A DNA stretch of 64,000 nucleotides, taken from Hamadaea tsunoensis DSM 44101 (GTDB taxonomy: Bacteria; Actinomycetota; Actinomycetes; Mycobacteriales; Micromonosporaceae). The stretch covers positions 186,001 through 250,000 of the forward strand of contig NZ_AUAX01000018.1 in assembly GCF_000428945.1 (NCBI RefSeq). The letters are read 5' to 3'. Shown here in pieces: positions 1-64,000 of the stretch; positions within the stretch are counted from its first letter, which is position 1; every line of letters starts with the position of its first letter. The notes beneath the pieces are model-generated. The model was not told the DNA's origin and made no database searches. It worked only from the letters and a program-made list of their open reading frames with translations. The position numbers and the translations under genes were made by a program.

Positions 1-12
1 TGGAGGGCTCGA

Positions 13-3000
13 ATGCACACGTCCTTATCCGTCACGAAGTGGGTGGCCACCGTCGCCGGCTTCGCGGCGGCGGCCGCGCTGGTGACAGCCGGGCCGGCCA
101 TCGCCCGTCCCACGCCTGAGCCCCGGGTCACCCTGTCCGGGCACGACCCTTCGGTACCGGCGGGCGCCCGCCGGCACGGCAACCTCGACGCCCGCCGCCC
201 GGTCTCGGTCGCGCTCGCGCTCAAGCCGCGCGACGAGGCCGGCCTGAACCGGTTCGTCGCCGCCGTCTCCGATCCGCGGTCGCCGCTGTACCGGCACTAT
301 CTGACCGCCGAGCAGTACACCGAGCTGTACGCGCCAGCGCAGTCCGATGTGGACAAAGTGGCCGCGTACCTGCGCGGGCAGGGTCTGAAGGTGACCGGCG
401 TGTCCGGCAACCGGCAGGTCGTGGACGCGGTGGGCACCGCCGGCCAGGTCTCGGCGGCGTTCGGCACCTCGATCGGGTCCTACAGCGCGGCCGACGGCAC
501 GAGCTTCTACTCCGGTGACCGGGCTCCTTCGGTGCCGGCGAGCCTGGTCCCGCTCACGCGGGCGGTCACCGGGCTGACCGACCGGCCCGTGGCGCACCGG
601 GCCGGCGCGCCCGGGGGTCCGTCGGGTCCGGGCGGCGGGTACACGCCCGCCCAGTTCCGTACGGCGTACGGGATGAAGAACCTGTCCGGGGCCTACGACG
701 GGTCCGGGCAGACCGTCGGCCTGATCGAGTTCGACGCGTTCAAGCAGTCCGACATCAACGCGTGGACCTCCAACTACGGCCAGCCCTCGGTGACGCCGAC
801 GGTCGTACCCGTGGACGGCGGCAAGTCGACGCCCGGCAGCGACCAGCTGGAGGTCACGCTCGACATCGAGGCGGTCGCGGCCACCGCGCCGCGGGCGGCG
901 CAGATCGTCTACGAGGCCCCCAACAGCGACCAGGCCTGGGTCGACGAGATGGCGAAGATCGCCAGCGACAACAAGATCACGATCCTGTCCGGGTCGTGGC
1001 TCAACGGCGAGAAGTGCGAGTCCGCGCCGATCCAGGCCTCGCACGACAGTTACACCCAGCTGGCGGCGCAGGGCGTCACGATGCTGTCCGCGTCGGGTGA
1101 CTGGGGTGCGACCGGCTGCGGGTACCAGGGCGACAACTCGACCGTCCAGGCCGACTTCCCGGCCAGCGATCCGCTCTTCACCGGTGTCGGCGGTACGCAG
1201 CTGCGTACCAGCGACAGCGCGGGCACGTACCAGTCGGAGTCCTGCTGGAATCAGGGTTCCAGCGGCAACACGCGGTCGGGCGGCGCGTACTCGTCGATCT
1301 ACGCGAAGCCGTCGTGGCAGCCGGGCAGCAACCAGTACCGCTCGGTGCCGGACGTCGCGCTGGACGCGGACTACGGCGCGGGCGCGCTGTCGGTCTACGT
1401 CAACGGCGGCTGGCAGGACGTCGGCGGGACGAGCCTGTCGGCGCCGCTGTGGGCCGGCTACATCGCGATGGTCAACCAGAAGTCCAAGGCGGCCGGCAAG
1501 GGCAATCTCGGCGGCATGAACCCCACCCTGTACGCGGTGGCGCAGAGCTCCCAGTACGGCTCGACGTTCCACGACGTGACCTCGGGCAGCAACGGGACCT
1601 ACAGCGCGGGCACCGGTTACGACCTGTGCACCGGCTGGGGTTCCCCGCAGGGCGACAACCTGGCCGATCCGCTGATCAACGGCGCGCAGCCGCCGGCGGC
1701 GGACGACTTCTCGATCGCCGCGAGCCCGTCGTCGGTGAGCGTGAATCCGGGCAGCTCCGTGACCTCGACCATCTCCACGACGGTCACGAAGGGCAGCGCG
1801 CAGACGGTCAACCTGTCGGCGAGCGGCCTGCCGACGGGGGTCACGGCGGCGTTCAGCCCGTCGTCGGTGACCGCCGGCAACTCGGCGACGCTGACCCTGA
1901 CCGCCGCGGCGTCGGCCACCCCCGGCACCGCGAACATCGTCGTCACCGGCGCGGGTACGCAGATCAGCCACACCGCCACGGTGGCCCTGACGGTCAACGG
2001 CTCGGGTCCGGGCGACTTCTCGGTCAGCGTCGCGCCGACCTCGGCGACGGTGACCGCCGGCCAGTCCACCTCGGCCACGGTACGCACGGCGACCGCGCTG
2101 ACCGGCGGTGGATCCGGTGCCGGGGCGCATCCCGGTGTCGTGGGCGGGAATCCGACCACAGTGGACCAGTATCCGTTCATGATCTCGTTGCGCCGGGACG
2201 GCAGCGCCTTCCCGGGGCAGCAGTCGTGCAGCATGGCGCTGGTCGGTCCGCACACCGCGGTCGGCGCGGCGCACTGCTGGCTGGAGAAGTCCGGCACGAA
2301 GTGGTTCATCTACGGCGCGACCAACCTCAGCGACACGGGCTTCCGGGCCGAGGTGAAGAGCGTCTGGACCGACCCGAACTACACCGGCTGGGCGAACGGC
2401 CACGACGTCGCGGTGTACACACTGGACCGTGACGTGCCGGTGCCGTCGGGCATCGTCTACCCGACGATCGCGACGGACGCCGGCCTGAACGCGCCCGGCA
2501 CCGCGGGCAAGGGGATCGGGTGGGGCCTGACCGGTGCCAACACCTACTCCAACGTGCTGCGGGTGGTCGACCTGCCGGTCGCGAGCGACTCGTCCTGCGC
2601 CCAGCAGCCGATCCTCGCGTCCAACTGGAAGAACGACGGCTCGATGCTGTGCGTCGGGTACGCCGACGGCCACCAGGGCGTGTGCACCGGTGACAGCGGC
2701 AGCCCGTTCCTGGTCGGCGGGCAGATCGTCGGGGTGTTCTCGTGGGACTCCACGAACTGCGACACGTACGGGGTCTACGCCCGGATCACCACCTACGCCG
2801 ACGAGATCAAGGCCCAGCTGCCCGGTGGCACGACGCCGCCCAGCGGGGACATCCAGCTGTCGGCGAGCGGGCTGCCGTCCGGGGCGACCGCCTCCTTCAA
2901 CCCGGGGACGGTCAACGCGGGCGGCTCGTCGACGATGACGATCGCGACCGCCACGACCACTCCGGTGGGCACCTACCAGGTGACCGTCACCGGCCGCAGC

Positions 3001-3312
3001 GCGTCGTTCACCCACACGGCGACGTTCACGCTGACCGTCCAGTCCGGACAGCCGGGCGTGCTGACCGTCGTCAACGCCGGATCGCAGACCACGGTGCACG
3101 GCGTACAGGCCCGGTTGCAGATGTCGGCCGGCGGGGGCACGGCGCCCTACCTCTGGTACGCGCTCAGCCTGCCGCCCGGCCTGCTGATCAACACGAGCAC
3201 CGGGTTGATCACCGGCGTGACGTACGGCACGGGCCAGTACCAGGTCACGGTCGGGGTGTTCGACAACGCCGGGCACAACGCCACGACGCAGTTCTCGTGG
3301 CGCGTCCAGTAA
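13..3312 (+). CDS. Secreted sedolisin (S53)-trypsin (S1) chimeric protease with Ig-like domains
   Basis: A 1,099-residue exported protease. Residues 1-31 look like a signal peptide ending in AIA. A pro-kumamolisin activation domain (about 40-185) is followed by an S53 catalytic domain (about 210-555) with E280, D284, oxyanion D363 and nucleophile S474 in GGTSLSAP; the calcium site is near FHDVTSG/GTGYD. An Ig-like repeat spans about 565-660. A second Ig-like repeat starts at 668 but is interrupted at about 698 by a complete trypsin domain (VVGG at 709-712, H754, D798, S895 in TGDSGSP), and resumes at about 946. A putative-Ig (He_PIG-like) domain ends the chain. The start has TGGAGG 6 nt upstream. 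S53 enzymes are acid proteases that cleave their own prodomain; how the S1 part is activated is unknown. A perfect hairpin follows the stop. Confidence 0.9.
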   Translation: MHTSLSVTKWVATVAGFAAAAALVTAGPAIARPTPEPRVTLSGHDPSVPAGARRHGNLDARRPVSVALALKPRDEAGLNRFVAAVSDPRSPLYRHYLTAEQYTELYAPAQSDVDKVAAYLRGQGLKVTGVSGNRQVVDAVGTAGQVSAAFGTSIGSYSAADGTSFYSGDRAPSVPASLVPLTRAVTGLTDRPVAHRAGAPGGPSGPGGGYTPAQFRTAYGMKNLSGAYDGSGQTVGLIEFDAFKQSDINAWTSNYGQPSVTPTVVPVDGGKSTPGSDQLEVTLDIEAVAATAPRAAQIVYEAPNSDQAWVDEMAKIASDNKITILSGSWLNGEKCESAPIQASHDSYTQLAAQGVTMLSASGDWGATGCGYQGDNSTVQADFPASDPLFTGVGGTQLRTSDSAGTYQSESCWNQGSSGNTRSGGAYSSIYAKPSWQPGSNQYRSVPDVALDADYGAGALSVYVNGGWQDVGGTSLSAPLWAGYIAMVNQKSKAAGKGNLGGMNPTLYAVAQSSQYGSTFHDVTSGSNGTYSAGTGYDLCTGWGSPQGDNLADPLINGAQPPAADDFSIAASPSSVSVNPGSSVTSTISTTVTKGSAQTVNLSASGLPTGVTAAFSPSSVTAGNSATLTLTAAASATPGTANIVVTGAGTQISHTATVALTVNGSGPGDFSVSVAPTSATVTAGQSTSATVRTATALTGGGSGAGAHPGVVGGNPTTVDQYPFMISLRRDGSAFPGQQSCSMALVGPHTAVGAAHCWLEKSGTKWFIYGATNLSDTGFRAEVKSVWTDPNYTGWANGHDVAVYTLDRDVPVPSGIVYPTIATDAGLNAPGTAGKGIGWGLTGANTYSNVLRVVDLPVASDSSCAQQPILASNWKNDGSMLCVGYADGHQGVCTGDSGSPFLVGGQIVGVFSWDSTNCDTYGVYARITTYADEIKAQLPGGTTPPSGDIQLSASGLPSGATASFNPGTVNAGGSSTMTIATATTTPVGTYQVTVTGRSASFTHTATFTLTVQSGQPGVLTVVNAGSQTTVHGVQARLQMSAGGGTAPYLWYALSLPPGLLINTSTGLITGVTYGTGQYQVTVGVFDNAGHNATTQFSWRVQ

Positions 3313-3340
3313 TCCGGCGCGTGCAGTAGCGCGGTGAGAC

Positions 3341-3377
3341 GGCTGACCGGCGGCTTTCCTGGGGCCGCCGGTCAGCC
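3341..3377. terminator. Bidirectional hairpin terminator
   Basis: Perfect 14-bp inverted repeat (GGCTGACCGGCGGC and its complement) around a 9-nt loop, lying between the converging 3' ends of the protease gene and the TetR gene. There is no strong U-tract on either side, as is common for actinobacterial terminators. Confidence 0.7.
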
Positions 3378-3409
3378 CTGCGTCCACCGCAGACGGCCGG
3401 ACCGGACGG

Positions 3410-3985
3410 TCAGACCGCGAGCCGGTCGACCAGCAGCCGTACCCTCAGCTCGGCGTACTCCGGCAGCAGGCGGCCCGCGCGGGTCAGGGTCGCCACGCCG
3501 TGCAGGGACGCCCAGAACACCTCGGTGAACAGCCCCGGGTCGACACCGTCCCCGGCGACCTCGCTCAGACTCTCCATCAGCGCGGCGAAGGCGTCCTTCA
3601 GCGGCGCCGGGGTGTCCTCCTGCGCGTACGCCAGGCCGCCGTCGAGCTGGAACAGGGCGTCGTAGACGGCCGGGTGGCGCGCGGCGAAGTCGAGGTACGC
3701 GCGTGCCAGTGCGGTGACCCGGGCCCGCGGGTCGGTCTCGGCGGCGGTCGCGGCCCGCACCGCTTCGGCCAGCTCGGTCGCGCCCTGCAGGGCGACGGCG
3801 CCGATGATCTCCCGTTTGCCGCGGAAATGGCTGTAGAGAACGGGCTGGCTGTATTCGATGCGCTCGGCGAGCCGGCGGGTGGTGACCGCGTCCCAGCCCT
3901 GCTGTTCGGCGAGTTCGCGGGCGGTCGCCACGATGAGGCGCTCGCGGACGGCCTGCTCGCGCTGCTTGCGTTCGTGTACCGACAT
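3410..3985 (-). CDS. TetR-family transcriptional repressor
   Basis: 191 residues. The N-terminal helix-turn-helix (about 13-60) has the TetR pattern VTTRRLAERIEYSQPVLYSHF followed by KREII; the C-terminal part is a ligand-binding domain of the type with conserved WASLHGVATL. It is transcribed away from the DUF1772 gene at 4077. The 91-bp gap holds two identical-format palindromes, CTAGC-N3-GCTAG, 50 bp apart, which are its probable operators. The inferred job is ligand-responsive repression of itself and of the DUF1772 protein. The ligand cannot be read from sequence. The start is the first ATG, with a weak AGGA upstream. Confidence 0.88.
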   Translation of the reverse strand: MSVHERKQREQAVRERLIVATARELAEQQGWDAVTTRRLAERIEYSQPVLYSHFRGKREIIGAVALQGATELAEAVRAATAAETDPRARVTALARAYLDFAARHPAVYDALFQLDGGLAYAQEDTPAPLKDAFAALMESLSEVAGDGVDPGLFTEVFWASLHGVATLTRAGRLLPEYAELRVRLLVDRLAV

Positions 3986-3994
3986 GACGGAATC

Positions 3995-4007
3995 CTAGCA
4001 CTGCTAG
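3995..4007. promoter_or_regulatory. TetR operator, site 1
   Basis: CTAGCACTGCTAG: 5-bp arms around 3 nt, 10 bp upstream of the tetR start codon. It has the same format as the site at 4045, so the two support one another as operators of the adjacent TetR protein. Confidence 0.65.
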
Positions 4008-4044
4008 ACAATCAAGCAGCGGTACGCTAGCGTCGCATTATCAG

Positions 4045-4057
4045 CTAGCAACGCTAG
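4045..4057. promoter_or_regulatory. TetR operator, site 2
   Basis: CTAGCAACGCTAG: 5-bp arms around 3 nt, 20 bp upstream of the DUF1772 GTG start and just before its ribosome binding site (GGGGAGGA, 4063-4070). Centre-to-centre distance to site 1 is 50 bp, close to five helical turns. A further CGCTAGCG lies at 4025-4032. Confidence 0.65.
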
Positions 4058-4076
4058 ATTCCGGGGAGGAACAGTC

Positions 4077-4523
4077 GTGCTCAACGCACTGGAGATCGTC
4101 ACCGTCGTGCTCGTCGGCCTGATGGTGGGAGTGGAGTTCTCGGTCGCCTTCATCATGGGCCCGATCCTGAATGCGCTGCCCGGGGACAGCGGCCAGCTCG
4201 GCCACGCGCACGGCGGCCGGATGCTCGGCGCCCTCATGCCGTTCTGGTACATAGGCTCGCTCGTCCTCAGCGCGGTCTGGGCCGTGGCCGGATGGCGGCA
4301 CCAGGAGGCCGGGCTCGTCGTCACCGCCGCCGGCCTGCTGATCGTCAGCGTGGTCATGTCGATCCTGCTGCTCGTCCCGATCAACAACCGCAACCGGACC
4401 TGGACGCCGGAGAACCGGCCCGCCGACTGGAAGCAGCAGCTGCGCCGGTGGGACCGTTACCACTACATCCGCGTCGCCGTCATCATCGCGGCCTTCGCCC
4501 TGCTGGTCACCGCGCTCGCGTGA
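4077..4523 (+). CDS. DUF1772 (anthrone oxygenase-like) integral membrane protein
   Basis: 148 residues with four predicted membrane helices (about 5-30, 50-75, 80-102 and 128-147). The signature PINNRNRTWTPENRP followed by DWKQQLRRWDRYHYIRV is typical of DUF1772 proteins. Some fungal relatives are called anthrone oxygenases, but bacterial members are generally uncharacterised. The GTG start at 4077 is supported by GGGGAGGA 7 nt upstream. It is divergent from and presumably controlled by the neighbouring TetR protein. The pairing of TetR with a DUF1772 protein suggests a response to a small hydrophobic compound; this is inference. Confidence 0.85.
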   Translation: MLNALEIVTVVLVGLMVGVEFSVAFIMGPILNALPGDSGQLGHAHGGRMLGALMPFWYIGSLVLSAVWAVAGWRHQEAGLVVTAAGLLIVSVVMSILLLVPINNRNRTWTPENRPADWKQQLRRWDRYHYIRVAVIIAAFALLVTALA

Positions 4524-4546
4524 CCCCGCGACCCGCCTGGTCCCGT

Positions 4547-4582
4547 CGCGGTTCCGTGCTGCTGCGGCGGTACGGAACCGCG
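4547..4582. terminator. Hairpin terminator between convergent genes
   Basis: Perfect 11-bp inverted repeat CGCGGTTCCGT/ACGGAACCGCG with a 14-nt loop, between the DUF1772 stop and the stop of the oppositely oriented XRE-type gene. Confidence 0.6.
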
Positions 4583-4614
4583 GCACCGTCCCCGGGGCGG
4601 TCGTGCGGATGTGG

Positions 4615-5541
4615 TCAGTCCCATTCCCACAGCAGGCCGACGATGCCGGGCGGCACCTCGCTGAGGACCAGGTGGACGGTGTGGGAGCTGCCGATCCACA
4701 GTGGTGGGTCGAGGTAGCGCGGCGACTCGACGGCCACCTGGCGGTAGGGCACGCAGCGGGCCGGTGCCGCACCGGCGAACTGGACCTGCAGCACCAGGTC
4801 GCGCAGGGGCCGGGTGAGCCGCCGGTGATAGTCGGTGAGCACCGGCCCGGACCGGAAACGCCACGAATACTCCACGACCGTACGCTCACCGGCCGCCAGC
4901 CGATGGTCGAGCACCAGCTCGGCCACGGTGGCGCCGTGGGCCTCGTCGCGGCGGAGGCGCCCGGCCCGGCAGTAGCGCAGGCGGCCCAGTTCCGGCAGGT
5001 CGGCGGCTTCGGTCCACTGGTACACCATGATCCGGTCGACGTTGTCGACGACCGCTTCGAGGACCAGGCGGGCGCGTACCTCGACGAGGCGGTGGTCCCG
5101 GCCGACCTGCGCGTGCTCGTGCACGGCCAGCTGCCGCAGCCGCCCCTCCGGCGGTGCCTCCAGCGCGGCCATCAGGGGCGCGTGCGACGGCCACAACCGG
5201 CGCCGGTCGACGGCGCCGAGCTCCACCCGGGACCGTCCGCGCGGGCGCAGCGGTCCGAGCAGCGACACGAGTGACCCGGACGGCAGCCCGAGCACCTGCT
5301 CCAGCGCCTGCACCGCGCGCAGGGACTCGGCGCGTTCGGGGCGGCTGCGCCCGTGGCGCCAGTAGCTCAGCGCCGCCCGGCTGACCCGGATGCCCTGCTC
5401 GGCGAGGTGGTGCTGGACGCGCTCCAGGGTCAGCCCGCGCGTGTTCAGCGCCCGGTCCAGGACCTGCGCGAACGTGCCCTGCCGCAGCAGCCGGCGCAGC
5501 TCACGGTCGGCGGGCGGACCCGGCTGTACTTCCACGGCCAC
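4615..5541 (-). CDS. XRE-like helix-turn-helix regulator with a large C-terminal sensor region
   Basis: 308 residues. The N-terminal part (about 10-75) is a helix-turn-helix: FAQVLDRALNTRGLTLERVQ, then VSRAALSYWRHGRSRPERAE, close to the arrangement in actinobacterial XRE regulators. The remainder (about 80-308) carries no family I recognise. It is rich in arginine and aliphatic residues and has paired strands (VEYSWRFRSGPVLTDYHRRL) that suggest a beta-rich ligand-binding or interaction domain. No clear partner gene lies next to it, since it ends convergent with the DUF1772 gene and its 5' side faces the 3' end of sdaA. Target unknown. Confidence 0.75.
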   Translation of the reverse strand: MAVEVQPGPPADRELRRLLRQGTFAQVLDRALNTRGLTLERVQHHLAEQGIRVSRAALSYWRHGRSRPERAESLRAVQALEQVLGLPSGSLVSLLGPLRPRGRSRVELGAVDRRRLWPSHAPLMAALEAPPEGRLRQLAVHEHAQVGRDHRLVEVRARLVLEAVVDNVDRIMVYQWTEAADLPELGRLRYCRAGRLRRDEAHGATVAELVLDHRLAAGERTVVEYSWRFRSGPVLTDYHRRLTRPLRDLVLQVQFAGAAPARCVPYRQVAVESPRYLDPPLWIGSSHTVHLVLSEVPPGIVGLLWEWD

Positions 5542-5622
5542 GGCGCACCTCTGATCGGACGACCCGGGTGCCTGCCACTATCCCAACGGGCCGGGCCCCT
5601 GTCGAGACCCGGCCGCCGGTAC

Positions 5623-6938
<1,316 letters not shown>

Positions 6939-6942
<4 letters not shown>

Positions 6943-7334
6943 AGCGCGTACTCGCTCACCGGGGCGCCCCCGATGTACCCCTCGTACGCCGCGGCCGTCA
7001 TCAGCGCCGGCGGCTGCGCGATCCGGACCGCGTACAGCCAGCCGGCGCCGAAGGGGTCGGAGTTGAGCAGGCCGGGGTCGGCCACCACGGCCTCGTTGAC
7101 CGCGACGACCGTTCCGGCGGCCGGGGCGTACAGCTCGCTGACGGACTTGGTCGACTCGACCTCGCCGCAGGTGTCCCCGGCGGCGAGCGTCGTACCCTCC
7201 TCGGGAAGCTGCACGAAGACGATGTCGCCGAGCGCCTCGGCCGCGAAGTCGGTGATGCCCACCTTGGCGACGCCGCTGAGGCCGTCGACCCACTCGTGCT
7301 CGGAACTGTAGTGCAGGTGCGTCGGCACGCTCAT
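6939..7334 (-). CDS. gcvH: Glycine cleavage system H protein
   Basis: 131 residues. A lipoyl-carrier protein that shuttles the aminomethyl group between the P and T proteins of the glycine cleavage complex. The lipoylation site is K63 in [15 protein letters not shown], and the N-terminal YSSEHEWV and [19 protein letters not shown] segments are standard for GcvH. The length is normal. Its ATG overlaps the gcvT stop (ATGA, 7331-7334) and its stop overlaps the sdaA GTG. Expression should be set by the glycine riboswitch ahead of gcvT. Confidence 0.97.
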
Positions 7335-8449
7335 CGGATGTCCTTCCGGCGGTAGAAGCGGGGGGCGGTCACGACGAACGGCTCGTCGGTGCCGCGGATG
7401 CTGACGGCCACGCCGCGGCCGGTCTCGGCGTACGCCGAAAGGACGTAGCCGAGCGCGATGGGGTGACCGAGGGTCGGCGACGGTGCGCCGCTGGTGATCC
7501 GGCCGATGGTGTGGCCGTCGGCCGGGTCGAGGATCGGATGCCCGGCCCGGGCCGCGCGGCGGCCGGCGGAGGTGAGGCCGACGAGTGTCGACTGTGGAGG
7601 TTCGGCGGCGAGGGCCGCGAGGGCCCGGCGGCCGACGAAGTCGCCCTTGTTCGCGAGGTCGACGACGCGCCCGAGATTCGCCTCGTAGGGCGAGACGCCG
7701 ACGTGCAGCTCGTTGCCGTGCAGCGGCATCCCGGCCTCCAGCCGCAGCGTGTCACGGCAGGCCAGCCCGGCCGGCCGCAGCCCGTGCGGCTCGCCTGCCC
7801 GGATCAGCGCCGACCACAGCTCCGCCGCGTCCTCGCCGCGGCAGAACAACTCGAAGCCGTCCTCGCCGGTGTACCCGGTGCGGGCGATCACGACCGGCCG
7901 GTCCGCCCACCGCACAGCGGCGGCCTGGTAGTACCGCAACGCGCTCGCCTGCGGACACGCGAGGATCCGGTCGGCCGCCGGCCCCTGCACCGCGATCAGC
8001 GCGCGATCGTCCGCCAGGTCGGCGTACGCGCCGAAGCCGTCGAACCGGTCCCGCAACTCCGACAGCACGACGGCGGCGTTGGCCGCGTTCGCCACCACCA
8101 GGAAGAGCCGGGGTTCCAGCCGGTAGACGACGAGATCGTCGAGTACGCCGCCGTTGCCGTGGCACAGCATCGTGTAGCGCGCGGACCCGACGGCCAGCGA
8201 GGCGAAGGAGCCGACGAGCGCATAGTCCAGGGCGCGGCCGGCCTCCGGACCGGTGACGCTGATCTGACCCATGTGGCTGAGATCGAACAGGCCCGCGGAC
8301 GCGCGTACGGCGTGATGTTCGGCGGTCTCGCTCGTGTAGCGCAGCGGCATGGACCAGCCGGCGAAGTCGGTGAACCGGGCGCCGAGCGCCTGGTGGACGT
8401 CATACAGGGGCGTACGCGAAGGGACAGGGCGCGGTGAGGCGCGATGCAT
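7331..8449 (-). CDS. gcvT: Glycine cleavage system aminomethyltransferase (T protein)
   Basis: 372 residues from the ATG at 8449. Transfers the one-carbon unit from the H-protein aminomethyl group to tetrahydrofolate, releasing ammonia. GcvT hallmarks are visible: [62 protein letters not shown] and the C-terminal barrel with [13 protein letters not shown]. An ATG 48 nt upstream (8497) is in frame, but it lies inside the second riboswitch aptamer and would add a non-conserved arginine-rich tail. ATG 8449 has GGAG at proper distance, so I chose it. It is the first gene of gcvT-gcvH-sdaA. No gcvP is present in this window. Confidence 0.95.
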
Positions 8450-8479
8450 GGAGGCTCCCACGTCGGTCGACGGACGTCT

Positions 8480-8680
8480 GGCCTCCCGCTCTGTCATTGA
8501 CCTGAGAGCTTCGCCGCCCGTCGCCGGGTGGCTTGCACCGTGGGTGAGGCGCGCGCACGCGCCTGCTTTTCAGAGTTCGCCTCGTCCGGACGGTGGTGGG
8601 TGCCTGAGAGTTTCTTGGGAGTATTGCTCCTACGGCGACCCCGCTGCATCGATGCGGGATTCTCTCCCGCCCGGGCTCAA
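8480..8680 (-). ncRNA. Tandem glycine riboswitch upstream of gcvT
   Basis: On the minus strand two glycine aptamers can be recognised in series. Aptamer 1 (about 8674-8591) contains GGGAGAG, the GTAGGAGCAA core and AAACTCTCAGGCA. Aptamer 2 (about 8590-8480) contains AACTCTGAAAAG, GGTGCAAGCC, GAAGCTCTCAGG and the closing ACAGAG. These are conserved blocks of the gcvT-type riboswitch, which binds glycine, often cooperatively, and turns on glycine catabolism. The element ends about 30 nt before the gcvT ATG, so control could act on transcription or on the GGAG at the start. Confidence 0.92.
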
Positions 8681-8770
8681 CGGCGTTATTCGGTTGTGGT
8701 TGTGGACGCTAGCGGTGGGGGTGGGCGATGTCAACGAGTCCGGATCACCGCGCGCTCCACCTGCGGATCC

Positions 8771-8850
8771 GGGACATTCGCGCAAGATCGCCGGCTACCC
8801 CACAGGAGCGGAGGTGAGATCGACGAACCCGGGACAAAGATATGATCTTG
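8771..8850 (-). repeat. Short dispersed copy of the 61-62 kb repeat family
   Basis: Contains GACATTCGCGCAAGATCGCC (8773-8792) plus GGCTACC, and a second block from AGGAGCGGAGG to GAACCCGGGACAAA. Both blocks recur in each arm of the large inverted repeat at 61.06-62.41 kb, where they are separated by about 130 bp more sequence. This copy therefore looks internally deleted. It sits directly 3' of the cupin gene. The bases between it and the riboswitch (8681-8770) hold nothing recognisable beyond the presumed gcv promoter. Confidence 0.75.
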
Positions 8851-8853
8851 ATC

Positions 8854-9198
8854 TTATTCGGCACGGACGACGTCGACGGACACCTCGACGGCCGGCACCG
8901 TTCCCCGGTTCTCCAGCCAGTGCAGGGTGTCGCGGTCCTCGGGCCAGCCGGGGCCCGGCCCGTACTCCGTCGCGGTGCCGTCCCGATGGTCGGTGATGGT
9001 CCCCTGGAGCACGTAGACCGTTCCGGGCCGACCCTTGTGATCATGTAGTGGGCCGAAGACGCCGCCGGGCTCGATGGTCACCTTGCGCATCCGCAGCCGG
9101 TAACCCGCCATGCCCTCGATCTCCGGGCCGAGGTCGACCGTGGCGAGCAGTTCCACGGTGACACCCCGGGCCTGCGGCGCAGCCTGTCCGTCGCTCAT
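8854..9198 (-). CDS. Cupin-domain protein
   Basis: 114 residues forming one double-stranded beta-helix. The cupin metal motifs are PGGVFGPLHDHKGRPGTVYV (two histidines and a later acidic residue) and DTLHWLENRG. Such small cytosolic cupins bind a metal and a small ligand or act as isomerase/dioxygenase-like enzymes; the substrate cannot be told here. It stands alone between the riboswitch-controlled operon and a small secreted protein gene, with a repeat copy immediately behind its stop codon. Family assignment is secure; function is open. Confidence 0.85.
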   Translation of the reverse strand: MSDGQAAPQARGVTVELLATVDLGPEIEGMAGYRLRMRKVTIEPGGVFGPLHDHKGRPGTVYVLQGTITDHRDGTATEYGPGPGWPEDRDTLHWLENRGTVPAVEVSVDVVRAE

Positions 9199-9290
9199 CG
9201 TGCCGTCCTCTCCTCAGGTGGAGAGTCCAGCGTCCCAGCAGCGGGCCGCCGGCACGGCCGAAAGCCGACCGAAGATCACACGATGGAGCG

Positions 9291-9722
9291 TCAGCAGGTC
9301 GGCGCGACCGGGACGGACGTGGTCTGCGGCAGTCCGGCCGGCGGGGTGGCGGTGAACGCCAGCTTCATCTCGGTGTAGAACTCGCCGCCGCAGACGTGCT
9401 GTGGTGTGGCCAGGGTCACGTTCACCGGGATGTCGGCGGCCTTGCCGTGCGCGCAGTCCGGGTCGCACAGGTTGATCGTCGCGACGCCGGTGCCGGTGGC
9501 GGTCTTCGACCAGGTCGCCCAGGTCATGTCCGACAGGCGCAGCGAGGAGTCCCGCGAGACGGGAGCGACCTGCGGCTTCACCGCTGCCGACGACGCGGTC
9601 TTGCCGTTCGCCGCGAGGAACGCGCCGGTGTTGCCGGCGGCCGAGGCGGGCAGGGCCGACGCGGTCAGCCCGACGACGACCGCCGCGATGGCGGTGGATC
9701 CGATGATCAGCTTCCGGCGCAT
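9291..9722 (-). CDS. Small secreted protein of unknown function
   Basis: 143 residues. ATG 9722 is preceded by AAGGAGTGCTC, a good ribosome binding site. The N-terminus MRRKLIIGSTAIAAVVVGL ending in LPASA is a clear Sec signal peptide. The mature part contains SSLRLSDMTWATWSKTATGTG, then INLCDPDCAHGKAADIPV and a C-terminal cysteine, giving four cysteines likely to pair as disulfides. The pattern of a short DMTW...W...G..G segment followed by C(D/P)xC is one I have seen in hypothetical actinobacterial secreted proteins, without known function. Single gene with its own AT-rich upstream region. Confidence 0.8.
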   Translation of the reverse strand: MRRKLIIGSTAIAAVVVGLTASALPASAAGNTGAFLAANGKTASSAAVKPQVAPVSRDSSLRLSDMTWATWSKTATGTGVATINLCDPDCAHGKAADIPVNVTLATPQHVCGGEFYTEMKLAFTATPPAGLPQTTSVPVAPTC

Positions 9723-9862
9723 GAGCACTCCTTCGGCGTGGTGCGGGTAGTGGTGCAGGTCAAGACGACTACGGCGAGTATTCCAGCGGTTACGCGACGT
9801 CGTCCACACTTTCTTTTTGCAAATTTTGCGGGTGTATGAGTGGTTTGATCTGCCTGTCGGCT

Positions 9863-10756
9863 TTAGTGCGCTTCGAGGATCAGATCGCCGTACGCGCGTA
9901 CGGCGTCGGGGAAGAAGCGGAGGAAGCGGACCGGAGCCACCGCTTCGATCTCCAGCAGGAGCAGGCCCGCCTCCGGATCGGGGATGAAGTCGAGGCGTAC
10001 CGACAGGGGAGTCGTGCCGACCAGCCGGAGGTACGCGTCGTGGACACCCCGCACGACGTCCAGCTGCGCGTCGGTGAGCCGGGCCGGCCGGGGATCGGGA
10101 TGGAACGCGTGGGTACGCGTACCCGGCTGGAGGATCGCCGCCTTGCTGATCGCATGCGAGATGTCCGGTCCCATCGTGACGACGCCCAGTTCGCGATGGG
10201 TGTCGATGGATTCGATGTACGGCTGGACCATCGCGTCCGACCCGGCCGCCCGGAGGGCCGCGATGTGCTGCGCGGCTTCGTCCACGTCCGCGAACTCGGC
10301 GGCGCCGAGCGAGCCGCCCGAGGCGACCGGCTTCACGACGATCGTGCGGCGGGCGGCGTTCGACGGCAACGCGGCCGCCAGCTCGTGCCGCAGGCGGTCC
10401 GGCGACCATCCACTGTCGACGAACGTGGTCGGCACGGTCGCCACTCCGGCTTCGGCCAGCTCGGCGAGGTAGCGCTTGTCGCAGCCGCGCAGGATCACCG
10501 GCGGCGGATTGAGTACGCGTACCCCCGCCGCGACGCGCTCGTCCAGCCAGCTGCGGAAGGCGGGCAGGTCCAGCCACATGCTCCACGGCGACTGGAGGAC
10601 GACGGTCTCATGGGCCGACCAGTCGACCGCTGGATCGTCCCAGGCCGGCACGTCCACGCGTACCCAGGAGGAGAGCTGGGCCGCGACGAGCGGGGTGTCC
10701 GCGTCGGACCAGTGGGACTCGGGGAACCGGAGGGAGGTGACCAGGGCGAGGTTCAT
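9863..10756 (-). CDS. ATP-grasp domain protein
   Basis: 297 residues. It reads as an ATP-grasp fold enzyme of the RimK/glutathione synthetase-like group: RGCDKRYLAELAEAGVATVPT, the ATP-binding VKPVASGGSLGAAEF, QPYIESIDTHRELGVVTMG, and the metal-binding end LSVRLDFIPDPEAGLLLLEI followed by EAVAPV. Such enzymes join a carboxylate to an amine via an acyl phosphate. No precursor peptide or partner enzyme sits beside it, so the substrate is unknown; similar stand-alone proteins are common in actinomycetes. It lies 39 nt after the GGDEF-EAL gene on the same strand, possibly cotranscribed. Confidence 0.82.
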   Translation of the reverse strand: MNLALVTSLRFPESHWSDADTPLVAAQLSSWVRVDVPAWDDPAVDWSAHETVVLQSPWSMWLDLPAFRSWLDERVAAGVRVLNPPPVILRGCDKRYLAELAEAGVATVPTTFVDSGWSPDRLRHELAAALPSNAARRTIVVKPVASGGSLGAAEFADVDEAAQHIAALRAAGSDAMVQPYIESIDTHRELGVVTMGPDISHAISKAAILQPGTRTHAFHPDPRPARLTDAQLDVVRGVHDAYLRLVGTTPLSVRLDFIPDPEAGLLLLEIEAVAPVRFLRFFPDAVRAYGDLILEAH

Positions 10757-10795
10757 GACCGCATCGTAAGTGCGCCATTGCGGGTGGGGCGGGGT

Positions 10796-13177
10796 TCATC
10801 GGTCGGCGGCGGCCAGGTCGCGCTGGCCGGCGAGCAGGCGGGACACGCCGTCCGCGGTCATCGGCTGGGCCAGGTGGTACCCCTGGCCCAGGGTGTAGCC
10901 GAGCTCGCGCAGGACCGTCGCCTGCTCGGCGCTCTCGATGCCCTCGGCGACGGTGTCGAGGCCGTGCGCGCGGGCGAGCTGGATCACCGCGCGCGCCACC
11001 GCCTGCCGGGTGCTGGCGGCGGCCGGCAGGCCGTCGTCGATCTCGATGCCGTCGACGAAGGACTTGTCCAGCTTGACGATCGAGGCGGGGAAGGCGCGCA
11101 GCAGGCTCAGCGACGACTCGCCGGTGCCGAAGTCGTCGAGCGCGAGGCGCACGCCCATGCGGTCGAGTTCGGACAGCGTCCGGGCGACCTGCTGGCCGCG
11201 CAGGATGGCCGACTCGGTAACCTCGAGCACCAGCCGGTCGCCGGGCAGCCCGCTGTCGGCGAGCGCGGCGCACACGTCGGCGACGAAGTCGGGGTCGTGC
11301 AGCTGCCGGACGGAGACGTTGGGACCCACCTCCTGCGGTGCGTCCAGGCCGAACTCCGCCAGCCACGCGGCCGCCTGCCGGCACGTCTCGCGCAGCACGA
11401 ACCGGCCCACCGGCACGATGAGGCCCGTACGCTCGGCGGCCGGGATGAACTCGGCCGGGCGCAGGACGCCCCGGGTGGGGTGATGCCAGCGCAGCAGCGC
11501 CTCGACGCCCACCACCCGGCGGTCGGACAGCCGCAGGATCGGCTGGTAGACCAGCTCGAACTCGCCCTCGTCCAGGGCCCGGCGCAGCTCGCCGCCGAGC
11601 TGCATGTACGCCAGTACGGGTTCGCCCATGCCGTCCGCGTACCGGACGAAGCCCGCCTTGCCGCGCTGCTTGGCCGCGTACATCGCCACGTCGGCGTCGC
11701 GCAGGACCGAGTCGACGGTCGCACCGGGCCCGGCGTCGGCGATGCCGATGCTGGCCTGCACCAGCAGCCGGTGCTCGCTGATCGGGCGGTCCAGCGCGTC
11801 CAGCAGCCGGGCGGCCATCTCCTCCGGGTCGGCGTGCGTGCCGAAGAGGAGCACCGCGAACTCGTCGCCGCCGACGCGTACGGGCAGGCCGTCCTTGCCG
11901 ACCTCGGCCCGCAGCAGCTGGGCGATCGACACCAGCAGCCGGTCGCCCGCGCCGTGGCCGAGCAGGTCGTTGACCGTCTTGAAGTCGTCGAGGTCCAGGA
12001 TGAGCACCGAGGCCCGTCCCCGGGTGGCCAGGACGGTCGCGAGCCGGTCCCGAAACAGCGCCCGGTTGGCCAGCCCGGTCAGGCCGTCGTGGCTGACCTC
12101 GTACTGCAGGCGTTCCTCCTGGGACCGCGCGGACCGCAGCAACCGGGAGTTCTCCCGGAAGGCCAGGTACTGCCGGACGGTGACCAGCGCGGTCACCACC
12201 ACCGCGGCGATCACGACCACCCGGCCCGGCCACCGCAGCGGCGCGCCGAACGCGACCGCGACCAGCGGCAGGTCGACCGCGGCGACGGCCAGGTAGGGCA
12301 GCAGCACGTCCCGGCGGGCCGTCCGCCGGCCGTCCTGCGGGGCGGCCAGCCACTGCGCCGCGACGCCGAATGTGACCAGCAGCGGCGCCATCGGCATCAC
12401 GACCGTCTGGACGGGAATCCCCGCCACGAATCCGAACCGGACGGCGAGCACCGCGACGACCCCGGCGACGACGCCGCCGCCGGCCGCGATGAACCGCAGC
12501 GCCGTGGGATCGACCGGGCCGCCCGCGACGTACGACACCTTCGTCGCGGCGCCGACGGCGACCAGGAAGCCGAGCCCCACCAGCGCCATCGCCTGCCGGC
12601 TCCACGGCTCGGCGGCGGTGAGCATCGGGGCCAGCCCGGCGTACCACAGCACGGCCGTGCAGCCGAGGAACGCGATCGTGCGGTCCAGCAGCAGCCGCCA
12701 CCACTCGCCGGCGCCCGCGACGGCCACCGGTACCCGGGCCACGCCCCAGATCGCGACGCAGAATCCGATCGCGACACAGGCCGCGGCCGGCAGGGGCATG
12801 GCACGCGTACGCGCCTGGGCGGCGTGGGTCAGCATGTCCACCGCCAGCCAGCCGTAGCCGACGGAGATCACGGCGAGGGCCAGGCGCACGGTACGCCAGA
12901 AGCGCCGGGCGACGCGGTCGAGCGCGGTGTCGTGGCGGCACAGGTGATGCACGGCGGCGGTGGCGAGCGCGCCGCCGACCGGGACGAAGACGTAACCGAG
13001 GGCCTCGCTGCCGCCCACGCCGGCGAAGTACGCCGCGCACCAGGCGGCACCGAGGGCGACCACCGCGGCGGTGGCCCCCACATATCGACGGACGGCCTTG
13101 CGTACCACCGGTTCGGCCGCATCGACCGCCGGGCTCGCCGTCGGCCGGAAGGCCGCTCGCGTCACGGCGCTGACCAT
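10796..13177 (-). CDS. Membrane-bound GGDEF-EAL cyclic-di-GMP enzyme
   Basis: 793 residues from ATG 13177. Residues about 20-310 hold eight or so hydrophobic membrane segments, which probably form an integral sensor. A GGDEF domain follows with an intact GGDEF at 436-440 and the upstream LDLDDFKTVNDLLGHGAGD. The EAL domain has intact E559-A-L in VGVEALLRWHHP, DDFGTGESSLSLL and KLDKSFVDGI. Both active sites look complete, so it could make and break cyclic-di-GMP; which activity dominates cannot be read. A longer reading to 13366 adds a non-conserved tail and was not used. Cyclic-di-GMP governs development in streptomycetes; a similar role here is inference. Confidence 0.93.
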   Translation of the reverse strand: MVSAVTRAAFRPTASPAVDAAEPVVRKAVRRYVGATAAVVALGAAWCAAYFAGVGGSEALGYVFVPVGGALATAAVHHLCRHDTALDRVARRFWRTVRLALAVISVGYGWLAVDMLTHAAQARTRAMPLPAAACVAIGFCVAIWGVARVPVAVAGAGEWWRLLLDRTIAFLGCTAVLWYAGLAPMLTAAEPWSRQAMALVGLGFLVAVGAATKVSYVAGGPVDPTALRFIAAGGGVVAGVVAVLAVRFGFVAGIPVQTVVMPMAPLLVTFGVAAQWLAAPQDGRRTARRDVLLPYLAVAAVDLPLVAVAFGAPLRWPGRVVVIAAVVVTALVTVRQYLAFRENSRLLRSARSQEERLQYEVSHDGLTGLANRALFRDRLATVLATRGRASVLILDLDDFKTVNDLLGHGAGDRLLVSIAQLLRAEVGKDGLPVRVGGDEFAVLLFGTHADPEEMAARLLDALDRPISEHRLLVQASIGIADAGPGATVDSVLRDADVAMYAAKQRGKAGFVRYADGMGEPVLAYMQLGGELRRALDEGEFELVYQPILRLSDRRVVGVEALLRWHHPTRGVLRPAEFIPAAERTGLIVPVGRFVLRETCRQAAAWLAEFGLDAPQEVGPNVSVRQLHDPDFVADVCAALADSGLPGDRLVLEVTESAILRGQQVARTLSELDRMGVRLALDDFGTGESSLSLLRAFPASIVKLDKSFVDGIEIDDGLPAAASTRQAVARAVIQLARAHGLDTVAEGIESAEQATVLRELGYTLGQGYHLAQPMTADGVSRLLAGQRDLAAADR

Positions 13178-13380
13178 ATCCCGCAGGTGATCGGCCCGTT
13201 CTCCCCCGAACGTTCGAAACTGCCCGATATCAGCCCGCAGCGGCCACCCGGTTCGGTGGTCGACCAAGCAGACATGCCGTCCCGGATCGGGCGACGCGTA
13301 CGCGTGACCCGGCCCCCTCGCCGCCCAGCGTGCTGTCGGACATGCTCTCCGGCAAGGATTCGGCATGTAGGTAATGGATC

Positions 13381-13426
13381 ATTTAAGTATCTCAAATGTA
13401 TGTGATCACCACTTAGTATTCGCGCC
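13381..13426 (+). promoter_or_regulatory. Promoter of the SARP gene, probably giving a leaderless mRNA
   Basis: An AT-rich island in the otherwise GC-rich 249-bp gap 13178-13426. TAGTAT (13414-13419) is a good -10 box ending 7 nt before the ATG at 13427, and no Shine-Dalgarno sequence is present, so transcription likely starts at or next to the ATG. Upstream, GTAT occurs at 13387 and 13398, an 11-bp direct repeat of the kind SARP proteins bind, which hints at autoregulation. The rest of the gap shows nothing I can name. Confidence 0.5.
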
Positions 13427-15175
13427 ATGGGGCCCGCAACGTCGCTGTCCATCCGGGTTCTGGGGCCGATCGAAGTGAGTACCGGCCACGGAATGCTCCG
13501 CCTGACCGCCCGGGAGCGCGGCGTCCTGACCGTGCTGACCGCCGCGGCCGGCCGGCTGGTGCCGACCGAGCGGATCATCGACGCGGCCTGGACGCAGGCG
13601 CCCCCGCCGTCGGTGCGCAACCGCGTCCACAGTGTGATCTCGGGGCTGCGGCGGCGGTTGGGGCGGGAGGTCATCGTCACCCGGCCGACCGGATACGTCC
13701 TGAACCTGTCCACCCCCGGCCAGCTCGACGCGGCCGAGTTCGCGTGGCTCATCGAGCGCGGGCGGACGCTGCGGGCGATGGGCGACCGGCGGGGCGCGGC
13801 CGACTGCTTCGCGACCGGCCTGCGGCTCTGGCGGGGACCGGCCTATGAGGACGTCGACAGCACGGCCGTCACCTGCGAGGCCGCCCGGCTGCGGGAACTG
13901 CGCCACGCCGCCCTGGAGGAGTACGCCACCGTCCAGCTGGACCGCGGAGCGCTGACGGAGCTGATCGACGAGCTGACCCCGGCCCTGGCCGCGGACCCGT
14001 TGCAGGAGCGGCTGCGCGGCCACCTCATGGTCGCGCTGCACCGGTCCGGCCGGCAGGCCGAGGCGCTGGCCGTCTACGACGCGGGGGCCCGGCTGCTCGC
14101 CGAGGAGCTGGGCCTCGACCCGTGCGGGCAGCTGAAAGCCGTCCGGGGCGCGATCCTCGCCGACGAGCCGGTACGCGTAGCGCCCGCCGCCGTGGCCGAC
14201 CGGGCCGTCCCCCGGCAGCTTCCGGCGGCGCCCGATCTCGCCGGCCGGCGTACGGAGCTGGCCCGGCTGGGTCGGCTGCTGCTGCCCGTGGCGGTGCCGC
14301 ACGCGTACCGGGTGGTGGTCGTGTGCGGCCTGCCCGGCATCGGCAAGAGCGCGCTGGCCCTGCTGGCCGCGCACGAGATGCAGCACCGCTACCCGGACGG
14401 CTGCCTGTACGCCGACCTGCGGTCCACCGACGGCCGCCCGGCCTGGCCCGCGCCGGTGCTGGCCGGATTCCTGCACGCGTTCGGCCGGCCGCCCGGCCCG
14501 GTCGGGGACGACGTCCAGGAGCTGGCGGCGCTGTTCCGGTCGGCCACCCACGGCCGGCGGATGCTGGTGGTCCTCGACGGCGCCGAGAGCGAGGAGCACG
14601 TACGCCCGCTGCTGCCGGCCGGCGGGAACACCACGTTGATCACCTCGCGGCACCGCCTGGGCGGGCTGGACGGCTCGACGGGTCTGGCCCTCGACGTCCT
14701 GCCGCCCCCGGACTGCCTGGACCTCCTCGGCGACGTGGCCGGCCACCAGCGCGTACGCGACCACCGGTCCGACGCGCTGGAACTCGTCCGGCTCTGCGGC
14801 GGCGTACCGCTCGCGGTCCGGATCGCGGCGCTGCGGCTGGCCAGGCATCCGGCGATGGCGGTGTCCACCCTGGTCCGGCGGCTGCGCGAGCCCCGGGGCC
14901 GGCTGGCCGAGCTGGTCGCCGGCGACCTCGATCTGGCCGAGCGGCTGCGGTCGGGCTGGCCGGCGCTCGCACCGACCACGGTGGACCTGCTGGGCCTGCT
15001 CGGCCGGGCCGGCCCGCGCCGGTTCACCGCCGGCAGCGCGGCCCGGCTCGCCGGCTGCCCGGCCCCCGAGGTACGCCGCCGGCTGGACGACCTCGTCGAC
15101 GCGCACCTGCTGACGTGCTCCGACGGCACCTACTACGAGCTGCCCGAACTGGTCGCCCTGTCGGTCCGGTCCTGA
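13427..15175 (+). CDS. SARP/AfsR-family regulator with NB-ARC ATPase domain
   Basis: 582 residues. A winged-helix OmpR-type DNA-binding domain (about 5-95, VPTERIIDAAWTQAPPPSVR, RVHSVISGLRRRLG, PTGYVLNL) is followed by a BTAD domain (about 100-240, ending LAEELGLDPCGQLKAV). Then comes an NB-ARC STAND ATPase core (about 265-500) with Walker A GLPGIGKSALA (K307) and Walker B MLVVLDGAE. The C-terminal TPR array typical of AfsR is missing; the chain ends with a short winged-helix-like segment. SARPs activate antibiotic and RiPP clusters. The gene lies 97 bp upstream of the cysteine-rich peptide gene on the same strand and is the likely activator of that cluster. Confidence 0.9.
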   Translation: MGPATSLSIRVLGPIEVSTGHGMLRLTARERGVLTVLTAAAGRLVPTERIIDAAWTQAPPPSVRNRVHSVISGLRRRLGREVIVTRPTGYVLNLSTPGQLDAAEFAWLIERGRTLRAMGDRRGAADCFATGLRLWRGPAYEDVDSTAVTCEAARLRELRHAALEEYATVQLDRGALTELIDELTPALAADPLQERLRGHLMVALHRSGRQAEALAVYDAGARLLAEELGLDPCGQLKAVRGAILADEPVRVAPAAVADRAVPRQLPAAPDLAGRRTELARLGRLLLPVAVPHAYRVVVVCGLPGIGKSALALLAAHEMQHRYPDGCLYADLRSTDGRPAWPAPVLAGFLHAFGRPPGPVGDDVQELAALFRSATHGRRMLVVLDGAESEEHVRPLLPAGGNTTLITSRHRLGGLDGSTGLALDVLPPPDCLDLLGDVAGHQRVRDHRSDALELVRLCGGVPLAVRIAALRLARHPAMAVSTLVRRLREPRGRLAELVAGDLDLAERLRSGWPALAPTTVDLLGLLGRAGPRRFTAGSAARLAGCPAPEVRRRLDDLVDAHLLTCSDGTYYELPELVALSVRS

Positions 15176-15189
15176 CCGGGCAGCGGTTC

Positions 15190-15206
15190 CACAGAATTAA
15201 CACAGA
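15190..15206 (+). promoter_or_regulatory. Candidate SARP-binding direct repeat upstream of the peptide gene
   Basis: CACAGA occurs at 15190-15195 and again at 15201-15206, an exact 11-bp period. SARPs are known to bind direct repeats on one face of the helix with 11- or 22-bp spacing just upstream of a -10 box. The site lies 67 nt before the peptide start codon in the only gap between the SARP gene and the cluster. A six-base repeat could arise by chance. Confidence 0.45.
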
Positions 15207-15272
15207 GCGCCGCCGCACGATCCTCGTGGATCTCATCACGGATCCGAGTACGGGAAACGAGGAGGTGAGGAC

Positions 15273-15470
15273 ATGTCCACCATGCTGCGCCAGGCGGGTG
15301 ACCGGCTGCTCGGCCTGTTCCTGCCCAAGGCCGCCGCGGGCGCCTGCGTTCCGACGCAGGGCAACCGCTGCAGCTGCTTCTGCGTCGTGCAGGGCGGCGA
15401 GGGCAAGATCTGCTACTGGAAGACGCAGAACTGCTACGGCAACTGCGTCGCGACGACCATCCGCTGCTAA
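15273..15470 (+). CDS. Cysteine-rich exported peptide precursor (eight cysteines)
   Basis: 65 residues. The ribosome binding site AGGAGGTGA (about 15260-15268) is almost fully complementary to 16S rRNA, which implies very high expression. Residues 1-24 form a leader with a hydrophobic stretch (LLGLFLPKAAAGA) ending in AGA, a type I signal peptidase-like A-x-A site just before C25. The predicted mature part, 41 residues, holds eight cysteines (25, 33, 35, 37, 47, 54, 58, 65), enough for four disulfides, plus W49. The next genes encode a MauD-like thioredoxin, an ABC exporter and a signal peptidase. No lanthipeptide, lasso or radical-SAM enzyme is present, so disulfides are the likely modification. 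Family not recognised; function (toxin, bacteriocin, signal or redox peptide) unknown. Confidence 0.85.
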   Translation: MSTMLRQAGDRLLGLFLPKAAAGACVPTQGNRCSCFCVVQGGEGKICYWKTQNCYGNCVATTIRC

Positions 15471-15477
15471 TCACGAC

Positions 15478-15505
15478 GGTGGCGCCGCCGTCGCGCGGCG
15501 CCACC
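15478..15505 (+). terminator. Perfect hairpin between peptide gene and export genes
   Basis: GGTGGCGCCGC, a 6-nt loop, then its exact complement, beginning 8 nt after the peptide stop codon. It has no U-tract. Placed here it probably acts as a partial terminator or 3' stabiliser, letting the precursor mRNA outnumber the mRNA for the downstream machinery. Confidence 0.65.
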
Positions 15506-15528
15506 GCCACCCGCTGCGAGGAGCTTCC

Positions 15529-16059
15529 ATGATTCCCACCCTGGCCGCGGCGGTGGTCGTGCTCGCCGCCGTCGTCGCGCTCAACCTGCTGCTGACCTTC
15601 GCGATCCTGCGCCGGCTGCGCACCATGAAGGAGAGCGGCGGCGCCGAGGCCGACACGCACCGCCCGCCCGTCGGCACCCCGGTCGGCCGGTTCGACGCGG
15701 TGAGCGACGACGGTTTCCGGCTCACCGACGAGGACCTGCGGCACGGCCTGACCCGGTTCGCCTTCGTCATGCCCGGCTGCGGCCCCTGCGAGGGATTGCT
15801 GAGCGCGCTGCGGCCCGGCATCCTGTCCGACCGGACGCTGCTGGTGGTCGTCGCCGAGGAGGCCGGCCACCCGGACGCCGTGGCGATGCGCGAGTCCATC
15901 CCGGACGACCTGCGGGTCTTCTTCGCCCCGCTGGGCAGTCCGATGTGCGAGGCCTTCCAGATGGCGGTGTTCCCGTCGGTGGTCGAGGTGGCCGGCGGCC
16001 GCATGATCGCCATCGCCGACACCATCGCCGCGGCACCGAACCAGCCGGTCGCGGCGTGA
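15529..16059 (+). CDS. MauD-like membrane-anchored thioredoxin-fold protein
   Basis: 176 residues. An N-terminal membrane anchor (about 4-27) is followed by RRLRTMKESGG and a thioredoxin-like domain with C84-G-P-C87 in the FVMPGCGPCEGLL segment. The layout (anchor, GRFDAVSDDGFRLT, then CxxC) parallels MauD of methylamine dehydrogenase clusters, a protein needed for a small subunit with many disulfides. A further cysteine lies in GSPMCEAFQ. Here it should form or rearrange disulfides in the eight-cysteine peptide on the outer face of the membrane. The start at ATG 15529 has GCGAGGAG upstream; its stop overlaps the ABC gene start (GTGA). Confidence 0.85.
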   Translation: MIPTLAAAVVVLAAVVALNLLLTFAILRRLRTMKESGGAEADTHRPPVGTPVGRFDAVSDDGFRLTDEDLRHGLTRFAFVMPGCGPCEGLLSALRPGILSDRTLLVVVAEEAGHPDAVAMRESIPDDLRVFFAPLGSPMCEAFQMAVFPSVVEVAGGRMIAIADTIAAAPNQPVAA

Positions 16060-17897
16060 CCGGCCGGCTCGCACCGCTGCGGGCCGCCCGGGCCGCGCTG
16101 TCCCTCGGCCGCCGCGCGGCCGGGGGACTGGCGGTCGCCGCCTTCGCGCTCACCATGGTCTCGGGGACCGCGCCCGCGCTGGCGGGCTGGCTGGTCAAGA
16201 AGGTGATCGACGACCTCACCCGCCCGGGCGGCGCCCCGGACCCCGGCCGCGCGGTCTGGCTCGGCGTGGCCTCGGCCGCCGTCGCCGGGGGCGGCCTCGT
16301 CGTCGGCTACGCGGGCGGGCTGCTCGCGACCCGCATGCAGAACGCCGTCACCCTGCACGTCCAGGAGCGGCTGTACGCGCGGATCAACGGGTTCGCCGGG
16401 CTGCACCGCTTCGAGGACCCGGCCTTCGCCGACCGGCTGCGGCTGGCCGAGGACGCGGCCACGGACGCGCCCGCGATGCTGGCGGAGTTCACGCTGGCCG
16501 TGGTGCGGTCGGTCGTCGGCATCGCCTCGTTCGTCGCGGTGCTGCACGCGGTGTGGCCGCCGATGAACGCCCTGCTGGCGATCGTCGCCGTCACCGCCGT
16601 GGCGGTCCAGCTCACCGTGGCCCGGCGCGAGTCGGAGATGATCCAGGCGAACACGGCCACCCAGCGCCGCCAGCTCATGTACCGCCGGCTGCTGACCGAC
16701 CACGCCGTGGCCAAGGAGGTCCGCGTCTTCGGGCTCGGCGACTTCTTCCGCGTACGCATGCTCGGGGCGCTGCGGCGGGCGAACCAGGCCGAGGCCGGCG
16801 TCCGCACGCGGGCGGCCGTCCTGCAGAGCGGTATGGCCGCCGCGGGGGCCGTGGTGGCGGCGATCGGCATCGGTGTCGTGATCGCCCGCGCGATCCGGGG
16901 CGATGTGACCGCCGGTGACGTCACGCTGTTCCTGACGGCGGTGGCCGCGGTGCAGTCGGCCACGCTCACGATCGTCGGCCAGGTCCAGGCGGCGGCCCGC
17001 AGTACGCGGCTGTTCGCCAGCTACCTCGACGTGATGGAGGCGCCCGAGGCCATGCCCGACGGCGTCGGCGTACCCGGGCCGTTGCGTACCGGGATCGTGC
17101 TGGAGGACGTGTGGTTCCGGTACGACCACAGTGGACCGTGGATCCTGAAGGGCGTCGACCTGACCATTCCCGCCGGGCGCTCGCTCGGACTCGTGGGCCG
17201 CAACGGCGCGGGCAAGAGCACGATCGTCAAGCTGCTGTGCCGCTTCTACGACCCGCAGCGCGGCCGCATCCTGTGGGACGGGGTCGACCTGCGCGCGTAC
17301 TCCGTCGCCGACCTGCGCCGCCGGATCGCCACCGCCTTCCAGGACTTCCAGGTGTACGACCTCACCATCGCCGAGAACATCGGCGTCGGCGCGCTCGACC
17401 GGCTCGGCGACCGGACGGCGTACGCGCGCGCGGCGGCCCTCGCCGGTCTGGACGGTGACGTGGCGGCGCTGCCGCGGCGGTACGAGACGCTGCTGAGCCG
17501 GGCGTTCTTCCACGACGACGCCGAGGAGGCCGGGGTGAGCCTGTCCGGCGGGCAGAACCAGCGGCTGGCCCTCGCCCGGACGCTGATGCGCGAGGACGCC
17601 GACCTGATCATCCTGGACGAACCCAGCTCCGGGCTGGACCCGCAGGCCGAACACCACGTGTACGCGACGCTGGGGGAGTACCGGTCCGGCCGGACGAGCG
17701 TCCTCATCTCGCACCGGCTCGGCGCCATGCGCGGGGCCGACCTGATCGTCGTGCTGGCGGACGGGGTGGTCGTGGAGCGCGGAACGCACGAGGAGCTGGT
17801 CGCCGGGGCGGGGGTCTACGCGGGCCTGTACGCGTTGCAGGCGGCGAGCTACCGCGAGGACTCCCCGGCCCACGCCGTACCGGGCGGCCCGCGATGA
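16056..17897 (+). CDS. ABC exporter, fused membrane and ATPase domains
   Basis: 613 residues from GTG 16056, which overlaps the preceding stop. The N-terminal half (about 15-320) is a six-helix exporter membrane domain; the C-terminal half is a complete ATPase: Walker A GRNGAGKSTIV (K387), Q-loop TAFQDFQVYD, signature LSGGQNQRLALAR, Walker B LIILDEPSSGLD (D521, E522) and switch histidine in SHRLG. There is no N-terminal C39 peptidase domain, so leader removal must be done by another enzyme; the next gene supplies one. Probable role: export of the cysteine-rich peptide. Homodimeric half-transporter expected. Its stop overlaps the peptidase gene start (ATGA). Confidence 0.92.
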   Translation: MTGRLAPLRAARAALSLGRRAAGGLAVAAFALTMVSGTAPALAGWLVKKVIDDLTRPGGAPDPGRAVWLGVASAAVAGGGLVVGYAGGLLATRMQNAVTLHVQERLYARINGFAGLHRFEDPAFADRLRLAEDAATDAPAMLAEFTLAVVRSVVGIASFVAVLHAVWPPMNALLAIVAVTAVAVQLTVARRESEMIQANTATQRRQLMYRRLLTDHAVAKEVRVFGLGDFFRVRMLGALRRANQAEAGVRTRAAVLQSGMAAAGAVVAAIGIGVVIARAIRGDVTAGDVTLFLTAVAAVQSATLTIVGQVQAAARSTRLFASYLDVMEAPEAMPDGVGVPGPLRTGIVLEDVWFRYDHSGPWILKGVDLTIPAGRSLGLVGRNGAGKSTIVKLLCRFYDPQRGRILWDGVDLRAYSVADLRRRIATAFQDFQVYDLTIAENIGVGALDRLGDRTAYARAAALAGLDGDVAALPRRYETLLSRAFFHDDAEEAGVSLSGGQNQRLALARTLMREDADLIILDEPSSGLDPQAEHHVYATLGEYRSGRTSVLISHRLGAMRGADLIVVLADGVVVERGTHEELVAGAGVYAGLYALQAASYREDSPAHAVPGGPR

Positions 17898-18346
17898 CCG
17901 CCGTGACCGTCGCCGCCCTGGCCCTGGCCGCCGTCGCGGGCCTGGGAATCCTCGCAATACGCCGCCGGCGCCTGGTCGTCACGGTCGAGGGCGACAGCAT
18001 GCGACCGACCTATCAGGACGGTGACCGGCTGCTCGTGCGGACGGGCCCGGCCTGCCGCCCGGGTGACGTGGTGGTCTTCGCCAACCCGCACGGCCCCGAA
18101 CCCGGCCCGGCGATGCTCGTCAAACGCGTGGCGGCGACGGCCGGCGACGCGGTGCCCGAGGCGACGCGTACGCGGATCGGCGCCGGACCGGTCCCGCCGG
18201 GCCGCATCGTCGTCCTCGGCGACGCCGTGCTGAGCCTCGATTCCCGCAACTTCGGCTACGTCAGGGCGGACACGGTGGTCGGCGTGGTGCTCCGCGAACT
18301 CGGGGCCCGGCGGGAACCCGGCGTCACCGCCGGCCCTGGAGCGTAG
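17894..18346 (+). CDS. Type I signal peptidase (S26 family) of the peptide cluster
   Basis: 150 residues. One N-terminal membrane helix (about 3-22) then an S26 fold: nucleophile S35 in VEGDSMRPTYQDGD, general base K77 in MLVKRVAATAGD, and the box E motif LDSRNFGYV. It is shorter than housekeeping LepB, resembling small dedicated S26 peptidases found in export clusters. Cotranslated with the ABC exporter (ATGA overlap), it is the obvious candidate for cutting the peptide leader at AGA-Cys. Its 3' end overlaps the convergent AfsR-like gene by 23 bp. Catalytic residues are directly visible; the substrate is inferred from context. Confidence 0.88.
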   Translation: MTAVTVAALALAAVAGLGILAIRRRRLVVTVEGDSMRPTYQDGDRLLVRTGPACRPGDVVVFANPHGPEPGPAMLVKRVAATAGDAVPEATRTRIGAGPVPPGRIVVLGDAVLSLDSRNFGYVRADTVVGVVLRELGARREPGVTAGPGA

Positions 18347-21056
18347 CCCGGAACTCGGCGGCCGCCGGGTGCCCGAGCTGATCCAGGAAGTCGGCCGCCT
18401 GGCGGCGGTGGCGTTCGGCCGCCCCGATCCGGCCGGCGGCCTCCTCGCTGTCGCCCAGGCCGGTCAGGGAATCGGCCTGCTGGTAGAGGTCGTCGAGCTC
18501 GGCGTACATGTCGATGGCCCGGGTGAAGGCTTCCCGGGCCGCGTCGAAGTCGCCGAGGCCGCGATGGACGTGGCCCAGGCTGTCCCAGATCGCCGCCACG
18601 CCGTGCGGGTCGTCGACCGCCGCGCTCAGTTCCAGGGCTTCGGTGCAGTACTCCAGCGCCGCCTCGTAGTCGCCGGTCCGGGTGTGGCAGAAGCCGACGG
18701 TGTTCAGCGCCCGGCAGATGGTGCGCTTGTTGCCGGACCGGTGGTAGAGCGGCAGCGCGTCGAGCGCGTGGTTCAGCGCGTCGTGGTGGCGCCCCTGCTG
18801 GTCGGCGGCCTTCGCCAGTCCCATGTGGATGCTCGCCGGCAGGGCCGGATCGCCGTCGTCGGTGAAGCACCGCAAGGCCAGCAGGAAGTGGTCGATGGCC
18901 CGCTGTGCGTCCCTCGACCGCACGTAGTTGTTGGCGATCGACCGCAGCGCGAGGCCGCGCCGGGTCAGGTCACCGGTACGCTCGGCGGCGGCCGCCTCGG
19001 CCCGCAGCGTCGCGATCGCTTCGTTGACGCTGCCCGACCGGTAGAAGTATTCGCTGGTGACGCCGGCGAGACCGATCACCAGCGCGTCGAGGCCGTGTCC
19101 GGCCGCGAGTTCGACGGCGGCGACGAGGGCGGCGGTCTCGCGCCCGAACCAGTCCAGCGCGGCGGCGCGGTCGGGCAGCGCGGGTACGGCTACCCCCGGT
19201 TCGGTGTCGATCAGCTGGTCGCGCGGCCGTTCGGGGAACACCAGCAGCGCACCGGCGCGGGCGGTACGCAGGTAGTGGCTGAGCAGCCGCCGCACCGCCG
19301 CGACGGGTGCCGGGCCGGCCGACGCCAGCTCGACGGCGTACGCCTTCAGCAGGTCGTGCAGGACGAACAGCCCGGGCGACACCTCGGTGAGGAGGCTGGC
19401 CTCCTCGAGTTCGCGCAGGGCGCGGACGGCCGGACCGCGGCCCTCCCCGAGGAGGCTGTCGGCGGCCTCGATCGTGACGTGCGCGCCGCCGGGCAGGCCC
19501 AGCAGCCGGAAGGTCGTCGCGGCGGCGGGACTCAACCGGTCGTAGGACCACGACAGCACGGTACGCAGATCGGAGTCCAGGTCGTCGCCGGTGTACGCGG
19601 CCAGCAGGCGGTCCGGCCGGCCGACCTCGTCGGCGAAGGCGAGCAGCGGGAACGCGGGTTTGGCCGTCACGCGGGCCGCCACCACCGACAGCGCCAGCGG
19701 CAGGCCGGCGCAGGCACTGACCAGTCGGCCGAGCGCCTCGGGTTCGGCGTCCGCCCGGCGCCTGCCCATCCGGGCGGCGAGCAGCCGGGCCGCGTCGGGG
19801 TCGTCCAGCACGGCCACCGGCAGCGACGCCGCGCTGTCCGTCACCGCAAGGCCGGTGAGGTGGCTGCGGCTGGTGACCAGGACGGCGCACCCGGCGGCGT
19901 GCGGCAGCAGCGGGCGTACCTGCTCGGCGGTCCGGGCGTTGTCGAGCACCACCAGGACCCGGCGGCCGCTGAGCGTACTGCGGTAACGGCCGGTGAGCGC
20001 GGACAGGTCCGACGGTGGGTCGTCGACCCCGAACGCGAGCAACGCCTCCCGCAACGCCGTACGCGGATCCGTCGGCTCCGTCGCGCCGGTGTATCCGTTC
20101 AACGCGATGAACAGCTGCCCGTCCGGGAACCGCCCGGCGATGTCGTGGGCGTACCGCACGGCCAGGGCGGTCTTGCCGACGCCGCCCGGCCCGTGGAGCA
20201 CGACCGGTCCGGCGCCCCGGACCAGCTCGTCGAGCGCCGCCAGCTCGGCCTCCCGCCCCACGAACGGGTGGACGGGCCGGGGGAGCTGCGCGGGCGGCGG
20301 CGTACCGGATCCGGACGGCGCCGGTTCCTGGCGGAGGATCGCGGTGTGCACCGCGGCCAGGTCCGGCCCGGGATCCACACCGAGCTCCTCGGACAGGCGC
20401 GTACGCGCCGTGTGGAACACCGTCAGCGCCTCCTCGCGGCGACCTGAGGCGGCGTACGCGCGCATGAGCAGCCCGATGAGGCGTTCGTCGGCCGGCGTCT
20501 CGGCGAGCGCGGCGAGGATCTCGGCCACGAGATCGGCATCGCGGCCGAGGGCCAGGTCGGCGGCGATCCGTTCGACGAGAGCCCGCCGCCGCCGCTCGTC
20601 GAGTCCGGTACGCAGAGCCGTCTGGGTCGGATGCAGGCTGAGATCGCCGAACGCCGACCCCCGCCACAGCTCCAGCGCGGTACGCAGCAGCGCGGCCCGC
20701 CCGGCCGGGGTCGGGTCGGCCAGTGCCCGCCGGACGAGCTCGTCGAACCGGTGTACGTCCACATCGGACGGGCGTACGTTCAGCTGGTAGCCGTTGTCGC
20801 GGCGCTCGATGACGCCGTCGTGGGCGCCGGCCCGTCTGAGCGCGGAGCGCAGCCGGGAGAGGTAGGTCTGCACGACCTGGCGGGCGCCGTCGGGCGCACC
20901 GGCGGGCCACAGCAGCGATTCCAGCCGGGCCGCCGGGACCAGCCGGCCGGCCTCCAGGGCCAGGACGGCCAGCAGCAGCCGCTCCTGGCGGCGGGCGATC
21001 ACGACGGGACGGCCGTCGACCTCGGCTTCGATCGGACCGAGCAGCCGCAGTTCCAC
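18324..21056 (-). CDS. AfsR-like SARP-NB-ARC-TPR regulator
   Basis: 910 residues with the full AfsR layout: winged-helix DNA-binding domain (about 1-92, starting MELRLLGPIEAEVDGRPV), BTAD (about 95-240, ending LSEELGVDPGPDL), NB-ARC ATPase with Walker A GPGGVGKTALA (K295) and LVVLDNA, then TPR repeats (about 650-905, for example AQRAIDHFLLALRCF, YEAALEYCTEALEL, FDAAREAFTRAIDMY). It is convergent with the signal peptidase gene, overlapping by 23 bp, and so closes the peptide cluster on its right side. It may be a second regulator of the cluster or an unrelated neighbour. STAND ATPases of this kind switch state on binding a ligand or phosphorylated partner. Confidence 0.92.
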   Translation of the reverse strand: MELRLLGPIEAEVDGRPVVIARRQERLLLAVLALEAGRLVPAARLESLLWPAGAPDGARQVVQTYLSRLRSALRRAGAHDGVIERRDNGYQLNVRPSDVDVHRFDELVRRALADPTPAGRAALLRTALELWRGSAFGDLSLHPTQTALRTGLDERRRRALVERIAADLALGRDADLVAEILAALAETPADERLIGLLMRAYAASGRREEALTVFHTARTRLSEELGVDPGPDLAAVHTAILRQEPAPSGSGTPPPAQLPRPVHPFVGREAELAALDELVRGAGPVVLHGPGGVGKTALAVRYAHDIAGRFPDGQLFIALNGYTGATEPTDPRTALREALLAFGVDDPPSDLSALTGRYRSTLSGRRVLVVLDNARTAEQVRPLLPHAAGCAVLVTSRSHLTGLAVTDSAASLPVAVLDDPDAARLLAARMGRRRADAEPEALGRLVSACAGLPLALSVVAARVTAKPAFPLLAFADEVGRPDRLLAAYTGDDLDSDLRTVLSWSYDRLSPAAATTFRLLGLPGGAHVTIEAADSLLGEGRGPAVRALRELEEASLLTEVSPGLFVLHDLLKAYAVELASAGPAPVAAVRRLLSHYLRTARAGALLVFPERPRDQLIDTEPGVAVPALPDRAAALDWFGRETAALVAAVELAAGHGLDALVIGLAGVTSEYFYRSGSVNEAIATLRAEAAAAERTGDLTRRGLALRSIANNYVRSRDAQRAIDHFLLALRCFTDDGDPALPASIHMGLAKAADQQGRHHDALNHALDALPLYHRSGNKRTICRALNTVGFCHTRTGDYEAALEYCTEALELSAAVDDPHGVAAIWDSLGHVHRGLGDFDAAREAFTRAIDMYAELDDLYQQADSLTGLGDSEEAAGRIGAAERHRRQAADFLDQLGHPAAAEFRATLQGRR

Positions 21057-21156
21057 CGGCCGGACGGTACCAGCCGTGGCCGCCCCGTCGATGTCCGGCG
21101 ACCACGATGCGGACCGCCGGCCACCCTGGAGCCGACGGACCGCGAACCATCCGGGC

Positions 21157-23937
21157 CTAGTCTTCGGCGAGCAGCCGCGCGGCCGGGATCGACCGGATCA
21201 TCCGCATCGGCACCGCGGACGCCAGGAGGGCCAGCACGACGCCCCCGGCCGCGCAGGCCGCCGCCACCGCGTACGCGTCGCGGGTCAGCTGCGGTGCGAG
21301 CAGAGCCGTCAGCCCGAGGGCGAGGACGCCGCCGGCCACCGCCCCGGCCGAGGCGATCAACGCGGCCTCGTACGCGACGAGCCGGGCCAGCGGCCGGTCG
21401 GCCCATCCGGTGGCGCGCAGGAGGGCGTACTCGGCGGATCGTTCACGGACGTTGACGTAGAGCACGTCGGCGACCGAGACCGCGCCCAGCAGGGCGGTGA
21501 TCGCGGCGGCCAGGTAGTCGGCCGGGGCGGCCTGCACGGTGACGGCGTTGCCGAGCAGCGAACCGGTGATGCCGCCCTGGAACGCCACGTCGATCACGGC
21601 GAGCAGTACGACGGCGGTCATGCCGACGGTGAGGCTCAACGCGCCGAGCACGCTGCGGCCGGGCGTACGCGCGACGTTGCGGACGGCGAGCCCGAACACG
21701 CCGCGCAGCGCGACACCGTGCCGGCGTGCCGTCACCGCCGGGCGCAGGGCCGCCGCGGGTGTCGCCCGGGTGGCCCGGACGGCCGGGCCGAGACCGGCGA
21801 GCAGGGCCAGCCCGACCGCCGCCGGGACCGCCAGCAATGCCACCCGGTGCTGGATCGGTACGCCGAGCGGCGGTGCGAGCCCGAACGCCGCGCCGGTTCC
21901 CAGGACGCCGGCGGCCAGCCCGACGGCGGCCGCCTCCCCGAGGACCAGGCCGAACAGCCGCCGGGCCGGCCAGCCGAGGCAGGACAGGACGCCCAGCTCG
22001 GTGCGGCGCGTACGCACGGCCGCCGAGGTCGCGTTGCCGACGGCCAGCCCGCAGGCGATCAGGACGAGCAGGGCGAACAGGACCGTCTTGCGGTCGACGG
22101 CGGTCACGACGTTCGCTGCGACGCCCTTCTTCGACCAGGGTTCGGCCACGACCATCGCGGGCCGCCCGTACTTCCCGGCCGGGAGGCTGATGTCCACGTT
22201 GGACGGTGACGCGCCGACCACCACGTCGACCCGCAACCCGGTCAGCGCGTGGATCCGGTCGCCGACCGCCCGCAACCGCTCGGTCGACAGGTCGTCGAGG
22301 CCGACGTCGCCGGTCAGGCGTACGCGTACCATGCTGATCGGCTTGTCGGCGTTGGTGACCTGCCGGAACGGATCGCGCAGCAGGGCCTGCATCCCGGCCA
22401 GGGTGGTGACGACGGACGGGCGGTGGGCGATCAGGCCGCCGAGATTGGTCGACGGCAGCAGCTTGCGGTCGCCGAGCGCGGCCCGGGCGGCGTCGTCGGC
22501 GGCGGTCGCCCCCGGCACGTACGCGAGGTCCATCGGCGCCTGCGTCAACTGGGGCCCGGTGACGATGCGATCGGGATCGAACTGCCCGACGGCCTGCAGG
22601 TCCGGCAGTTGCTTGACCCACGTGCCGTCCTCGACCTGCTCGTAGGAGGCGCCGTCCGGGCTGCGGTCGGTGAACGGCCGGACCATCGTGTCGCCGAGGT
22701 CGATCGGGTTCTGCCAGCCCCAGTAGTCGAACGGCCCCGCGATCAGCTGCGCCGACGGCGGGACGGCCTGGGCGCGCAGGGCGGGATCCACCGCCACCGG
22801 ACCGGTCACCACGAGGTTGTTCACCTCGGCGTAGTAGTCGTCCGGCCGGTCGTGCACCTTCGTGACGGCCCGGACCACGTCCGCGTACGCGGTGTCGGCG
22901 CCCACCGTCTCGTGGCCGACCACCTGGCCGGGCCGCTCGTCGAGGACGTTCATCGCGGCGGTGCTGTCGGACACGGTCGTGACGGCGGGGACTCCGTCCA
23001 CCCGGGACACCGACAGCTCGACCCGCTCGTCCACCTGCGTACGCCCGGCCAGCAACATCGGGATGGTCGCGGTGGTATACGACCCCGGCGGCATCCGCGA
23101 TCCGGCCGGGACCTGGGAGATCGTCCGCGTCGACGGCCCGTCCGCGGCGGTCAGGTAGCGGCCGGCGGTGACCGCCGTGTCCAGCCCGTCCAGCCGCGCC
23201 TCCTGCGCCGGGTCGACGCCGACCACCAGCATCGGGAAGCCGAACTGGACGTAGACGTACGGATGCCCGCCGGACATCCCGTCCTCCAGGATGGACGCGG
23301 AGGTGGGGTCGGTGGACCAGCAGACGAGGACCCGCCGCTGCGACGGCAGCAGGTTGGTGTCGGAGTAGCCGCCGGAGTTGCCGCACACGTCGACGGACCG
23401 GCCGCCGATCCGCTCGTGCAGCCGGCTGCCGTCCCAGTCGATGTGGTTCTTCGTCACGTACAGGTAGATGTCCCCGTCCGGAAGGCGGCTGGTCCCGCCG
23501 TCCGCGACGAAGGTCGGGGAGACCCGCAGCACCTGCTGGTCCACGCCGGACTTCACATAGGGCGTCAGGTCGATCTTCACCCGGCCGTACTGGATGACGT
23601 AGCCGCCGACGCCGATCGGCGCCGCCACGTCCACGTCCGGCAGGGCCGCGATCCGCCGCCACTGCGCCTCGGTGATGCCGCCCGACATCCCGGCCAGCTG
23701 TCCACTCTGGACGAGACCCTGGGCCTGCTCGACGGGGGTGACGGCGTCGGCCGGGCGTACCATCAGGTCGTAGGCCGGACGCGCGGCGTCGGTGACCGTG
23801 GCGGTGAGTTCGAGCCGCGACTGGCGGGCGGCGGAGAACAGCAGCGCGAAGCTCGCCACGGCGATGGCGACGGCGGCGAGGGTGGCGACCGAACGGCCGC
23901 GGCGCAGGCGCAACTGGGCCCAGATCAGGCGGATCAC
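21157..23937 (-). CDS. FtsX-type ABC transporter permease
   Basis: 926 residues. A membrane helix at about 18-38 (VATLAAVAIAVASFALLFSA) is followed by a very large extracytoplasmic region (about 40-615). Then come clusters of three to four helices at about 620-725 and a second FtsX core at about 760-915 ending PMRMIRSIPAARLLAED. The duplicated-FtsX plan matches LolC/MacB-like permeases that perform mechanical work on periplasmic or cell-wall substrates rather than transport through a channel. The gene overlaps the upstream ATPase remnant by ATGA. Because that ATPase is gutted, the permease must borrow another ATPase or be non-functional. Confidence 0.88.
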   Translation of the reverse strand: MIRLIWAQLRLRRGRSVATLAAVAIAVASFALLFSAARQSRLELTATVTDAARPAYDLMVRPADAVTPVEQAQGLVQSGQLAGMSGGITEAQWRRIAALPDVDVAAPIGVGGYVIQYGRVKIDLTPYVKSGVDQQVLRVSPTFVADGGTSRLPDGDIYLYVTKNHIDWDGSRLHERIGGRSVDVCGNSGGYSDTNLLPSQRRVLVCWSTDPTSASILEDGMSGGHPYVYVQFGFPMLVVGVDPAQEARLDGLDTAVTAGRYLTAADGPSTRTISQVPAGSRMPPGSYTTATIPMLLAGRTQVDERVELSVSRVDGVPAVTTVSDSTAAMNVLDERPGQVVGHETVGADTAYADVVRAVTKVHDRPDDYYAEVNNLVVTGPVAVDPALRAQAVPPSAQLIAGPFDYWGWQNPIDLGDTMVRPFTDRSPDGASYEQVEDGTWVKQLPDLQAVGQFDPDRIVTGPQLTQAPMDLAYVPGATAADDAARAALGDRKLLPSTNLGGLIAHRPSVVTTLAGMQALLRDPFRQVTNADKPISMVRVRLTGDVGLDDLSTERLRAVGDRIHALTGLRVDVVVGASPSNVDISLPAGKYGRPAMVVAEPWSKKGVAANVVTAVDRKTVLFALLVLIACGLAVGNATSAAVRTRRTELGVLSCLGWPARRLFGLVLGEAAAVGLAAGVLGTGAAFGLAPPLGVPIQHRVALLAVPAAVGLALLAGLGPAVRATRATPAAALRPAVTARRHGVALRGVFGLAVRNVARTPGRSVLGALSLTVGMTAVVLLAVIDVAFQGGITGSLLGNAVTVQAAPADYLAAAITALLGAVSVADVLYVNVRERSAEYALLRATGWADRPLARLVAYEAALIASAGAVAGGVLALGLTALLAPQLTRDAYAVAAACAAGGVVLALLASAVPMRMIRSIPAARLLAED

Positions 23938-24143
23938 CGGCGCGGGCCTTCCCCGCGGGCCAGGGTCTCGGCGGCGTCGGCGGCGCCGATCAGGTGCAGC
24001 AGCGTGGACCTACCCGAGCCGCCCGGCCCGGTGACCGCGGTCATCGTGCCGGGCCCGAAGGCCCGGCTGACGCCGTCGAACGCGGTCACCGGTCCGAACG
24101 CCTTGCGTACGCCGTCGAGGACGACGTCCCCCGATTGGGTCAT
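23934..24143 (-). pseudogene. Truncated ABC ATPase remnant coupled to the FtsX permease
   Basis: 69 residues. The N-terminus is a normal MacB/LolD-type ATPase (VVLDGVRKAFGPVTAFDGVS, GTMTAVTGPGGSGRSTLLHL). After about 50 residues it jumps to AAETLARGEGPRR and stops. Q-loop, signature LSGGQ, Walker B and switch histidine (roughly 150 residues) are absent, and the Walker A lysine is arginine (GSGRST). The stop still overlaps the permease ATG as ATGA, as in an intact pair, which suggests an internal deletion rather than 3' loss. The remaining fragment cannot hydrolyse ATP. It may persist only to couple translation. Confidence 0.8.
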
Positions 24144-24160
24144 GGCGACGAGTGTGGCTG

Positions 24161-24179
24161 TTGCATTGTGACAATGCAA
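24161..24179. promoter_or_regulatory. 19-bp perfect palindrome upstream of the ATPase remnant
   Basis: TTGCATTGTGACAATGCAA: 9-bp arms around one base, 17 bp upstream of the ATG at 24143. It has the size and symmetry of a dimeric repressor operator and is AT-rich compared with its surroundings. No regulator gene lies next to it, so it may be a relic of a lost regulator or a target of one encoded elsewhere. Confidence 0.6.
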
Positions 24180-24349
24180 GGGCCGTCCCGGCCGGAGCGA
24201 CCACCCGCGGACGGGTCTTGATTTCCTTGCCGGTGTTGTTCCGCACCTCGAAGCGGCGGGCGGCGAACCCGACGAACATCACTGCGTTGGCCACCGGCTG
24301 AGCGTCGACCAGGGCTGTTACCGGATTCTTACCACGACCCCGGCCCGGG

Positions 24350-25699
24350 TCAGGGCAGGCCGTGGGCGGCGCGGTCGAGGATCGTGCGCACTGCGTCGCC
24401 CTGGTTGTCGAGGAACGCGTAGTGCCGCTGCACCACCGCCTCCGGATCGGTGATCGAGACGCCGAAGAACTTGCTGAAGAAGCGGGCCTGGTCCAGCCGT
24501 GCCGGCCCGATGATCTGCTGCCCGGCGGCGTCCAGCTCGGCGCTCGTGCCCGGCGCGCCGCCCACCACCGTCACCGTCCGCAAGGCCCGGGCGGCGACGA
24601 AGAAGTAGCTCGGCAGCGTCTCCTGCGCGACGAACCGCACGACGTCGGAGAGCGTACGCGTGATCGTGCGGGCGAAGTGGTGGTGACTGTCGCGCTCGCC
24701 CCGGAACAGATCGTGGTACGCGTGCCCGGCGGACACCTCGTCGTAGCGGATCTCGAAGAGCCGCGCGACCGGGAACGGCGTGAACCCGTGCCCGGCGTGC
24801 GGATCGGACTGCAGCTCCCGTTCGTGGGAGAACTGCCGGTCCATGTCCAGCATGACCTTCGTGTCGCCGGGCGGCAGCTTCGCGTCCCGCAGCAGCGCGG
24901 CGACCGTCCCGCCGAGCCGCAGCTGCCGGGTGTACGCCTCGTCGACGACCTGGCGCACGGTGCTCATGATCAGGCAGCGTTCGGTGGACGTGCTGCCCGG
25001 TACGCGTACCGTCTCGACGATGTCCTGGATGTTGCAGCCCCAGACGCGGAAGCTGCCCGCCGGGGCGAACCCGAGACGGAACTCCTCCAGCGCGTGGGTG
25101 TTGGCTGCGCCGTCCTCGCCCATGTCGGGCTGGAAGTCGACGGCCGCCCGGCCGTCGGTGTCGTCGGGATCGCGCCGGTCGCCCGCGCCGGCGGAGGTGT
25201 TGAACAGCACCGGCCCGTCCACGAAGGCGTGCGAGAAGATGCTCAGCTCCAGCACGCTGCCCCGCGGCGCCCTGCGCACGGTGTGGTACGCGTTGACGAT
25301 CGACACCGCGTGGTCGGACGCGGCGGCCCGGGCGGCCGCGACCGGCCGCCAGTCCACGAACCTCTTCGGATCGCTCGCGGCGTCCAGCGGCCCGTGCGCG
25401 GTGGCGAAGTCCGCGTCCAGCGTCGCCCAGTTGCGCTGCACGTGGCGGGCGGCGGGATCGGCGACGACTCCCTTCTGGGTCGCGAAGTCGTGCTCGTAGA
25501 TCAGGGTGCTCGCCGAGTGGCAGTCGAAGTGGACGAACCGCAGGACGGTGTCGTCCTTCACGACCGCCCCGGGCTTGGCCCGGTCGCGGTAGAACTGGGC
25601 GACCAGTTCGCCGACGCGCAGCCAGGCGCAGCGGGCGAAGCCGTCGTCGTGCCCTTCCGGGTCGCCGCTGACGAGGATGACGAAGAGCGGATCAGCCAT
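24350..25699 (-). CDS. Uncharacterised protein with a possible His-Cys dyad
   Basis: 449 residues, no signal peptide or membrane helix; I do not recognise the family. Visible blocks are FVILVSGDPEGHDDGFARCA, RFVHFDCHSASTLIYEHDF, ELSIFSHAFVDGPVLFNTSA (H157), EEFRLGFAPAGSFRVWGCNI (C222) and SYFFVAARALRTVTVVG. The order hydrophobic strand-SHxxxxGP, then about 65 residues later strand-WGCN resembles the His and Cys positions of caspase-like (clan CD) or CHAT peptidases, but the resemblance is loose. It stands alone, transcribed away from the ABC remnant, with the 170-bp gap 24180-24349 showing nothing else. Treat as hypothetical. Confidence 0.7.
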   Translation of the reverse strand: MADPLFVILVSGDPEGHDDGFARCAWLRVGELVAQFYRDRAKPGAVVKDDTVLRFVHFDCHSASTLIYEHDFATQKGVVADPAARHVQRNWATLDADFATAHGPLDAASDPKRFVDWRPVAAARAAASDHAVSIVNAYHTVRRAPRGSVLELSIFSHAFVDGPVLFNTSAGAGDRRDPDDTDGRAAVDFQPDMGEDGAANTHALEEFRLGFAPAGSFRVWGCNIQDIVETVRVPGSTSTERCLIMSTVRQVVDEAYTRQLRLGGTVAALLRDAKLPPGDTKVMLDMDRQFSHERELQSDPHAGHGFTPFPVARLFEIRYDEVSAGHAYHDLFRGERDSHHHFARTITRTLSDVVRFVAQETLPSYFFVAARALRTVTVVGGAPGTSAELDAAGQQIIGPARLDQARFFSKFFGVSITDPEAVVQRHYAFLDNQGDAVRTILDRAAHGLP

Positions 25700-25821
25700 G
25701 GTGGGCCCTCGCTTCCGATCGAACGGGCAGTCGCCGTCGGTGCGCCGCGACGTGGCGAGTATGTCCCGATCGGGGCGATGTGGACTGTCGGTTCGGCGAC
25801 CGGCCGTCGGACGGGCAACCG

Positions 25822-26385
25822 TCAGAGCGCCTCGCCGCCGCCGCCGAGGAGGACCGTCAGGGCCGCCCAGGAGTCGACGGCCGTCACCCAGTCCGGCAGC
25901 TCGCCGGCGGTGGCTTCCGCGGTCCCGCCGGTGAACAGGTAGCGGCGGTCGACCGTCTCCAGGTACGCGAGCACGTCGAGCCGGTCGTCGACGAAATCGG
26001 TGATGCCGAGGCGCTCGCAGACCGGGGCCTTGTCCCGCCGCTCCCGGACGAAGTGCACGTCGCCCCGGCCCACCCCGGTACGCGTGAAGAAGTCGTGGTG
26101 CTCCAGCCAGGCCCGGGTGTTGGCCTCGACCTTGGGGCCGGCCTTCGAGACGAGGTGGACGCGGCCGGCGTACGGGCCCGCGGCGAGGGTCGCGAGGGCT
26201 TCGAAGACGCCGTCGGTCGCCGGGGTCTCCAGCGGCCGGGTGCCGAAGAAGGAGGTGTCCTCGTCCCGCCCGGCCAGCGCCACGATCACGCCGCCGACGT
26301 CGACGCCGAGCGTGGGCTGCTGTTTCCAGCCCGGGCCCCGATACGGTGACCGGGGTGCCCGGGGGCCCCGCCGCTGATGCGCCAC
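25822..26385 (-). CDS. HAD-like hydrolase-fold protein, unknown substrate
   Basis: 187 residues. The chain has an apparent HAD order: LGVDVGGVIVALAG (motif I position, though DVG replaces the usual DxD), RVHLVSKAGPKVEANTRAWL (motif II-like serine and following helix), RRDKAPVCERLGITDFVDDR (motif III lysine, then motif IV DD). This pattern is shared with nucleotidase and polynucleotide-phosphatase-like HAD proteins. The second aspartate of motif I is missing, so phosphatase chemistry may be lost or altered. It lies 123 bp upstream of the 24350 gene on the same strand; no functional link is evident. Confidence 0.65.
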   Translation of the reverse strand: MAHQRRGPRAPRSPYRGPGWKQQPTLGVDVGGVIVALAGRDEDTSFFGTRPLETPATDGVFEALATLAAGPYAGRVHLVSKAGPKVEANTRAWLEHHDFFTRTGVGRGDVHFVRERRDKAPVCERLGITDFVDDRLDVLAYLETVDRRYLFTGGTAEATAGELPDWVTAVDSWAALTVLLGGGGEAL

Positions 26386-26448
26386 TGTGGACCTCCCGCT
26401 TCGCGAACGGTCCAGTTGTAGCAGGCGTTCGCTAAGACGGCGGCCGAT

Positions 26449-27492
26449 TTATACGCTGAAGTCCACGGTGAACGGGCTGTCGAACGCCGCCGAGCCCTGC
26501 CAGCACTGGACGACGACGCCCGTGATCCACCAGAACACGACCCCGCACCGTTCCATGCCGAAGCTGTACGCGCTCACGTGGACGCTCCCGCCGGTCAACG
26601 GCTGTCCCGGCATCGTGACCACCGACCGCCCGACCCCGGTACGCGTGACCGTCATCGCCGAGCCCGTCGTGTTGTACGAGGTCGTCGGCGTGTACGGCGT
26701 GGTCCGGCTGAGCGGCGCCGGCGGGTCGATCCGCGCGTACGCGGCGGGCACGTGCCCGAGGAACCCGGTCGTGATGGACGTCGTGAGGGTGAAGTACGCG
26801 TCGACCGGCGCGCTCGCGGCGTCGACGCACTGGACGAACACGGTGCCGCCGAAGTCCGGGTAGCCGGGGGAGGCGAAGCTGGCGATCGAGCACGGGTTGG
26901 CGGCGTACCCGTACCCGGTCACCTGGACGTCCCCGACGCCCCGGACGCCGGCCACGGTCACCCGGTAGTCGCCGGTCCCGAGCCGCTGGATCGTGCTCAG
27001 CTGCCCCGACGAGTTGTACTGGTAGGTCGCCGTCGGCGTGTAGGCGGCCGCCCCCGGCTGATCCGCGAACAGGTACGCGTACTCCGGGGCGGCCGGGCGG
27101 TTGGTGAAGGCGGCCGTGAACTGGGTGTCGGCGTACGCGGTGCCGTGGAAGCAGTAGACCCGGATCTTCAGGAGGTCGCCGGACCAGGTCCAGAAGCCGA
27201 TCTGGCAGGTGTTGCCCGACGAGCCGTACGCCGTCGCGTGCGCCACGCCGCCGCTCGTACCGAGCCCGGGCAGCTGGACCTCGTACTGGCCGGCGGCGAG
27301 GCGGACCACGTGGTTGACGCCGCCGGTCGAGTTGAAGCTGTAGGCCGCGGCCGGGTCGTAGGCCGCCGCCGACGGCTGGTCCGCCCACAGGTACGCGTAC
27401 CCGGAAGCGGCGCCCGCCTGGGCGGTCGACGGAGTCAGCAGGACGCCCAGCACTCCGGCCAGGCTCAGGAGGAACGCGCTCGTACGCCGCAC
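26449..27492 (-). CDS. Secreted protein made of three internal repeats
   Basis: 347 residues. A Sec signal peptide (about 1-26, ending TAQA) precedes three tandem units of about 105 residues. Each starts with a YAY(L/A) segment such as GYAYLWADQPSAAAY, EYAYLFADQPGAAAY or PAAYARIDPPAPLSR. Each continues with Y.YN(S/T).G, a GxG.Y.V..PG segment and GG..H.(T/S)AYG, then a cysteine pair in C.(I/V).FW... and (V)QC. Two cysteines per unit suggest one disulfide each. The family is unknown to me; such repeats often make beta-rich surface or cell-wall binding proteins. Single gene; the stop is followed by a short inverted repeat (26403-26432) that could terminate it. Confidence 0.8.
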   Translation of the reverse strand: MRRTSAFLLSLAGVLGVLLTPSTAQAGAASGYAYLWADQPSAAAYDPAAAYSFNSTGGVNHVVRLAAGQYEVQLPGLGTSGGVAHATAYGSSGNTCQIGFWTWSGDLLKIRVYCFHGTAYADTQFTAAFTNRPAAPEYAYLFADQPGAAAYTPTATYQYNSSGQLSTIQRLGTGDYRVTVAGVRGVGDVQVTGYGYAANPCSIASFASPGYPDFGGTVFVQCVDAASAPVDAYFTLTTSITTGFLGHVPAAYARIDPPAPLSRTTPYTPTTSYNTTGSAMTVTRTGVGRSVVTMPGQPLTGGSVHVSAYSFGMERCGVVFWWITGVVVQCWQGSAAFDSPFTVDFSV

Positions 27493-27553
27493 AGGCGCAG
27501 TATGCGTACGGCGGGGAGGTTGTGGGGTCGTTGTGTCGCCAGCGCGACGGACC

Positions 27554-28219
27554 TCAGCCCGGCAGGCGGGCGATGCCGGCGAGGATGAGGTCGACGCCGG
27601 CGAGGAACTGGGCGCGGTCGTCGTGCCGGGGCAGCTGGTCGGCGATCTCGTGCAGGAACGGGTACTCGTCGGGGTCGAGGGTCCGCCAGGCGGCCGCCTC
27701 GGCCGCGAGGATCGCGGTGCGGTCGCCGCCCGGCGGCTGCGTACGCGCGTTCGCGGCGTTCTGCCGGCTGCTGCCGATGATGTAGTTCAGCAGCGCCGAT
27801 GCCGAGGTGAACCGGTCCGCCGCCGGTACGCCGAGCGCCAGGGTCTGCTGCCCGAGCCGTTCGAGGATCCGCCGCATCGCCGGCTGGGCCGGGGCCCGGG
27901 AGAGCTGCGCGCCGGCCCAGGGATGCTCGTCGACGGCGTCGAAGACGGCGAGCGCGACCGCGCGGACGGCCTGCGCCGGGTCGGCGGCGTCGGGCCGGCC
28001 GGTCGCGCCGGCGAGGACCGCCTCGGTGGCGGCGACCAGCAGCTCGTTCTTGTTCGCCACGTGCCAGTAGATCGCGCCGGGACCGGTCGCCAGGCGGGCG
28101 CTGAGCGCGCGGAAGGTCAGCCCGTCCTCGCCGTCCGCGTCGAGAAGGGTGATCGCCGCGGCGACGATGCGCTCGCGCGACAGCGCCTGCTCGCGCCGCT
28201 CCGTGGTTCTCCCTGCCAT
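27554..28219 (-). CDS. TetR-family regulator with TetR_C-type domain
   Basis: 221 residues from ATG 28219. The helix-turn-helix (about 15-62) reads RERIVAAAITLLDADGEDGL, TFRALSARL, GPGAIYWHVANKNELL, typical of the TetR subgroup whose C-terminal domain resembles TetR itself (LGVPAADRFTSASALLNYII). An in-frame start 120 nt upstream was rejected because it would run through the palindrome at 28235-28259, the likely operator. The gene is divergent from the M23/propeller gene, so it may control that gene as well as itself. Effector unknown. Confidence 0.87.
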   Translation of the reverse strand: MAGRTTERREQALSRERIVAAAITLLDADGEDGLTFRALSARLATGPGAIYWHVANKNELLVAATEAVLAGATGRPDAADPAQAVRAVALAVFDAVDEHPWAGAQLSRAPAQPAMRRILERLGQQTLALGVPAADRFTSASALLNYIIGSSRQNAANARTQPPGGDRTAILAAEAAAWRTLDPDEYPFLHEIADQLPRHDDRAQFLAGVDLILAGIARLPG

Positions 28220-28234
28220 GCATCCATCCTGGCA

Positions 28235-28259
28235 CGGCTTGGAACGTCGTTCCAAGCCG
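28235..28259. promoter_or_regulatory. 25-bp perfect palindrome, likely TetR operator
   Basis: Twelve-base arms (CGGCTTGGAACG and complement) around a central T, 15 bp upstream of the tetR start codon in the divergent promoter region shared with the gene at 28366. Length and position fit an autoregulatory TetR operator. The M23 gene start lies 106 bp to the other side. Confidence 0.75.
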
Positions 28260-28365
28260 GCTGGAAAGCAGGCCCGCATCTTCGCGGATCCGTGGGGTTG
28301 GCAATAGATCAACGTAACTTTAATCTCAGGCTCCGACACCCCCTGAACCCCCGAGGGAGCCGTAC

Positions 28366-29829
28366 ATGGGCCTCGCCCGCCGCGATGTTCTTCGTCTCGC
28401 CGCCACCACCGGAGCCGCCGCCCTGGGAGCGACCGCCGGCGGCATCCTCCTGGCCACCCCCGCCTTCGCCTTCCCCGCCGTCTACAACCCCTTCGCCGGC
28501 TACCCGATCAGCGACGGGTGGCAGGACCACATCAACCGGGGCTCGCTCGGCGGCATCGACTTCGTCATGCCCGTCGGCACGCCGCTGCCCGCCTGCGGCG
28601 CCGGCGTCGTCACCAACATCCCGGAGAACGGGACCGGCGGCAACACCGTCACCATCGACCTCGGCGAGGGCTACCGCAGCCAGTACATGCACCTCTCGCA
28701 GTTCCTGCTCGCCAACGGCACCGCCGTCGGCCCCGGCGCCATCGTGGGCCTGTCCGGCGGGGCGGCCGGCGCACCGGGTTCCGGCAGCTCCACCGGCCCG
28801 CACTGCCACTGGCACATGATCGACCCCAGCGGTACGCGGATCGACCCGCTCGCGTACATCGCGGCGCATCCGGGGTCGCCGGCTCCCACGTCGGGCCCGA
28901 TGTACCACGAGATCCGGGCGGCGAGCGGGGCGTGGAGCGGATTCCAGCCGCTGAACGGATACCTGACGACGCTGCCGGGCAACGCGAAGGACATGGCGAT
29001 CGCCGGGTTCGCCGACGGCAGCGCCCAGGTCGCGATCATCGGCGCCGACGACTGCGTGTACCACCGCGTACGCAACGCCAACGCGACCTGGTCGTCGTTC
29101 CAGCCGGTCGTCGGGGTCGGGACGACCAGCGCCGCCAAGGCCAAGCGGATCAGCCTGGCGGCCCTGCCGGACGGGAGCGCGCAGCTGCTCATGATCGGCG
29201 CCGACGGGACCGTCTACCACCGCGTACGCAACGCCAACGGCACGTGGCAGGACTTCACCCGGGTCAGCGGCTACCAGACGACGGCACCGGCCGGCGCCAA
29301 GGACGTCGCGATCTGCGGGATGCCCGACGGCTCCGCCCAGGTGCTCATCGTCGGCATGGACGACGGGATCTACCACCGCGTACGCGGCGCCGGCGGCAGC
29401 TGGTCCGCCTTCGGGCCGCTGAACGGCAACGGCACCACCGCGACCGCGCTCGGCAGCGCCGTCGCGATCACGGGCCTGCCCGACGGCTCCTCGCAGACGG
29501 TCATCGCGGGCGGTGGCGGCGCCCTGCACCACCGCATCCGGTACGCCAACGGCACCTGGTCGGCGTTCCAGCCGGTCCCCGGAGTCGGGACGACGGCCCC
29601 GGCGGTCGCCCAGGACGTCTCGATCGCCGGCACGGCCGACGGTGCGGCGCAGGTCGTGATCATCGGTGCCGACGACGCCGTCTACCACCGGATCCGGGCC
29701 GCGAACGGGACCTGGAGCGCGTTCGGCACCCTGCCCGGCAACGGTACGCCGACCCCCGCGAAGGGCAGCCGCGTGTCGATCGCCGGGATGCCGGGCAACG
29801 TGGCGCAACTGGTGATCGTCGGCCGCTGA
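28366..29829 (+). CDS. Tat-exported M23-like protein with C-terminal beta-propeller
   Basis: 487 residues. The signal peptide carries RRDVLRLAA, a twin-arginine motif, and ends TPAFA. An M23 (lysostaphin-like) domain covers about 35-180: GGIDFVMPVGTPLPA, SQYMHLSQF, GPHCHWHMIDP. The first zinc-ligand histidine expected four residues before the aspartate (HxxxD) is leucine (SLGGID), so peptidase activity is doubtful. Residues about 190-487 are six repeats of about 50 residues with (V/I)YHR(V/I)R.ANGTWS.F and DGSAQ(V/L)..(I/V)G, a PLL/tachylectin-like six-bladed propeller probably binding sugars. A GAGGGAG ribosome binding site precedes the start. Likely role: cell-wall binding. The TetR gene upstream may regulate it. 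Confidence 0.85.
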   Translation: MGLARRDVLRLAATTGAAALGATAGGILLATPAFAFPAVYNPFAGYPISDGWQDHINRGSLGGIDFVMPVGTPLPACGAGVVTNIPENGTGGNTVTIDLGEGYRSQYMHLSQFLLANGTAVGPGAIVGLSGGAAGAPGSGSSTGPHCHWHMIDPSGTRIDPLAYIAAHPGSPAPTSGPMYHEIRAASGAWSGFQPLNGYLTTLPGNAKDMAIAGFADGSAQVAIIGADDCVYHRVRNANATWSSFQPVVGVGTTSAAKAKRISLAALPDGSAQLLMIGADGTVYHRVRNANGTWQDFTRVSGYQTTAPAGAKDVAICGMPDGSAQVLIVGMDDGIYHRVRGAGGSWSAFGPLNGNGTTATALGSAVAITGLPDGSSQTVIAGGGGALHHRIRYANGTWSAFQPVPGVGTTAPAVAQDVSIAGTADGAAQVVIIGADDAVYHRIRAANGTWSAFGTLPGNGTPTPAKGSRVSIAGMPGNVAQLVIVGR

Positions 29830-29857
29830 GCACGGCGGAACGCGGCGTCCCCGTTCG

Positions 29858-30214
29858 TCAGGAGGCGCCGCATTCCCGTGCGGAAAGGCCGGTCGCCGTC
29901 GGCCCGGAGACCGCGCCCGGCGGGATCCAGGCGCAGAAGTTGTTGCTGCCGTAGTTGCGGCCGTAGTGGTAGCCGCTGGCCGTGGTCTCGTGGACGCCGA
30001 ACGACGTGCCCGCGCGGGCGATCCCGACGAAGTAGCCGCACGGCTTGTTCTGCAGCCACGTGCCCGCGGGGATCGTGCCGGTGTTGCCGCACGCGGCCGC
30101 CGGCTTCGGGGCGTTGGCGATGATCGTGTGGCGGTTCACCGCCCAGGCCGGATGGGCCGCGGCCGCCCCGACGGTCAGGACGGCCGCGATCAGCACGGCG
30201 AAGCGCTTCAGCAC
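29858..30214 (-). CDS. Small secreted protein, SH3-like group, third of three
   Basis: 118 residues from GTG 30214, which lies inside the last codons of the upstream gene (7-nt overlap), indicating coupled translation. Signal peptide to about residue 25 (AAAHPAWA). The mature part has CGNTGTIPAGTWLQNKPCGY, GTSFGVHETTASGYHYGRNY, NNFCAWIPPGAV and a C-terminal REC, giving four cysteines. The glycine/tyrosine-rich beta pattern resembles the preceding two genes. Function unknown; probably an extracellular protein produced together with its neighbours. Confidence 0.72.
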   Translation of the reverse strand: MLKRFAVLIAAVLTVGAAAAHPAWAVNRHTIIANAPKPAAACGNTGTIPAGTWLQNKPCGYFVGIARAGTSFGVHETTASGYHYGRNYGSNNFCAWIPPGAVSGPTATGLSARECGAS

Positions 30215-30516
30215 TGGCCGCTGCTGTTCGTCAGTGCGCTGTAGGACACCCAGCCCCAGACGTTCTCCCCGCCGTACGCGAACCCGTACGCCCACTGGTA
30301 GCCGTTGATGGTCGCGCTGTGGTCGTAGTCGAACGATTCACCCTGGTAGAGGATGGCGATCGCGGCGCTCCCGGGGGCCGAGCGCACCCAGACGTTCTGG
30401 GCGCAGACCGTCCGGCGTTCGAGGGCCAGGGCCGGGCCGGCGGTGGCCGCGACGACGGTACCGGTGAGCACGGTCGTGGCCGCCGCCGCGAGGGCGAGCT
30501 TGCGCATGGTCTTCAT
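30208..30516 (-). CDS. Small secreted SH3-like protein, second of three
   Basis: 102 residues with a signal peptide (about 1-32, ending ALA). Mature segment: CAQNVWVRSAPGSAAIAIL, YQGESFDYDHSATINGYQWA, YGGENVWGWVSYSALTNSSG and C-terminal QC. The order 'vRsaPg...a.l..G..f......ngyqWa.G.......GWV' is that of bacterial SH3 domains, which often bind peptidoglycan cross-bridges. Two cysteines may close the domain. It lies 13 nt after the 30530 gene and overlaps the next one, so the three form an operon. Confidence 0.75.
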   Translation of the reverse strand: MKTMRKLALAAAATTVLTGTVVAATAGPALALERRTVCAQNVWVRSAPGSAAIAILYQGESFDYDHSATINGYQWAYGFAYGGENVWGWVSYSALTNSSGQC

Positions 30517-30529
30517 GTGTCCTCCGGTC

Positions 30530-30862
30530 TCAGTGGTACGGGCAGCTGGTGGCGTTGCTGGAGTTGCCCAGGTCCTGGGCGAGGATGCCGAGCGGGACGT
30601 AGCCGGCGATGCCCGGATTGCCGCGTACGTAGCCGAGGCTCCAGTTGCCGCTGGTCGAGTAGTGGTGCCAGACGTCGTAGTAGGACACCCAGCCCACCCG
30701 GGTGGAGTTCACCGACGCGCTGGAGTAGACGTCGTGCCCCTGGCTGACACAGAAGTTGGTGCCCACCTGCGCGCTGGCCGGCGAGGCGGCGACGGTCGCG
30801 GCGATGGCCGCCGCCACCACCGCGACCCCGGCCCGGCGCAGCAGGCCCTTCGGTACGCTCAT
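30530..30862 (-). CDS. Small secreted protein, first of three
   Basis: 110 residues from ATG 30862, preceded by AAGGAAGAG; a start five codons upstream is possible but would place the ribosome binding site inside the gene. Signal peptide to about residue 31 (SPASA). Mature part: NFCVSQGHDVYSSASVNST, RVGWVSYYDVWHHYSTSGNW, LGYVRGNPGIAGYVPLGIL and a final TSCPYH. The pattern matches an SH3-like fold closed by a disulfide. First gene of the three-gene secreted set, and divergent from the HTH-NB-ARC-TPR gene at 30987. Confidence 0.72.
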   Translation of the reverse strand: MSVPKGLLRRAGVAVVAAAIAATVAASPASAQVGTNFCVSQGHDVYSSASVNSTRVGWVSYYDVWHHYSTSGNWSLGYVRGNPGIAGYVPLGILAQDLGNSSNATSCPYH

Positions 30863-30986
30863 GCGCTCTTCCTTCACGAGCTGTGGCCCGCCCGGCGGCG
30901 AGCCGACTGCGTTGATCGTCGCGCGTCGATGCCTACCCTGATAGCGTCATTGGGACGGATTAGGACAACGCCGGACGGAGCTGCCT

Positions 30987-33200
30987 GTGGACGACCCCGT
31001 ACGCGCGCTCGGCCGCCGCCTCGACGCCGCCCGCCGGCGCCGGGGCTGGACGTTCCGGGAGTTCGCCCGGCACACGGGGCTGTCCAAGAGCACGCTGCAG
31101 TACCTGGTCCGGACGCGGCGGACGGCGCCGGAGTATCACGAGCTGACGGCGCTGGTGGGCAAGCTCGGGGAGCCCTGGACCGACGAGTGGGAGCAGCTGT
31201 GGCAGCGGGCGGCCAACGGCCCGGACGGCACCGGTCCCCGCCCGGCGCAGCTGCCGGCCGAACCGACGGCGTTCACCGGCCGCCGAAGCGAACTCGCCGA
31301 CCTCGACCGGTACGCCGCGGCCGGCCGGCTGACCGTCCTGTGCGGGACGGCCGGGGTGGGCAAGACCGCGCTCGCGCTGCGCTGGGCGCACACGGTCCGG
31401 ACGGCGTACCCCGACGGGCAGCTCTACGTGAACCTGCGCGGCTACGATCCCGGCCGCCCCGTGACCGCCGCCGACGCCCTCGGCGGCTTCCTGCGGTCGC
31501 TCGGCGTCGACGGCCGCTCCCTGCCGCCCGGTGCCGACGAGCGGGCCGCCCTGCTGCGTACGCTGCTGGCCGGCAAGCGGCTGCTCCTCCTGCTCGACAA
31601 CGCCTCCACAGTGGAGCAGGTCCGGCCGCTGCTGCCCGGCGCCGGCGCCTGCTTCGTCCTCGTCACCAGCCGCGACGAGCTGCCGGGCCTCGCCGCCCGC
31701 GACGGTGCGGCCCGGGTCGAGGTGGCCCCGTTCGCCACCGACACGGCGACCACGCTGCTGCGCCTGCTCATCGGCCCCCGGGTCGCCGCCGACCCGGCCG
31801 CGGCCGCCGCGCTCGCCGCGCAGTGCGCCGGCCTGCCCCTCGCCCTGCGGGTCGCCGCGGAACTCGCCGCCGGCCGCCCCGCGGCGCCGCTGGCCGACCT
31901 GGTCGCCGAGCTCGCCGACGAGCGCTGCCGGCTCGACCTGCTCGACGCTGGCGGCGATCCGCACAGTGTCGTGCGCGGCGTGCTCTCCTGGTCCTACCGC
32001 GGGCTGCCCGTCGAGACCGCGCGGGCCTTCCGGCGCCTCGGCCTGCATCCCGGCCGCACGTTCGGCGCCGGGGCGGCCGTCACCCTGACCGGTTCGCGCG
32101 CGCTCCTCGACGATCTCGTCCGCGCGCACCTCGTGTACCGCTCCGGTCCCACTCGCTACGGGCTGCACGACCTCCTGCGCGCGTACGCGGCGGAGCTGAC
32201 CCGAACCGTCGACTCGGGACGGATCCGGCGGGCGGGCGTACGCCGCATCCTCGACTACTACCTGCACAGCGCGTACGCGGCGAACGTGGCCCTGGAACCC
32301 AACCGGCTGCCGATCAGCCTGCCGCGGGCAGCCCGGTCCGTCCGTCCGCGCTCGTTCGCCACCGCCCCCGACGCGCTGGCCTGGTTCGCCGCCGAGCACG
32401 ACAACTTGATGGCGGCCGTCGACACCGCGCGTACCGGCGGGTTCGACGAGCACACGTGGCGGCTGGCCTGGACGCTGATGACCTACTTCGAGCGCCGGGG
32501 GCACTGGCGCGCGTACGCGGCCACGCACCAGGTCGGGCTGGCGGCGGCCGTCCGGCTCGGGGACACCCCCGGACAGGCCCACGCGCACCGCTGCCTCGCC
32601 CGCGCGTACGCCCGGCTGGAACGGCTCGACGACGCCGAGAAGCATTCGCGCCAGGCCCTCGAACTCTACGAACTCCTCGGTGACGAGCGGGGGTGCGCGC
32701 GTACGCTGCTGAATCTGAGCGGGCTGGCGGGGCGCCGCGGGCGGCACGCGGAGGCGATGACCGACGACCGCCGGGCGCTGGAGCTGTTCCGCGCGGCCGG
32801 GGACCGGCACGGGGAAGCCTTGGCGCTCAACCAGATCAGCTGCGATCACAGCGCGCTGGGCGAGCATGCCGCGGCGCTGGAGCACGGGCGGCTGGCGCTG
32901 GAGCGCTTCGCCGAGTTCGCCGACGAGCCGGGGCAGGCCGCCGCGTGGGACACGCTGGGCGTGGCCCACCACGCCCGGGCCGCGTACGCCGATGCGGCCG
33001 CCTGCTACGCCCGTGCGCTCGCCCTGTTCCGCGGCCTGGGCGACCGCGGTGCCGAGGCCGACACGCTGACCAATCTCGGCGACACGCACGCGGCCGCGGG
33101 GGAGCGGGGTCAGGCGAGGCTGGCCTGGCGTGACGCTCTGGGCATCTACGAGGCCACCGGCCACGCGCGGGCCGCCGACCTGCAGGCGCGCCTCGCCTGA
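30987..33200 (+). CDS. XRE-HTH/NB-ARC/TPR STAND regulator
   Basis: 737 residues. A helix-turn-helix of the XRE type (about 5-60, TFREFARHTGLSKSTLQYLV) precedes an NB-ARC ATPase core (about 90-370): Walker A GTAGVGKTALALR (K126), Walker B LLLLLDNAST, GLPLALRVAAEL. A TPR array fills about 480-737 (DDAEKHSRQALELYELLGDE, HAEAMTDDRRALELFRAAGD). This is the architecture of actinobacterial AfsR relatives in which the winged helix and BTAD are replaced by an XRE domain. Start GTG 30987 lacks a strong ribosome binding site. It is divergent from three small secreted proteins, which may be its targets. STAND proteins of this type also occur in phage defence, so that role cannot be excluded. Confidence 0.88.
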   Translation: MDDPVRALGRRLDAARRRRGWTFREFARHTGLSKSTLQYLVRTRRTAPEYHELTALVGKLGEPWTDEWEQLWQRAANGPDGTGPRPAQLPAEPTAFTGRRSELADLDRYAAAGRLTVLCGTAGVGKTALALRWAHTVRTAYPDGQLYVNLRGYDPGRPVTAADALGGFLRSLGVDGRSLPPGADERAALLRTLLAGKRLLLLLDNASTVEQVRPLLPGAGACFVLVTSRDELPGLAARDGAARVEVAPFATDTATTLLRLLIGPRVAADPAAAAALAAQCAGLPLALRVAAELAAGRPAAPLADLVAELADERCRLDLLDAGGDPHSVVRGVLSWSYRGLPVETARAFRRLGLHPGRTFGAGAAVTLTGSRALLDDLVRAHLVYRSGPTRYGLHDLLRAYAAELTRTVDSGRIRRAGVRRILDYYLHSAYAANVALEPNRLPISLPRAARSVRPRSFATAPDALAWFAAEHDNLMAAVDTARTGGFDEHTWRLAWTLMTYFERRGHWRAYAATHQVGLAAAVRLGDTPGQAHAHRCLARAYARLERLDDAEKHSRQALELYELLGDERGCARTLLNLSGLAGRRGRHAEAMTDDRRALELFRAAGDRHGEALALNQISCDHSALGEHAAALEHGRLALERFAEFADEPGQAAAWDTLGVAHHARAAYADAAACYARALALFRGLGDRGAEADTLTNLGDTHAAAGERGQARLAWRDALGIYEATGHARAADLQARLA

Positions 33201-33281
33201 GCTAATTCCGGCATCTGCCGCATATGCCGCGCCCGGCCAGGCAGAATGCGGTCAGAGGTACGCGACGCGAAGGAGTACCCG

Positions 33282-33830
33282 GTGGCCTTCCCGGACGACC
33301 AGCTCACAGCCGACGAGCACGTCATCCTGCACCTGCGGCCGCACTGGAAGGTGCTGTTCGGCCGGGTGCTGCTGGCCGTGCTGGCGATGGTGCTCGTGCT
33401 AGCCGTCGCGCTCTGGATCGGCAACCAGTACGTCGTCGGCATCGGCGCCATCCTCGCGGTGCTGGCGGTGGTCTGGCTCGCGGTCTGGCCCTGGGTGGAC
33501 TGGCGCAGCACGCACTACGTGTTCACCAACGAGCGCGTGATGCTGCGTTCCGGTGTCGTACGCCGAGACCGCCGCGACATCCCGCTCAACCGGATCAACG
33601 ACCACTCGACGAGCCAGACCGTGCTGGACCGGATGCTCGGCTGCGGCACGATGGTCATCGAGTCGGCGGGCGAGCGGGGGCAGTCGGTCCTGCGGGCGCT
33701 GCCCGACATCGACAAGGTGCAGAACGAGCTCAACGAGATCATCGACCAGGCGGTCGCGGGACCGCCGCAGCGACGTATCGACGCGCCGCCCGCGCCTGAG
33801 GGCAGCCCCGCGGCCCATCCCCAGCAGTAG
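33282..33830 (+). CDS. Membrane protein with bacterial PH domain (YdbS/bPH2-like)
   Basis: 182 residues. GTG 33282 is chosen because AAGGAG lies 6 nt before it; an ATG 36 nt upstream has no such signal. Two membrane helices (about 25-47 and 50-68) are followed by a bPH2 domain: DWRSTHYVFTNERVMLRSG, RRDRRDIPLNRINDHSTSQT, LGCGTMVIESAGERGQSVL, ending in a proline-rich tail. Such proteins are widespread in actinobacteria and their biochemical role is unclear; a membrane-associated scaffolding role is usually suggested. It follows the STAND regulator by 81 bp on the same strand. Confidence 0.88.
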   Translation: MAFPDDQLTADEHVILHLRPHWKVLFGRVLLAVLAMVLVLAVALWIGNQYVVGIGAILAVLAVVWLAVWPWVDWRSTHYVFTNERVMLRSGVVRRDRRDIPLNRINDHSTSQTVLDRMLGCGTMVIESAGERGQSVLRALPDIDKVQNELNEIIDQAVAGPPQRRIDAPPAPEGSPAAHPQQ

Positions 33831-33915
33831 GGTCAATCCCCAGCAGCTGTCAGCCGCCGCCGCGTTCTGTCGGTGGCCGGTGGCATGATCCCCGCGACCA
33901 CGGGGAGATGATCAC

Positions 33916-35925
33916 ATGCTGGCAGTGGTGTCCGCCGACGCCGACCGGGCGGAGAACGCCGCGCTCACGGCCGCCCGTCTCGGGCTCGATGCGGACGGCC
34001 TGCGCGGGCAATGGTCCGATGAGGACTTCCGGGCCGTGCTGCTGTGGGCCCACCGGCAACTGGTCACCGGCGAGCACCTCGGCCGGACCTGGTGCGAGCG
34101 GTTCGTCCGGGAGGTCGCCGCCCGGCCGCAGCCGGCCTGGAACCTGGCACAGGTCGAGTGGATGCTCGACGCCGCCGCGTTCACCCGGCTGCCCTGGGGA
34201 TTGGCGTACCTGGCCCCGGTGGCGGCGGCCGATGCGCTGGACGGGTTCGACGCCGGCGCGGTCTCGCAACGCCTGTCCTGGATCGCCGACCGCCTCGGCG
34301 CGCGGCCGACCGAGCCGCCGGACGCGGACGGCCCGGCGTTGCGGCAGCGTATCGCGGACTTTCTCGACCGGGCCGGCCCGTCGCTGGATCCGTTGTGGCG
34401 CAGCCTGCTCAGCCCTGTCCCGGCCGAGGCCGCCGCCGAGACCGGCCGACTGACGGAGATCATGTCGGCGGACGGCGTACCGGAGGTGGTGCAGCACTGC
34501 CTCGGGCAGGTCAAGGTCGAACCGACCCGCGCGCGGACGGCCAGGGCCCGCGCGCTCATGGCCGCCGCGCCCCGGTCCGGCGAGGCGAAGCGGGCGGTGC
34601 TGGAGCTGTTCTGCGCGGCCGGCGCGCGCGGCGACCGCTCGGACCTGCCCGAGGACACCGAGACGGCACTGCGCGGGCTGGTGTGGCTGCCGGCGGACGA
34701 CACCGACGAGGCTGCCGACGAGGAGGACACCGAACTCCTCGCCCGGGTGGCGGTCGCCGCCGCGTCGACACCCGCGGGGCTGCCGGGCTACCCGCGCGCG
34801 CCGAGGCTCGCCGCCTCCGCCGTGACCGCGCTCGGCCGTCGCCGCCCGGAGGTCGCGCTGCGGACGCTGGCCCGGCTGGCGTCGAGCGTACGCAACAAGG
34901 CGCTGGCGAACCGCGTCCAGGCGGCTCTGGCCACGGCGGCGGAGGCCCGGGGCTGGGCGCCGGCGGAGGTCATGGAGCTCGCCGTCGACGACCACGGCCT
35001 CGATGCCGACGGGCGGCTCGTCACGGCCGTCGGGGCGTACGAGGTGGTCGTCGAGGTCACCGCGGACAAGGCCCGCCTGTTCGTCCGCCGGGGCGGCCGG
35101 GCGCTGACCGGCGTACCCGAGGCGGTCAAGGACGAGATCGGGCCGCTGCGGGCGGCGGTGAAGGAGATCGGCAAGACGCTCGCCGCGCAGCGGCAGCGGA
35201 TCGACGGGCTGTTCTCGGCCGGCCGAACCTGGGCGTGGGCGGACTGGCAGCAGCGCTACCTGGACCACCCGGTCACCGCGGTGTTCGGCCGGACGCTGCT
35301 CTGGCGGACGGAAGGCGGCGTGGTCGGCCTGCCGGAGCGCGACCCCGACGGCTGGGTCCTGTGTGGACTGGACGGTGAGCGGGCGCGCGGCGAGCGGGTT
35401 TCCCTGTGGCATCCGCTGCACGCCACGCCGGCGGAGGTCGGCCGCTGGCGTGACCGGATCGACCGCCAGCCGGTCCGGCAGGTGTACCGCGAGATCTACC
35501 GGCTCACCCCGGCCGAGGAACAGACGGCCACCCATTCGCACCGGTTCGCCGCGCACATCCTGCGCTACCGGCAGGCCAACGCCCTGATGCGCGTACGCGG
35601 CTGGGACGCGCCCTATCTCGGCGCCTGGGACGGCGGCGGGCACAGCACGGCGGTCAAGGAGTTCCGTGACGGAACCTGGCGGGCCGCGTTCTTCCACGAC
35701 CTCGTCGACAACGGGGACCGGTTCGACTGGGAGGCCCGCCTCTGCACCACCGGCCAGGTACGCTTCGCGCGCCGGGAGGCGGGCGTCTGGACCGCCGCCC
35801 CGCTGGCCGAGGTGCCGGCCGAGGTGTTCAGCGAGGCGATGCGCGACGTCGACCTGTTCATTGGGGGTTCCTCGATCGCTGCGGCCCATCCGTCACCCGC
35901 GAGCGCCGAATCTCCACTACCGTAG
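33916..35925 (+). CDS. DUF4132-domain protein, C-terminally truncated
   Basis: 669 residues. The N-terminal 350 residues are helical and HEAT-like. The C-terminal part is DUF4132: WQQRYLDHPVTAVFGRTLLW, RQVYREIYRLTPAEEQTATH, FAAHILRYRQANALMRVRGW and SEAMRDVDLFIGGSSIA. In DUF4132 proteins the RDVDLF(V/I)G segment is normally followed by roughly 100 further residues; here the chain turns into AAAHPSPASAESPLP and stops 4 nt before the dipeptidase start. So the domain appears cut short, either by deletion or by recombination with the next gene. Some relatives carry a WGR domain and have been linked to molybdate or defence-related loci, but no function is established. Confidence 0.82.
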   Translation: MLAVVSADADRAENAALTAARLGLDADGLRGQWSDEDFRAVLLWAHRQLVTGEHLGRTWCERFVREVAARPQPAWNLAQVEWMLDAAAFTRLPWGLAYLAPVAAADALDGFDAGAVSQRLSWIADRLGARPTEPPDADGPALRQRIADFLDRAGPSLDPLWRSLLSPVPAEAAAETGRLTEIMSADGVPEVVQHCLGQVKVEPTRARTARARALMAAAPRSGEAKRAVLELFCAAGARGDRSDLPEDTETALRGLVWLPADDTDEAADEEDTELLARVAVAAASTPAGLPGYPRAPRLAASAVTALGRRRPEVALRTLARLASSVRNKALANRVQAALATAAEARGWAPAEVMELAVDDHGLDADGRLVTAVGAYEVVVEVTADKARLFVRRGGRALTGVPEAVKDEIGPLRAAVKEIGKTLAAQRQRIDGLFSAGRTWAWADWQQRYLDHPVTAVFGRTLLWRTEGGVVGLPERDPDGWVLCGLDGERARGERVSLWHPLHATPAEVGRWRDRIDRQPVRQVYREIYRLTPAEEQTATHSHRFAAHILRYRQANALMRVRGWDAPYLGAWDGGGHSTAVKEFRDGTWRAAFFHDLVDNGDRFDWEARLCTTGQVRFARREAGVWTAAPLAEVPAEVFSEAMRDVDLFIGGSSIAAAHPSPASAESPLP

Positions 35926-35929
35926 GGCG

Positions 35930-37060
35930 ATGATCACTGGGCGCATCGAGGCGCTGCTGCGGGACACGCCGGTCGTCGACGGGCACAACGACCTGCCCTG
36001 GGCCCACCGAGTACGCGCGCGCTACGACTTCGACGCGCTCGACATCGGCCGGGACACGACTGGGGCGGGGCTGCACACCGACCTCCCGCGGCTGCGGCTC
36101 GGCGGGGTCGGCGGCCAGTTCTGGTCCGCGTTCGTGCCGTGCGGCCTGCCGAAGCACGAGGCGGTGACGGCGACGCTGGAGCAGATCGACGCCGTGCACC
36201 GGATGGCCGCCCGGTACGCCGACGACCTGGTCCTCGTCGCGTCCGCCGCGCAGATGGAGGACGCCCGGGCGGCGGGGCGGATCGCCAGCCTGATCGGGAT
36301 CGAGGGCGGCCACTCCATCGCCGGTTCGCTGGGCGTCCTGCGGATGATGTACGCCCTCGGCGTCCGTTACATGACCCTGACCCACGTGAAGAACACGGAG
36401 TGGGCCGACAGCGCCACGGACGTGCCGGGCGTCGGCGGGCTGTCGGACTTCGGGCGCGAGGTGGTCCGCGAGTGCAACCGGCTCGGGATGATGGCGGACC
36501 TGTCGCACGTCGCCGACACCACGATGCACGCGACGCTCGACGTCTCCGCGGCGCCCGCCTTCTTCTCGCACTCCTCGGCCCGCGCGCTGTGCGGCCACGA
36601 GCGCAACGTCCCCGACGACGTCCTGCGGCGCGTACGCGACACCCGCGGCATCGTGATGGTGACGTTCGTCCCGGGCTTCCTCACCGAGGAATGTCGTGTG
36701 TGGATGGACGAGATGATGGCCGTCTCGCAGGCGACGGCGCAACGGTTCGCCGAGGACAGCCCGGAGTACCTCGAAGCCGAGACGGCCTGGCTGCGGGCGA
36801 ACCCCCGGCCGCCGTGCACGGTCGCCGACGCGGCCGACCACGTCGAGCACGTACGCGAGATCGCCGGCCTCGACTGCGTCGGCCTGGGCGGCGACTTCGA
36901 CGGAGTGGTCGCCCTGCCGGACGGCCTGTCCTCGGTCGCCGGCTATCCGCGGCTGCTCGAAGAGCTGTCCTCGCGAGGCTGGTCCGACGCCGATCTGGGC
37001 AAGCTGACCTGGCACAACGCGGTACGCGTACTCCGGGAGACCGAGGCGGTGGCCGGCTAG
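35930..37060 (+). CDS. Membrane dipeptidase-type metallopeptidase (M19)
   Basis: 376 residues. A TIM-barrel zinc peptidase of the renal dipeptidase family: first zinc motif VDGHNDLPWA (H and D), bridging glutamate in GIEGGHSIAGSL, TLTHVKNTEWADSA, MMADLSHVADTTMHATLDVS, FSHSSARALCGHERNVPDD and the final LGGDFDGV aspartate. Family members hydrolyse dipeptides including those with a D-residue at the C-terminal side. No signal peptide is seen, so it is cytoplasmic. ATG 35930 begins 4 nt after the truncated DUF4132 gene, suggesting read-through translation. Its 3' end overlaps the convergent hydrolase gene by 4 bp. Confidence 0.93.
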   Translation: MITGRIEALLRDTPVVDGHNDLPWAHRVRARYDFDALDIGRDTTGAGLHTDLPRLRLGGVGGQFWSAFVPCGLPKHEAVTATLEQIDAVHRMAARYADDLVLVASAAQMEDARAAGRIASLIGIEGGHSIAGSLGVLRMMYALGVRYMTLTHVKNTEWADSATDVPGVGGLSDFGREVVRECNRLGMMADLSHVADTTMHATLDVSAAPAFFSHSSARALCGHERNVPDDVLRRVRDTRGIVMVTFVPGFLTEECRVWMDEMMAVSQATAQRFAEDSPEYLEAETAWLRANPRPPCTVADAADHVEHVREIAGLDCVGLGGDFDGVVALPDGLSSVAGYPRLLEELSSRGWSDADLGKLTWHNAVRVLRETEAVAG

Positions 37061-37860
37061 GGCAGCTCGGCCACGAAGCCGGCCAGGTCGGCGGCCATCT
37101 GTCCGGGCTGCTCCCACAGGACCAGGTGGCCGGTGTCCGCGTAGGCGACCAGGCGGGCTCCGGGGATCGCGGCGGCCAGCTTTTCATGGTCGGCGGCGGG
37201 CAGCACCTCGTCCCGGTCGCCCCGGAGGATCAACGCCGGCGCCGTGATCGGGCCGGTCTCCGTCGGCGGGACCGCCTCGGACAAGCCGGCCAGGGACGCC
37301 CGCCAGACCTCCGCCGGCATCACGGCGCCGTCCTCGACCCGGTCCTCGACGTACCAGTCGGGCACCTTCTGGTAGCGGGGGAACCAGTCCAGGCACGCGC
37401 GTACCCAGGCGGGGTCGACGGGATCGGTCAGCCGGTCCAGCTCGTCGGCGAAGGGCGCCCGGCCCCGCAGGCTGCGCGGCGTACCGGCAAGGACGAGCCC
37501 GCGTACGCGTTCCGGACTGCGTACCGCCACGAGCTGGGCGACGTAGCCGCCGCTGGAGGAGCCGACGAGCACGGCCGGCGGAAGGTTCAACGCCTCCAGG
37601 AACGCTTCGACGTCCTCGGCGAGGTCCGCCAGGGCGTAGCCGGCCGGGGGCTTGTCCGCCGCCCCGTGGCCGCGCTGGTCCATCGCCACGACGTGCCACG
37701 CCGGCGGCAGCAGCGGCAGCAGCCGGTCGAAGCTGCGGGCCGATTCGCCCCACGCGTGCAGCAGCACGACCGGCACCCCGAAGCGGTCGCCCTGGGCGAC
37801 GGCGGAGACGGTCACGCCCGTACGCAGACGGACCGCGTATCGGTGCAGGTCAGGGGCCAT
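37057..37860 (-). CDS. Alpha/beta hydrolase
   Basis: 267 residues with a canonical alpha/beta hydrolase fold: VPVVLLHAWGESARSFDRLL (oxyanion HxW type), VVAMDQRGHGAADKP, nucleophile in VLVGSSSGGYVAQLVA, acid near ILRGDRDEVLPA and histidine in YADTGHLVLWEQP. This group includes peroxidase-like esterases and lactonases; the substrate is not evident. No signal peptide. The only close neighbour is the convergent dipeptidase gene. The region 37861-38037 downstream of the next gene holds only a weak hairpin. Confidence 0.9.
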   Translation of the reverse strand: MAPDLHRYAVRLRTGVTVSAVAQGDRFGVPVVLLHAWGESARSFDRLLPLLPPAWHVVAMDQRGHGAADKPPAGYALADLAEDVEAFLEALNLPPAVLVGSSSGGYVAQLVAVRSPERVRGLVLAGTPRSLRGRAPFADELDRLTDPVDPAWVRACLDWFPRYQKVPDWYVEDRVEDGAVMPAEVWRASLAGLSEAVPPTETGPITAPALILRGDRDEVLPAADHEKLAAAIPGARLVAYADTGHLVLWEQPGQMAADLAGFVAELP

Positions 37861-37980
37861 CCACCGATGGTAGGCCGGTACGGCGTCAGGCGTCGGGGTA
37901 CGCCCGGACGCCCGATCCGCGCGACCAGGCCCTGAGCCGCTCGGACAGTGATCGGGCAGAAGAACCGGAGTGAGCGGTGT

Positions 37981-38030
37981 GGCCGGTCCGACCCGGCGCC
38001 ATGGCGGGCGCGCGCAGAGCCGGACCGGCC
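37981..38030 (-). terminator. Possible terminator of the small secreted protein gene
   Basis: GGCCGGTCCG (37981-37990) and its exact complement (38021-38030) with a 30-nt, GC-rich loop, just 3' of the gene ending at 38038. The long loop makes it a weak candidate. Confidence 0.3.
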
Positions 38031-38037
38031 GGTCATC

Positions 38038-38439
38038 TCAGCCGGTGATGGTCTGCGAGCTGGTCTGCGCGCCGGCGATGAAGGCGTCGGTCCGGTACGT
38101 CTGCCCGGCGATCCGCCCGGTGCTGCACGAGAAGTACAGGTAGTACGTGCTGTACGAGTTGGTCGAGGAGTTGCAGGTGTACGCGGAGCCGCCGACCACG
38201 CGGTTGATCCACTGCGAGATGGTCGAGCTGCCGCCGCCGGTCCACTGGACGTAGTGCTCGAAGAGGATGGTGGCCGGCATCTTGGTGACACAGGCCTGGT
38301 GGCGGAACTGACCGACGTTGACCCATGCCGTGCAGTACTGCGGCGCACCGAGGTCGGCGTGCGCCACCTCCTGTACGCCGGCCGTCATCGTGACCAGGGC
38401 CACGACGACCAGTGCTAGCCGCTTTGCGTGACGAAGCAT
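38038..38439 (-). CDS. Small secreted protein of unknown function
   Basis: 133 residues with a signal peptide (about 1-28, VVVALVTMTAGVQEVAHA). Mature part: YCTAWVNVGQFRHQACVTKM, FEHYVQWTGGGSSTISQWIN, SAYTCNSSTNSYSTYYLYFS followed by CS, and TYRTDAFIAGAQTSSQTITG. Four cysteines probably form two disulfides. Composition rich in Ser, Thr and Tyr suggests a beta-sandwich. No family recognised. It is followed on its 5' side by a 264-bp gap containing the palindrome at 38562. Confidence 0.72.
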   Translation of the reverse strand: MLRHAKRLALVVVALVTMTAGVQEVAHADLGAPQYCTAWVNVGQFRHQACVTKMPATILFEHYVQWTGGGSSTISQWINRVVGGSAYTCNSSTNSYSTYYLYFSCSTGRIAGQTYRTDAFIAGAQTSSQTITG

Positions 38440-38561
38440 GGCATCTCCCGTTGTTGGGTCGAGGGCGCTGTACGCCGTGCGGCCGCGGGTGAGAGGTCGC
38501 TGATGAGCAGGTGGCGCCGGGGCGCCCGTTGTGAGGGTGAAGACATTGAGCCATGCGGATT

Positions 38562-38574
38562 ATTGATCATCAAT
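38562..38574. promoter_or_regulatory. 13-bp palindrome in the gap between two minus-strand genes
   Basis: ATTGATCATCAAT, 6-bp arms around one base, in the gap 38440-38703 about 120 bp upstream of the small secreted protein gene. It is AT-rich and could be an operator or part of the promoter; the remainder of the gap shows nothing else. Confidence 0.35.
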
Positions 38575-38703
38575 GACATTCGTTCGAGGCCGAAAAACCC
38601 TGGTGGAGGCGGGTACGCAGGGCGGTGTGGTGTGGCCTGAATCGTGTCGGCTGAGACGGCCGCGGGGCATTCCAGCGATAGTCCCGATACTTCCCGAAGC
38701 GCG

Positions 38704-39360
38704 TCAGGTGGCGGGATATGGCCGGGGGCGGGGGAAGGCGCCGGCGAACCGCCGAACGGCGTCCTCGTCTCCCTCGACCAGTAGCGGCTCCTCGATCGGC
38801 TGTCCGCCGAAGACCACCGCGCGCAGGGCGGCGACGCTGCCGGTGATGGTCGCGTCCGGATGCGCCGCCGTTCCCCGGGCCACCTCGAACCGGCCGGGGC
38901 GCACCGCCGCGTGGAAGACGTCGCCGTCCAGCCGGAGCTCGTAGACGCCGGAGAAGTCGGCCGCCGGGGCGAAGGTCGTCCGCAGGGCGAGGATGAACGC
39001 GTCGGCGCTCATCGGCGCGTCGGTGGCGGGCAGCGGGAGCCGGCTGCCGAAGGCCCCGAGCGCGACGAGGACCGGATCGAGCAGCCGCCCCACCTCCGTC
39101 AGCTCGTACGCGGTGGCGCTCACCGGCGGGCCGATCCGTCGCTTGTGGACGATCCCGGACCGCTCCAGTTCGCGGAGTCGTTGCGACAGCACGTTCTGAC
39201 TCATGCCGGGCAGGCCGCGGCTCAGCTCGGTGAACCGCTTGGGGCCGAGGAGCAGTTCCCGCACGACGAGCAGCGCCCATCGCTCGCCCACGACGCCGAG
39301 GGCCCGCGCCACCCCGCAGGGATCGTCGAACCCGCGCGGGCCGGCCGTCTCGCTCACCAC
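38704..39360 (-). CDS. HxlR-family regulator with SCP2-like C-terminal domain
   Basis: 218 residues. An HxlR winged helix (about 12-105): DPCGVARALGVVGERWALLV, RELLLGPKRFTELSRGLPGM, SQNVLSQRLRELERSGIV. The C-terminal 95 residues (GVYELRLDGDVFHAAVRPG, HPDATITGSVAALRAVVFGG) resemble an SCP-2 sterol-transfer domain, a fusion known in actinobacteria, and may bind a hydrophobic effector. The classic HxlR redox cysteine is present as C15. It is divergent from the PNPOx-like gene at 39420, whose start is covered by a perfect palindrome, the probable operator. Confidence 0.88.
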   Translation of the reverse strand: MVSETAGPRGFDDPCGVARALGVVGERWALLVVRELLLGPKRFTELSRGLPGMSQNVLSQRLRELERSGIVHKRRIGPPVSATAYELTEVGRLLDPVLVALGAFGSRLPLPATDAPMSADAFILALRTTFAPAADFSGVYELRLDGDVFHAAVRPGRFEVARGTAAHPDATITGSVAALRAVVFGGQPIEEPLLVEGDEDAVRRFAGAFPRPRPYPAT

Positions 39361-39401
39361 GGGGACATCATAGGGCCGGACACTTGCGTTCTGGTAGTGG
39401 T

Positions 39402-39420
39402 TACTCCTAAGTTAGGAGTA
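39402..39420. promoter_or_regulatory. HxlR operator overlapping the ribosome binding site and start codon
   Basis: TACTCCTAAGTTAGGAGTA: perfect 9-bp arms around one G. The right arm contains the AGGAG ribosome binding site and its last A is the A of the ATG at 39420. A bound repressor would block the promoter/start region; if transcribed, the same palindrome could also fold and hide the ribosome binding site. Confidence 0.75.
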
Positions 39421-39884
39421 TGACCGTGAAGCAGGGAGACCTCAGGCTGCTGGAGACGGAGCTCGCGCGGCGGCTGCTCGCCTCGGCCGAGCTGGCGCGC
39501 GTCGCGTACGTGGCGAAGGACGGCACGCCCCGCGTCTTTCCGGTGATGTTCCACTGGACCGGCACGGAGTTCGTGTTCGGCACGTTCGCCGGCAGCGCCA
39601 AGATCGCCGCGTTGCGCTCCCGCCCCGCGGTCGCGATCACGATCGACACGCCGGGCCCGCCGCCGGAAGTCCTGCTGCTGCGCGGCAACGCCGAGGTCAC
39701 GGACGCCGAGGGCATCATTCCGGAGTACGCGTCGGCCCACCACCGCTACTACGGACCGGAACAGGGCGCCCGCAACATCGCCGACGTGGAGCGGTCCGGC
39801 CGCCGGATGGTCCGCATCGGCCTCACCCCGGACTGGGTCGGCACGCTCGACTTCGTCACCCGGTTCCCGGGGGCCCTGTCATGA
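39420..39884 (+). CDS. Pyridoxamine 5'-phosphate oxidase-like flavoprotein
   Basis: 154 residues, split-barrel fold: ELARVAYVAKDGTPRVFPVM, FHWTGTEFVFGTFAGSAKIA, SRPAVAITIDTPGPPPEVLL and LRGNAEVTDAEGI. This family binds FMN or F420; many actinobacterial members are F420-dependent reductases or heme-degrading-like proteins. Substrate not evident. Start and ribosome binding site lie within the HxlR palindrome. Its stop overlaps the next gene (ATGA), so both are expressed together under HxlR control, which points to an inducible response to an electrophilic or aromatic compound (inference). Confidence 0.87.
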   Translation: MTVKQGDLRLLETELARRLLASAELARVAYVAKDGTPRVFPVMFHWTGTEFVFGTFAGSAKIAALRSRPAVAITIDTPGPPPEVLLLRGNAEVTDAEGIIPEYASAHHRYYGPEQGARNIADVERSGRRMVRIGLTPDWVGTLDFVTRFPGALS

Positions 39885-40534
39885 CGGCGTTCGTCCTGAT
39901 ACCGGGGGCGGACGGCCAGGCGTGGTACTGGCACCGTGCCGTTCCGCTGCTGCGGGAGCAGGGCCATGAGGCGGTCGCGGTCGACTTCCCGCGGTCGGCC
40001 GACGCCGGCTACGACGCGTACGCCGACGCCGTCCTGGGTCCGATGAAGGATCTCCGGAATCCGGTCCTCGTCGCCCAGTCCCTCGGCGGCCTCATCGCAC
40101 CCGTCGTCGCCACGCGTACGCCGGTCGAGCGGATCGTGCTCGTCAACGCGATGGTGCCCGCGCCGGGGGAGACCGCCGGGCAGTGGTGGGACGACGTCGG
40201 CCATGCGAAGGCGAGGCAGGGCAAGGAGTTCGACCTCCTCGACGACTTCTTCCACGACGTGCCGGCCGACGTGACCGCCGAAGCCATGGCCGGTACGCCG
40301 TCCGGACCTTCCGAGCGGTTGTTCGCCGAACCGTGGCCGCTCGACGGGTGGCCGGACGTGCCGACGGCCTTCCTGCAGGGTGTGGACGACCGGTTCTTCC
40401 CGCTGGAGTTCCAGCGGCGGATCGCCCGGGAGCGGCTGGGCATCGGGATCACGGAGATCCCCGGCGGCCACCTCGCCGCGCTCAGCCGGCCGCGCGAACT
40501 GGTGGAGCACCTGCTGCAGGTTGCCCTGCCGTAG
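39881..40534 (+). CDS. Alpha/beta hydrolase (EstC/salicylate-esterase-like)
   Basis: 217 residues. FVLIPGADGQAWYWHRAVPL at the N-terminus, nucleophile in VLVAQSLGGLIAPVVA, LVNAMVPAPGETAGQWWDDV, acid in FLQGVDDRFFPLEFQRRI and histidine in EIPGGHLAALSRPRELVEHL. This matches the plant MeSA-esterase/bacterial 'alpha/beta fold hydrolase' subgroup. Translationally coupled to the PNPOx-like gene and under the same HxlR operator. Its last 53 bp overlap the 3' end of the convergent DHA2 transporter gene, an unusually long tail overlap. Confidence 0.9.
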   Translation: MTAFVLIPGADGQAWYWHRAVPLLREQGHEAVAVDFPRSADAGYDAYADAVLGPMKDLRNPVLVAQSLGGLIAPVVATRTPVERIVLVNAMVPAPGETAGQWWDDVGHAKARQGKEFDLLDDFFHDVPADVTAEAMAGTPSGPSERLFAEPWPLDGWPDVPTAFLQGVDDRFFPLEFQRRIARERLGIGITEIPGGHLAALSRPRELVEHLLQVALP

Positions 40535-42017
40535 CGGCGCGGTCGCGCGTACGCAGGATGCCCCAGGCGACCAGCGCGGCGGCGAGGGCCGTGATCGTGA
40601 GGCCCGCGATCGTGGTGGCTGTCCGGAACTCGGCGGTCTGCCGTGCGGTCCAGTGCGTCGTGGCGATGCTGCCGGTGAACAGCGCGGCGAGGATCGTGCC
40701 GGTGAGCGCGATGCCCGCACCGGAGGTGACCTCGGCGGCCGTGTCGGTGAGAGCCGCACCGATCGTGGTCCGGTTCTCCGGCAGGCCGCGCAGGACGTTG
40801 ACCCCGGCGACCACGCCGACCACCCGCATCCCGGCGGCCACGAGCATCAGGGCGACGGCGACCCAGGCGTACCCGTGGCGGCCGAACAGGGCGTAGACGG
40901 CCAGGCCGCCGACGACCACCGAGGCGCTGATCCAGGCGGCGCGGTCGAGGCCGACGCGCCGGACGAAGGGATTGATGAACGCGCCGCCCGCGATGAGGAC
41001 GACGACCTGCGGCAGCATCCCGAGCGCGGCGAGCGCGGGCGGCCAGCCCCAGTCGAGCTGGAGTTGCAGGGTCACGAGGTAGCCGAGGCCGGCGGTCGCC
41101 AGCCCGGCCGCGGCCTTGAACGCCAGGCCGCCGGAGACCAGCGGGTGGGCGACGAGCCGCAGGTCGAGCAGCGGATGGCGGGCCGAACGCTCGCGGAGCA
41201 GGAAGAGCAGCGCGCAGGCCGCGGCGGCGGCCGCCGTGACCCACGGGAGCCACGAGCCGGTGCCGTCGTGGACGAACAGCGTCGGCGCGACCAGGGCGAG
41301 CACGATCGTCGCCGTGCCCAGAAGCGCGCCCGCGCCGTCGATCGGGTCGCGGTGCAGCCCCGCCGGATCGTCCGCGGCGATCCCGAACCGGACGCCGAGG
41401 ATCGCGAGTACGGCGATCGGCACGTTCACCAGGAGCAGCACCTGCCAGGGCGCGACCGCGAGGACGAGGCCGCCCGCGGTCGGCCCGATGGCGAGACCGA
41501 CCAGGCCTACGGTCGAGATGAGGGTCGTCGCGCTCACCCGCAGCCGGTCGGAGTCGAACAGCCGGAAGGCGAGCGCCATCGAGCCCGGCGTGGTCATCGC
41601 GGCGGCGATCCCCGTCGCGACGCGTACGGCGATGAGCTGGTCGGCCGTGGTGACGAAGGCGGTCGCCAGGCTGGCCGCGCCGAGCAGGGCCAGGCCGATG
41701 ATCATGATCCGGCGGCGGCCGAACCGGTCCGCGAGTGCGCCGAAGGCCAGCATCAGCCCGCCGAAGGCGACCGCGTACGCGCCGGTCACCCATTGCAGCG
41801 CGGTCGTCGAGGCGTGCAGCTGCCGGCCGATCGTGGGCAGCGCGACGTTGAGGATGGAGTTGTCGAGCATTTCGAACAGGAAGACGGCGGACAACCCGGC
41901 CAGTGCCACCCATGCCTCCCCCAAGGAGCGCGGTGGGCGTGCGGCGGGGCCGCGGGCTCGCGTACCCGGGGCACTCTTACCGGGGACACTCTTATCGGGG
42001 ACAGTGGCGGTGGACAT
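40482..42017 (-). CDS. DHA2-family MFS drug efflux transporter
   Basis: 511 residues with about 14 membrane helices. Motif A GALADRFGRRRIMIIG and motif C-like STVGLVGLAIGPTAGGLV identify a proton-driven drug antiporter of the DHA2 group; the N-terminal LDNSILNVALPTIGRQL is also typical (motif D1). An MFS pump of this type exports drugs, dyes or endogenous antibiotics. The N-terminal tail has small tandem repeats (DKSVPGKSAPG). Divergent from the TetR gene at 42067, with an 18-bp near-palindrome between them, so TetR-controlled. Confidence 0.92.
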   Translation of the reverse strand: MSTATVPDKSVPGKSAPGTRARGPAARPPRSLGEAWVALAGLSAVFLFEMLDNSILNVALPTIGRQLHASTTALQWVTGAYAVAFGGLMLAFGALADRFGRRRIMIIGLALLGAASLATAFVTTADQLIAVRVATGIAAAMTTPGSMALAFRLFDSDRLRVSATTLISTVGLVGLAIGPTAGGLVLAVAPWQVLLLVNVPIAVLAILGVRFGIAADDPAGLHRDPIDGAGALLGTATIVLALVAPTLFVHDGTGSWLPWVTAAAAAACALLFLLRERSARHPLLDLRLVAHPLVSGGLAFKAAAGLATAGLGYLVTLQLQLDWGWPPALAALGMLPQVVVLIAGGAFINPFVRRVGLDRAAWISASVVVGGLAVYALFGRHGYAWVAVALMLVAAGMRVVGVVAGVNVLRGLPENRTTIGAALTDTAAEVTSGAGIALTGTILAALFTGSIATTHWTARQTAEFRTATTIAGLTITALAAALVAWGILRTRDRAATAGQPAAGAPPVRAAG

Positions 42018-42030
42018 GCCACTATGTTAT

Positions 42031-42048
42031 GTGACTAAATTTAGTGAC
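42031..42048. promoter_or_regulatory. Operator in the DHA2/TetR divergent promoter
   Basis: GTGACTAAATTTAGTGAC: an 18-bp near-palindrome whose 12-bp core ACTAAATTTAGT is perfect. It lies 13 bp from the transporter start and 18 bp from the tetR start, so one bound repressor could shut both genes. Confidence 0.75.
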
Positions 42049-42066
42049 GCAAGGAAGTGTGATCCG

Positions 42067-42669
42067 ATGCCGAGAACGGCGGAACGCGGCGGCCCGCAGA
42101 CGCGCGCGAAGATCTCGCAGGTCGCGACCCGGCTGTTCCTCGAACGCGGCTTCGACGCGGTCACGGTCGCGGAGGTCGCGCGGGCGGCCGGCGTCTCCAG
42201 CGTGACGGTCTTCAAGCACTTCCCGCGCAAGGAGGACCTGCTCCTCGACCGCGAGATCGACGCCGCCGACATCCTGCGCTCCGCCGTACGCGACCGCGCC
42301 GACGGAACCGACGTGCGGGCGTCGCTCCGGGAGGCGAGCCTGCGCCTGCTGGACGAGCGGCACGCGCTGTCCGGTGTCGCCGACGGATCGGTTCCGTTCT
42401 TCCGCACGGTCGCGGCATCGCCGGCTCTGATCGCGCGCGCCCGGGAGATCGCCGCCGAATTGCAGCAGACCCTGACCGTGGAGCTGGACCGCGACCCGCG
42501 TTTCGCCGGCGATCCGGCGCTGTTCGCGGCCTTCTTCGTCGCCGGCTACGGCACGGTGCTGGTCGAGACCGCCCGCCGCCTGGTCGCCGGCGATCCGGCC
42601 GACGCGGTGGCCGCCGACCATCGCGTACGCGTGGAGCGGCTGTTCCAAGCACTGCGCGAAGGAGTCTAG
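42067..42669 (+). CDS. TetR-family repressor of the DHA2 pump
   Basis: 200 residues from ATG 42067 (AAGGAAG upstream). Helix-turn-helix (about 12-58): ISQVATRLFLERGFDAVTVA, EVARAAGVSSVTVFKHFPRK, EDLLLDREID. The C-terminal domain is of the acyl-like TetR type (SPALIARAREIAAELQQTLT). Divergent from the efflux gene with a shared palindrome; the expected circuit is repression relieved by the pump's substrate. The stop is followed within 10 bp by the DeoR operator region. Confidence 0.9.
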   Translation: MPRTAERGGPQTRAKISQVATRLFLERGFDAVTVAEVARAAGVSSVTVFKHFPRKEDLLLDREIDAADILRSAVRDRADGTDVRASLREASLRLLDERHALSGVADGSVPFFRTVAASPALIARAREIAAELQQTLTVELDRDPRFAGDPALFAAFFVAGYGTVLVETARRLVAGDPADAVAADHRVRVERLFQALREGV

Positions 42670-42677
42670 CGGTCGTA

Positions 42678-42716
42678 TCGAACACAAATCACGTTCGCTA
42701 CTAGCATGATCGAACA
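42678..42716. promoter_or_regulatory. Probable DeoR operator region
   Basis: TCGAACA occurs at 42678-42684 and 42710-42716, 32 bp apart (three helical turns). The first forms an inverted repeat with GTTCG at 42693-42697. The region immediately precedes the DeoR-family gene and would allow autoregulation of the DeoR-MFS operon. Confidence 0.5.
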
Positions 42717-42722
42717 AGGATC

Positions 42723-43508
42723 GTGTTTAATGCGCTGATGGGCAGCCCTGACCGCTGGAAGCAGATCGTCGACGCCGTACGCGCCGCCGGCCGCTGCACC
42801 GTCGCCGAGCTGATGGAGCTGACCGGCGCGTCCGACATGACGATCCGCCGGGACCTGGAGGCGCTGGCCGCTCAGGGCCTGCTCGAACGCTACCGGGGCG
42901 GCGCGCGCAGCCTGATCCTGCGGGGCGACGAACCGCCGTTCGCGCTGCGCGTACAGGAGGGGCTGGAGCTGAAGCGGCGACTGGCCGCGCAGGTCGCCCA
43001 GCTGATCAGCGACGGCGAATCGGTGCTCCTCGACAGCGGGACGACGTGCCTGGAGGTGGCGCGGGCGCTGGCCGGACGACGGCTGACGATCATGCCGCTG
43101 TCCCTGCACGCCGCGAACGCCCTCACCGGCGCGGCCCAGGTACGCCTCCTGCTGCCGGGCGGCGAGCCGCGGCCGGGAGAGCTGGCGCTGACCGGGCCGC
43201 TGACCGAGGCGTCGATCGCCGCGCTGCGCTTCGACACGGCCGTGATCGGCTGCTGCGGCCTGACCGCGCAGAGCGGTCTGACGGCCTACGACCTGGCCGA
43301 CGCGGCGGTCAAGCGGGCCGCGATCGCGGCGGCCCGCCGAGTGATCGCGGTCGCCGAGGGTACGAAGTTGACGCGCACGGCGCTCGCGGTGGTGGCGCCG
43401 GCCGCGAGCATCACCACGATCGTCACCGACGACGGCGCGCCCGCCGCCGCGACCGAAGCGCTCGCCGGTGCGGGCGTGACCATCCAGACCGTCAGGACAG
43501 AGGCATGA
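42723..43508 (+). CDS. DeoR-family transcriptional regulator
   Basis: 261 residues. N-terminal DeoR winged helix: RWKQIVDAVRAAGRCTVAEL, TGASDMTIRRDLEALAAQGL, ERYRGGAR. C-terminal sugar-phosphate sensor domain (DeoRC): SVLLDSGTTCLEVARALAGR, FDTAVIGCCGLTAQSGLTAY, DAAVKRAAIAAARRVIAVAE and TKLTRTALA. GTG 42723 is only 3 nt from its AAGGA; ATG 42738 is an alternative start. It overlaps the MFS gene (ATGA), so it probably responds to a phosphorylated form of the sugar or nucleoside that the transporter handles. Confidence 0.9.
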   Translation: MFNALMGSPDRWKQIVDAVRAAGRCTVAELMELTGASDMTIRRDLEALAAQGLLERYRGGARSLILRGDEPPFALRVQEGLELKRRLAAQVAQLISDGESVLLDSGTTCLEVARALAGRRLTIMPLSLHAANALTGAAQVRLLLPGGEPRPGELALTGPLTEASIAALRFDTAVIGCCGLTAQSGLTAYDLADAAVKRAAIAAARRVIAVAEGTKLTRTALAVVAPAASITTIVTDDGAPAAATEALAGAGVTIQTVRTEA

Positions 43509-44740
43509 CCACGACACCCCGGCCCGTACTCGCCGCGCGGACGGCCACCTACGCCGCCTTCATCGGCTCCGGCTTCGCTTTCGCCAGCTGGGCGGCGCGC
43601 ATCCCGCAGGTGCGCGACCATCTGCGGCTGACCCCGGCCACGCTCGGTCTGGTGCTGCTGTCGCTGTCGGTCGGCGCGTTCCTGGGCGTGACGATCGCCG
43701 GCTGGATCGTCGCTCGGTTCGGCTCCCGGCGCACGGTCATGACGACGGCGATCGCCCTCGGCGGGGCGCTCGCGGTCATCGCCGCCGGCTACACGGTCGG
43801 CGTACCGGTGCTGGCGGCCGGGCTGTTCCTGCTCGGCCTGGCCAACGGCATCTGGGACGTCGCCATGAACGTCCAGGGCACCGTCGTCGAGCGCCGGCTC
43901 GGCCGCTCGATCATGTCGCGGTTCCACGCCGGCTTCAGCGTCGGCACCGTCGCGGGCGCCCTGATCAGCTCGCTGCTGCTGGCCCTGTCCGTCCCGGTCG
44001 GCGCCCACCTGGCCGGCGTCGCCGTGGTCGTCGCGGTCAGCGTCGCGCTCATCAGCCGCGACTTCCTGCCCGACCAGCACGACCCCGAGCCGGTCGCCGC
44101 CGACGGGCCGAAGCAGAGCACCTGGACCGCCTGGCTGGAGCCGCGCACGCTGCTCATCGGCATCTTCGTGCTGGCCTTCACCTTCGCCGAGGGCGCGGGC
44201 AACGACTGGATCAGCGTCGCCGCCATCGACGGCCACGCGCTCTCACCCGTCGCCGGCACGCTGGCCTTCGCCGCGTTCCTCACCGCGATGACCCTCGGCC
44301 GCTGGTTCGGACCGCCGCTGCTCGACCGTTACGGCCGTGTCCCGGTCGTGCGCGGGCTCGCGCTGATCGGCATCGCCGGCACCGCCCTGTTCGTCTTCGG
44401 TCCCGCTCCCTTTTGGGTGTACGCGGGGACGCTGCTCTGGGGTCTCGGCGCCTCGCTCGGGTTCCCGGTGGGCATGAGCGCCGCCGCGGACGATCCGGCG
44501 CGGGCCGCCGCCCGGGTCAGTGTGGTGGCCGCCCTGGGCTACTGCGCCTTCCTGTCCGGGCCGCCCGTCATCGGCTTCCTCGGCGCCCACGTGACCGTGG
44601 TCCGGGCGCTGCTGGTGATCGCCGTCCTGTTCGGCATCGCCGCTCTGATCAGCGGCTCCGTACGCCCGCTGCCGCAGTCCTCTTCCTCGTCGCAGTCTCC
44701 TTCGGCGCCGGACCGCACGGCCGCCGATCGGAGCAGCTGA
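43505..44740 (+). CDS. MFS transporter coupled to the DeoR regulator
   Basis: 411 residues, 12 membrane helices. GFAFASWAARIPQVRDHLRL, GWIVARFGSRRTVMTTAIAL (motif A), LANGIWDVAMNVQGTVVERR and HAGFSVGTVAGALISSLLLA are typical of the YbjJ/FucP-like MFS subgroup found in actinobacteria. Substrate not known; linkage to DeoR suggests a sugar or sugar-like compound. Translation is coupled to DeoR (ATGA at 43505-43508). The C-terminus is a short Ser/Pro-rich tail. A hairpin follows the stop. Confidence 0.9.
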   Translation: MTTTPRPVLAARTATYAAFIGSGFAFASWAARIPQVRDHLRLTPATLGLVLLSLSVGAFLGVTIAGWIVARFGSRRTVMTTAIALGGALAVIAAGYTVGVPVLAAGLFLLGLANGIWDVAMNVQGTVVERRLGRSIMSRFHAGFSVGTVAGALISSLLLALSVPVGAHLAGVAVVVAVSVALISRDFLPDQHDPEPVAADGPKQSTWTAWLEPRTLLIGIFVLAFTFAEGAGNDWISVAAIDGHALSPVAGTLAFAAFLTAMTLGRWFGPPLLDRYGRVPVVRGLALIGIAGTALFVFGPAPFWVYAGTLLWGLGASLGFPVGMSAAADDPARAAARVSVVAALGYCAFLSGPPVIGFLGAHVTVVRALLVIAVLFGIAALISGSVRPLPQSSSSSQSPSAPDRTAADRSS

Positions 44741-44747
44741 CCGGTGC

Positions 44748-44778
44748 GGCCCCGCCCGGCTTTCGCCCGGACGGGGCC
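44748..44778. terminator. Bidirectional hairpin terminator
   Basis: GGCCCCGCCCGG and CCGGACGGGGCC pair at 11 of 12 positions around a 7-nt loop, between the convergent MFS and TolB-like genes. Confidence 0.6.
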
Positions 44779-44784
44779 TCGGTG

Positions 44785-45675
44785 TCAGGGCTGGGGCCGC
44801 CAGCTGGTCGGCGTACCGGTGATGCCGGTGGCCCGGCTCGTGAACGTGGTGGCGTTCATCAACCGCACGACCGGGATCGAGCCCTCGTCGGTGGACTGCG
44901 CCGCGTACGCGACCAGACTGCCGTCCGGCGAGTAGACCGGGCTGGACTCGTTGACCGCCGGGGTGTTGGTGATGTCGGTGACCTTGCCGTTGTTCGCGTT
45001 CACCTTGTACAGATCGCCGCCCGACTCCACGATGATCGTCTTGCCGTCCGGGCTCCACGTCATCCGGTAGGGGTTCCAGCCGGTCTGGTGCGTGAGCTGG
45101 CGGGCCCGGGAGCCGTCGCCCGACGCCGGGTAGAGCCAGATGTTCGGGTTCTCGGTCCACTTGGCCACCGCGACCGTGCGGCCGGTGGGAGCCCACTCGC
45201 TGACCAGGTTGTTGAAGTCGCCCGGCGCCGTGATCGTGCCCCAGCGCACCGACGGTCCCAGCGGGCTGAGCGTCCAGATGTCGGCGTCGGACTCGAGCGA
45301 GATCAGATCACCCCGCGGCGACCAGCGCGGGAAGGACGGCGCCGACGGGCCCTCGACGATCTCGGTCGCCCCGGTGCCGTCGGCGTTGGCGATGTCGACC
45401 CCGTCGCAGCAGCCCGGCGACACGAACACGAACTTCGTGCCGTCGGGGGAGTAGTCGGGGCCGGCGTACCAGAAGAGGGTCAGGTGCAGGTCCTGCTTGT
45501 CCGTCCCGTCCGGACGGACGCTGGACAGGGTGGCCCAGCTGTTCGGGTCGTACCCGGTCGGGTCGAGCACCAGCAGGCGCCCGCCCGGCGAGGCCGGTGC
45601 CGGGGCGGCCGAGGCGGCGGGCGCCAGGCTCAGCGCCAGGGCCACACCGGCGAGGATCGCGATCGTTCTGCGCAT
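44785..45675 (-). CDS. Secreted TolB/WD40-like beta-propeller protein
   Basis: 296 residues from ATG 45675 (GGGAGGAAAA upstream); a start 36 nt further upstream would precede the ribosome binding site and was rejected. Signal peptide to about residue 24 (PAASA). The mature chain carries PD40/TolB-type repeats: PDYSPDGTKFVFVS, PRWSPRGDLISLES, SEWAPTGRTVAVAKW, MTWSPDGKTIIVES and PVYSPDGSLVAYAA, making a propeller of five to six blades. A CC pair in VSPGCCDGVD may form a vicinal disulfide. Probably an extracellular binding protein; partner unknown. Confidence 0.87.
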   Translation of the reverse strand: MRRTIAILAGVALALSLAPAASAAPAPASPGGRLLVLDPTGYDPNSWATLSSVRPDGTDKQDLHLTLFWYAGPDYSPDGTKFVFVSPGCCDGVDIANADGTGATEIVEGPSAPSFPRWSPRGDLISLESDADIWTLSPLGPSVRWGTITAPGDFNNLVSEWAPTGRTVAVAKWTENPNIWLYPASGDGSRARQLTHQTGWNPYRMTWSPDGKTIIVESGGDLYKVNANNGKVTDITNTPAVNESSPVYSPDGSLVAYAAQSTDEGSIPVVRLMNATTFTSRATGITGTPTSWRPQP

Positions 45676-45770
45676 TTTTCCTCCCGCACATAGAGATGTC
45701 GGTCCGAACACCTCGGCGGGGGCCGATGGGTTGCGAACTGTCGCCGGTCCGACAGTCCTTCGTCCGGCTG

Positions 45771-46553
45771 TTACTCCTCCAGGAGAGCCCGGAGCAGTTC
45801 CTCGGGCGTTTCCAGCTGCGGCAGGTGGCCGCTGCCGGGCAGGATCGTCAGGCGGCTGCCCGCCACCGCGTCCGCGTACGCCCGGGCGTGGGCGGTGTCG
45901 ACGATGCGGTCGCTCGCACCCCAGACGATGTGGACGGGCAGGTCGAGCCCGCGCAGCCGGTCGAGCAGCGTCGGATCGGCCATCGCCGGCCCGGTGTACG
46001 CGAGCAGGGCCAGCACGTCCGGACTCGGGCCGTTGCCGCCCGCGGCCGGTGGCCGGGGTGCCCGGGCCGGGTCGTGCCAGGCGTGCGCGGCGAGTTCGGC
46101 CGGGGTCAGCGTGGCGACGTCGGGGACCGGGTGGCCGTCGACCACGGCACCGACCGCGTCGATCAGCATGAGGCCGGTCACCCGGGGGCTGCCGAGCAGG
46201 CCGATCTCGGCCGCGAGCCAGCCGCCGAACGAATTGCCGACCACCGTCACCCCGGTCAGGTCGAGCCGGTCGAGCAGGCCCGCGTACGCCTCGGCGAGGC
46301 CGGTGACCGACGCGAGGCCGGCCGGCCGGGGCGTGCCCGCGAAGCCCGGATGCGTCGGCAGCAGTACGCGTGACCGCGCGCGCCCGGCCAGCAGACCGGC
46401 GAACCCGGCCATGGTGGCGACGCCCCCGCCACCGTGCAGCAGAAGGTACGGCCGGCCGGCGTCGGGCTCGGCCGAAGTGAACTCGTCGGCGGTGAATTCG
46501 ACGGCGGTGAACTCGACGGTGCCGACGGCGGGCAGGTCGATGGTGGTCTGCAC
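45771..46553 (-). CDS. Alpha/beta hydrolase under MarR control
   Basis: 260 residues: PYLLLHGGGGVATMAGFAGL, LLPTHPGFAGTPRP, nucleophile in VTVVGNSFGGWLAAEIGLLG, HIVWGASDRIVDTAHARAYA (acid) and LPGSGHLPQLETPEELLRAL (histidine). Residues 14-28 are three copies of EFT(A/S)x encoded by three 15-bp units, an expansion in the N-terminal strand. It is divergent from the MarR gene at 46641 with a palindrome in between. Substrate unknown; the MarR pairing suggests a hydrolase for a toxic ester or lactone. Confidence 0.88.
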   Translation of the reverse strand: MQTTIDLPAVGTVEFTAVEFTADEFTSAEPDAGRPYLLLHGGGGVATMAGFAGLLAGRARSRVLLPTHPGFAGTPRPAGLASVTGLAEAYAGLLDRLDLTGVTVVGNSFGGWLAAEIGLLGSPRVTGLMLIDAVGAVVDGHPVPDVATLTPAELAAHAWHDPARAPRPPAAGGNGPSPDVLALLAYTGPAMADPTLLDRLRGLDLPVHIVWGASDRIVDTAHARAYADAVAGSRLTILPGSGHLPQLETPEELLRALLEE

Positions 46554-46594
46554 GGCTGTCCTCGATTCCGGGAGGGGTGTACCTGTATCAGGAA

Positions 46595-46606
46595 CCTTAA
46601 CTAAGG
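46595..46606. promoter_or_regulatory. Candidate MarR operator
   Basis: CCTTA-AC-TAAGG in the 87-bp gap between the hydrolase and MarR genes, within an AT-rich stretch. TAGACT at 46630-46635 ends 5 nt before the marR ATG, with no Shine-Dalgarno sequence, so the marR mRNA may be leaderless. Confidence 0.5.
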
Positions 46607-46640
46607 AAGCTTATATACGCAAGCTGAGTTAGACTGAGGC

Positions 46641-47075
46641 ATGCCGCACCGCCGCGCCGACGTCGCCCTCGCCGTGAAACGCCTGCAGCACCGCCATCAC
46701 CGCGCGCTGAGCGCCGCGCTGGCGCCGCTCGGCCTCTCCCTCGTGCAGTGGGACACGCTGCGGCATCTGCACCGGGAGCCCGGCGCCTCGCTGCACGATC
46801 TCGCCGAGCTGACCTTCCAGACGGACCAGTCCTTCGGGTCGCTCGCCGTGCGGATGGCCGACCGCGGGCTGATCGAGCGCGTACCGGGGCCCGGCCGCGC
46901 GGTGAAGCACCGGCTCACCGACGAAGGGGAACGCGTACGCGCGGCGGGGCAGCACCTGGTGGACGGAGTTCTGGAACGGTCCTTCGACGGCCTGACCGCC
47001 CGCCAGCTCGACCTGCTCGGCGACCTGCTCGACGCCGCGCTCGGCCCGCATCCCACCAGGCCGTTGCCGGAGTGA
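46641..47075 (+). CDS. MarR-family transcriptional regulator
   Basis: 144 residues. Winged-helix MarR fold: LGLSLVQWDTLRHLHREPGA, SLHDLAELTFQTDQSFGSLA, RMADRGLIERVPGPGRAVKH and RLTDEGERVRAAG. MarR proteins act as dimers that lose DNA affinity on binding phenolic ligands or on oxidation. No cysteine is present, which argues against redox sensing. Divergent from the hydrolase gene, its probable target. Its 3' end faces the SGNH hydrolase gene with only 7 bp between stops. Confidence 0.9.
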   Translation: MPHRRADVALAVKRLQHRHHRALSAALAPLGLSLVQWDTLRHLHREPGASLHDLAELTFQTDQSFGSLAVRMADRGLIERVPGPGRAVKHRLTDEGERVRAAGQHLVDGVLERSFDGLTARQLDLLGDLLDAALGPHPTRPLPE

Positions 47076-47082
47076 GCCGGGC

Positions 47083-48258
47083 TCAGTAGCCGATCGCCGT
47101 GGCCGCGACCGACCGCAGATAGGCCGCGACCGGAGCGTTCAGGTACGCGTCCGCGAGCCCGCGCGGCGACTCGTGGAACAGGATCCCGTAGAGCGTCACG
47201 GCGTCCAGGTAGACGGCGGTGTCGTTGGGGTGCTTGCCGTCGGGCACGATGAGGAACGACGGCCCGTGCGCGGCGATGACCGTCTCGAACTCGTCGCCGA
47301 TCGGGGCGACCAGGTTGGGCGTCGTCAGCGCCGCCGACAGGGCGGCGTAGTTCGCGTCGATGGCCGCCTTCGCCTCCGCCCGCGAATCGAACGGGTCGGG
47401 GTTCACCAGGGCCCAGTTCTTGAACAGCACCACCCGGCCGCCCGGCTTGAGGATCCGGGCGAACGTCGGCGCGTACAGGTTGAGCAGGGTGCTCGTGGCC
47501 GTCGGCAGGCTCGTGGCGACCAGCGTGCTGTACTCCTGCAACACGATGACGTCGTAGCGCCCCGAGCCGCTCAGCGCCTTCGCGGCGAACCCGTCCTCCC
47601 ACGTGTGCCGCAGCGTGTACCCGAAGTGGATGACCTTCGTGAGGCGTACCGTGCGGCCTTCGGCGGCGGCGAGGCGGTGCAGCAGCGTGGGTGTGTCCTC
47701 ACGGGTCACGTGGTTCACGGTGCCGAGCAGGCTGTTGCCCACGAACAGCACGTCGACCGGCCGCGTCGCGCTCGCCCGGTCGGTGACCGAGAACCGGACC
47801 GAGAACGGTACGCCGACCGCCGCCCCGCCCGCCCGCGTGCCGGTGTACGCCTGTGCCGTCAGCGTGTACGCGTCCGGCGTCGCCAGCAGTGGACAGTCCA
47901 CGTAATCGTCGCAGAGGAAGAACGGCGCCCGCGACTCGGTACGCCGCAGGCTGTCGCCCTTCGCGCCGGTCAGCGTGAACACGACGCTGCCCGCGTCGAC
48001 ACCGGCCGCCAGGTCCGCCCGGAGGCTGAGCCGCGTACCGGTGAGGCGGGTGAGGTCGACGACGGTTCCGTCCGTCACCGGGCTCAGCCCCAGGATCGGC
48101 GTACGCGTCGCGTTGTTGATCAGCGACACCCCGTTGACGCCCCGCGCGTCTCCCGCGCTGCCGGCGAACACCCGCGGCGTGACCCAGACCAGGGCGGCGA
48201 CACCGACCGCGGCGACCCCGAGCAAGGCCGCGGCGTAGAGCCGGGGACGGTGCGGCAT
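47083..48258 (-). CDS. Exported SGNH/GDSL-like hydrolase
   Basis: 391 residues. An N-terminal hydrophobic helix (about 8-27) acts as signal or anchor. Residues about 40-160 form a beta-rich region with a C(D)DYVDC cysteine pair. An SGNH domain follows: block I VDVLFVGNSLLGT (S176), a mid-domain QEYS segment and block V VPDGKHPND (D340, H343). The usual Gly and Asn oxyanion blocks are less clear. SGNH proteins are extracellular esterases, often acting on acetylated polysaccharides; the target here is unknown. Transcribed divergently from the DUF1684 gene across a 201-bp gap with no other signal than the inverted repeat at the DUF1684 start. Confidence 0.8.
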   Translation of the reverse strand: MPHRPRLYAAALLGVAAVGVAALVWVTPRVFAGSAGDARGVNGVSLINNATRTPILGLSPVTDGTVVDLTRLTGTRLSLRADLAAGVDAGSVVFTLTGAKGDSLRRTESRAPFFLCDDYVDCPLLATPDAYTLTAQAYTGTRAGGAAVGVPFSVRFSVTDRASATRPVDVLFVGNSLLGTVNHVTREDTPTLLHRLAAAEGRTVRLTKVIHFGYTLRHTWEDGFAAKALSGSGRYDVIVLQEYSTLVATSLPTATSTLLNLYAPTFARILKPGGRVVLFKNWALVNPDPFDSRAEAKAAIDANYAALSAALTTPNLVAPIGDEFETVIAAHGPSFLIVPDGKHPNDTAVYLDAVTLYGILFHESPRGLADAYLNAPVAAYLRSVAATAIGY

Positions 48259-48459
48259 CGGTGGCTCCTCGGGCGGGACGGGATCGGGGACCGACCGGGG
48301 AGCGGTGAGCCCCCGGGGAGGTCATGGTCGCGCACTTTGTCAAACGTTCGCGCCCGAGAATCGGAATGCCGACCGTCCGGACGACCGTCATCGTGGACAT
48401 GAGGGTCGGCGCGGGGCAGGCACTAGCAACAAATCCTATGGGACTTGTAGGATATGGCC

Positions 48460-49290
48460 ATGACCACGGACGTACTCGCATCCGATCAGGTCGGCGCCGC
48501 CGACTTCGCCGAGCAGTGGGAAGCCTGGCATCGCGACCACGAGGCCCACCGCGCCGACCCGCACGGCTTCCTCGCCATTACCGACATCCACTGGCTGACC
48601 ACCGAGCCGCAACGGTTCACCGACGCGCCCGGCGCCTGGTCGCTCCGCGGCGACGACATCGTCGTCGAGCTCGGCGAGGGCGAAGAGATCATCGTCGACG
48701 GGGCGACCGTCCACGGCGTACACAGCTTCGGGGTGATCGCCGAACGGGGGAGCGTCTACGCCCGCTGGAAGAACGCCGTCATCGAGGTCGCCCGCCGCGG
48801 CGGGTACGCGATCGTCCGGCCGCGCCACCCGGACAGCCCGGTGCTGTCGGCGTACCGGGGGACGCCGGCGTACGAGCCGGATCCGCGGTGGGTGGTCGCC
48901 GGGCGGTTCGTGCCGTTCACCGAGCCCCGGCCGACGACGGTCGGCTCGGTCGTCGACGAGCTGCGGCACGTGTACGACGCGCCCGGGCGGATCTACTTCA
49001 CGCTCGACGGGCAGACGCACATCCTGACCGCGTTCGAGGGGCACGTCCCGGGCACGCTGAACGTGCTGTTCACCGACGCCACCTCCGGGGTCACCACCTA
49101 CGCTGCCAACCGGTCGCTGCTGGTCGGGCCGCCGGCCGAGGACGGCACGGTGGTGGTGGACTTCAACCGGGCGACCAACCTGCCGTGCGCGTACACCGAG
49201 CACGCGACCTGCCCGCTGCCGCCGGCCGAGAACCGGCTGACGATCGCGGTGGATGCCGGCGAGCGTTACCCGCACGCCACCGCCGCCTGA
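48460..49290 (+). CDS. DUF1684-domain protein
   Basis: 276 residues. DUF1684 landmarks: WEAWHRDHEAHRADPHGFLA, WLTTEPQRFTDAPGAWSL, RHPDSPVLSAYRGTPAYEPD, GRFVPFTEPRPTTVGSVVDE, VLFTDATSGVTTYAANRSLL, VDFNRATNLPCAYTEHATCP and LPPAENRLTIAVDAGE. These proteins have a beta-sandwich fold and unknown function. The ATG at 48460 is preferred over 48454 because GTAGGA is then correctly spaced. ATCCTA (48433-48438) and TAGGAT (48448-48453) form an inverted repeat that includes the ribosome binding site. Confidence 0.88.
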   Translation: MTTDVLASDQVGAADFAEQWEAWHRDHEAHRADPHGFLAITDIHWLTTEPQRFTDAPGAWSLRGDDIVVELGEGEEIIVDGATVHGVHSFGVIAERGSVYARWKNAVIEVARRGGYAIVRPRHPDSPVLSAYRGTPAYEPDPRWVVAGRFVPFTEPRPTTVGSVVDELRHVYDAPGRIYFTLDGQTHILTAFEGHVPGTLNVLFTDATSGVTTYAANRSLLVGPPAEDGTVVVDFNRATNLPCAYTEHATCPLPPAENRLTIAVDAGERYPHATAA

Positions 49291-49300
49291 ACGCACGCTG

Positions 49301-49383
49301 CCAAGATCCCGTTTGGATCAGGTTTTCGCACGTAATCATGGCCCATGATTCGGGTGATTTCCCTGATCCAAACGGGATCTTGG
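49301..49383. repeat. 83-bp perfect foldback element with nested palindrome
   Basis: A 22-bp arm (49301-49322) is repeated exactly in inverted form at 49362-49383. The 39-nt interior itself holds a perfect palindrome, AATCATGG-C-CCATGATT (49334-49350). It lies between the convergent DUF1684 and GH63-like genes, so it may terminate both, but there is no U-tract and the arms are longer than any terminator in this window. It could also be a small mobile (MITE-like) element. Confidence 0.8.
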
Positions 49384-49409
49384 GACCGGCACCGAGCGGA
49401 ACCCCGGCG

Positions 49410-52058
<2,649 letters not shown>

Positions 52059-52116
52059 CCGTCCATCATCGGGGGAGGACGGCGGCGGCCGGGCGGCTTT
52101 GTGAATCCTGCTCGGA

Positions 52117-52788
52117 TCAGGATGCGGTGAGGTCCTTGTCCTCCATCTCCCAGGCGTGGTCCATCGTGTGGAACCCCGTGTGGCGTACCAGGAAGCCGAG
52201 CGTCCACGACCGCATCGGCTTCAGCTCCCCCCGCTGGTAGGCGCGGATCGCCTCGACGTACGCCGACCGGTAGCCGGCGAGCGCCCCGGGTGCGAGGGCC
52301 CCGCCCTCCGGCATGCAGACGCCGACCTTCTTGGCGAAGTCCTCGCTCTCGACGCGGATCGTGTGGCTGATGATCTCGTCCCGCTCGCGGCCGCCGCCGC
52401 GGGGACCTTTGCGCATCTCCGCCGAGACCCGGGCCGCCACCTCGTCGAAGTACGCCCAGCAGCTTCGCATCAGGCCGAGTTTGCGCTCGAGTTCGGCGGC
52501 GTCCATCGGGTCCTGCTCCAGGGCGCTCGCCGTGAACGAGATGCCCCAGAAGTCGGTCGATCCCGCGCCGACCCGGTCCTCGACGATGTCGATGGCCGTC
52601 GCAACGTCGAACTCCTCCGCGAGACCGCTGCGTACGGCGATCGGGCGGTAGCGGCCGCGGTAGGCCGCGAACCGCTCCAGGGCGCCCTCGGGGGTCTTCG
52701 CGCCGCGGCTCCAGCCCGGCCAGTCGACGGCGTACGCGACGGACATCTTGGCTTTCGGGCCGTGTTCCAGGACCACCCGTATCGGCAT
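52117..52788 (-). CDS. DinB-like/HicB-like protein of unknown function
   Basis: 223 residues from ATG 52788 (ACGGAGG upstream). The N-terminus (MPIRVVLEHGPKAKMSVAYA, VDWPGWSRGAKTPEGALERF) resembles the beta-alpha-beta fold of HicB-like proteins. The rest is a four-helix region with separated histidines (DEIISHTIRVES, FLVRHTGFHTMDHAWEM) like DinB-fold metal-binding proteins. DinB proteins often act as thiol-dependent transferases. Family assignment is tentative. It lies 25 bp after the RING-finger gene and 58 bp before the GH63-like gene on the same strand. Confidence 0.65.
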   Translation of the reverse strand: MPIRVVLEHGPKAKMSVAYAVDWPGWSRGAKTPEGALERFAAYRGRYRPIAVRSGLAEEFDVATAIDIVEDRVGAGSTDFWGISFTASALEQDPMDAAELERKLGLMRSCWAYFDEVAARVSAEMRKGPRGGGRERDEIISHTIRVESEDFAKKVGVCMPEGGALAPGALAGYRSAYVEAIRAYQRGELKPMRSWTLGFLVRHTGFHTMDHAWEMEDKDLTAS

Positions 52789-52813
52789 GACGGACCTCCG
52801 TCCGCAGCCTAAG

Positions 52814-55582
52814 TCATCGTTGAGCAGGCGCAAGGGGGACGAGGCCGGCGGCGAGATCGCCCGCGCCCGTGACCGTCCAGGGCGCGGCCGCCAAGCCGTC
52901 GACGAGGATCGCGGCCGAGCCCTCGGCGATGTCCGGGCCGGCGAGTTCCGCCAGCCGGGCGGCGTCCGTGGTCGCCGCGAAGACCCGTTGTCCCGCAAGC
53001 GATCCGAGGTCCGTCTCGATCCCGTCGGCGGCGCGTACGGCGGCCGGGGACGGGGGCACGAGGACGGCGTCGCCCGCCTCGGACACGACGACGATCCGGT
53101 CCGCGCGGGCGCACGCGTGCCACGCCGCGAGGTCGAGCAGCGTCGTGCGGCGTACGCCGGTGAAGTGCTCCCAGAGGTCGGCGGCGATCCGGCCGAGGCG
53201 CGGGCCGTGCCCGCCGATCTGGTGGCCGTAGCCGGGACTGGACAGGCTCGCGTCGACCCACATGACCTGGGCGCTCGGCACGTGCAGGATCATCGGGGCG
53301 AGGGCCTTGGCGTTGCCGCGCAGGCCGAAGCGCTGCAGGACCCGGGCGCCCTCGAACTGGGAGCCGTCGCGCCCGGGCCGGGAGAAGCCGGCGAACGCGT
53401 CGGTGAGCTGCTCGAACGGGACGTCGTTGTAGCTGTAGACGACCGGGACGGCCCAGGTGGCGCCGGCGGCGCGCAGGCGGGCCCGGTGCAGGTCGAGGAA
53501 CTCGGTGGCGCCCAGCGGGGGCGGCGCGGACGTCAGGTCGCCCGAGTGGATCGCGGCGTCCGTCGCGAACCGCAGGTTCGTGAAGTCGCAGTGGCCGACC
53601 GGGTTCCAGGCCTCGTCGTAGAACCCGCAGGACAGGTCCAGGTCGACCCGGGCCGTGGCGGTGTCGGTCCAGTGCAGGAACAGGCGCAGCACGTCGAGGT
53701 CGGCCAGCGTGCGTACGCTGCCGCGCGGCCAGCCGGCCAGCTGCTGCGAGGACGCCCGTTCCCGCATCGGGGCCGGGACGGCGGCGAGCCCGAGGTCGAG
53801 CACGGCGACGTCGAACCGCTCCAGGCCGGCGGCCCGGCGGACGAGTTCGGCGTCGGCCGCCGCCCGGACGGCGGCGATGGTGTCCGAGGCGAGCCTGGCC
53901 CGTCGCTCGTACGCCGTCCAGGTGCGGACCACGTCGCCCTTCGGGAAGAAAGTACGGCGGGGCGTGCCGGGCTTCGGGCCGTAGTCGGGTTCCGGCGCGG
54001 GACGGGTTCGCACGGGCTGGATGAGCAGGCGGCCGGACCCCTGCGGCCGCGCGGCGGCGGTCGCCACGGCGGCGGCCTGCTCGGCGAGGACCGTGCCGTC
54101 CCGCCCCGCCAGCGCGGCGGCCGCGCCGCCCAGGACCGCCGGCGACACCCGGGCGGCCGTCGAGCGTACGGCGTCGAGGATCCGGTCGCGCGCGTCGTTG
54201 TCGTCGCCGGCCAGGCGCAGCAGGTGGTCCAGCCGGCGCCACAGGTCGCCCGGCCGCCGGCGGAGCAGCCCGGTCACGGCCGGCACGTCACCGCACGCGA
54301 ACGCCTCCTCGACGAGAGAGGCGAAGGTGCGTACGCGTACCGCCACGGTGTCATCGTCGTGAAAGGACAGTTCGACGTGGTCGGGATGCGCCGCGGCGGC
54401 GTCGGCCATCGCGGTCGCGAGCACCCCGGCGATCGGGGCACGCGTACCGCGGAGAGCCGCGAACGCCACCGCCGCGCGCGGGAACGCCGCGACCCGCTCG
54501 AACGGGTGCAGCCGCTCCGCGAGCCGCTTCCAGACCGTGGGGTGCCGGGCCAGATCCTCGGCGGCCGTCGGCAGGTCGAGCCCGTCCAGGAAGCCGAGCA
54601 CCGCGCGGCGCAACGGCCGGGGGAGCGCGCGTACCCGCGGGACGACGGCGGTCACCTTCGGCTCGTCGACCGGACGCCACCCTTCCAGCGGTCCGTCCGC
54701 CCCTTCCGCACCCGGCAGCACCAGGCCCGCGTCACCGCCCGAGTACGCCCAGAGCGCGCGGGCCGCGTCGGTGGCCGTCGACCAGCGCGCGACCGCCTCG
54801 CCGAGAACCCGGTCGTACGCGGACGTCAGCACGGTCGCGTCCAGCGCCCAGGCGATGAGCAGCGCCTGGGTCTCCCGGGCCGGGACGGTGCCCGGCAACC
54901 AGTCCAGCCGTCCGGGGGCGGTCGCTTCCACCAGCGTACGCAGATCGGCCGCATCGGCCTCGTTCAGCGCCGCCGGCCGGGCGACCAGCTCGTCGCGGAC
55001 GCGTACGACCGTCGTGTGTGGAGTGAGACTGAGCCGCCGCCAGCGCACGGGCGGCGACTTCCGGCGGCCCGCCAGCCGGGGCGCCGTGACCCGCAGGTAC
55101 GCGTTGCCGCCTGTGAGCCGGCGGCCGCAGATCGGGCAGGCGCTGTACGCGGCGGGGTCGAAGCACGCGACGCAGACGAGATGCCCGCAGGGGTCGAGCG
55201 GGTGGACCCCCTCGGCCGAGCCGCACAGGACGCACGGCGCGCCCGGCGACTGGAAGACGTGGGCCAGCAGGCGGCTGACGAACAGCGCCTGCGGCTCCGC
55301 CGGAGTGTTCGGGAAGGCGCGGTAGAGCGGCAGGTGCTCGCGGTCGGCGCCGGTGGCCGCGTCGGCCGTGGCCAGCAGCCAGTCACCCCAGCGGTTGCGC
55401 ACGTCCGCGGCCAGGCCCGCGAACCGGGCCCGCAGCGGCGCGTCGAGCAGCAGGCCGCGGTCGGCGAGATCGGTCTCCAGCAGGACGACCCACTCGCCGC
55501 CGTCGGCGGGCGCGGGTACGGCGGCGTCCGGCAGCATGACCGCGTTCAGGCGGCGGACCAGAACCGTCGCGACCGCGTCCAC
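52814..55582 (-). CDS. Bacterial RING-finger protein (MXAN_6230/SCO0854-like)
   Basis: 922 residues, cytoplasmic. Residues 117-152 form a complete C3HC4 RING finger: C117xxC120, C132xH134xxC137xxC140, C149xxC152. RING fingers are rare in bacteria; in eukaryotes they recruit ubiquitin-conjugating enzymes. The long remainder is mostly helical; a segment at about 640-760 (RVDLDLSCGFYDEAWNPVGH, CDFTNLRFATDAAIHSGDLT) resembles TerD-like stress proteins in its VDLDLS start. I recall a family of this kind named after MXAN_6230 and SCO0854, with no known function. First gene of a group with the DinB-like and GH63-like genes. The promoter gap 55583-55803 is shared with a divergent secreted protein gene. 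Confidence 0.85.
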   Translation of the reverse strand: MDAVATVLVRRLNAVMLPDAAVPAPADGGEWVVLLETDLADRGLLLDAPLRARFAGLAADVRNRWGDWLLATADAATGADREHLPLYRAFPNTPAEPQALFVSRLLAHVFQSPGAPCVLCGSAEGVHPLDPCGHLVCVACFDPAAYSACPICGRRLTGGNAYLRVTAPRLAGRRKSPPVRWRRLSLTPHTTVVRVRDELVARPAALNEADAADLRTLVEATAPGRLDWLPGTVPARETQALLIAWALDATVLTSAYDRVLGEAVARWSTATDAARALWAYSGGDAGLVLPGAEGADGPLEGWRPVDEPKVTAVVPRVRALPRPLRRAVLGFLDGLDLPTAAEDLARHPTVWKRLAERLHPFERVAAFPRAAVAFAALRGTRAPIAGVLATAMADAAAAHPDHVELSFHDDDTVAVRVRTFASLVEEAFACGDVPAVTGLLRRRPGDLWRRLDHLLRLAGDDNDARDRILDAVRSTAARVSPAVLGGAAAALAGRDGTVLAEQAAAVATAAARPQGSGRLLIQPVRTRPAPEPDYGPKPGTPRRTFFPKGDVVRTWTAYERRARLASDTIAAVRAAADAELVRRAAGLERFDVAVLDLGLAAVPAPMRERASSQQLAGWPRGSVRTLADLDVLRLFLHWTDTATARVDLDLSCGFYDEAWNPVGHCDFTNLRFATDAAIHSGDLTSAPPPLGATEFLDLHRARLRAAGATWAVPVVYSYNDVPFEQLTDAFAGFSRPGRDGSQFEGARVLQRFGLRGNAKALAPMILHVPSAQVMWVDASLSSPGYGHQIGGHGPRLGRIAADLWEHFTGVRRTTLLDLAAWHACARADRIVVVSEAGDAVLVPPSPAAVRAADGIETDLGSLAGQRVFAATTDAARLAELAGPDIAEGSAAILVDGLAAAPWTVTGAGDLAAGLVPLAPAQR

Positions 55583-55803
55583 GCGTGCCTCCCGATGTCG
55601 TCGCGGAAAATGAGGCCGGGGCGGAGAGAAGGAACGCTGAATCTGTCAGAGAGGGAGAAGGAAGCGCTCCAGGGAGCCGCCCCGGCCCGATGATCGTAGC
55701 GAGCGCGGGCGAGGGCGTCATCGAGTTAACCGCGGCTCTTGCGGGGCGGGCGTGCTCGGCGTAAGAACGGCAGCACCACTCCCACCCATCAAAGGAGATG
55801 CGT

Positions 55804-57813
55804 GTGACTTCCGCCCGAGGTGCGCGCGTCGTGCTGGCGCTGGTCGCCGTGACCGGTCTCGTCCTGGCCGGTCCCGCCGCCGCCGGGCCGCCCGCGGCCC
55901 CGCCCCAGCACGCCCCGTACGCCGCCTGCGATCCGCTCGATCCGACCGCCTGCCTGCTCCCGTTCCCCAACGACCTCTTCACGGTCCGGGACAGGTCCAG
56001 CGCGACCGGTCTTCGGGTCCACTTCGAACAGTCCTCGATGCCGGCCTCGGTGGCCGGCGTACACATCGACCCCACCGAGTGGAACCGGCAGGACGGGTTC
56101 AGCCCGGGCACGCCGATCCTGGTACGCGTACCCGGCCTGGACCCGGTGGCCAGCGGCATCGCGCCGGTGACCGACATCGGGCGGTCGCTGCGGCCGGACG
56201 CGCCGATCGTGCTGCTGAACACCCGCACGTGGCAACGTACGCCCTACTGGGCCGAGCTCGACGCGCACGCCGCCGCGCAACCGGACCGGCAGGTGCTCAT
56301 CGTCCGCCCGGCGGTCGAGCTGGACGAGGCCACCCGGTACGTCGTCGCGGTCCGCAACGCGCGTACCGCCAGCGGGGACGAGATCCCGGCGCCGGCGGCG
56401 TTCTCGGCGTACGTGACCTCCGGCCGCGGCCCGCACGACGAGCGGGCGCAGGAGATGAAGCGCATCCTGGCCGACCTGACGGTCACCGGGGTGCACCGCA
56501 AGGATCTCTACCTCGCCTGGGAGTTCACGACGGCCAGCGAGCGGAACCTGACCGGCCGCCTGCTGGCGATGCGCGACGGCGCGTTCGCCGCCCTCGGGGA
56601 CGCGGCGCCCGCGTACACGGTCACCGGGGTCACGGACTACACCGAGGCCCAGGACGCCCGCATCGCCCGCCAGGTACGCGGAGTCGTCGACGTGCCGAGC
56701 TATCTCACCGGCACCGGCGGCCCGGGTTCGCGGCTGCACTACGACTCGGCCGACGCGGACGCCGTACCGACACCGTCGGGCGGCACGGTCGCGGCGGACT
56801 TCGTGTGCAACATCCCGCGCGGCGCGAGCGCGGCGCAACCCGCGCACCTGTCGCTCTACGGCCACGGCCTGCTCGGCGCGCCGACCGAGATCAACGCCGG
56901 CAACGTGAAGGACATGGCGTACGGGCACGACTTCATGTTCTGCGCGACCAGCTGGATCGGCATGGCGGCCGCCGACGTGCCGTTCGTCGCGGGCACGTTC
57001 GCCGACCTCAGCCGCTTCCCGGCGGTCGCCGACCGGCTCCAGCAGAGCTACCTGGACTTCCTGTTCCTCGGCCGGGCGATGGACCACGCGGCCGGCTTCG
57101 CCGCGAACCCGGCCTTCCAGGACGCCGACGGCAAGGCCCTGCTGGACCTCGCGGGCGGGCTGCACTACGACGGCAACAGCCAGGGCGGCATCAACGGCGG
57201 CGCGCTCACCGCGGTCGCCCAGGACTGGACGCGGTCGGTGCTCGGCGTACCGGCGATGAACTACAGCACCCTGCTGCAGCGCAGCGTCGACTTCGCGCCG
57301 TTCCAGCAGATCATGGACCAGGGCTACCCGGACAAGGCCGACCAGCAGATCATTCTCGGCCTGCTGCAGATGCTGTGGGACCGCTCCGAGGCCGACGGCT
57401 ACGCCCACCACCTGACCCGCCGACCGCTGCCGGGCACGCCGGTCCACCAGGTCCTCATGCACGTGGCCTTCGGCGACCACCAGGTCTCCCCGGCCGCCGC
57501 GCAGGTCGAGGCCCGCACCATCGGCGCGCGCCTGCACCTGCCCGCCCTGGCCCCCGGCTGGTCGGACGAGACCGTGCCGTTCTGGGGCATCAGACCCGTC
57601 AACCACTATCCGTACGCCGGGTCGGCCATCGTGGTCTGGAACAGCGGTCTGGCGTACGCGCCGCCGCCGACGAACCTGGCACCGTCCGATCCCCGGTACG
57701 GGCAGGATCCGCACTCGTTCCCGCGTTCGCAGGCGGCAGCGCAGCAGCAGAAGGCGACCTTCCTGCTGACCGGTCAGGTGATCGACGTGTGCGGCGGAGA
57801 ACCCTGCGCGTGA
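55804..57813 (+). CDS. Secreted lipase-like alpha/beta hydrolase
   Basis: 669 residues from GTG 55804, with AAAGGAG 6 nt upstream (the ATG at 55798 abuts that signal and is unsuitable). Signal peptide to about residue 27 (AGPAAAG). An N-terminal Ig-like region (about 40-200; CLLPFPNDLFTVRD, ARNARTASGDEIPAPAAFSA-type segment) matches the layout of bacterial virulence-factor lipase N-terminal domains. The C-terminal part is an alpha/beta hydrolase with HLSLYGHGLLG and nucleophile S459 in DGNSQGGINGG. The likely substrate is an ester in the extracellular space. A strong hairpin follows the stop. Confidence 0.83.
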   Translation: MTSARGARVVLALVAVTGLVLAGPAAAGPPAAPPQHAPYAACDPLDPTACLLPFPNDLFTVRDRSSATGLRVHFEQSSMPASVAGVHIDPTEWNRQDGFSPGTPILVRVPGLDPVASGIAPVTDIGRSLRPDAPIVLLNTRTWQRTPYWAELDAHAAAQPDRQVLIVRPAVELDEATRYVVAVRNARTASGDEIPAPAAFSAYVTSGRGPHDERAQEMKRILADLTVTGVHRKDLYLAWEFTTASERNLTGRLLAMRDGAFAALGDAAPAYTVTGVTDYTEAQDARIARQVRGVVDVPSYLTGTGGPGSRLHYDSADADAVPTPSGGTVAADFVCNIPRGASAAQPAHLSLYGHGLLGAPTEINAGNVKDMAYGHDFMFCATSWIGMAAADVPFVAGTFADLSRFPAVADRLQQSYLDFLFLGRAMDHAAGFAANPAFQDADGKALLDLAGGLHYDGNSQGGINGGALTAVAQDWTRSVLGVPAMNYSTLLQRSVDFAPFQQIMDQGYPDKADQQIILGLLQMLWDRSEADGYAHHLTRRPLPGTPVHQVLMHVAFGDHQVSPAAAQVEARTIGARLHLPALAPGWSDETVPFWGIRPVNHYPYAGSAIVVWNSGLAYAPPPTNLAPSDPRYGQDPHSFPRSQAAAQQQKATFLLTGQVIDVCGGEPCA

Positions 57814-57821
57814 CACGCGGA

Positions 57822-57850
57822 GCGGGGCGCCCTCGTCCGGGGCGCCCCGC
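57822..57850 (+). terminator. Hairpin terminator after the lipase-like gene
   Basis: GCGGGGCGCCC and its exact complement around a 7-nt loop, starting 8 bp after the stop codon. No U-tract. Confidence 0.65.
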
Positions 57851-57895
57851 CATGGTGGTGGCAATCGGCGTACGCAGGTGATCTAGGGTGCCGGG

Positions 57896-59512
57896 ATGGC
57901 TCATCTCAGCGTGACCTTGACCGTGGGCGCGCCCGGCGTGCTGGTGACGTGGTCGCTGGACGGCGTCGCGGTCCCGGCGGGCGGGCCGGTCGGCCGGTTG
58001 CCGGTCGCGGTCGCCGGGGCGCCGACCCTGCGGCTCGCCGACGATGCGGTCACCGCGGTGGACGACCTCGGGCCGCTGCCGCTCGTCGCGACCGTGGCCG
58101 AGGAGGACGGCGAAGCGGTGCGCCGCTGGACCGCCGGGCGGGCGGCCCAGGGGCGGATCACGCTGTCCCACCCCGCCGAACCGGTCGCCGCCGAGCCGGG
58201 GCCGGCGACCCCGCCGCTGGAACTGCGCCGGGAAGCCGGTGGCCTGTCCGGCGCCGTGAAGTGCTTCGTGATCCTGCCGCCGGGACCGGAGGAGCTCACC
58301 TTCGACCTGCGCTGGGACCTACCGGCGGCGGGCCGCTGGACGGCGGTCACCAGCCTGGGCGAGGGCGGCGAGGTCGCGGGCGCGGGCCTGGAGCGGCTGG
58401 GCGACACCTATGTCATGTGCGGCGACCTCGCGGATCGTCACCACCGCGACGGGGAGTTCTCCGTGTGGTGGCTGGCCGATCCGGGCATCGACGTCCAGGC
58501 CTTCGCCGACCGGCTCGGGACGACATACCGGATCATGGCCGAGGCGTTCGGCGCGCCGGCGCACGCGTACCGGGTGTTCCTGCGGGGGCATCCGCATCGG
58601 GGGGCCAACGCCTCGGCGCATCCGGCGTCGTTCGTGATGGCGCTGAATCCCGCCCAGCCCCTCGGCGCGGCGTCGCTGTACGAGACGATCGCCCACGAGC
58701 TCGTCCACGAATGGCTGCGGCTGGACGGCGCATCCGAGGACGTCACCTGGTTCGTCGAAGGGGCGGCCGACTACTACTCGCTCGTCCTGCCCTGGCGCGC
58801 CGGGCTGATCGGCGACGAGGAGTTCCTGCGCGCGGTCAACTTCGAGGCCCGCGAGGCGTACGCGAATCCGCGCCGTCACCTCGACCTCCGGCAGGTGCAG
58901 CAGGTGTTCTTCTCGGATTTCCTGGCGCACCGGCTGGCGTACGCGCGCGGCCTGTTCTACCTGGCCGACCTCGACGGCCGGCTGCGCCACGCGACCGGTG
59001 GCCGGCAGAGCGTCGACGACGTGGTGCGAGGCGTGGTACGCGCCCGCGCGACCGGCGAGCGGGTCGGCGTCGAGCAGTGGTGCGCCCGCGTCGGGGAGTT
59101 CCTGCCCGCGGCCGAGCAGCCGATCCTCGACGCGCTCGCGTTCACCGGTGCCGGGCGGCCCGCGCCGGACTGCTTCGGCCCGGGTTTCACCGGCGAGGTG
59201 ATCGACGTTCCCGTGCCCGATGTCGGTTTCGACCCGTCCACCTTCATCAGCCGCGAGGTCCGGGGGCTGGTGCCCGGCGGCCCCGCGGACCGGGCCGGCC
59301 TGCGCGAAGGCGAGCGCCTGGACCTGCCCCGGTATCCCGACATCGTCGGCCTCGATATCGGCGAGGGTCTGGAGGTCGGCGTGATCCGGGACGGCGCGCC
59401 GGTCCGGATCACGATTCCCATGTCCGGTGGGACGGCGCCGGTGCCGCGGTGGCGGACGGCCGTGGCCGTGCCGGGCGCCGCCCCGACCGGAGGATCGTGG
59501 CCAGGCCGATGA
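57896..59512 (+). CDS. M61-like (glycyl aminopeptidase-type) metallopeptidase
   Basis: 538 residues, no signal peptide. The zinc site is H267-E-L-V-H271 in ETIAHELVHEWLRLDG with E288 in WFVEGAADYYSLV as third ligand, the gluzincin arrangement of M61 enzymes. The N-terminal region is beta-rich (VKCFVILPPGPEELTFDLRW), as in M61. The C-terminal region (REVRGLVPGGPADRAGLREG, LDIGEGLEVGVIRDGAPVRI) is PDZ-like. M61 enzymes remove N-terminal glycine or alanine. Its last 104 bp overlap the small convergent membrane protein gene. Confidence 0.85.
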   Translation: MAHLSVTLTVGAPGVLVTWSLDGVAVPAGGPVGRLPVAVAGAPTLRLADDAVTAVDDLGPLPLVATVAEEDGEAVRRWTAGRAAQGRITLSHPAEPVAAEPGPATPPLELRREAGGLSGAVKCFVILPPGPEELTFDLRWDLPAAGRWTAVTSLGEGGEVAGAGLERLGDTYVMCGDLADRHHRDGEFSVWWLADPGIDVQAFADRLGTTYRIMAEAFGAPAHAYRVFLRGHPHRGANASAHPASFVMALNPAQPLGAASLYETIAHELVHEWLRLDGASEDVTWFVEGAADYYSLVLPWRAGLIGDEEFLRAVNFEAREAYANPRRHLDLRQVQQVFFSDFLAHRLAYARGLFYLADLDGRLRHATGGRQSVDDVVRGVVRARATGERVGVEQWCARVGEFLPAAEQPILDALAFTGAGRPAPDCFGPGFTGEVIDVPVPDVGFDPSTFISREVRGLVPGGPADRAGLREGERLDLPRYPDIVGLDIGEGLEVGVIRDGAPVRITIPMSGGTAPVPRWRTAVAVPGAAPTGGSWPGR

Positions 59513-59645
59513 CGACGAGCGCGAGACCGATCAGGCCGAACGCCCCGATCAGCAGGTAGGTCTGGGTGAGGCTGAGCCCGGACAGCCAGCCGGGCAGGGC
59601 GGTCGTACGCGTCGCGGCGCCGGCCACCCGGGAGAGGTCAGTCAT
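59409..59645 (-). CDS. Small single-pass membrane protein
   Basis: 78 residues with one hydrophobic helix (about 28-50, TYLLIGAFGLIGLALVVIGL) and a basic, proline/alanine-rich C-terminus (RSGRRPARPRPSATAAPAPS). No family recognised. It lies 18 bp after the LCP gene on the same strand and may be cotranscribed with it. It overlaps the M61-like gene tail by 104 bp on the opposite strand, so one of the two 3' ends may be misjudged; the clean helix argues that this gene is real. Confidence 0.55.
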   Translation of the reverse strand: MTDLSRVAGAATRTTALPGWLSGLSLTQTYLLIGAFGLIGLALVVIGLATILRSGRRPARPRPSATAAPAPSHRTWES

Positions 59646-59663
59646 GAGGGGGACCAGGCTTCC

Positions 59664-60950
59664 TTAGTGGACGGTCGGGCTCGGCGTGGCCGAGGATTTC
59701 GCGGACGGCGCGGCGGCGGTGTTGGCGTTCCAGGACGGATGCGCGGCGACGAACGCGCCCACGTGGTCGTCGGCGGCTCCCTTGTCCGCCCGCACCGCCT
59801 GCAGCAGGGCCAGGCTGTCGGAGTTCAGCCCCTGCACGGAGCCGGGGATGTCGCTGCCGGTGTAGCGCACGTACTGGCCGCCGTTGGTCTTGATCGTGGT
59901 CATCGCGTCCGGGCCGATCCCCTTCAACGTGAAGATCCAGTCGTTCATCGGTATGCCGCCGCCGTCGAAGGTGAACGCCGACCCGATGGCCTGGATGAAG
60001 CCCGACAGCTTGAACGGGTCGGACAGGCCCTGCTGGTAGGACTGCTGGAGCACGGCCCGAATGAGCTGCTGCTGATGGCGCTGGCGCCCGTAGTCGGTGC
60101 CGACCAGGCCGTCGCGGCAGCGCATGAAGTCCAGGGCGTCGTACGGGCTCAGGTGCTGCCATCCCTTGCGGTAGACGACCTCCTTCACCCCGGGCAGGGT
60201 GCACTTGTCCGGCGTGGAGTCGAAGGTAAAGCCCCTCGGGCACGTGGGTACGCCGGTGTCCGGATTGATGTGGTACGGCGCGGCGTGCTGTTTCGGATCG
60301 TTGTTGATGTATCCGTGGTGGATCGAGTACGTCGTCTCGTCGACGTACATGGTCACGCCGCCGAGCTGCTGCACGATCTTCTCGAAGCCGGTGAAGTCCA
60401 CGATGGCCCCGGCGTTGAAGGAGATCCCGTAGTTCTTCTTGATGGTCAGCGCCAGCAGCTCGAACCCGCCCGGTACGCCGCCCCCGTGATTCGAGCCGTA
60501 CACGAAGGCAGCGTTGATCTTCGCCGAGCCGCCGGGGAAGCCGCTCTTGGCGTACGCGGGGATGCGGACGCCGGTGTCGCGCGGCAGGGAGACAAGGTAG
60601 ATGCGATCGTGGGACGCGGGCACGTGCGCGATCATGATCGTGTCGGTGCCGCCGGGGCCGTTGTGCCGGCTGCCGCCGTCGAGCCCGACGAGCAGGATGT
60701 TCAGCGGCCCGCGGATGGTGGAGCCGTCGAAGCTGGGGGCGGCGTCGCCCAGCAGGCTCTGCTGGTGCACCGAAGAGTCCACCTTGCCCAGCAGGGACCC
60801 GACCGCCGCGAAGGCGGCGCCGCTGCCGATGAGCATCAGCGCGCCGAGGACGACGATGAGCTTCGCCCACAGCGGAGCTTTACGCCGCCGCCCGGCGGGA
60901 GCCGGGGCGGTACGGCCGGAACGGGAGCTGCGATGTGCTGAGACGGTCAT
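59664..60950 (-). CDS. LytR-CpsA-Psr family glycopolymer transferase
   Basis: 428 residues from ATG 60950. A short basic cytoplasmic tail and membrane helix (about 28-52) precede an extracellular LCP domain: NILLVGLDGGSRHNGPGGTD, TIMIAHVPASHDRIYLVSLP followed by RDTGVRIP, KINAAFVYGSNHGGG, DFTGFEKIVQQLGGV, LSPYDALDFMRCRDGLVGTD and YGRQRHQQQLI. LCP proteins attach teichoic acids, arabinogalactan or capsule to peptidoglycan using polyprenyl-linked donors. Between the core blocks there is an insertion with two cysteines (VPTCPRGFTFDSTPDKCTLP), probably one disulfide. A GTG 33 nt upstream is an alternative start. Confidence 0.92.
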   Translation of the reverse strand: MTVSAHRSSRSGRTAPAPAGRRRKAPLWAKLIVVLGALMLIGSGAAFAAVGSLLGKVDSSVHQQSLLGDAAPSFDGSTIRGPLNILLVGLDGGSRHNGPGGTDTIMIAHVPASHDRIYLVSLPRDTGVRIPAYAKSGFPGGSAKINAAFVYGSNHGGGVPGGFELLALTIKKNYGISFNAGAIVDFTGFEKIVQQLGGVTMYVDETTYSIHHGYINNDPKQHAAPYHINPDTGVPTCPRGFTFDSTPDKCTLPGVKEVVYRKGWQHLSPYDALDFMRCRDGLVGTDYGRQRHQQQLIRAVLQQSYQQGLSDPFKLSGFIQAIGSAFTFDGGGIPMNDWIFTLKGIGPDAMTTIKTNGGQYVRYTGSDIPGSVQGLNSDSLALLQAVRADKGAADDHVGAFVAAHPSWNANTAAAPSAKSSATPSPTVH

Positions 60951-61063
60951 GCGGAAACGAGGTCCTTCACGATCGGCGGACACCGGGATCGGCTACTCAT
61001 ATGACGTACCCCTGAGGTCGGAACGTTGCCCACCCACCCAAAGACAGATCAAATTCAAGATCT

Positions 61064-61406
61064 TTTTGTCCCGGGTTCGTCGATCTCGCCTCCGCTCCTC
61101 GCGCGGGAGACCGTTCCGGCCCTGGGGGGCCTCCACTGCCAGGTGGGTGGGGCGACGCATCCTTCGCCGTCGTCCGGTCACCGTTTCACCCTGCACCCCG
61201 GGCCTTTGTCGCGACTGTCCGACTTGTGCGTGGGGTAGCCGGCGATCTTGCGCGAATGTCTCGGATTTCGTCCGGTATACCCTAAGCGCCCGGACATTCG
61301 CGCAAGATCGCCGGCCGCCAGGAGGATCAGGGTCGCCGTCCGGCCCTGGTCGGCCCCTAGTCGGCCCCTGGTCGGCCCTGGGGGCCCGGGCTTTGTCGCG
61401 ACTGTC
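61064..61406. repeat. Left arm of a ~1.35-kb inverted repeat
   Basis: Begins TTTTGTCCCGGGTTCGTCGA and matches the reverse complement of 61990-62410; over the outer 80 bases I find a single mismatch. Inside the arm lies a perfect 23-bp inverted repeat (61238-61260 and 61293-61315) enclosing GGTATACC, a short run of CCCTGGTCGG-type units (about 61341-61385), and two copies of TTTGTCGCGACTGTCCGACT (61205 and 61393). No convincing reading frame. The stretch 60951-61063 before it is the LCP promoter region. Confidence 0.85.
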
Positions 61407-61989
61407 CGACTTGTGGGCCGGCGGGCCGTCGAGCGGGGTGATCGTTTACGGCTGAGGTGTGAATATGGCCGCCCCGCGCATGATCGTTTACGGTTCCGGA
61501 GCGCGTTGACCGTCTCCGGCTACACCTGACGCGTCATCGATCATGCAGATCGGGCCGGAATTACACCTCAGCCGCAAACGATCAGCAAACCGACGACGGC
61601 TATCCACTAGGCGGAAGATCGTTCCCGCACCACGGACTCCGACCGAGGGTCGGACGGCTCAGGCGTGATCCACAGCGGCCCGGATGTCCAAACGCACCCC
61701 CCGCCCATGATCCAAAGCGCTTCGGATGCAGGAAACCGGCCCCTGGCGACATCTCGGCCGCACTGGATCGAGGGAGTAGCCCCGAAAACTACATCCCACC
61801 CGCAAACGATCATCGCGGCCTGATCCGGCGTCGCCATACCGGACGGTCGCACCGCCCGACCGTGGGCGATCTTGACGGATGCCCGGTTGTCCACGTGGTT
61901 GATCTCTGCCGACGTCGACAACCGGACATCGGTCAAGATCCGCCAGCCCGAGAAACCACCACGCCAACCCCGGCCGAACGTCCATATCA
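61407..61989. other. Interior of the inverted repeat, non-coding, with hairpins
   Basis: 583 bp without a plausible gene. GATCGTTTACGGCTGAGGTG (61440-61459) recurs inverted at 61563-61583 with one mismatch, and a GATCGTTT(A/G)CGG motif occurs four times (two in each direction). A second imperfect stem pairs 61868-61891 with about 61917-61940 at 22 of 24 positions. Nothing indicates a transposase or tRNA. Confidence 0.65.
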
Positions 61990-62410
61990 GACAGTCGCGA
62001 CAAAGCCCGGGCCACCCAGGGGCCACCCAGGGGCCACCCAGGGGCCACCCAGGGGCCACCCAGGGGCCACCCAGGGGCCACCCAGGGGCCACCCAGGGGC
62101 CGACCAGGGCCGACCAGGGGCCGACCAGGGTCGGACGGCGACCCTGATCCTCCAGGCGGCCGGCGATCTTGCGCGAATGTCCGGGCACTTAGGGTATACA
62201 GGACGAAATTCGGGGCATTCGCGCAAGATCGTCGGCTACCCTCGCGCACGAGTCGGACGGTCGCGACAAAGTCCGGGGTGGAGGGTGAAACAGTGACCGG
62301 ACGACGGCGGACGATGCGTCGCCCCAGAAACCTGGCAGTGGAGGCCCCCCAGGGCCGGAACGGTCTCCCGCGGGAGGAGCGGAGGCGAGATCGACGAACC
62401 CGGGACAAAA
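61990..62410. repeat. Right arm of the ~1.35-kb inverted repeat
   Basis: Reverse-complement partner of 61064-61406. It is about 80 bp longer because of the expanded minisatellite at 62012-62130. It contains the same CTTGCGCGAATGTC/GCATTCGCGCAAG hairpin (about 62160-62236) and ends GAACCCGGGACAAAA, the boundary shared with the 8.8-kb copy. Confidence 0.85.
62012..62130. repeat. 11-bp minisatellite
   Basis: Eight head-to-tail copies of CCACCCAGGGG (62012-62099) followed by three 10-11-bp variants of the CCGACCAGGGG type. The left arm has only about four units at the matching place, so the array has changed length since the arms duplicated. Confidence 0.9.
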
Positions 62411-62411
62411 G

Positions 62412-62438
62412 CCCTTAAAGCCCTTAAAGCCCTTAAAG
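62412..62438. repeat. Three tandem copies of a 9-bp unit
   Basis: CCCTTAAAG repeated three times without interruption between the end of the right arm and the stop codon of the MmyB-type gene (7 bp away). Confidence 0.9.
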
Positions 62439-62445
62439 GTTTGGT

Positions 62446-63291
62446 CTACGCCACCAACGACTGGGTGCCGAGGACGATGGCGAGGGCGAGCCGTTCGGCG
62501 TCCTGCGTCCCGGGCTCCGCGGTGTAGACGGTGATCCGCAGGTCGTCGACGGCGACCAGGAGCGTGTCGCAGTCGAGCGTGATCCGGCCGACCGACGGAT
62601 GGTCGATCGTCTTGCGCTTGGACATGTCCGGCAAGGGCGGCGGCGCGTCGGAGTCCCACAGCTCGGCGAACCGGGGACTCCGCGCGGTCAGGTCGGCGAC
62701 GAGCTTGCGCAGCGAACGGTCGGCGGGGTAGCGGGAGGCGGTCAGGCGCAGGTCGGCCACCAGGCGGGCCTCGTGGTCGGCCTGCTCGCGTTCGGTGTGC
62801 ACGACGCGGCTCTTCGGCCCGAGCAGGTTGCGCCAGACGGCGTTGCGTTCCAGGTCGCGCCACGTGCTCGTCTCACCCATGAGCGCGTCGTAGGGCGCGT
62901 TCGCCATCACCAGCGTCCAGGTCGGGTCGTAGACCACCACCGGGGTGTACGCGAGCCGGTCGAGCAGCCGCTGCACGCTCGGCGTCAGCCGGGACGGTAC
63001 GACGCCCGGACCCGGAGCGGCGTGGCCCGCCAGCTGGTAGAGCAGATCCCGTTCGGGGTCCGACAGCCGCAGCGCCCGCGCGAGCGCCTCCACGACCTGC
63101 GCGGACGGGGCGGTCGCCCGGCCCTGTTCGAGGCGGGTCAGATAGTCGGCGGAGATCCCGGCGAGCGAGGCCAGTTCCTCGCGGCGCAGCCCGGCCGCCC
63201 GCCGTCGGCGTCCCACCGGTACGCCGACTGCCTCCGGCGCCGCCCGGTCGCGCCAGCGGCGTACGGTGCGGCCGAACTCCCATGCCTCCAC
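62446..63291 (-). CDS. MmyB-type XRE regulator
   Basis: 281 residues. XRE helix-turn-helix (about 25-85): RRRRAAGLRREELASLAGIS, ADYLTRLEQGRATAPSAQVV. The C-terminal domain is the MmyB-like ligand-binding PAS-type domain: YTPVVVYDPTWTLVMANAPY, NLLGPKSRVVHTEREQADHE, LTARSPRFAELWDSDAPPPL and KTIDHPSVGRITLDCDTLLV. MmyB relatives regulate the methylenomycin cluster and many neighbouring dehydrogenases. It is divergent from the short-chain dehydrogenase at 63394, its probable target. GTG 63291 is the best start although its GGAAGG is very close. Confidence 0.9.
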   Translation of the reverse strand: MEAWEFGRTVRRWRDRAAPEAVGVPVGRRRRAAGLRREELASLAGISADYLTRLEQGRATAPSAQVVEALARALRLSDPERDLLYQLAGHAAPGPGVVPSRLTPSVQRLLDRLAYTPVVVYDPTWTLVMANAPYDALMGETSTWRDLERNAVWRNLLGPKSRVVHTEREQADHEARLVADLRLTASRYPADRSLRKLVADLTARSPRFAELWDSDAPPPLPDMSKRKTIDHPSVGRITLDCDTLLVAVDDLRITVYTAEPGTQDAERLALAIVLGTQSLVA

Positions 63292-63393
63292 GCCTTCCAG
63301 TATCGGCGGCGGCCGGCCGGCTGTCCTGGCCCTGGCAGTCCTACGAAAACCGGACGGCTGCCTGTTGCCGGCCGCCGGCGGTCCACTGGTGGC

Positions 63394-64000
63394 ATGACAT
63401 CCGTTCTGCTCACCGGCCCGACCCGTGGCCTCGGCCGCGCGACCGCCCTGGCGCTGGCCGCCCACCCGTCCCGGCCGGATCTGCTGCTCGTGGGGCGGCC
63501 CGGCGCGGCGCTGGCCGAGATCGCCGGCGAGGCCCGGGCGCTCGGCGCGAGCGTCCACGAGATCGGCGCGGACCTGGCCCGCCTGTCCGACGTCCGCGCG
63601 GCCGCCGCCACCGTTCGCGACCTCGTCGAGTCCGGCAAGGTACGCCCGCTCGGCGCGCTCGTGGCCAACGCCGGGGTGATGTCCGCCGACACCCGGCAGG
63701 CGTCGGCGGACGGCCACGAGCTGACGTTCGCGGTGAACCACCTGGCCCACGCCCAGCTGATCGGCGACCTGCTCGACGTGTTCCAGGCACCGGCCCGGAT
63801 CGTGCTGCTCGGCTCGAACACGTACCACGCGAACTTCTGGCGGCGGCTGCTCGGCGTACCGGCGGCGCAGTGGCGTGACCCGGTGGAGATCGCCCGGCCG
63901 GCCGTCGGGGACGCGAACCCGGGCATGAAGGCGTCCGGCGTCGCGTACTCGAACGCGAAGCTCGCGGTGCTCTACTACGCCCACGAGCTGCAGCGGCACA
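63394..64000 (+). CDS. Short-chain dehydrogenase, 3' end outside the window
   Basis: 202 residues visible, reading frame open at the window edge. Rossmann fold: TGPTRGLGRATALALAAHPS (TGxxxGxG cofactor site), LVANAGVMSADTR (NAG), catalytic tyrosine and lysine in VAYSNAKLAVLYYAHELQ. The insertion between the NAG motif and YxxxK fits the protochlorophyllide reductase/retinol dehydrogenase-like SDR group. Substrate unknown. Divergent from the MmyB-type regulator, a common pairing in which the regulator controls the SDR gene. Confidence 0.9.
   Translation, partial: MTSVLLTGPTRGLGRATALALAAHPSRPDLLLVGRPGAALAEIAGEARALGASVHEIGADLARLSDVRAAAATVRDLVESGKVRPLGALVANAGVMSADTRQASADGHELTFAVNHLAHAQLIGDLLDVFQAPARIVLLGSNTYHANFWRRLLGVPAAQWRDPVEIARPAVGDANPGMKASGVAYSNAKLAVLYYAHELQRH

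What the first reader, a model, noticed from the sequence alone, without database searches (positions are those of the whole stretch)
13427..21056. Possible undescribed disulfide-peptide production and export system
In one run: SARP regulator, a 65-residue precursor with eight cysteines and an A-x-A site just before the first cysteine, a perfect hairpin, a MauD-like membrane thioredoxin (CGPC), an ABC exporter without C39 domain, and a small S26 signal peptidase, closed by a convergent AfsR-like gene. The last three structural genes overlap by 4 bp (GTGA, ATGA). Each step needed to express, oxidise, export and cleave a peptide is represented, while known RiPP-modifying enzymes are absent. The parallel with MauD, which serves a disulfide-rich subunit, is my inference. 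I do not know a named peptide family with this set.
Basis: partly seen in the sequence, partly recalled or inferred. Interest (0 to 1): 0.9.

Follow-up and report, generated by a model that had tools for sequence, protein, structure and literature searches.

The report
Shared-leader cysteine-rich peptide export system
Soil actinobacteria carry a compact gene set that probably makes, cross-links, trims and exports small cysteine-rich peptides, and some genomes appear to feed dozens of scattered peptide genes into just one to three such sets.

Summary
In detail: SARP, 65-aa precursor with 8 Cys, perfect 12-bp hairpin, membrane thioredoxin (CGPC), ABC exporter without C39, small S26 peptidase, convergent AfsR-like gene. 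It is one member of a family whose precursors share a ~23-residue leader ending in A-x-A before a hypervariable Cys-rich core: 84 of 85 and 64 of 69 held-out ones have an even Cys number. All 42 of 151 related genomes with a profile-level precursor match also have the thioredoxin; none of the 96 without it has one. A class sample agrees: 27 of 394, inside 33. MauE joins the cassette in many relatives and is fused to the thioredoxin in two. The surprise: four genomes hold 61, 37, 34 and 20 precursor matches but only 2, 3, 2 and 1 thioredoxins. Members occur in Lentzea, Nonomuraea, Micromonospora, Streptomyces and others. None of 58 precursors matches Pfam or NCBIfam. decRiPPter (2020) already noted mauE/mauD RiPP candidates with precursors of at least 8 Cys, so the idea is partly in print. 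Disulfides, secretion, activity and the side of the membrane are unproven.

The parts
13427..15175 (+). SARP/AfsR-type transcriptional regulator (582 aa) upstream of the precursor
   Evidence: BTAD 1e-35, Trans_reg_C, NB-ARC; relatives of this kind lie near many of the family loci; control of the operon not shown
15273..15470 (+). precursor peptide gene, 65 aa, 8 Cys
   Evidence: family; no Pfam/NCBIfam match
15273..15344 (+). leader (24 aa), no Cys, ends in A-G-A
   Evidence: A22, A24 and C25 invariant columns in the alignment of 58 precursors
15345..15467 (+). predicted mature core, 41 aa, 8 Cys
   Evidence: even Cys number as in 84 of 85 family members; AF2 model pLDDT 84, no PDB match below E 0.68
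15477..15506 (+). 12-bp perfect hairpin between precursor and next gene (probable read-through attenuator)
   Evidence: a long stem at the same place in 14 of 14 loci folded, with modest z-scores
15529..16059 (+). membrane-anchored thioredoxin-like protein, 176 aa, CGPC
   Evidence: both CxxC Cys and a Pro invariant in 14 of 14; profile matches thioredoxin (E 2e-10) and ResA (E 9e-9) in PDB; AF2 pLDDT 89, ResA/DsbE-like fold
16056..17897 (+). ABC exporter, TM + ATPase, no C39 peptidase domain
   Evidence: PF00005 1.3e-29; best NCBIfam matches MsbA- and NHLP-exporter-like, below cut-offs
17894..18346 (+). small S26 (signal peptidase I type) peptidase, 150 aa
   Evidence: PF10502 and TIGR02227 above cut-off; Ser35 and Lys77 invariant in 18 of 18
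18324..21056 (-). convergent AfsR-like regulator with TPRs (910 aa)
   Evidence: BTAD, NB-ARC, TPR; similar genes near several relatives' operons; role in the system not shown

Best explanation
The operon is one maturation/export unit of a RiPP-like family of disulfide-rich peptides. The conserved leader (typically [G/A]D[R/K]LLxxLVPxxxAxA) is the common address tag; the core after A-x-A is free to vary. A membrane-bound thioredoxin, often with MauE, forms or isomerises the disulfides; the small S26 peptidase cuts after A-x-A; the ABC protein exports the peptide; the hairpin after the precursor lets more precursor than enzyme be made; SARP/AfsR regulators control it. In some genomes the same machinery serves dozens of precursor genes scattered over the chromosome. 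Shown: gene content, conservation, co-occurrence, active-site residues, leader/core architecture, Cys parity, dispersal. Inferred: disulfides, cleavage at A-x-A, export of this substrate by this ABC protein, attenuation, regulation, one machine serving many precursors, and an antagonistic or signalling function. Which side of the membrane the chemistry happens on is open; I lean about evenly (0.5) to the inner face, followed by export of the matured peptide.
For: Co-occurrence at genome level: precursor profile in 42 of 151 relatives, thioredoxin in 55, all 42 inside the 55 (Fisher 3e-26); class sample 27 of 394 inside 33 of 394 (2.5e-36). Physical linkage: thioredoxin at 13 of 20 loci in the first fetch and beside 28 of 31 named precursors. 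Even Cys: 84 of 85, 64 of 69 held-out, against 207 of 318 in control small ORFs. No Cys in 85 of 85 leaders and A-x-A in 85 of 85; held-out set A-x-A 66 of 69, one leader Cys. Leader identity 41% versus core 25% (17.5% without Cys) over random pairs, 74 Cys spacings in 85. S26 catalytic residues 18 of 18; thioredoxin CxxC and Pro 14 of 14. MauE in cassettes and fused to the thioredoxin. Dispersed precursors: 61, 37, 34, 20 matches versus thioredoxins 2, 3, 2, 1 and S26 2, 3, 2, 1; 0 of 7 thioredoxin-negative control genomes had a precursor match.
Against: No chemistry is shown: no peptide, disulfide, cleavage or export was observed. Odd Cys numbers exist (1 of 85; 5 of 69: one has its extra Cys in the leader, one lacks a clear start, three are plain exceptions). 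13 of 55 relatives and 6 of 33 class genomes have the thioredoxin without a detected precursor. The looser single-sequence search (E <= 0.1) also gave weak hits (E 0.016-0.1) in 9 thioredoxin-negative genomes, which the profile did not confirm. The profiles were built from loci in 12 of the same relatives, so part of that overlap is by construction; searches scored only part of each genome's candidates. Two of the 27 class genomes match only over the core, with partial thioredoxin matches. L048 has precursor, ABC and S26 but no adjacent thioredoxin; 3 of 69 held-out peptides lack A-x-A; 1 of 7 control genomes (G014) has one S26 match. Predicted topology puts active sites in the reducing cytoplasm, odd for an oxidase. 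MauE is absent beside the window operon. Hairpin z-scores are modest. Family members are related, so counts are not independent.
Confidence: 0.75

Rival explanations
1. Outside-first version: the ABC protein exports the unfolded precursor, and thioredoxin (with MauE) and S26 act on the outer face, like a private Dsb plus signal-peptidase pathway.
For: TlpA/ResA-type thioredoxins and signal peptidases of known function act outside (established knowledge, recalled); A-x-A is the usual signal-peptidase site; thioredoxin profile and model are ResA/DsbE-like.
Against: 0 of 14 thioredoxins have K/R before the TM and all 14 have 1-5 just after it; S26: none before in 16 of 17, at least one after in 16 of 17; 3 of 3 other S26-family proteins in the window's genome show the opposite, one of them without the Ser motif; 8 of 8 MauE or fusion proteins also predict an inward CxC loop.
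Confidence: 0.38
2. Reductive chaperone: the thioredoxin keeps precursor thiols reduced (or isomerises them) before export and disulfides form spontaneously outside; no dedicated oxidase.
For: Predicted inward-facing CxxC; 3 of 14 members match ResA, whose known members are reductases (recalled); MauE missing beside the window operon.
Against: MauE, a redox membrane protein, joins many cassettes and is fused to the thioredoxin; 8-Cys cores would misfold easily without an isomerase or oxidase (inference).
Confidence: 0.15
3. Cysteines are modified by something else (thioethers, metal binding): the peptide is a metallopeptide or a differently cross-linked RiPP.
For: Cys-rich cores could bind metals; Ser and Thr make up 7.7% and 7.9% of core residues.
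Against: No lanthionine, sactionine or YcaO enzyme among the operon's proteins; no NCBIfam model fits any of 58 precursors; even Cys parity and a thiol-redox partner fit disulfides.
Confidence: 0.07
4. A mau-type assembly system: the peptide is a small electron-transfer subunit matured as MauA is by MauE/MauD.
For: MauE plus MauD-like protein plus Cys-rich substrate is the same trio.
Against: None of 58 precursors matches any Pfam family; cores are hypervariable in sequence and spacing, unlike a subunit under structural constraint; ABC and S26 genes are not part of mau systems (recalled).
Confidence: 0.04

Closest known systems
decRiPPter mauE/mauD candidate RiPP families in Streptomyces (2020, PMC7794033)
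   Same: mauE (3 families) and mauD (1 family) beside precursors with at least 8 Cys, with a proposed role in modifying RiPP precursors (section 7 read); Streptomyces relatives found here also have thioredoxin, ABC and S26, some with MauE
Prochlorosins / SyncM-type lanthipeptides
   Same: many precursors served by one promiscuous machinery (SyncM up to 79 substrates: start of the abstract of PMC9872173 in a search listing)
   Different: there a lanthionine synthetase makes thioethers; here a thioredoxin, often with MauE
TMcin (S. aureus G1905, PMC13252029; abstract and part 1 of 2 of the results read)
   Same: membrane-centred RiPP route with leader removal, a dedicated thiol oxidoreductase (TmcD) and an ABC transporter
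   Different: TMcin has one disulfide and a TM helix, an S2P-like protease and a DsbA-like CPHC enzyme; here 2-5 possible disulfides in all but the odd-Cys members, S26 and a ResA/TlpA-like thioredoxin
Methylamine dehydrogenase maturation (MauE, MauD, MauA)
   Same: MauE plus a thioredoxin-like membrane protein serving a Cys-rich polypeptide
   Different: precursors match no Pfam family, so not MauA; other mau genes were not systematically looked for
Conotoxin precursors (recalled)
   Same: conserved leader, hypervariable Cys framework
   Different: eukaryotic secretory route; no sequence relation claimed or tested

Membership tests
RiPP (general) | ribosomal precursor with conserved leader and variable core | tested here: met
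   leader 41% versus core 25% mean identity over 400 random pairs, 85 precursors; alignment
RiPP (general) | enzymatic modification and leader removal of the product | not testable with these tools
   needs mass spectrometry
Signal peptidase I / S26 | catalytic Ser and Lys, curated score | tested here: met
   Ser35, Lys77 in 18 of 18; 63.9 bits versus 47 for TIGR02227
TlpA/ResA-type thioredoxin | CxxC, conserved Pro, thioredoxin fold with N-terminal anchor | tested here: met
MauD (TIGR02661) | match to the curated equivalog model | tested here: not met
   window protein none; 2 of 14 members weakly, best E 1.2e-4
mau methylamine dehydrogenase system | MauA-type light chain as substrate | tested here: not met
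   0 of 58 precursors match any Pfam family
mau methylamine dehydrogenase system | MauE in the cluster | tested here: inconclusive
   absent beside the window operon, present in many relatives' cassettes
Class II bacteriocin / NHLP exporter system | C39 peptidase on the ABC exporter | tested here: not met
   no C39 domain in P0002
Lanthipeptides and other RiPP classes with NCBIfam models | known precursor family | tested here: not met
   0 of 58 precursors at E <= 0.01
Sec signal peptide | uninterrupted hydrophobic core | tested here: inconclusive
   longest run without charged or N/Q/H residues before the last 5 leader residues is at most 8 in 85 leaders (72 of 85 at most 6), median best 9-window hydropathy 1.07; speaks against, but no signal-peptide predictor was available
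decRiPPter mauE families | same precursor leader and gene set | tested here: inconclusive
   text is similar; sequences not available

The most novel reading that the evidence does not exclude
A new class of bacterial mini-protein system: single actinobacterial genomes hold libraries of up to about 60 dispersed, leader-tagged, disulfide-rich peptides matured by one to three shared sets of thioredoxin, MauE, S26 and ABC proteins, with oxidation and leader removal on the cytoplasmic face of the membrane, so that folded, cross-linked peptides are exported: a bacterial analogue of a venom repertoire.
Probability: 0.35. Interest if true: 0.93.

Novelty: new variant of a known kind. Interest (0 to 1): 0.82.

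Why it matters
If true, there is an apparently unnamed actinobacterial class of disulfide-rich peptides with a natural leader-tagged route that tolerates very different Cys-rich cores (74 Cys spacings in 85 examples). That would be both a source of stable bioactive peptides and a possible production chassis for knottin-like peptides. It also makes testable where and how bacteria oxidise cysteines in peptides outside the Dsb pathway, and gives the MauE/MauD-like pair a substrate family. None of 58 precursors matched Pfam or NCBIfam, so annotation overlooks them; in S. clavuligerus the precursors and the thioredoxin are 'hypothetical'.

Tried and rejected
Searching genome contigs with alignments A1 and A2 failed as too diverse; a degenerate DNA pattern was used instead: 31 of its 45 stretches hold precursors with the leader, 14 do not. 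A phylum-wide search with A1 found only the own genome in 396; it scored only 15 candidates a genome in the rows shown, so I do not use it as evidence of absence. Mature-core fold: AF2 gave a three-stranded sheet (pLDDT 84, pTM 0.51) with no PDB match below E 0.68, so no fold family is claimed; the precursor profile against PDB sequences gave one hit at E 1.1. A shared upstream operator GTCCAnnnTGGAC: 16 of 54 upstream regions in G010 versus a mean of 0.35 in shuffles, but only 5.7-fold over the rest of the same loci, 4.7-fold in G029, one site in G083 (2.2-fold) and none in G007, so only suggestive. First parity counts included Cys upstream of the start and were corrected. Phage origin: five records with short 70-79% matches covering 1-2% of the query, so not supported. 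Pfam scans of orphan and thioredoxin neighbours (ispF, argCJBD, pheST, aldehyde dehydrogenase and others) showed no common extra partner except MauE.

Dropped or partial: duplicates were removed before counting 85; all 69 were counted, including one (L246) without a clear start. In G010, G029, G083 and G007 I read 54, 29, 28 and 18 peptides (count; for G029 four more) of the 61, 37, 34 and 20 matches. The control ORFs were filtered by a simple leader pattern, so some precursors may remain among them. A ribosome-site count (65 of 69) is not used because my start choice favoured such sites.

Full report
WHAT IS THERE. The order on the + strand is SARP regulator, precursor (15273-15470), 12-bp perfect hairpin (15477-15506), thioredoxin-like protein, ABC exporter, S26 peptidase; the last three genes overlap by 4 bases at each joint. 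An AfsR-like gene converges and overlaps the S26 gene's end. The ABC protein has no C39 domain. The precursor and the window's thioredoxin match no Pfam or NCBIfam model. The window's genome holds 4 precursor matches (contigs C16, C37, C7, C18), 4 thioredoxins and 4 small S26 genes, in four loci. Its genus is probably Hamadaea, inferred because the same-genus genome G001 has a contig of the same length, with the same peptide, as a named Hamadaea record.

A FAMILY WITH A CONSERVED LEADER AND A FREE CORE. A search of 151 related genomes with the peptide alone at E <= 0.1 hit 34; nine of these, all at E 0.016-0.1, are genomes without the thioredoxin and were not confirmed by the 23-sequence profile A1, which hits 42 at E <= 0.001. 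In 85 distinct precursors the leader is 19-27 residues, typically [G/A]D[R/K]LLxxLVPxxxAxA, followed by a short Cys-rich core (median 42 residues). The leaders have no Cys, A-x-A is present in 85 of 85, mean leader identity over random pairs is 41% against 25% for cores (17.5% without Cys), and there are 74 different Cys spacings; 84 of 85 have an even Cys number. In 69 further precursors, none of them in the profile, 64 are even; of the five odd ones, one has its extra Cys in the leader and one lacks a clear start. A-x-A is present in 66 of 69. Control ORFs of similar size and Cys content are even in 207 of 318; against a rate of 0.65, 64 of 69 has a one-sided probability of 7e-8, though family members are not independent.

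LINK TO THE MACHINERY. Thioredoxin profile A3 (E <= 1e-10) finds 55 of 151 relatives, and all 42 precursor genomes are among them; none of the 96 thioredoxin-negative genomes has a profile-level precursor match (Fisher p 3e-26). The profiles were built from loci in 12 of these genomes, so part of this is by construction. A class-wide sample of 394 gives 27 precursor genomes, all among 33 thioredoxin genomes (p 2.5e-36); two of the 27 (G587, G645) match only over the core and with partial thioredoxin matches. The two samples share the window's genome and some others. These searches score only part of each genome's candidates, so misses are possible. Of 20 loci first fetched, 13 have the thioredoxin near the precursor; one (L048) has ABC and S26 but no thioredoxin; six (L037, L040, L044, L045, L047, L051) have neither thioredoxin nor S26 nor a full-length match to the exporter. 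Among 31 named precursors from a DNA-pattern scan, 28 have the thioredoxin and 26 the S26 gene within the 8 kb held; some of the rest are cut by the locus end. These lie in Lentzea, Kibdelosporangium, Amycolatopsis, Actinosynnema, Streptoalloteichus, Nonomuraea, Actinomadura, Micromonospora, Paractinoplanes, Phytomonospora, Virgisporangium, Hamadaea, Embleya and Streptomyces; the sample leans to Lentzea.

MauE. Many cassettes contain MauE (PF07291) between or beside these genes: L035, L041, L039 (by position), L159, L170, L184, L308, L311, L314, and by BLAST only L164, L185, L186, L309, L310, L312, L315. In L306 MauE and the thioredoxin are one protein (PF07291, thioredoxin profile); L307 has a similar 315-residue protein (not scanned with Pfam). 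This suggests that they act together. The window operon has no MauE gene beside it; the genome has MauE relatives elsewhere (7 matches, 3 over the cut-off).

DISPERSED PRECURSORS. With a broader profile (A4, 58 sequences) at E <= 0.01, genomes G010, G029, G083 and G007 hold 61, 37, 34 and 20 precursor matches. They hold 2, 3, 2 and 1 thioredoxins and 2, 3, 2 and 1 small S26 genes. Seven thioredoxin-negative control genomes have no precursor match; one of them has a single S26 match. I read 54, 29, 28 and 18 of these peptides in sequence (count). Neighbours that I scanned are unrelated genes such as ispF. In G010 and G029 a thioredoxin (beside argCJBD and pheST, with a SARP-like gene) and an ABC+S26 pair (beside an aldehyde dehydrogenase) also lie apart. 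The simplest reading is one machine with many substrates, as in prochlorosin/SyncM producers (search listing), but that a given orphan is processed is not shown. G076 differs: 16 precursor matches by A1, 17 thioredoxins, 19 S26.

HOW IT PROBABLY WORKS. The leader does not look like a typical Sec signal (no predictor run) and is conserved where cores are not, so it is probably the recognition element. The S26 enzymes keep Ser and Lys in 18 of 18, and A-x-A is the usual signal-peptidase site, which places the core's start at Cys25 in the window. The thioredoxin is thioredoxin/ResA-like by profile and model, with both CxxC Cys and a Pro in 14 of 14. Even Cys counts plus a redox enzyme imply disulfides. 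A long stem recurs with different sequences in the gap after the precursor in 14 of 14 loci folded, fitting an attenuator that keeps precursor above enzymes; the energies are only modestly below shuffles (z -0.8 to -2.8), and the orphan loci and L050 were not folded.

SIDE OF THE MEMBRANE. All 14 thioredoxins lack Lys/Arg before their TM and have 1-5 just after it; S26: none before in 16 of 17 and at least one after in 16 of 17. The three other S26-family proteins found in the same genome show the opposite, although one of them (L218) lacks the Ser motif. Eight MauE or fusion proteins place the CxC loop on the positive side. By the positive-inside rule all these active sites would face the cytoplasm. 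That would make this a canonical 'modify, trim, then export' RiPP pathway, but is odd for oxidation. I give both versions similar weight.

WHAT IS KNOWN. decRiPPter (PMC7794033; section 7 read in full and passages) reported three Streptomyces candidate families with mauE, one also with mauD, with precursors of at least 8 Cys, and suggested a modifying role. I could not compare sequences. TMcin (PMC13252029; abstract and first part of the results) is a different disulfide RiPP with its own oxidoreductase and ABC transporter. Ten literature searches of an open-access library listed no other paper that I recognised as describing this family, judged from titles and abstract starts; the library lacks most subscription papers. 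In S. clavuligerus F1D18 the two precursors and the thioredoxin are annotated as hypothetical proteins beside 'MauE/DoxX family', 'ABC transporter' and 'S26 family signal peptidase'.

VERDICT. As a kind it is a RiPP-like system with an unusual enzyme set and, in some genomes, a very large number of dispersed substrates. It is filed as a new variant of a known kind because RiPPs, disulfide peptides and one-enzyme-many-substrate systems exist, and because the MauE/MauD association was noted before.

Noticed in passing
upstream of precursors in G010 and G029, e.g. L129, L130, L135, L143, L173, L180, L234: A palindrome-like element GTCCAnnnTGGAC (at most 1 mismatch) lies upstream of 16 of 54 G010 and 5 of 29 G029 precursors; possible regulon operator, 5.7- and 4.7-fold enriched over the rest of the loci.
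   Followed up: partly
L306:7789-8730 and L307:7566-8513: MauE-thioredoxin fusion proteins next to an 8-Cys core whose leader does not match the profile, possibly a second branch of the system.
   Followed up: partly
L279:9330-13201 (G029): Two odd-Cys precursors with thioredoxin and S26 next to thioesterase/PP-binding and AMP-binding genes, perhaps a hybrid cluster.
   Followed up: no
G076: 17 thioredoxins, 19 small S26 and 16 A1 precursor matches: many cassettes rather than few machines with many precursors, the opposite of G010.
   Followed up: no
G014:C36:50976-51467: An S26 match of the system's type in a genome without detected thioredoxin or precursor.
   Followed up: no
window 21157-23937 (-): FtsX-type permease gene next to the convergent AfsR-like gene; relation to the system unknown.
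   Followed up: no
L314:7687-12377: Two thioredoxins, one ABC, one S26 and one MauE gene around three precursors of two types, suggesting cassette duplication.
   Followed up: no
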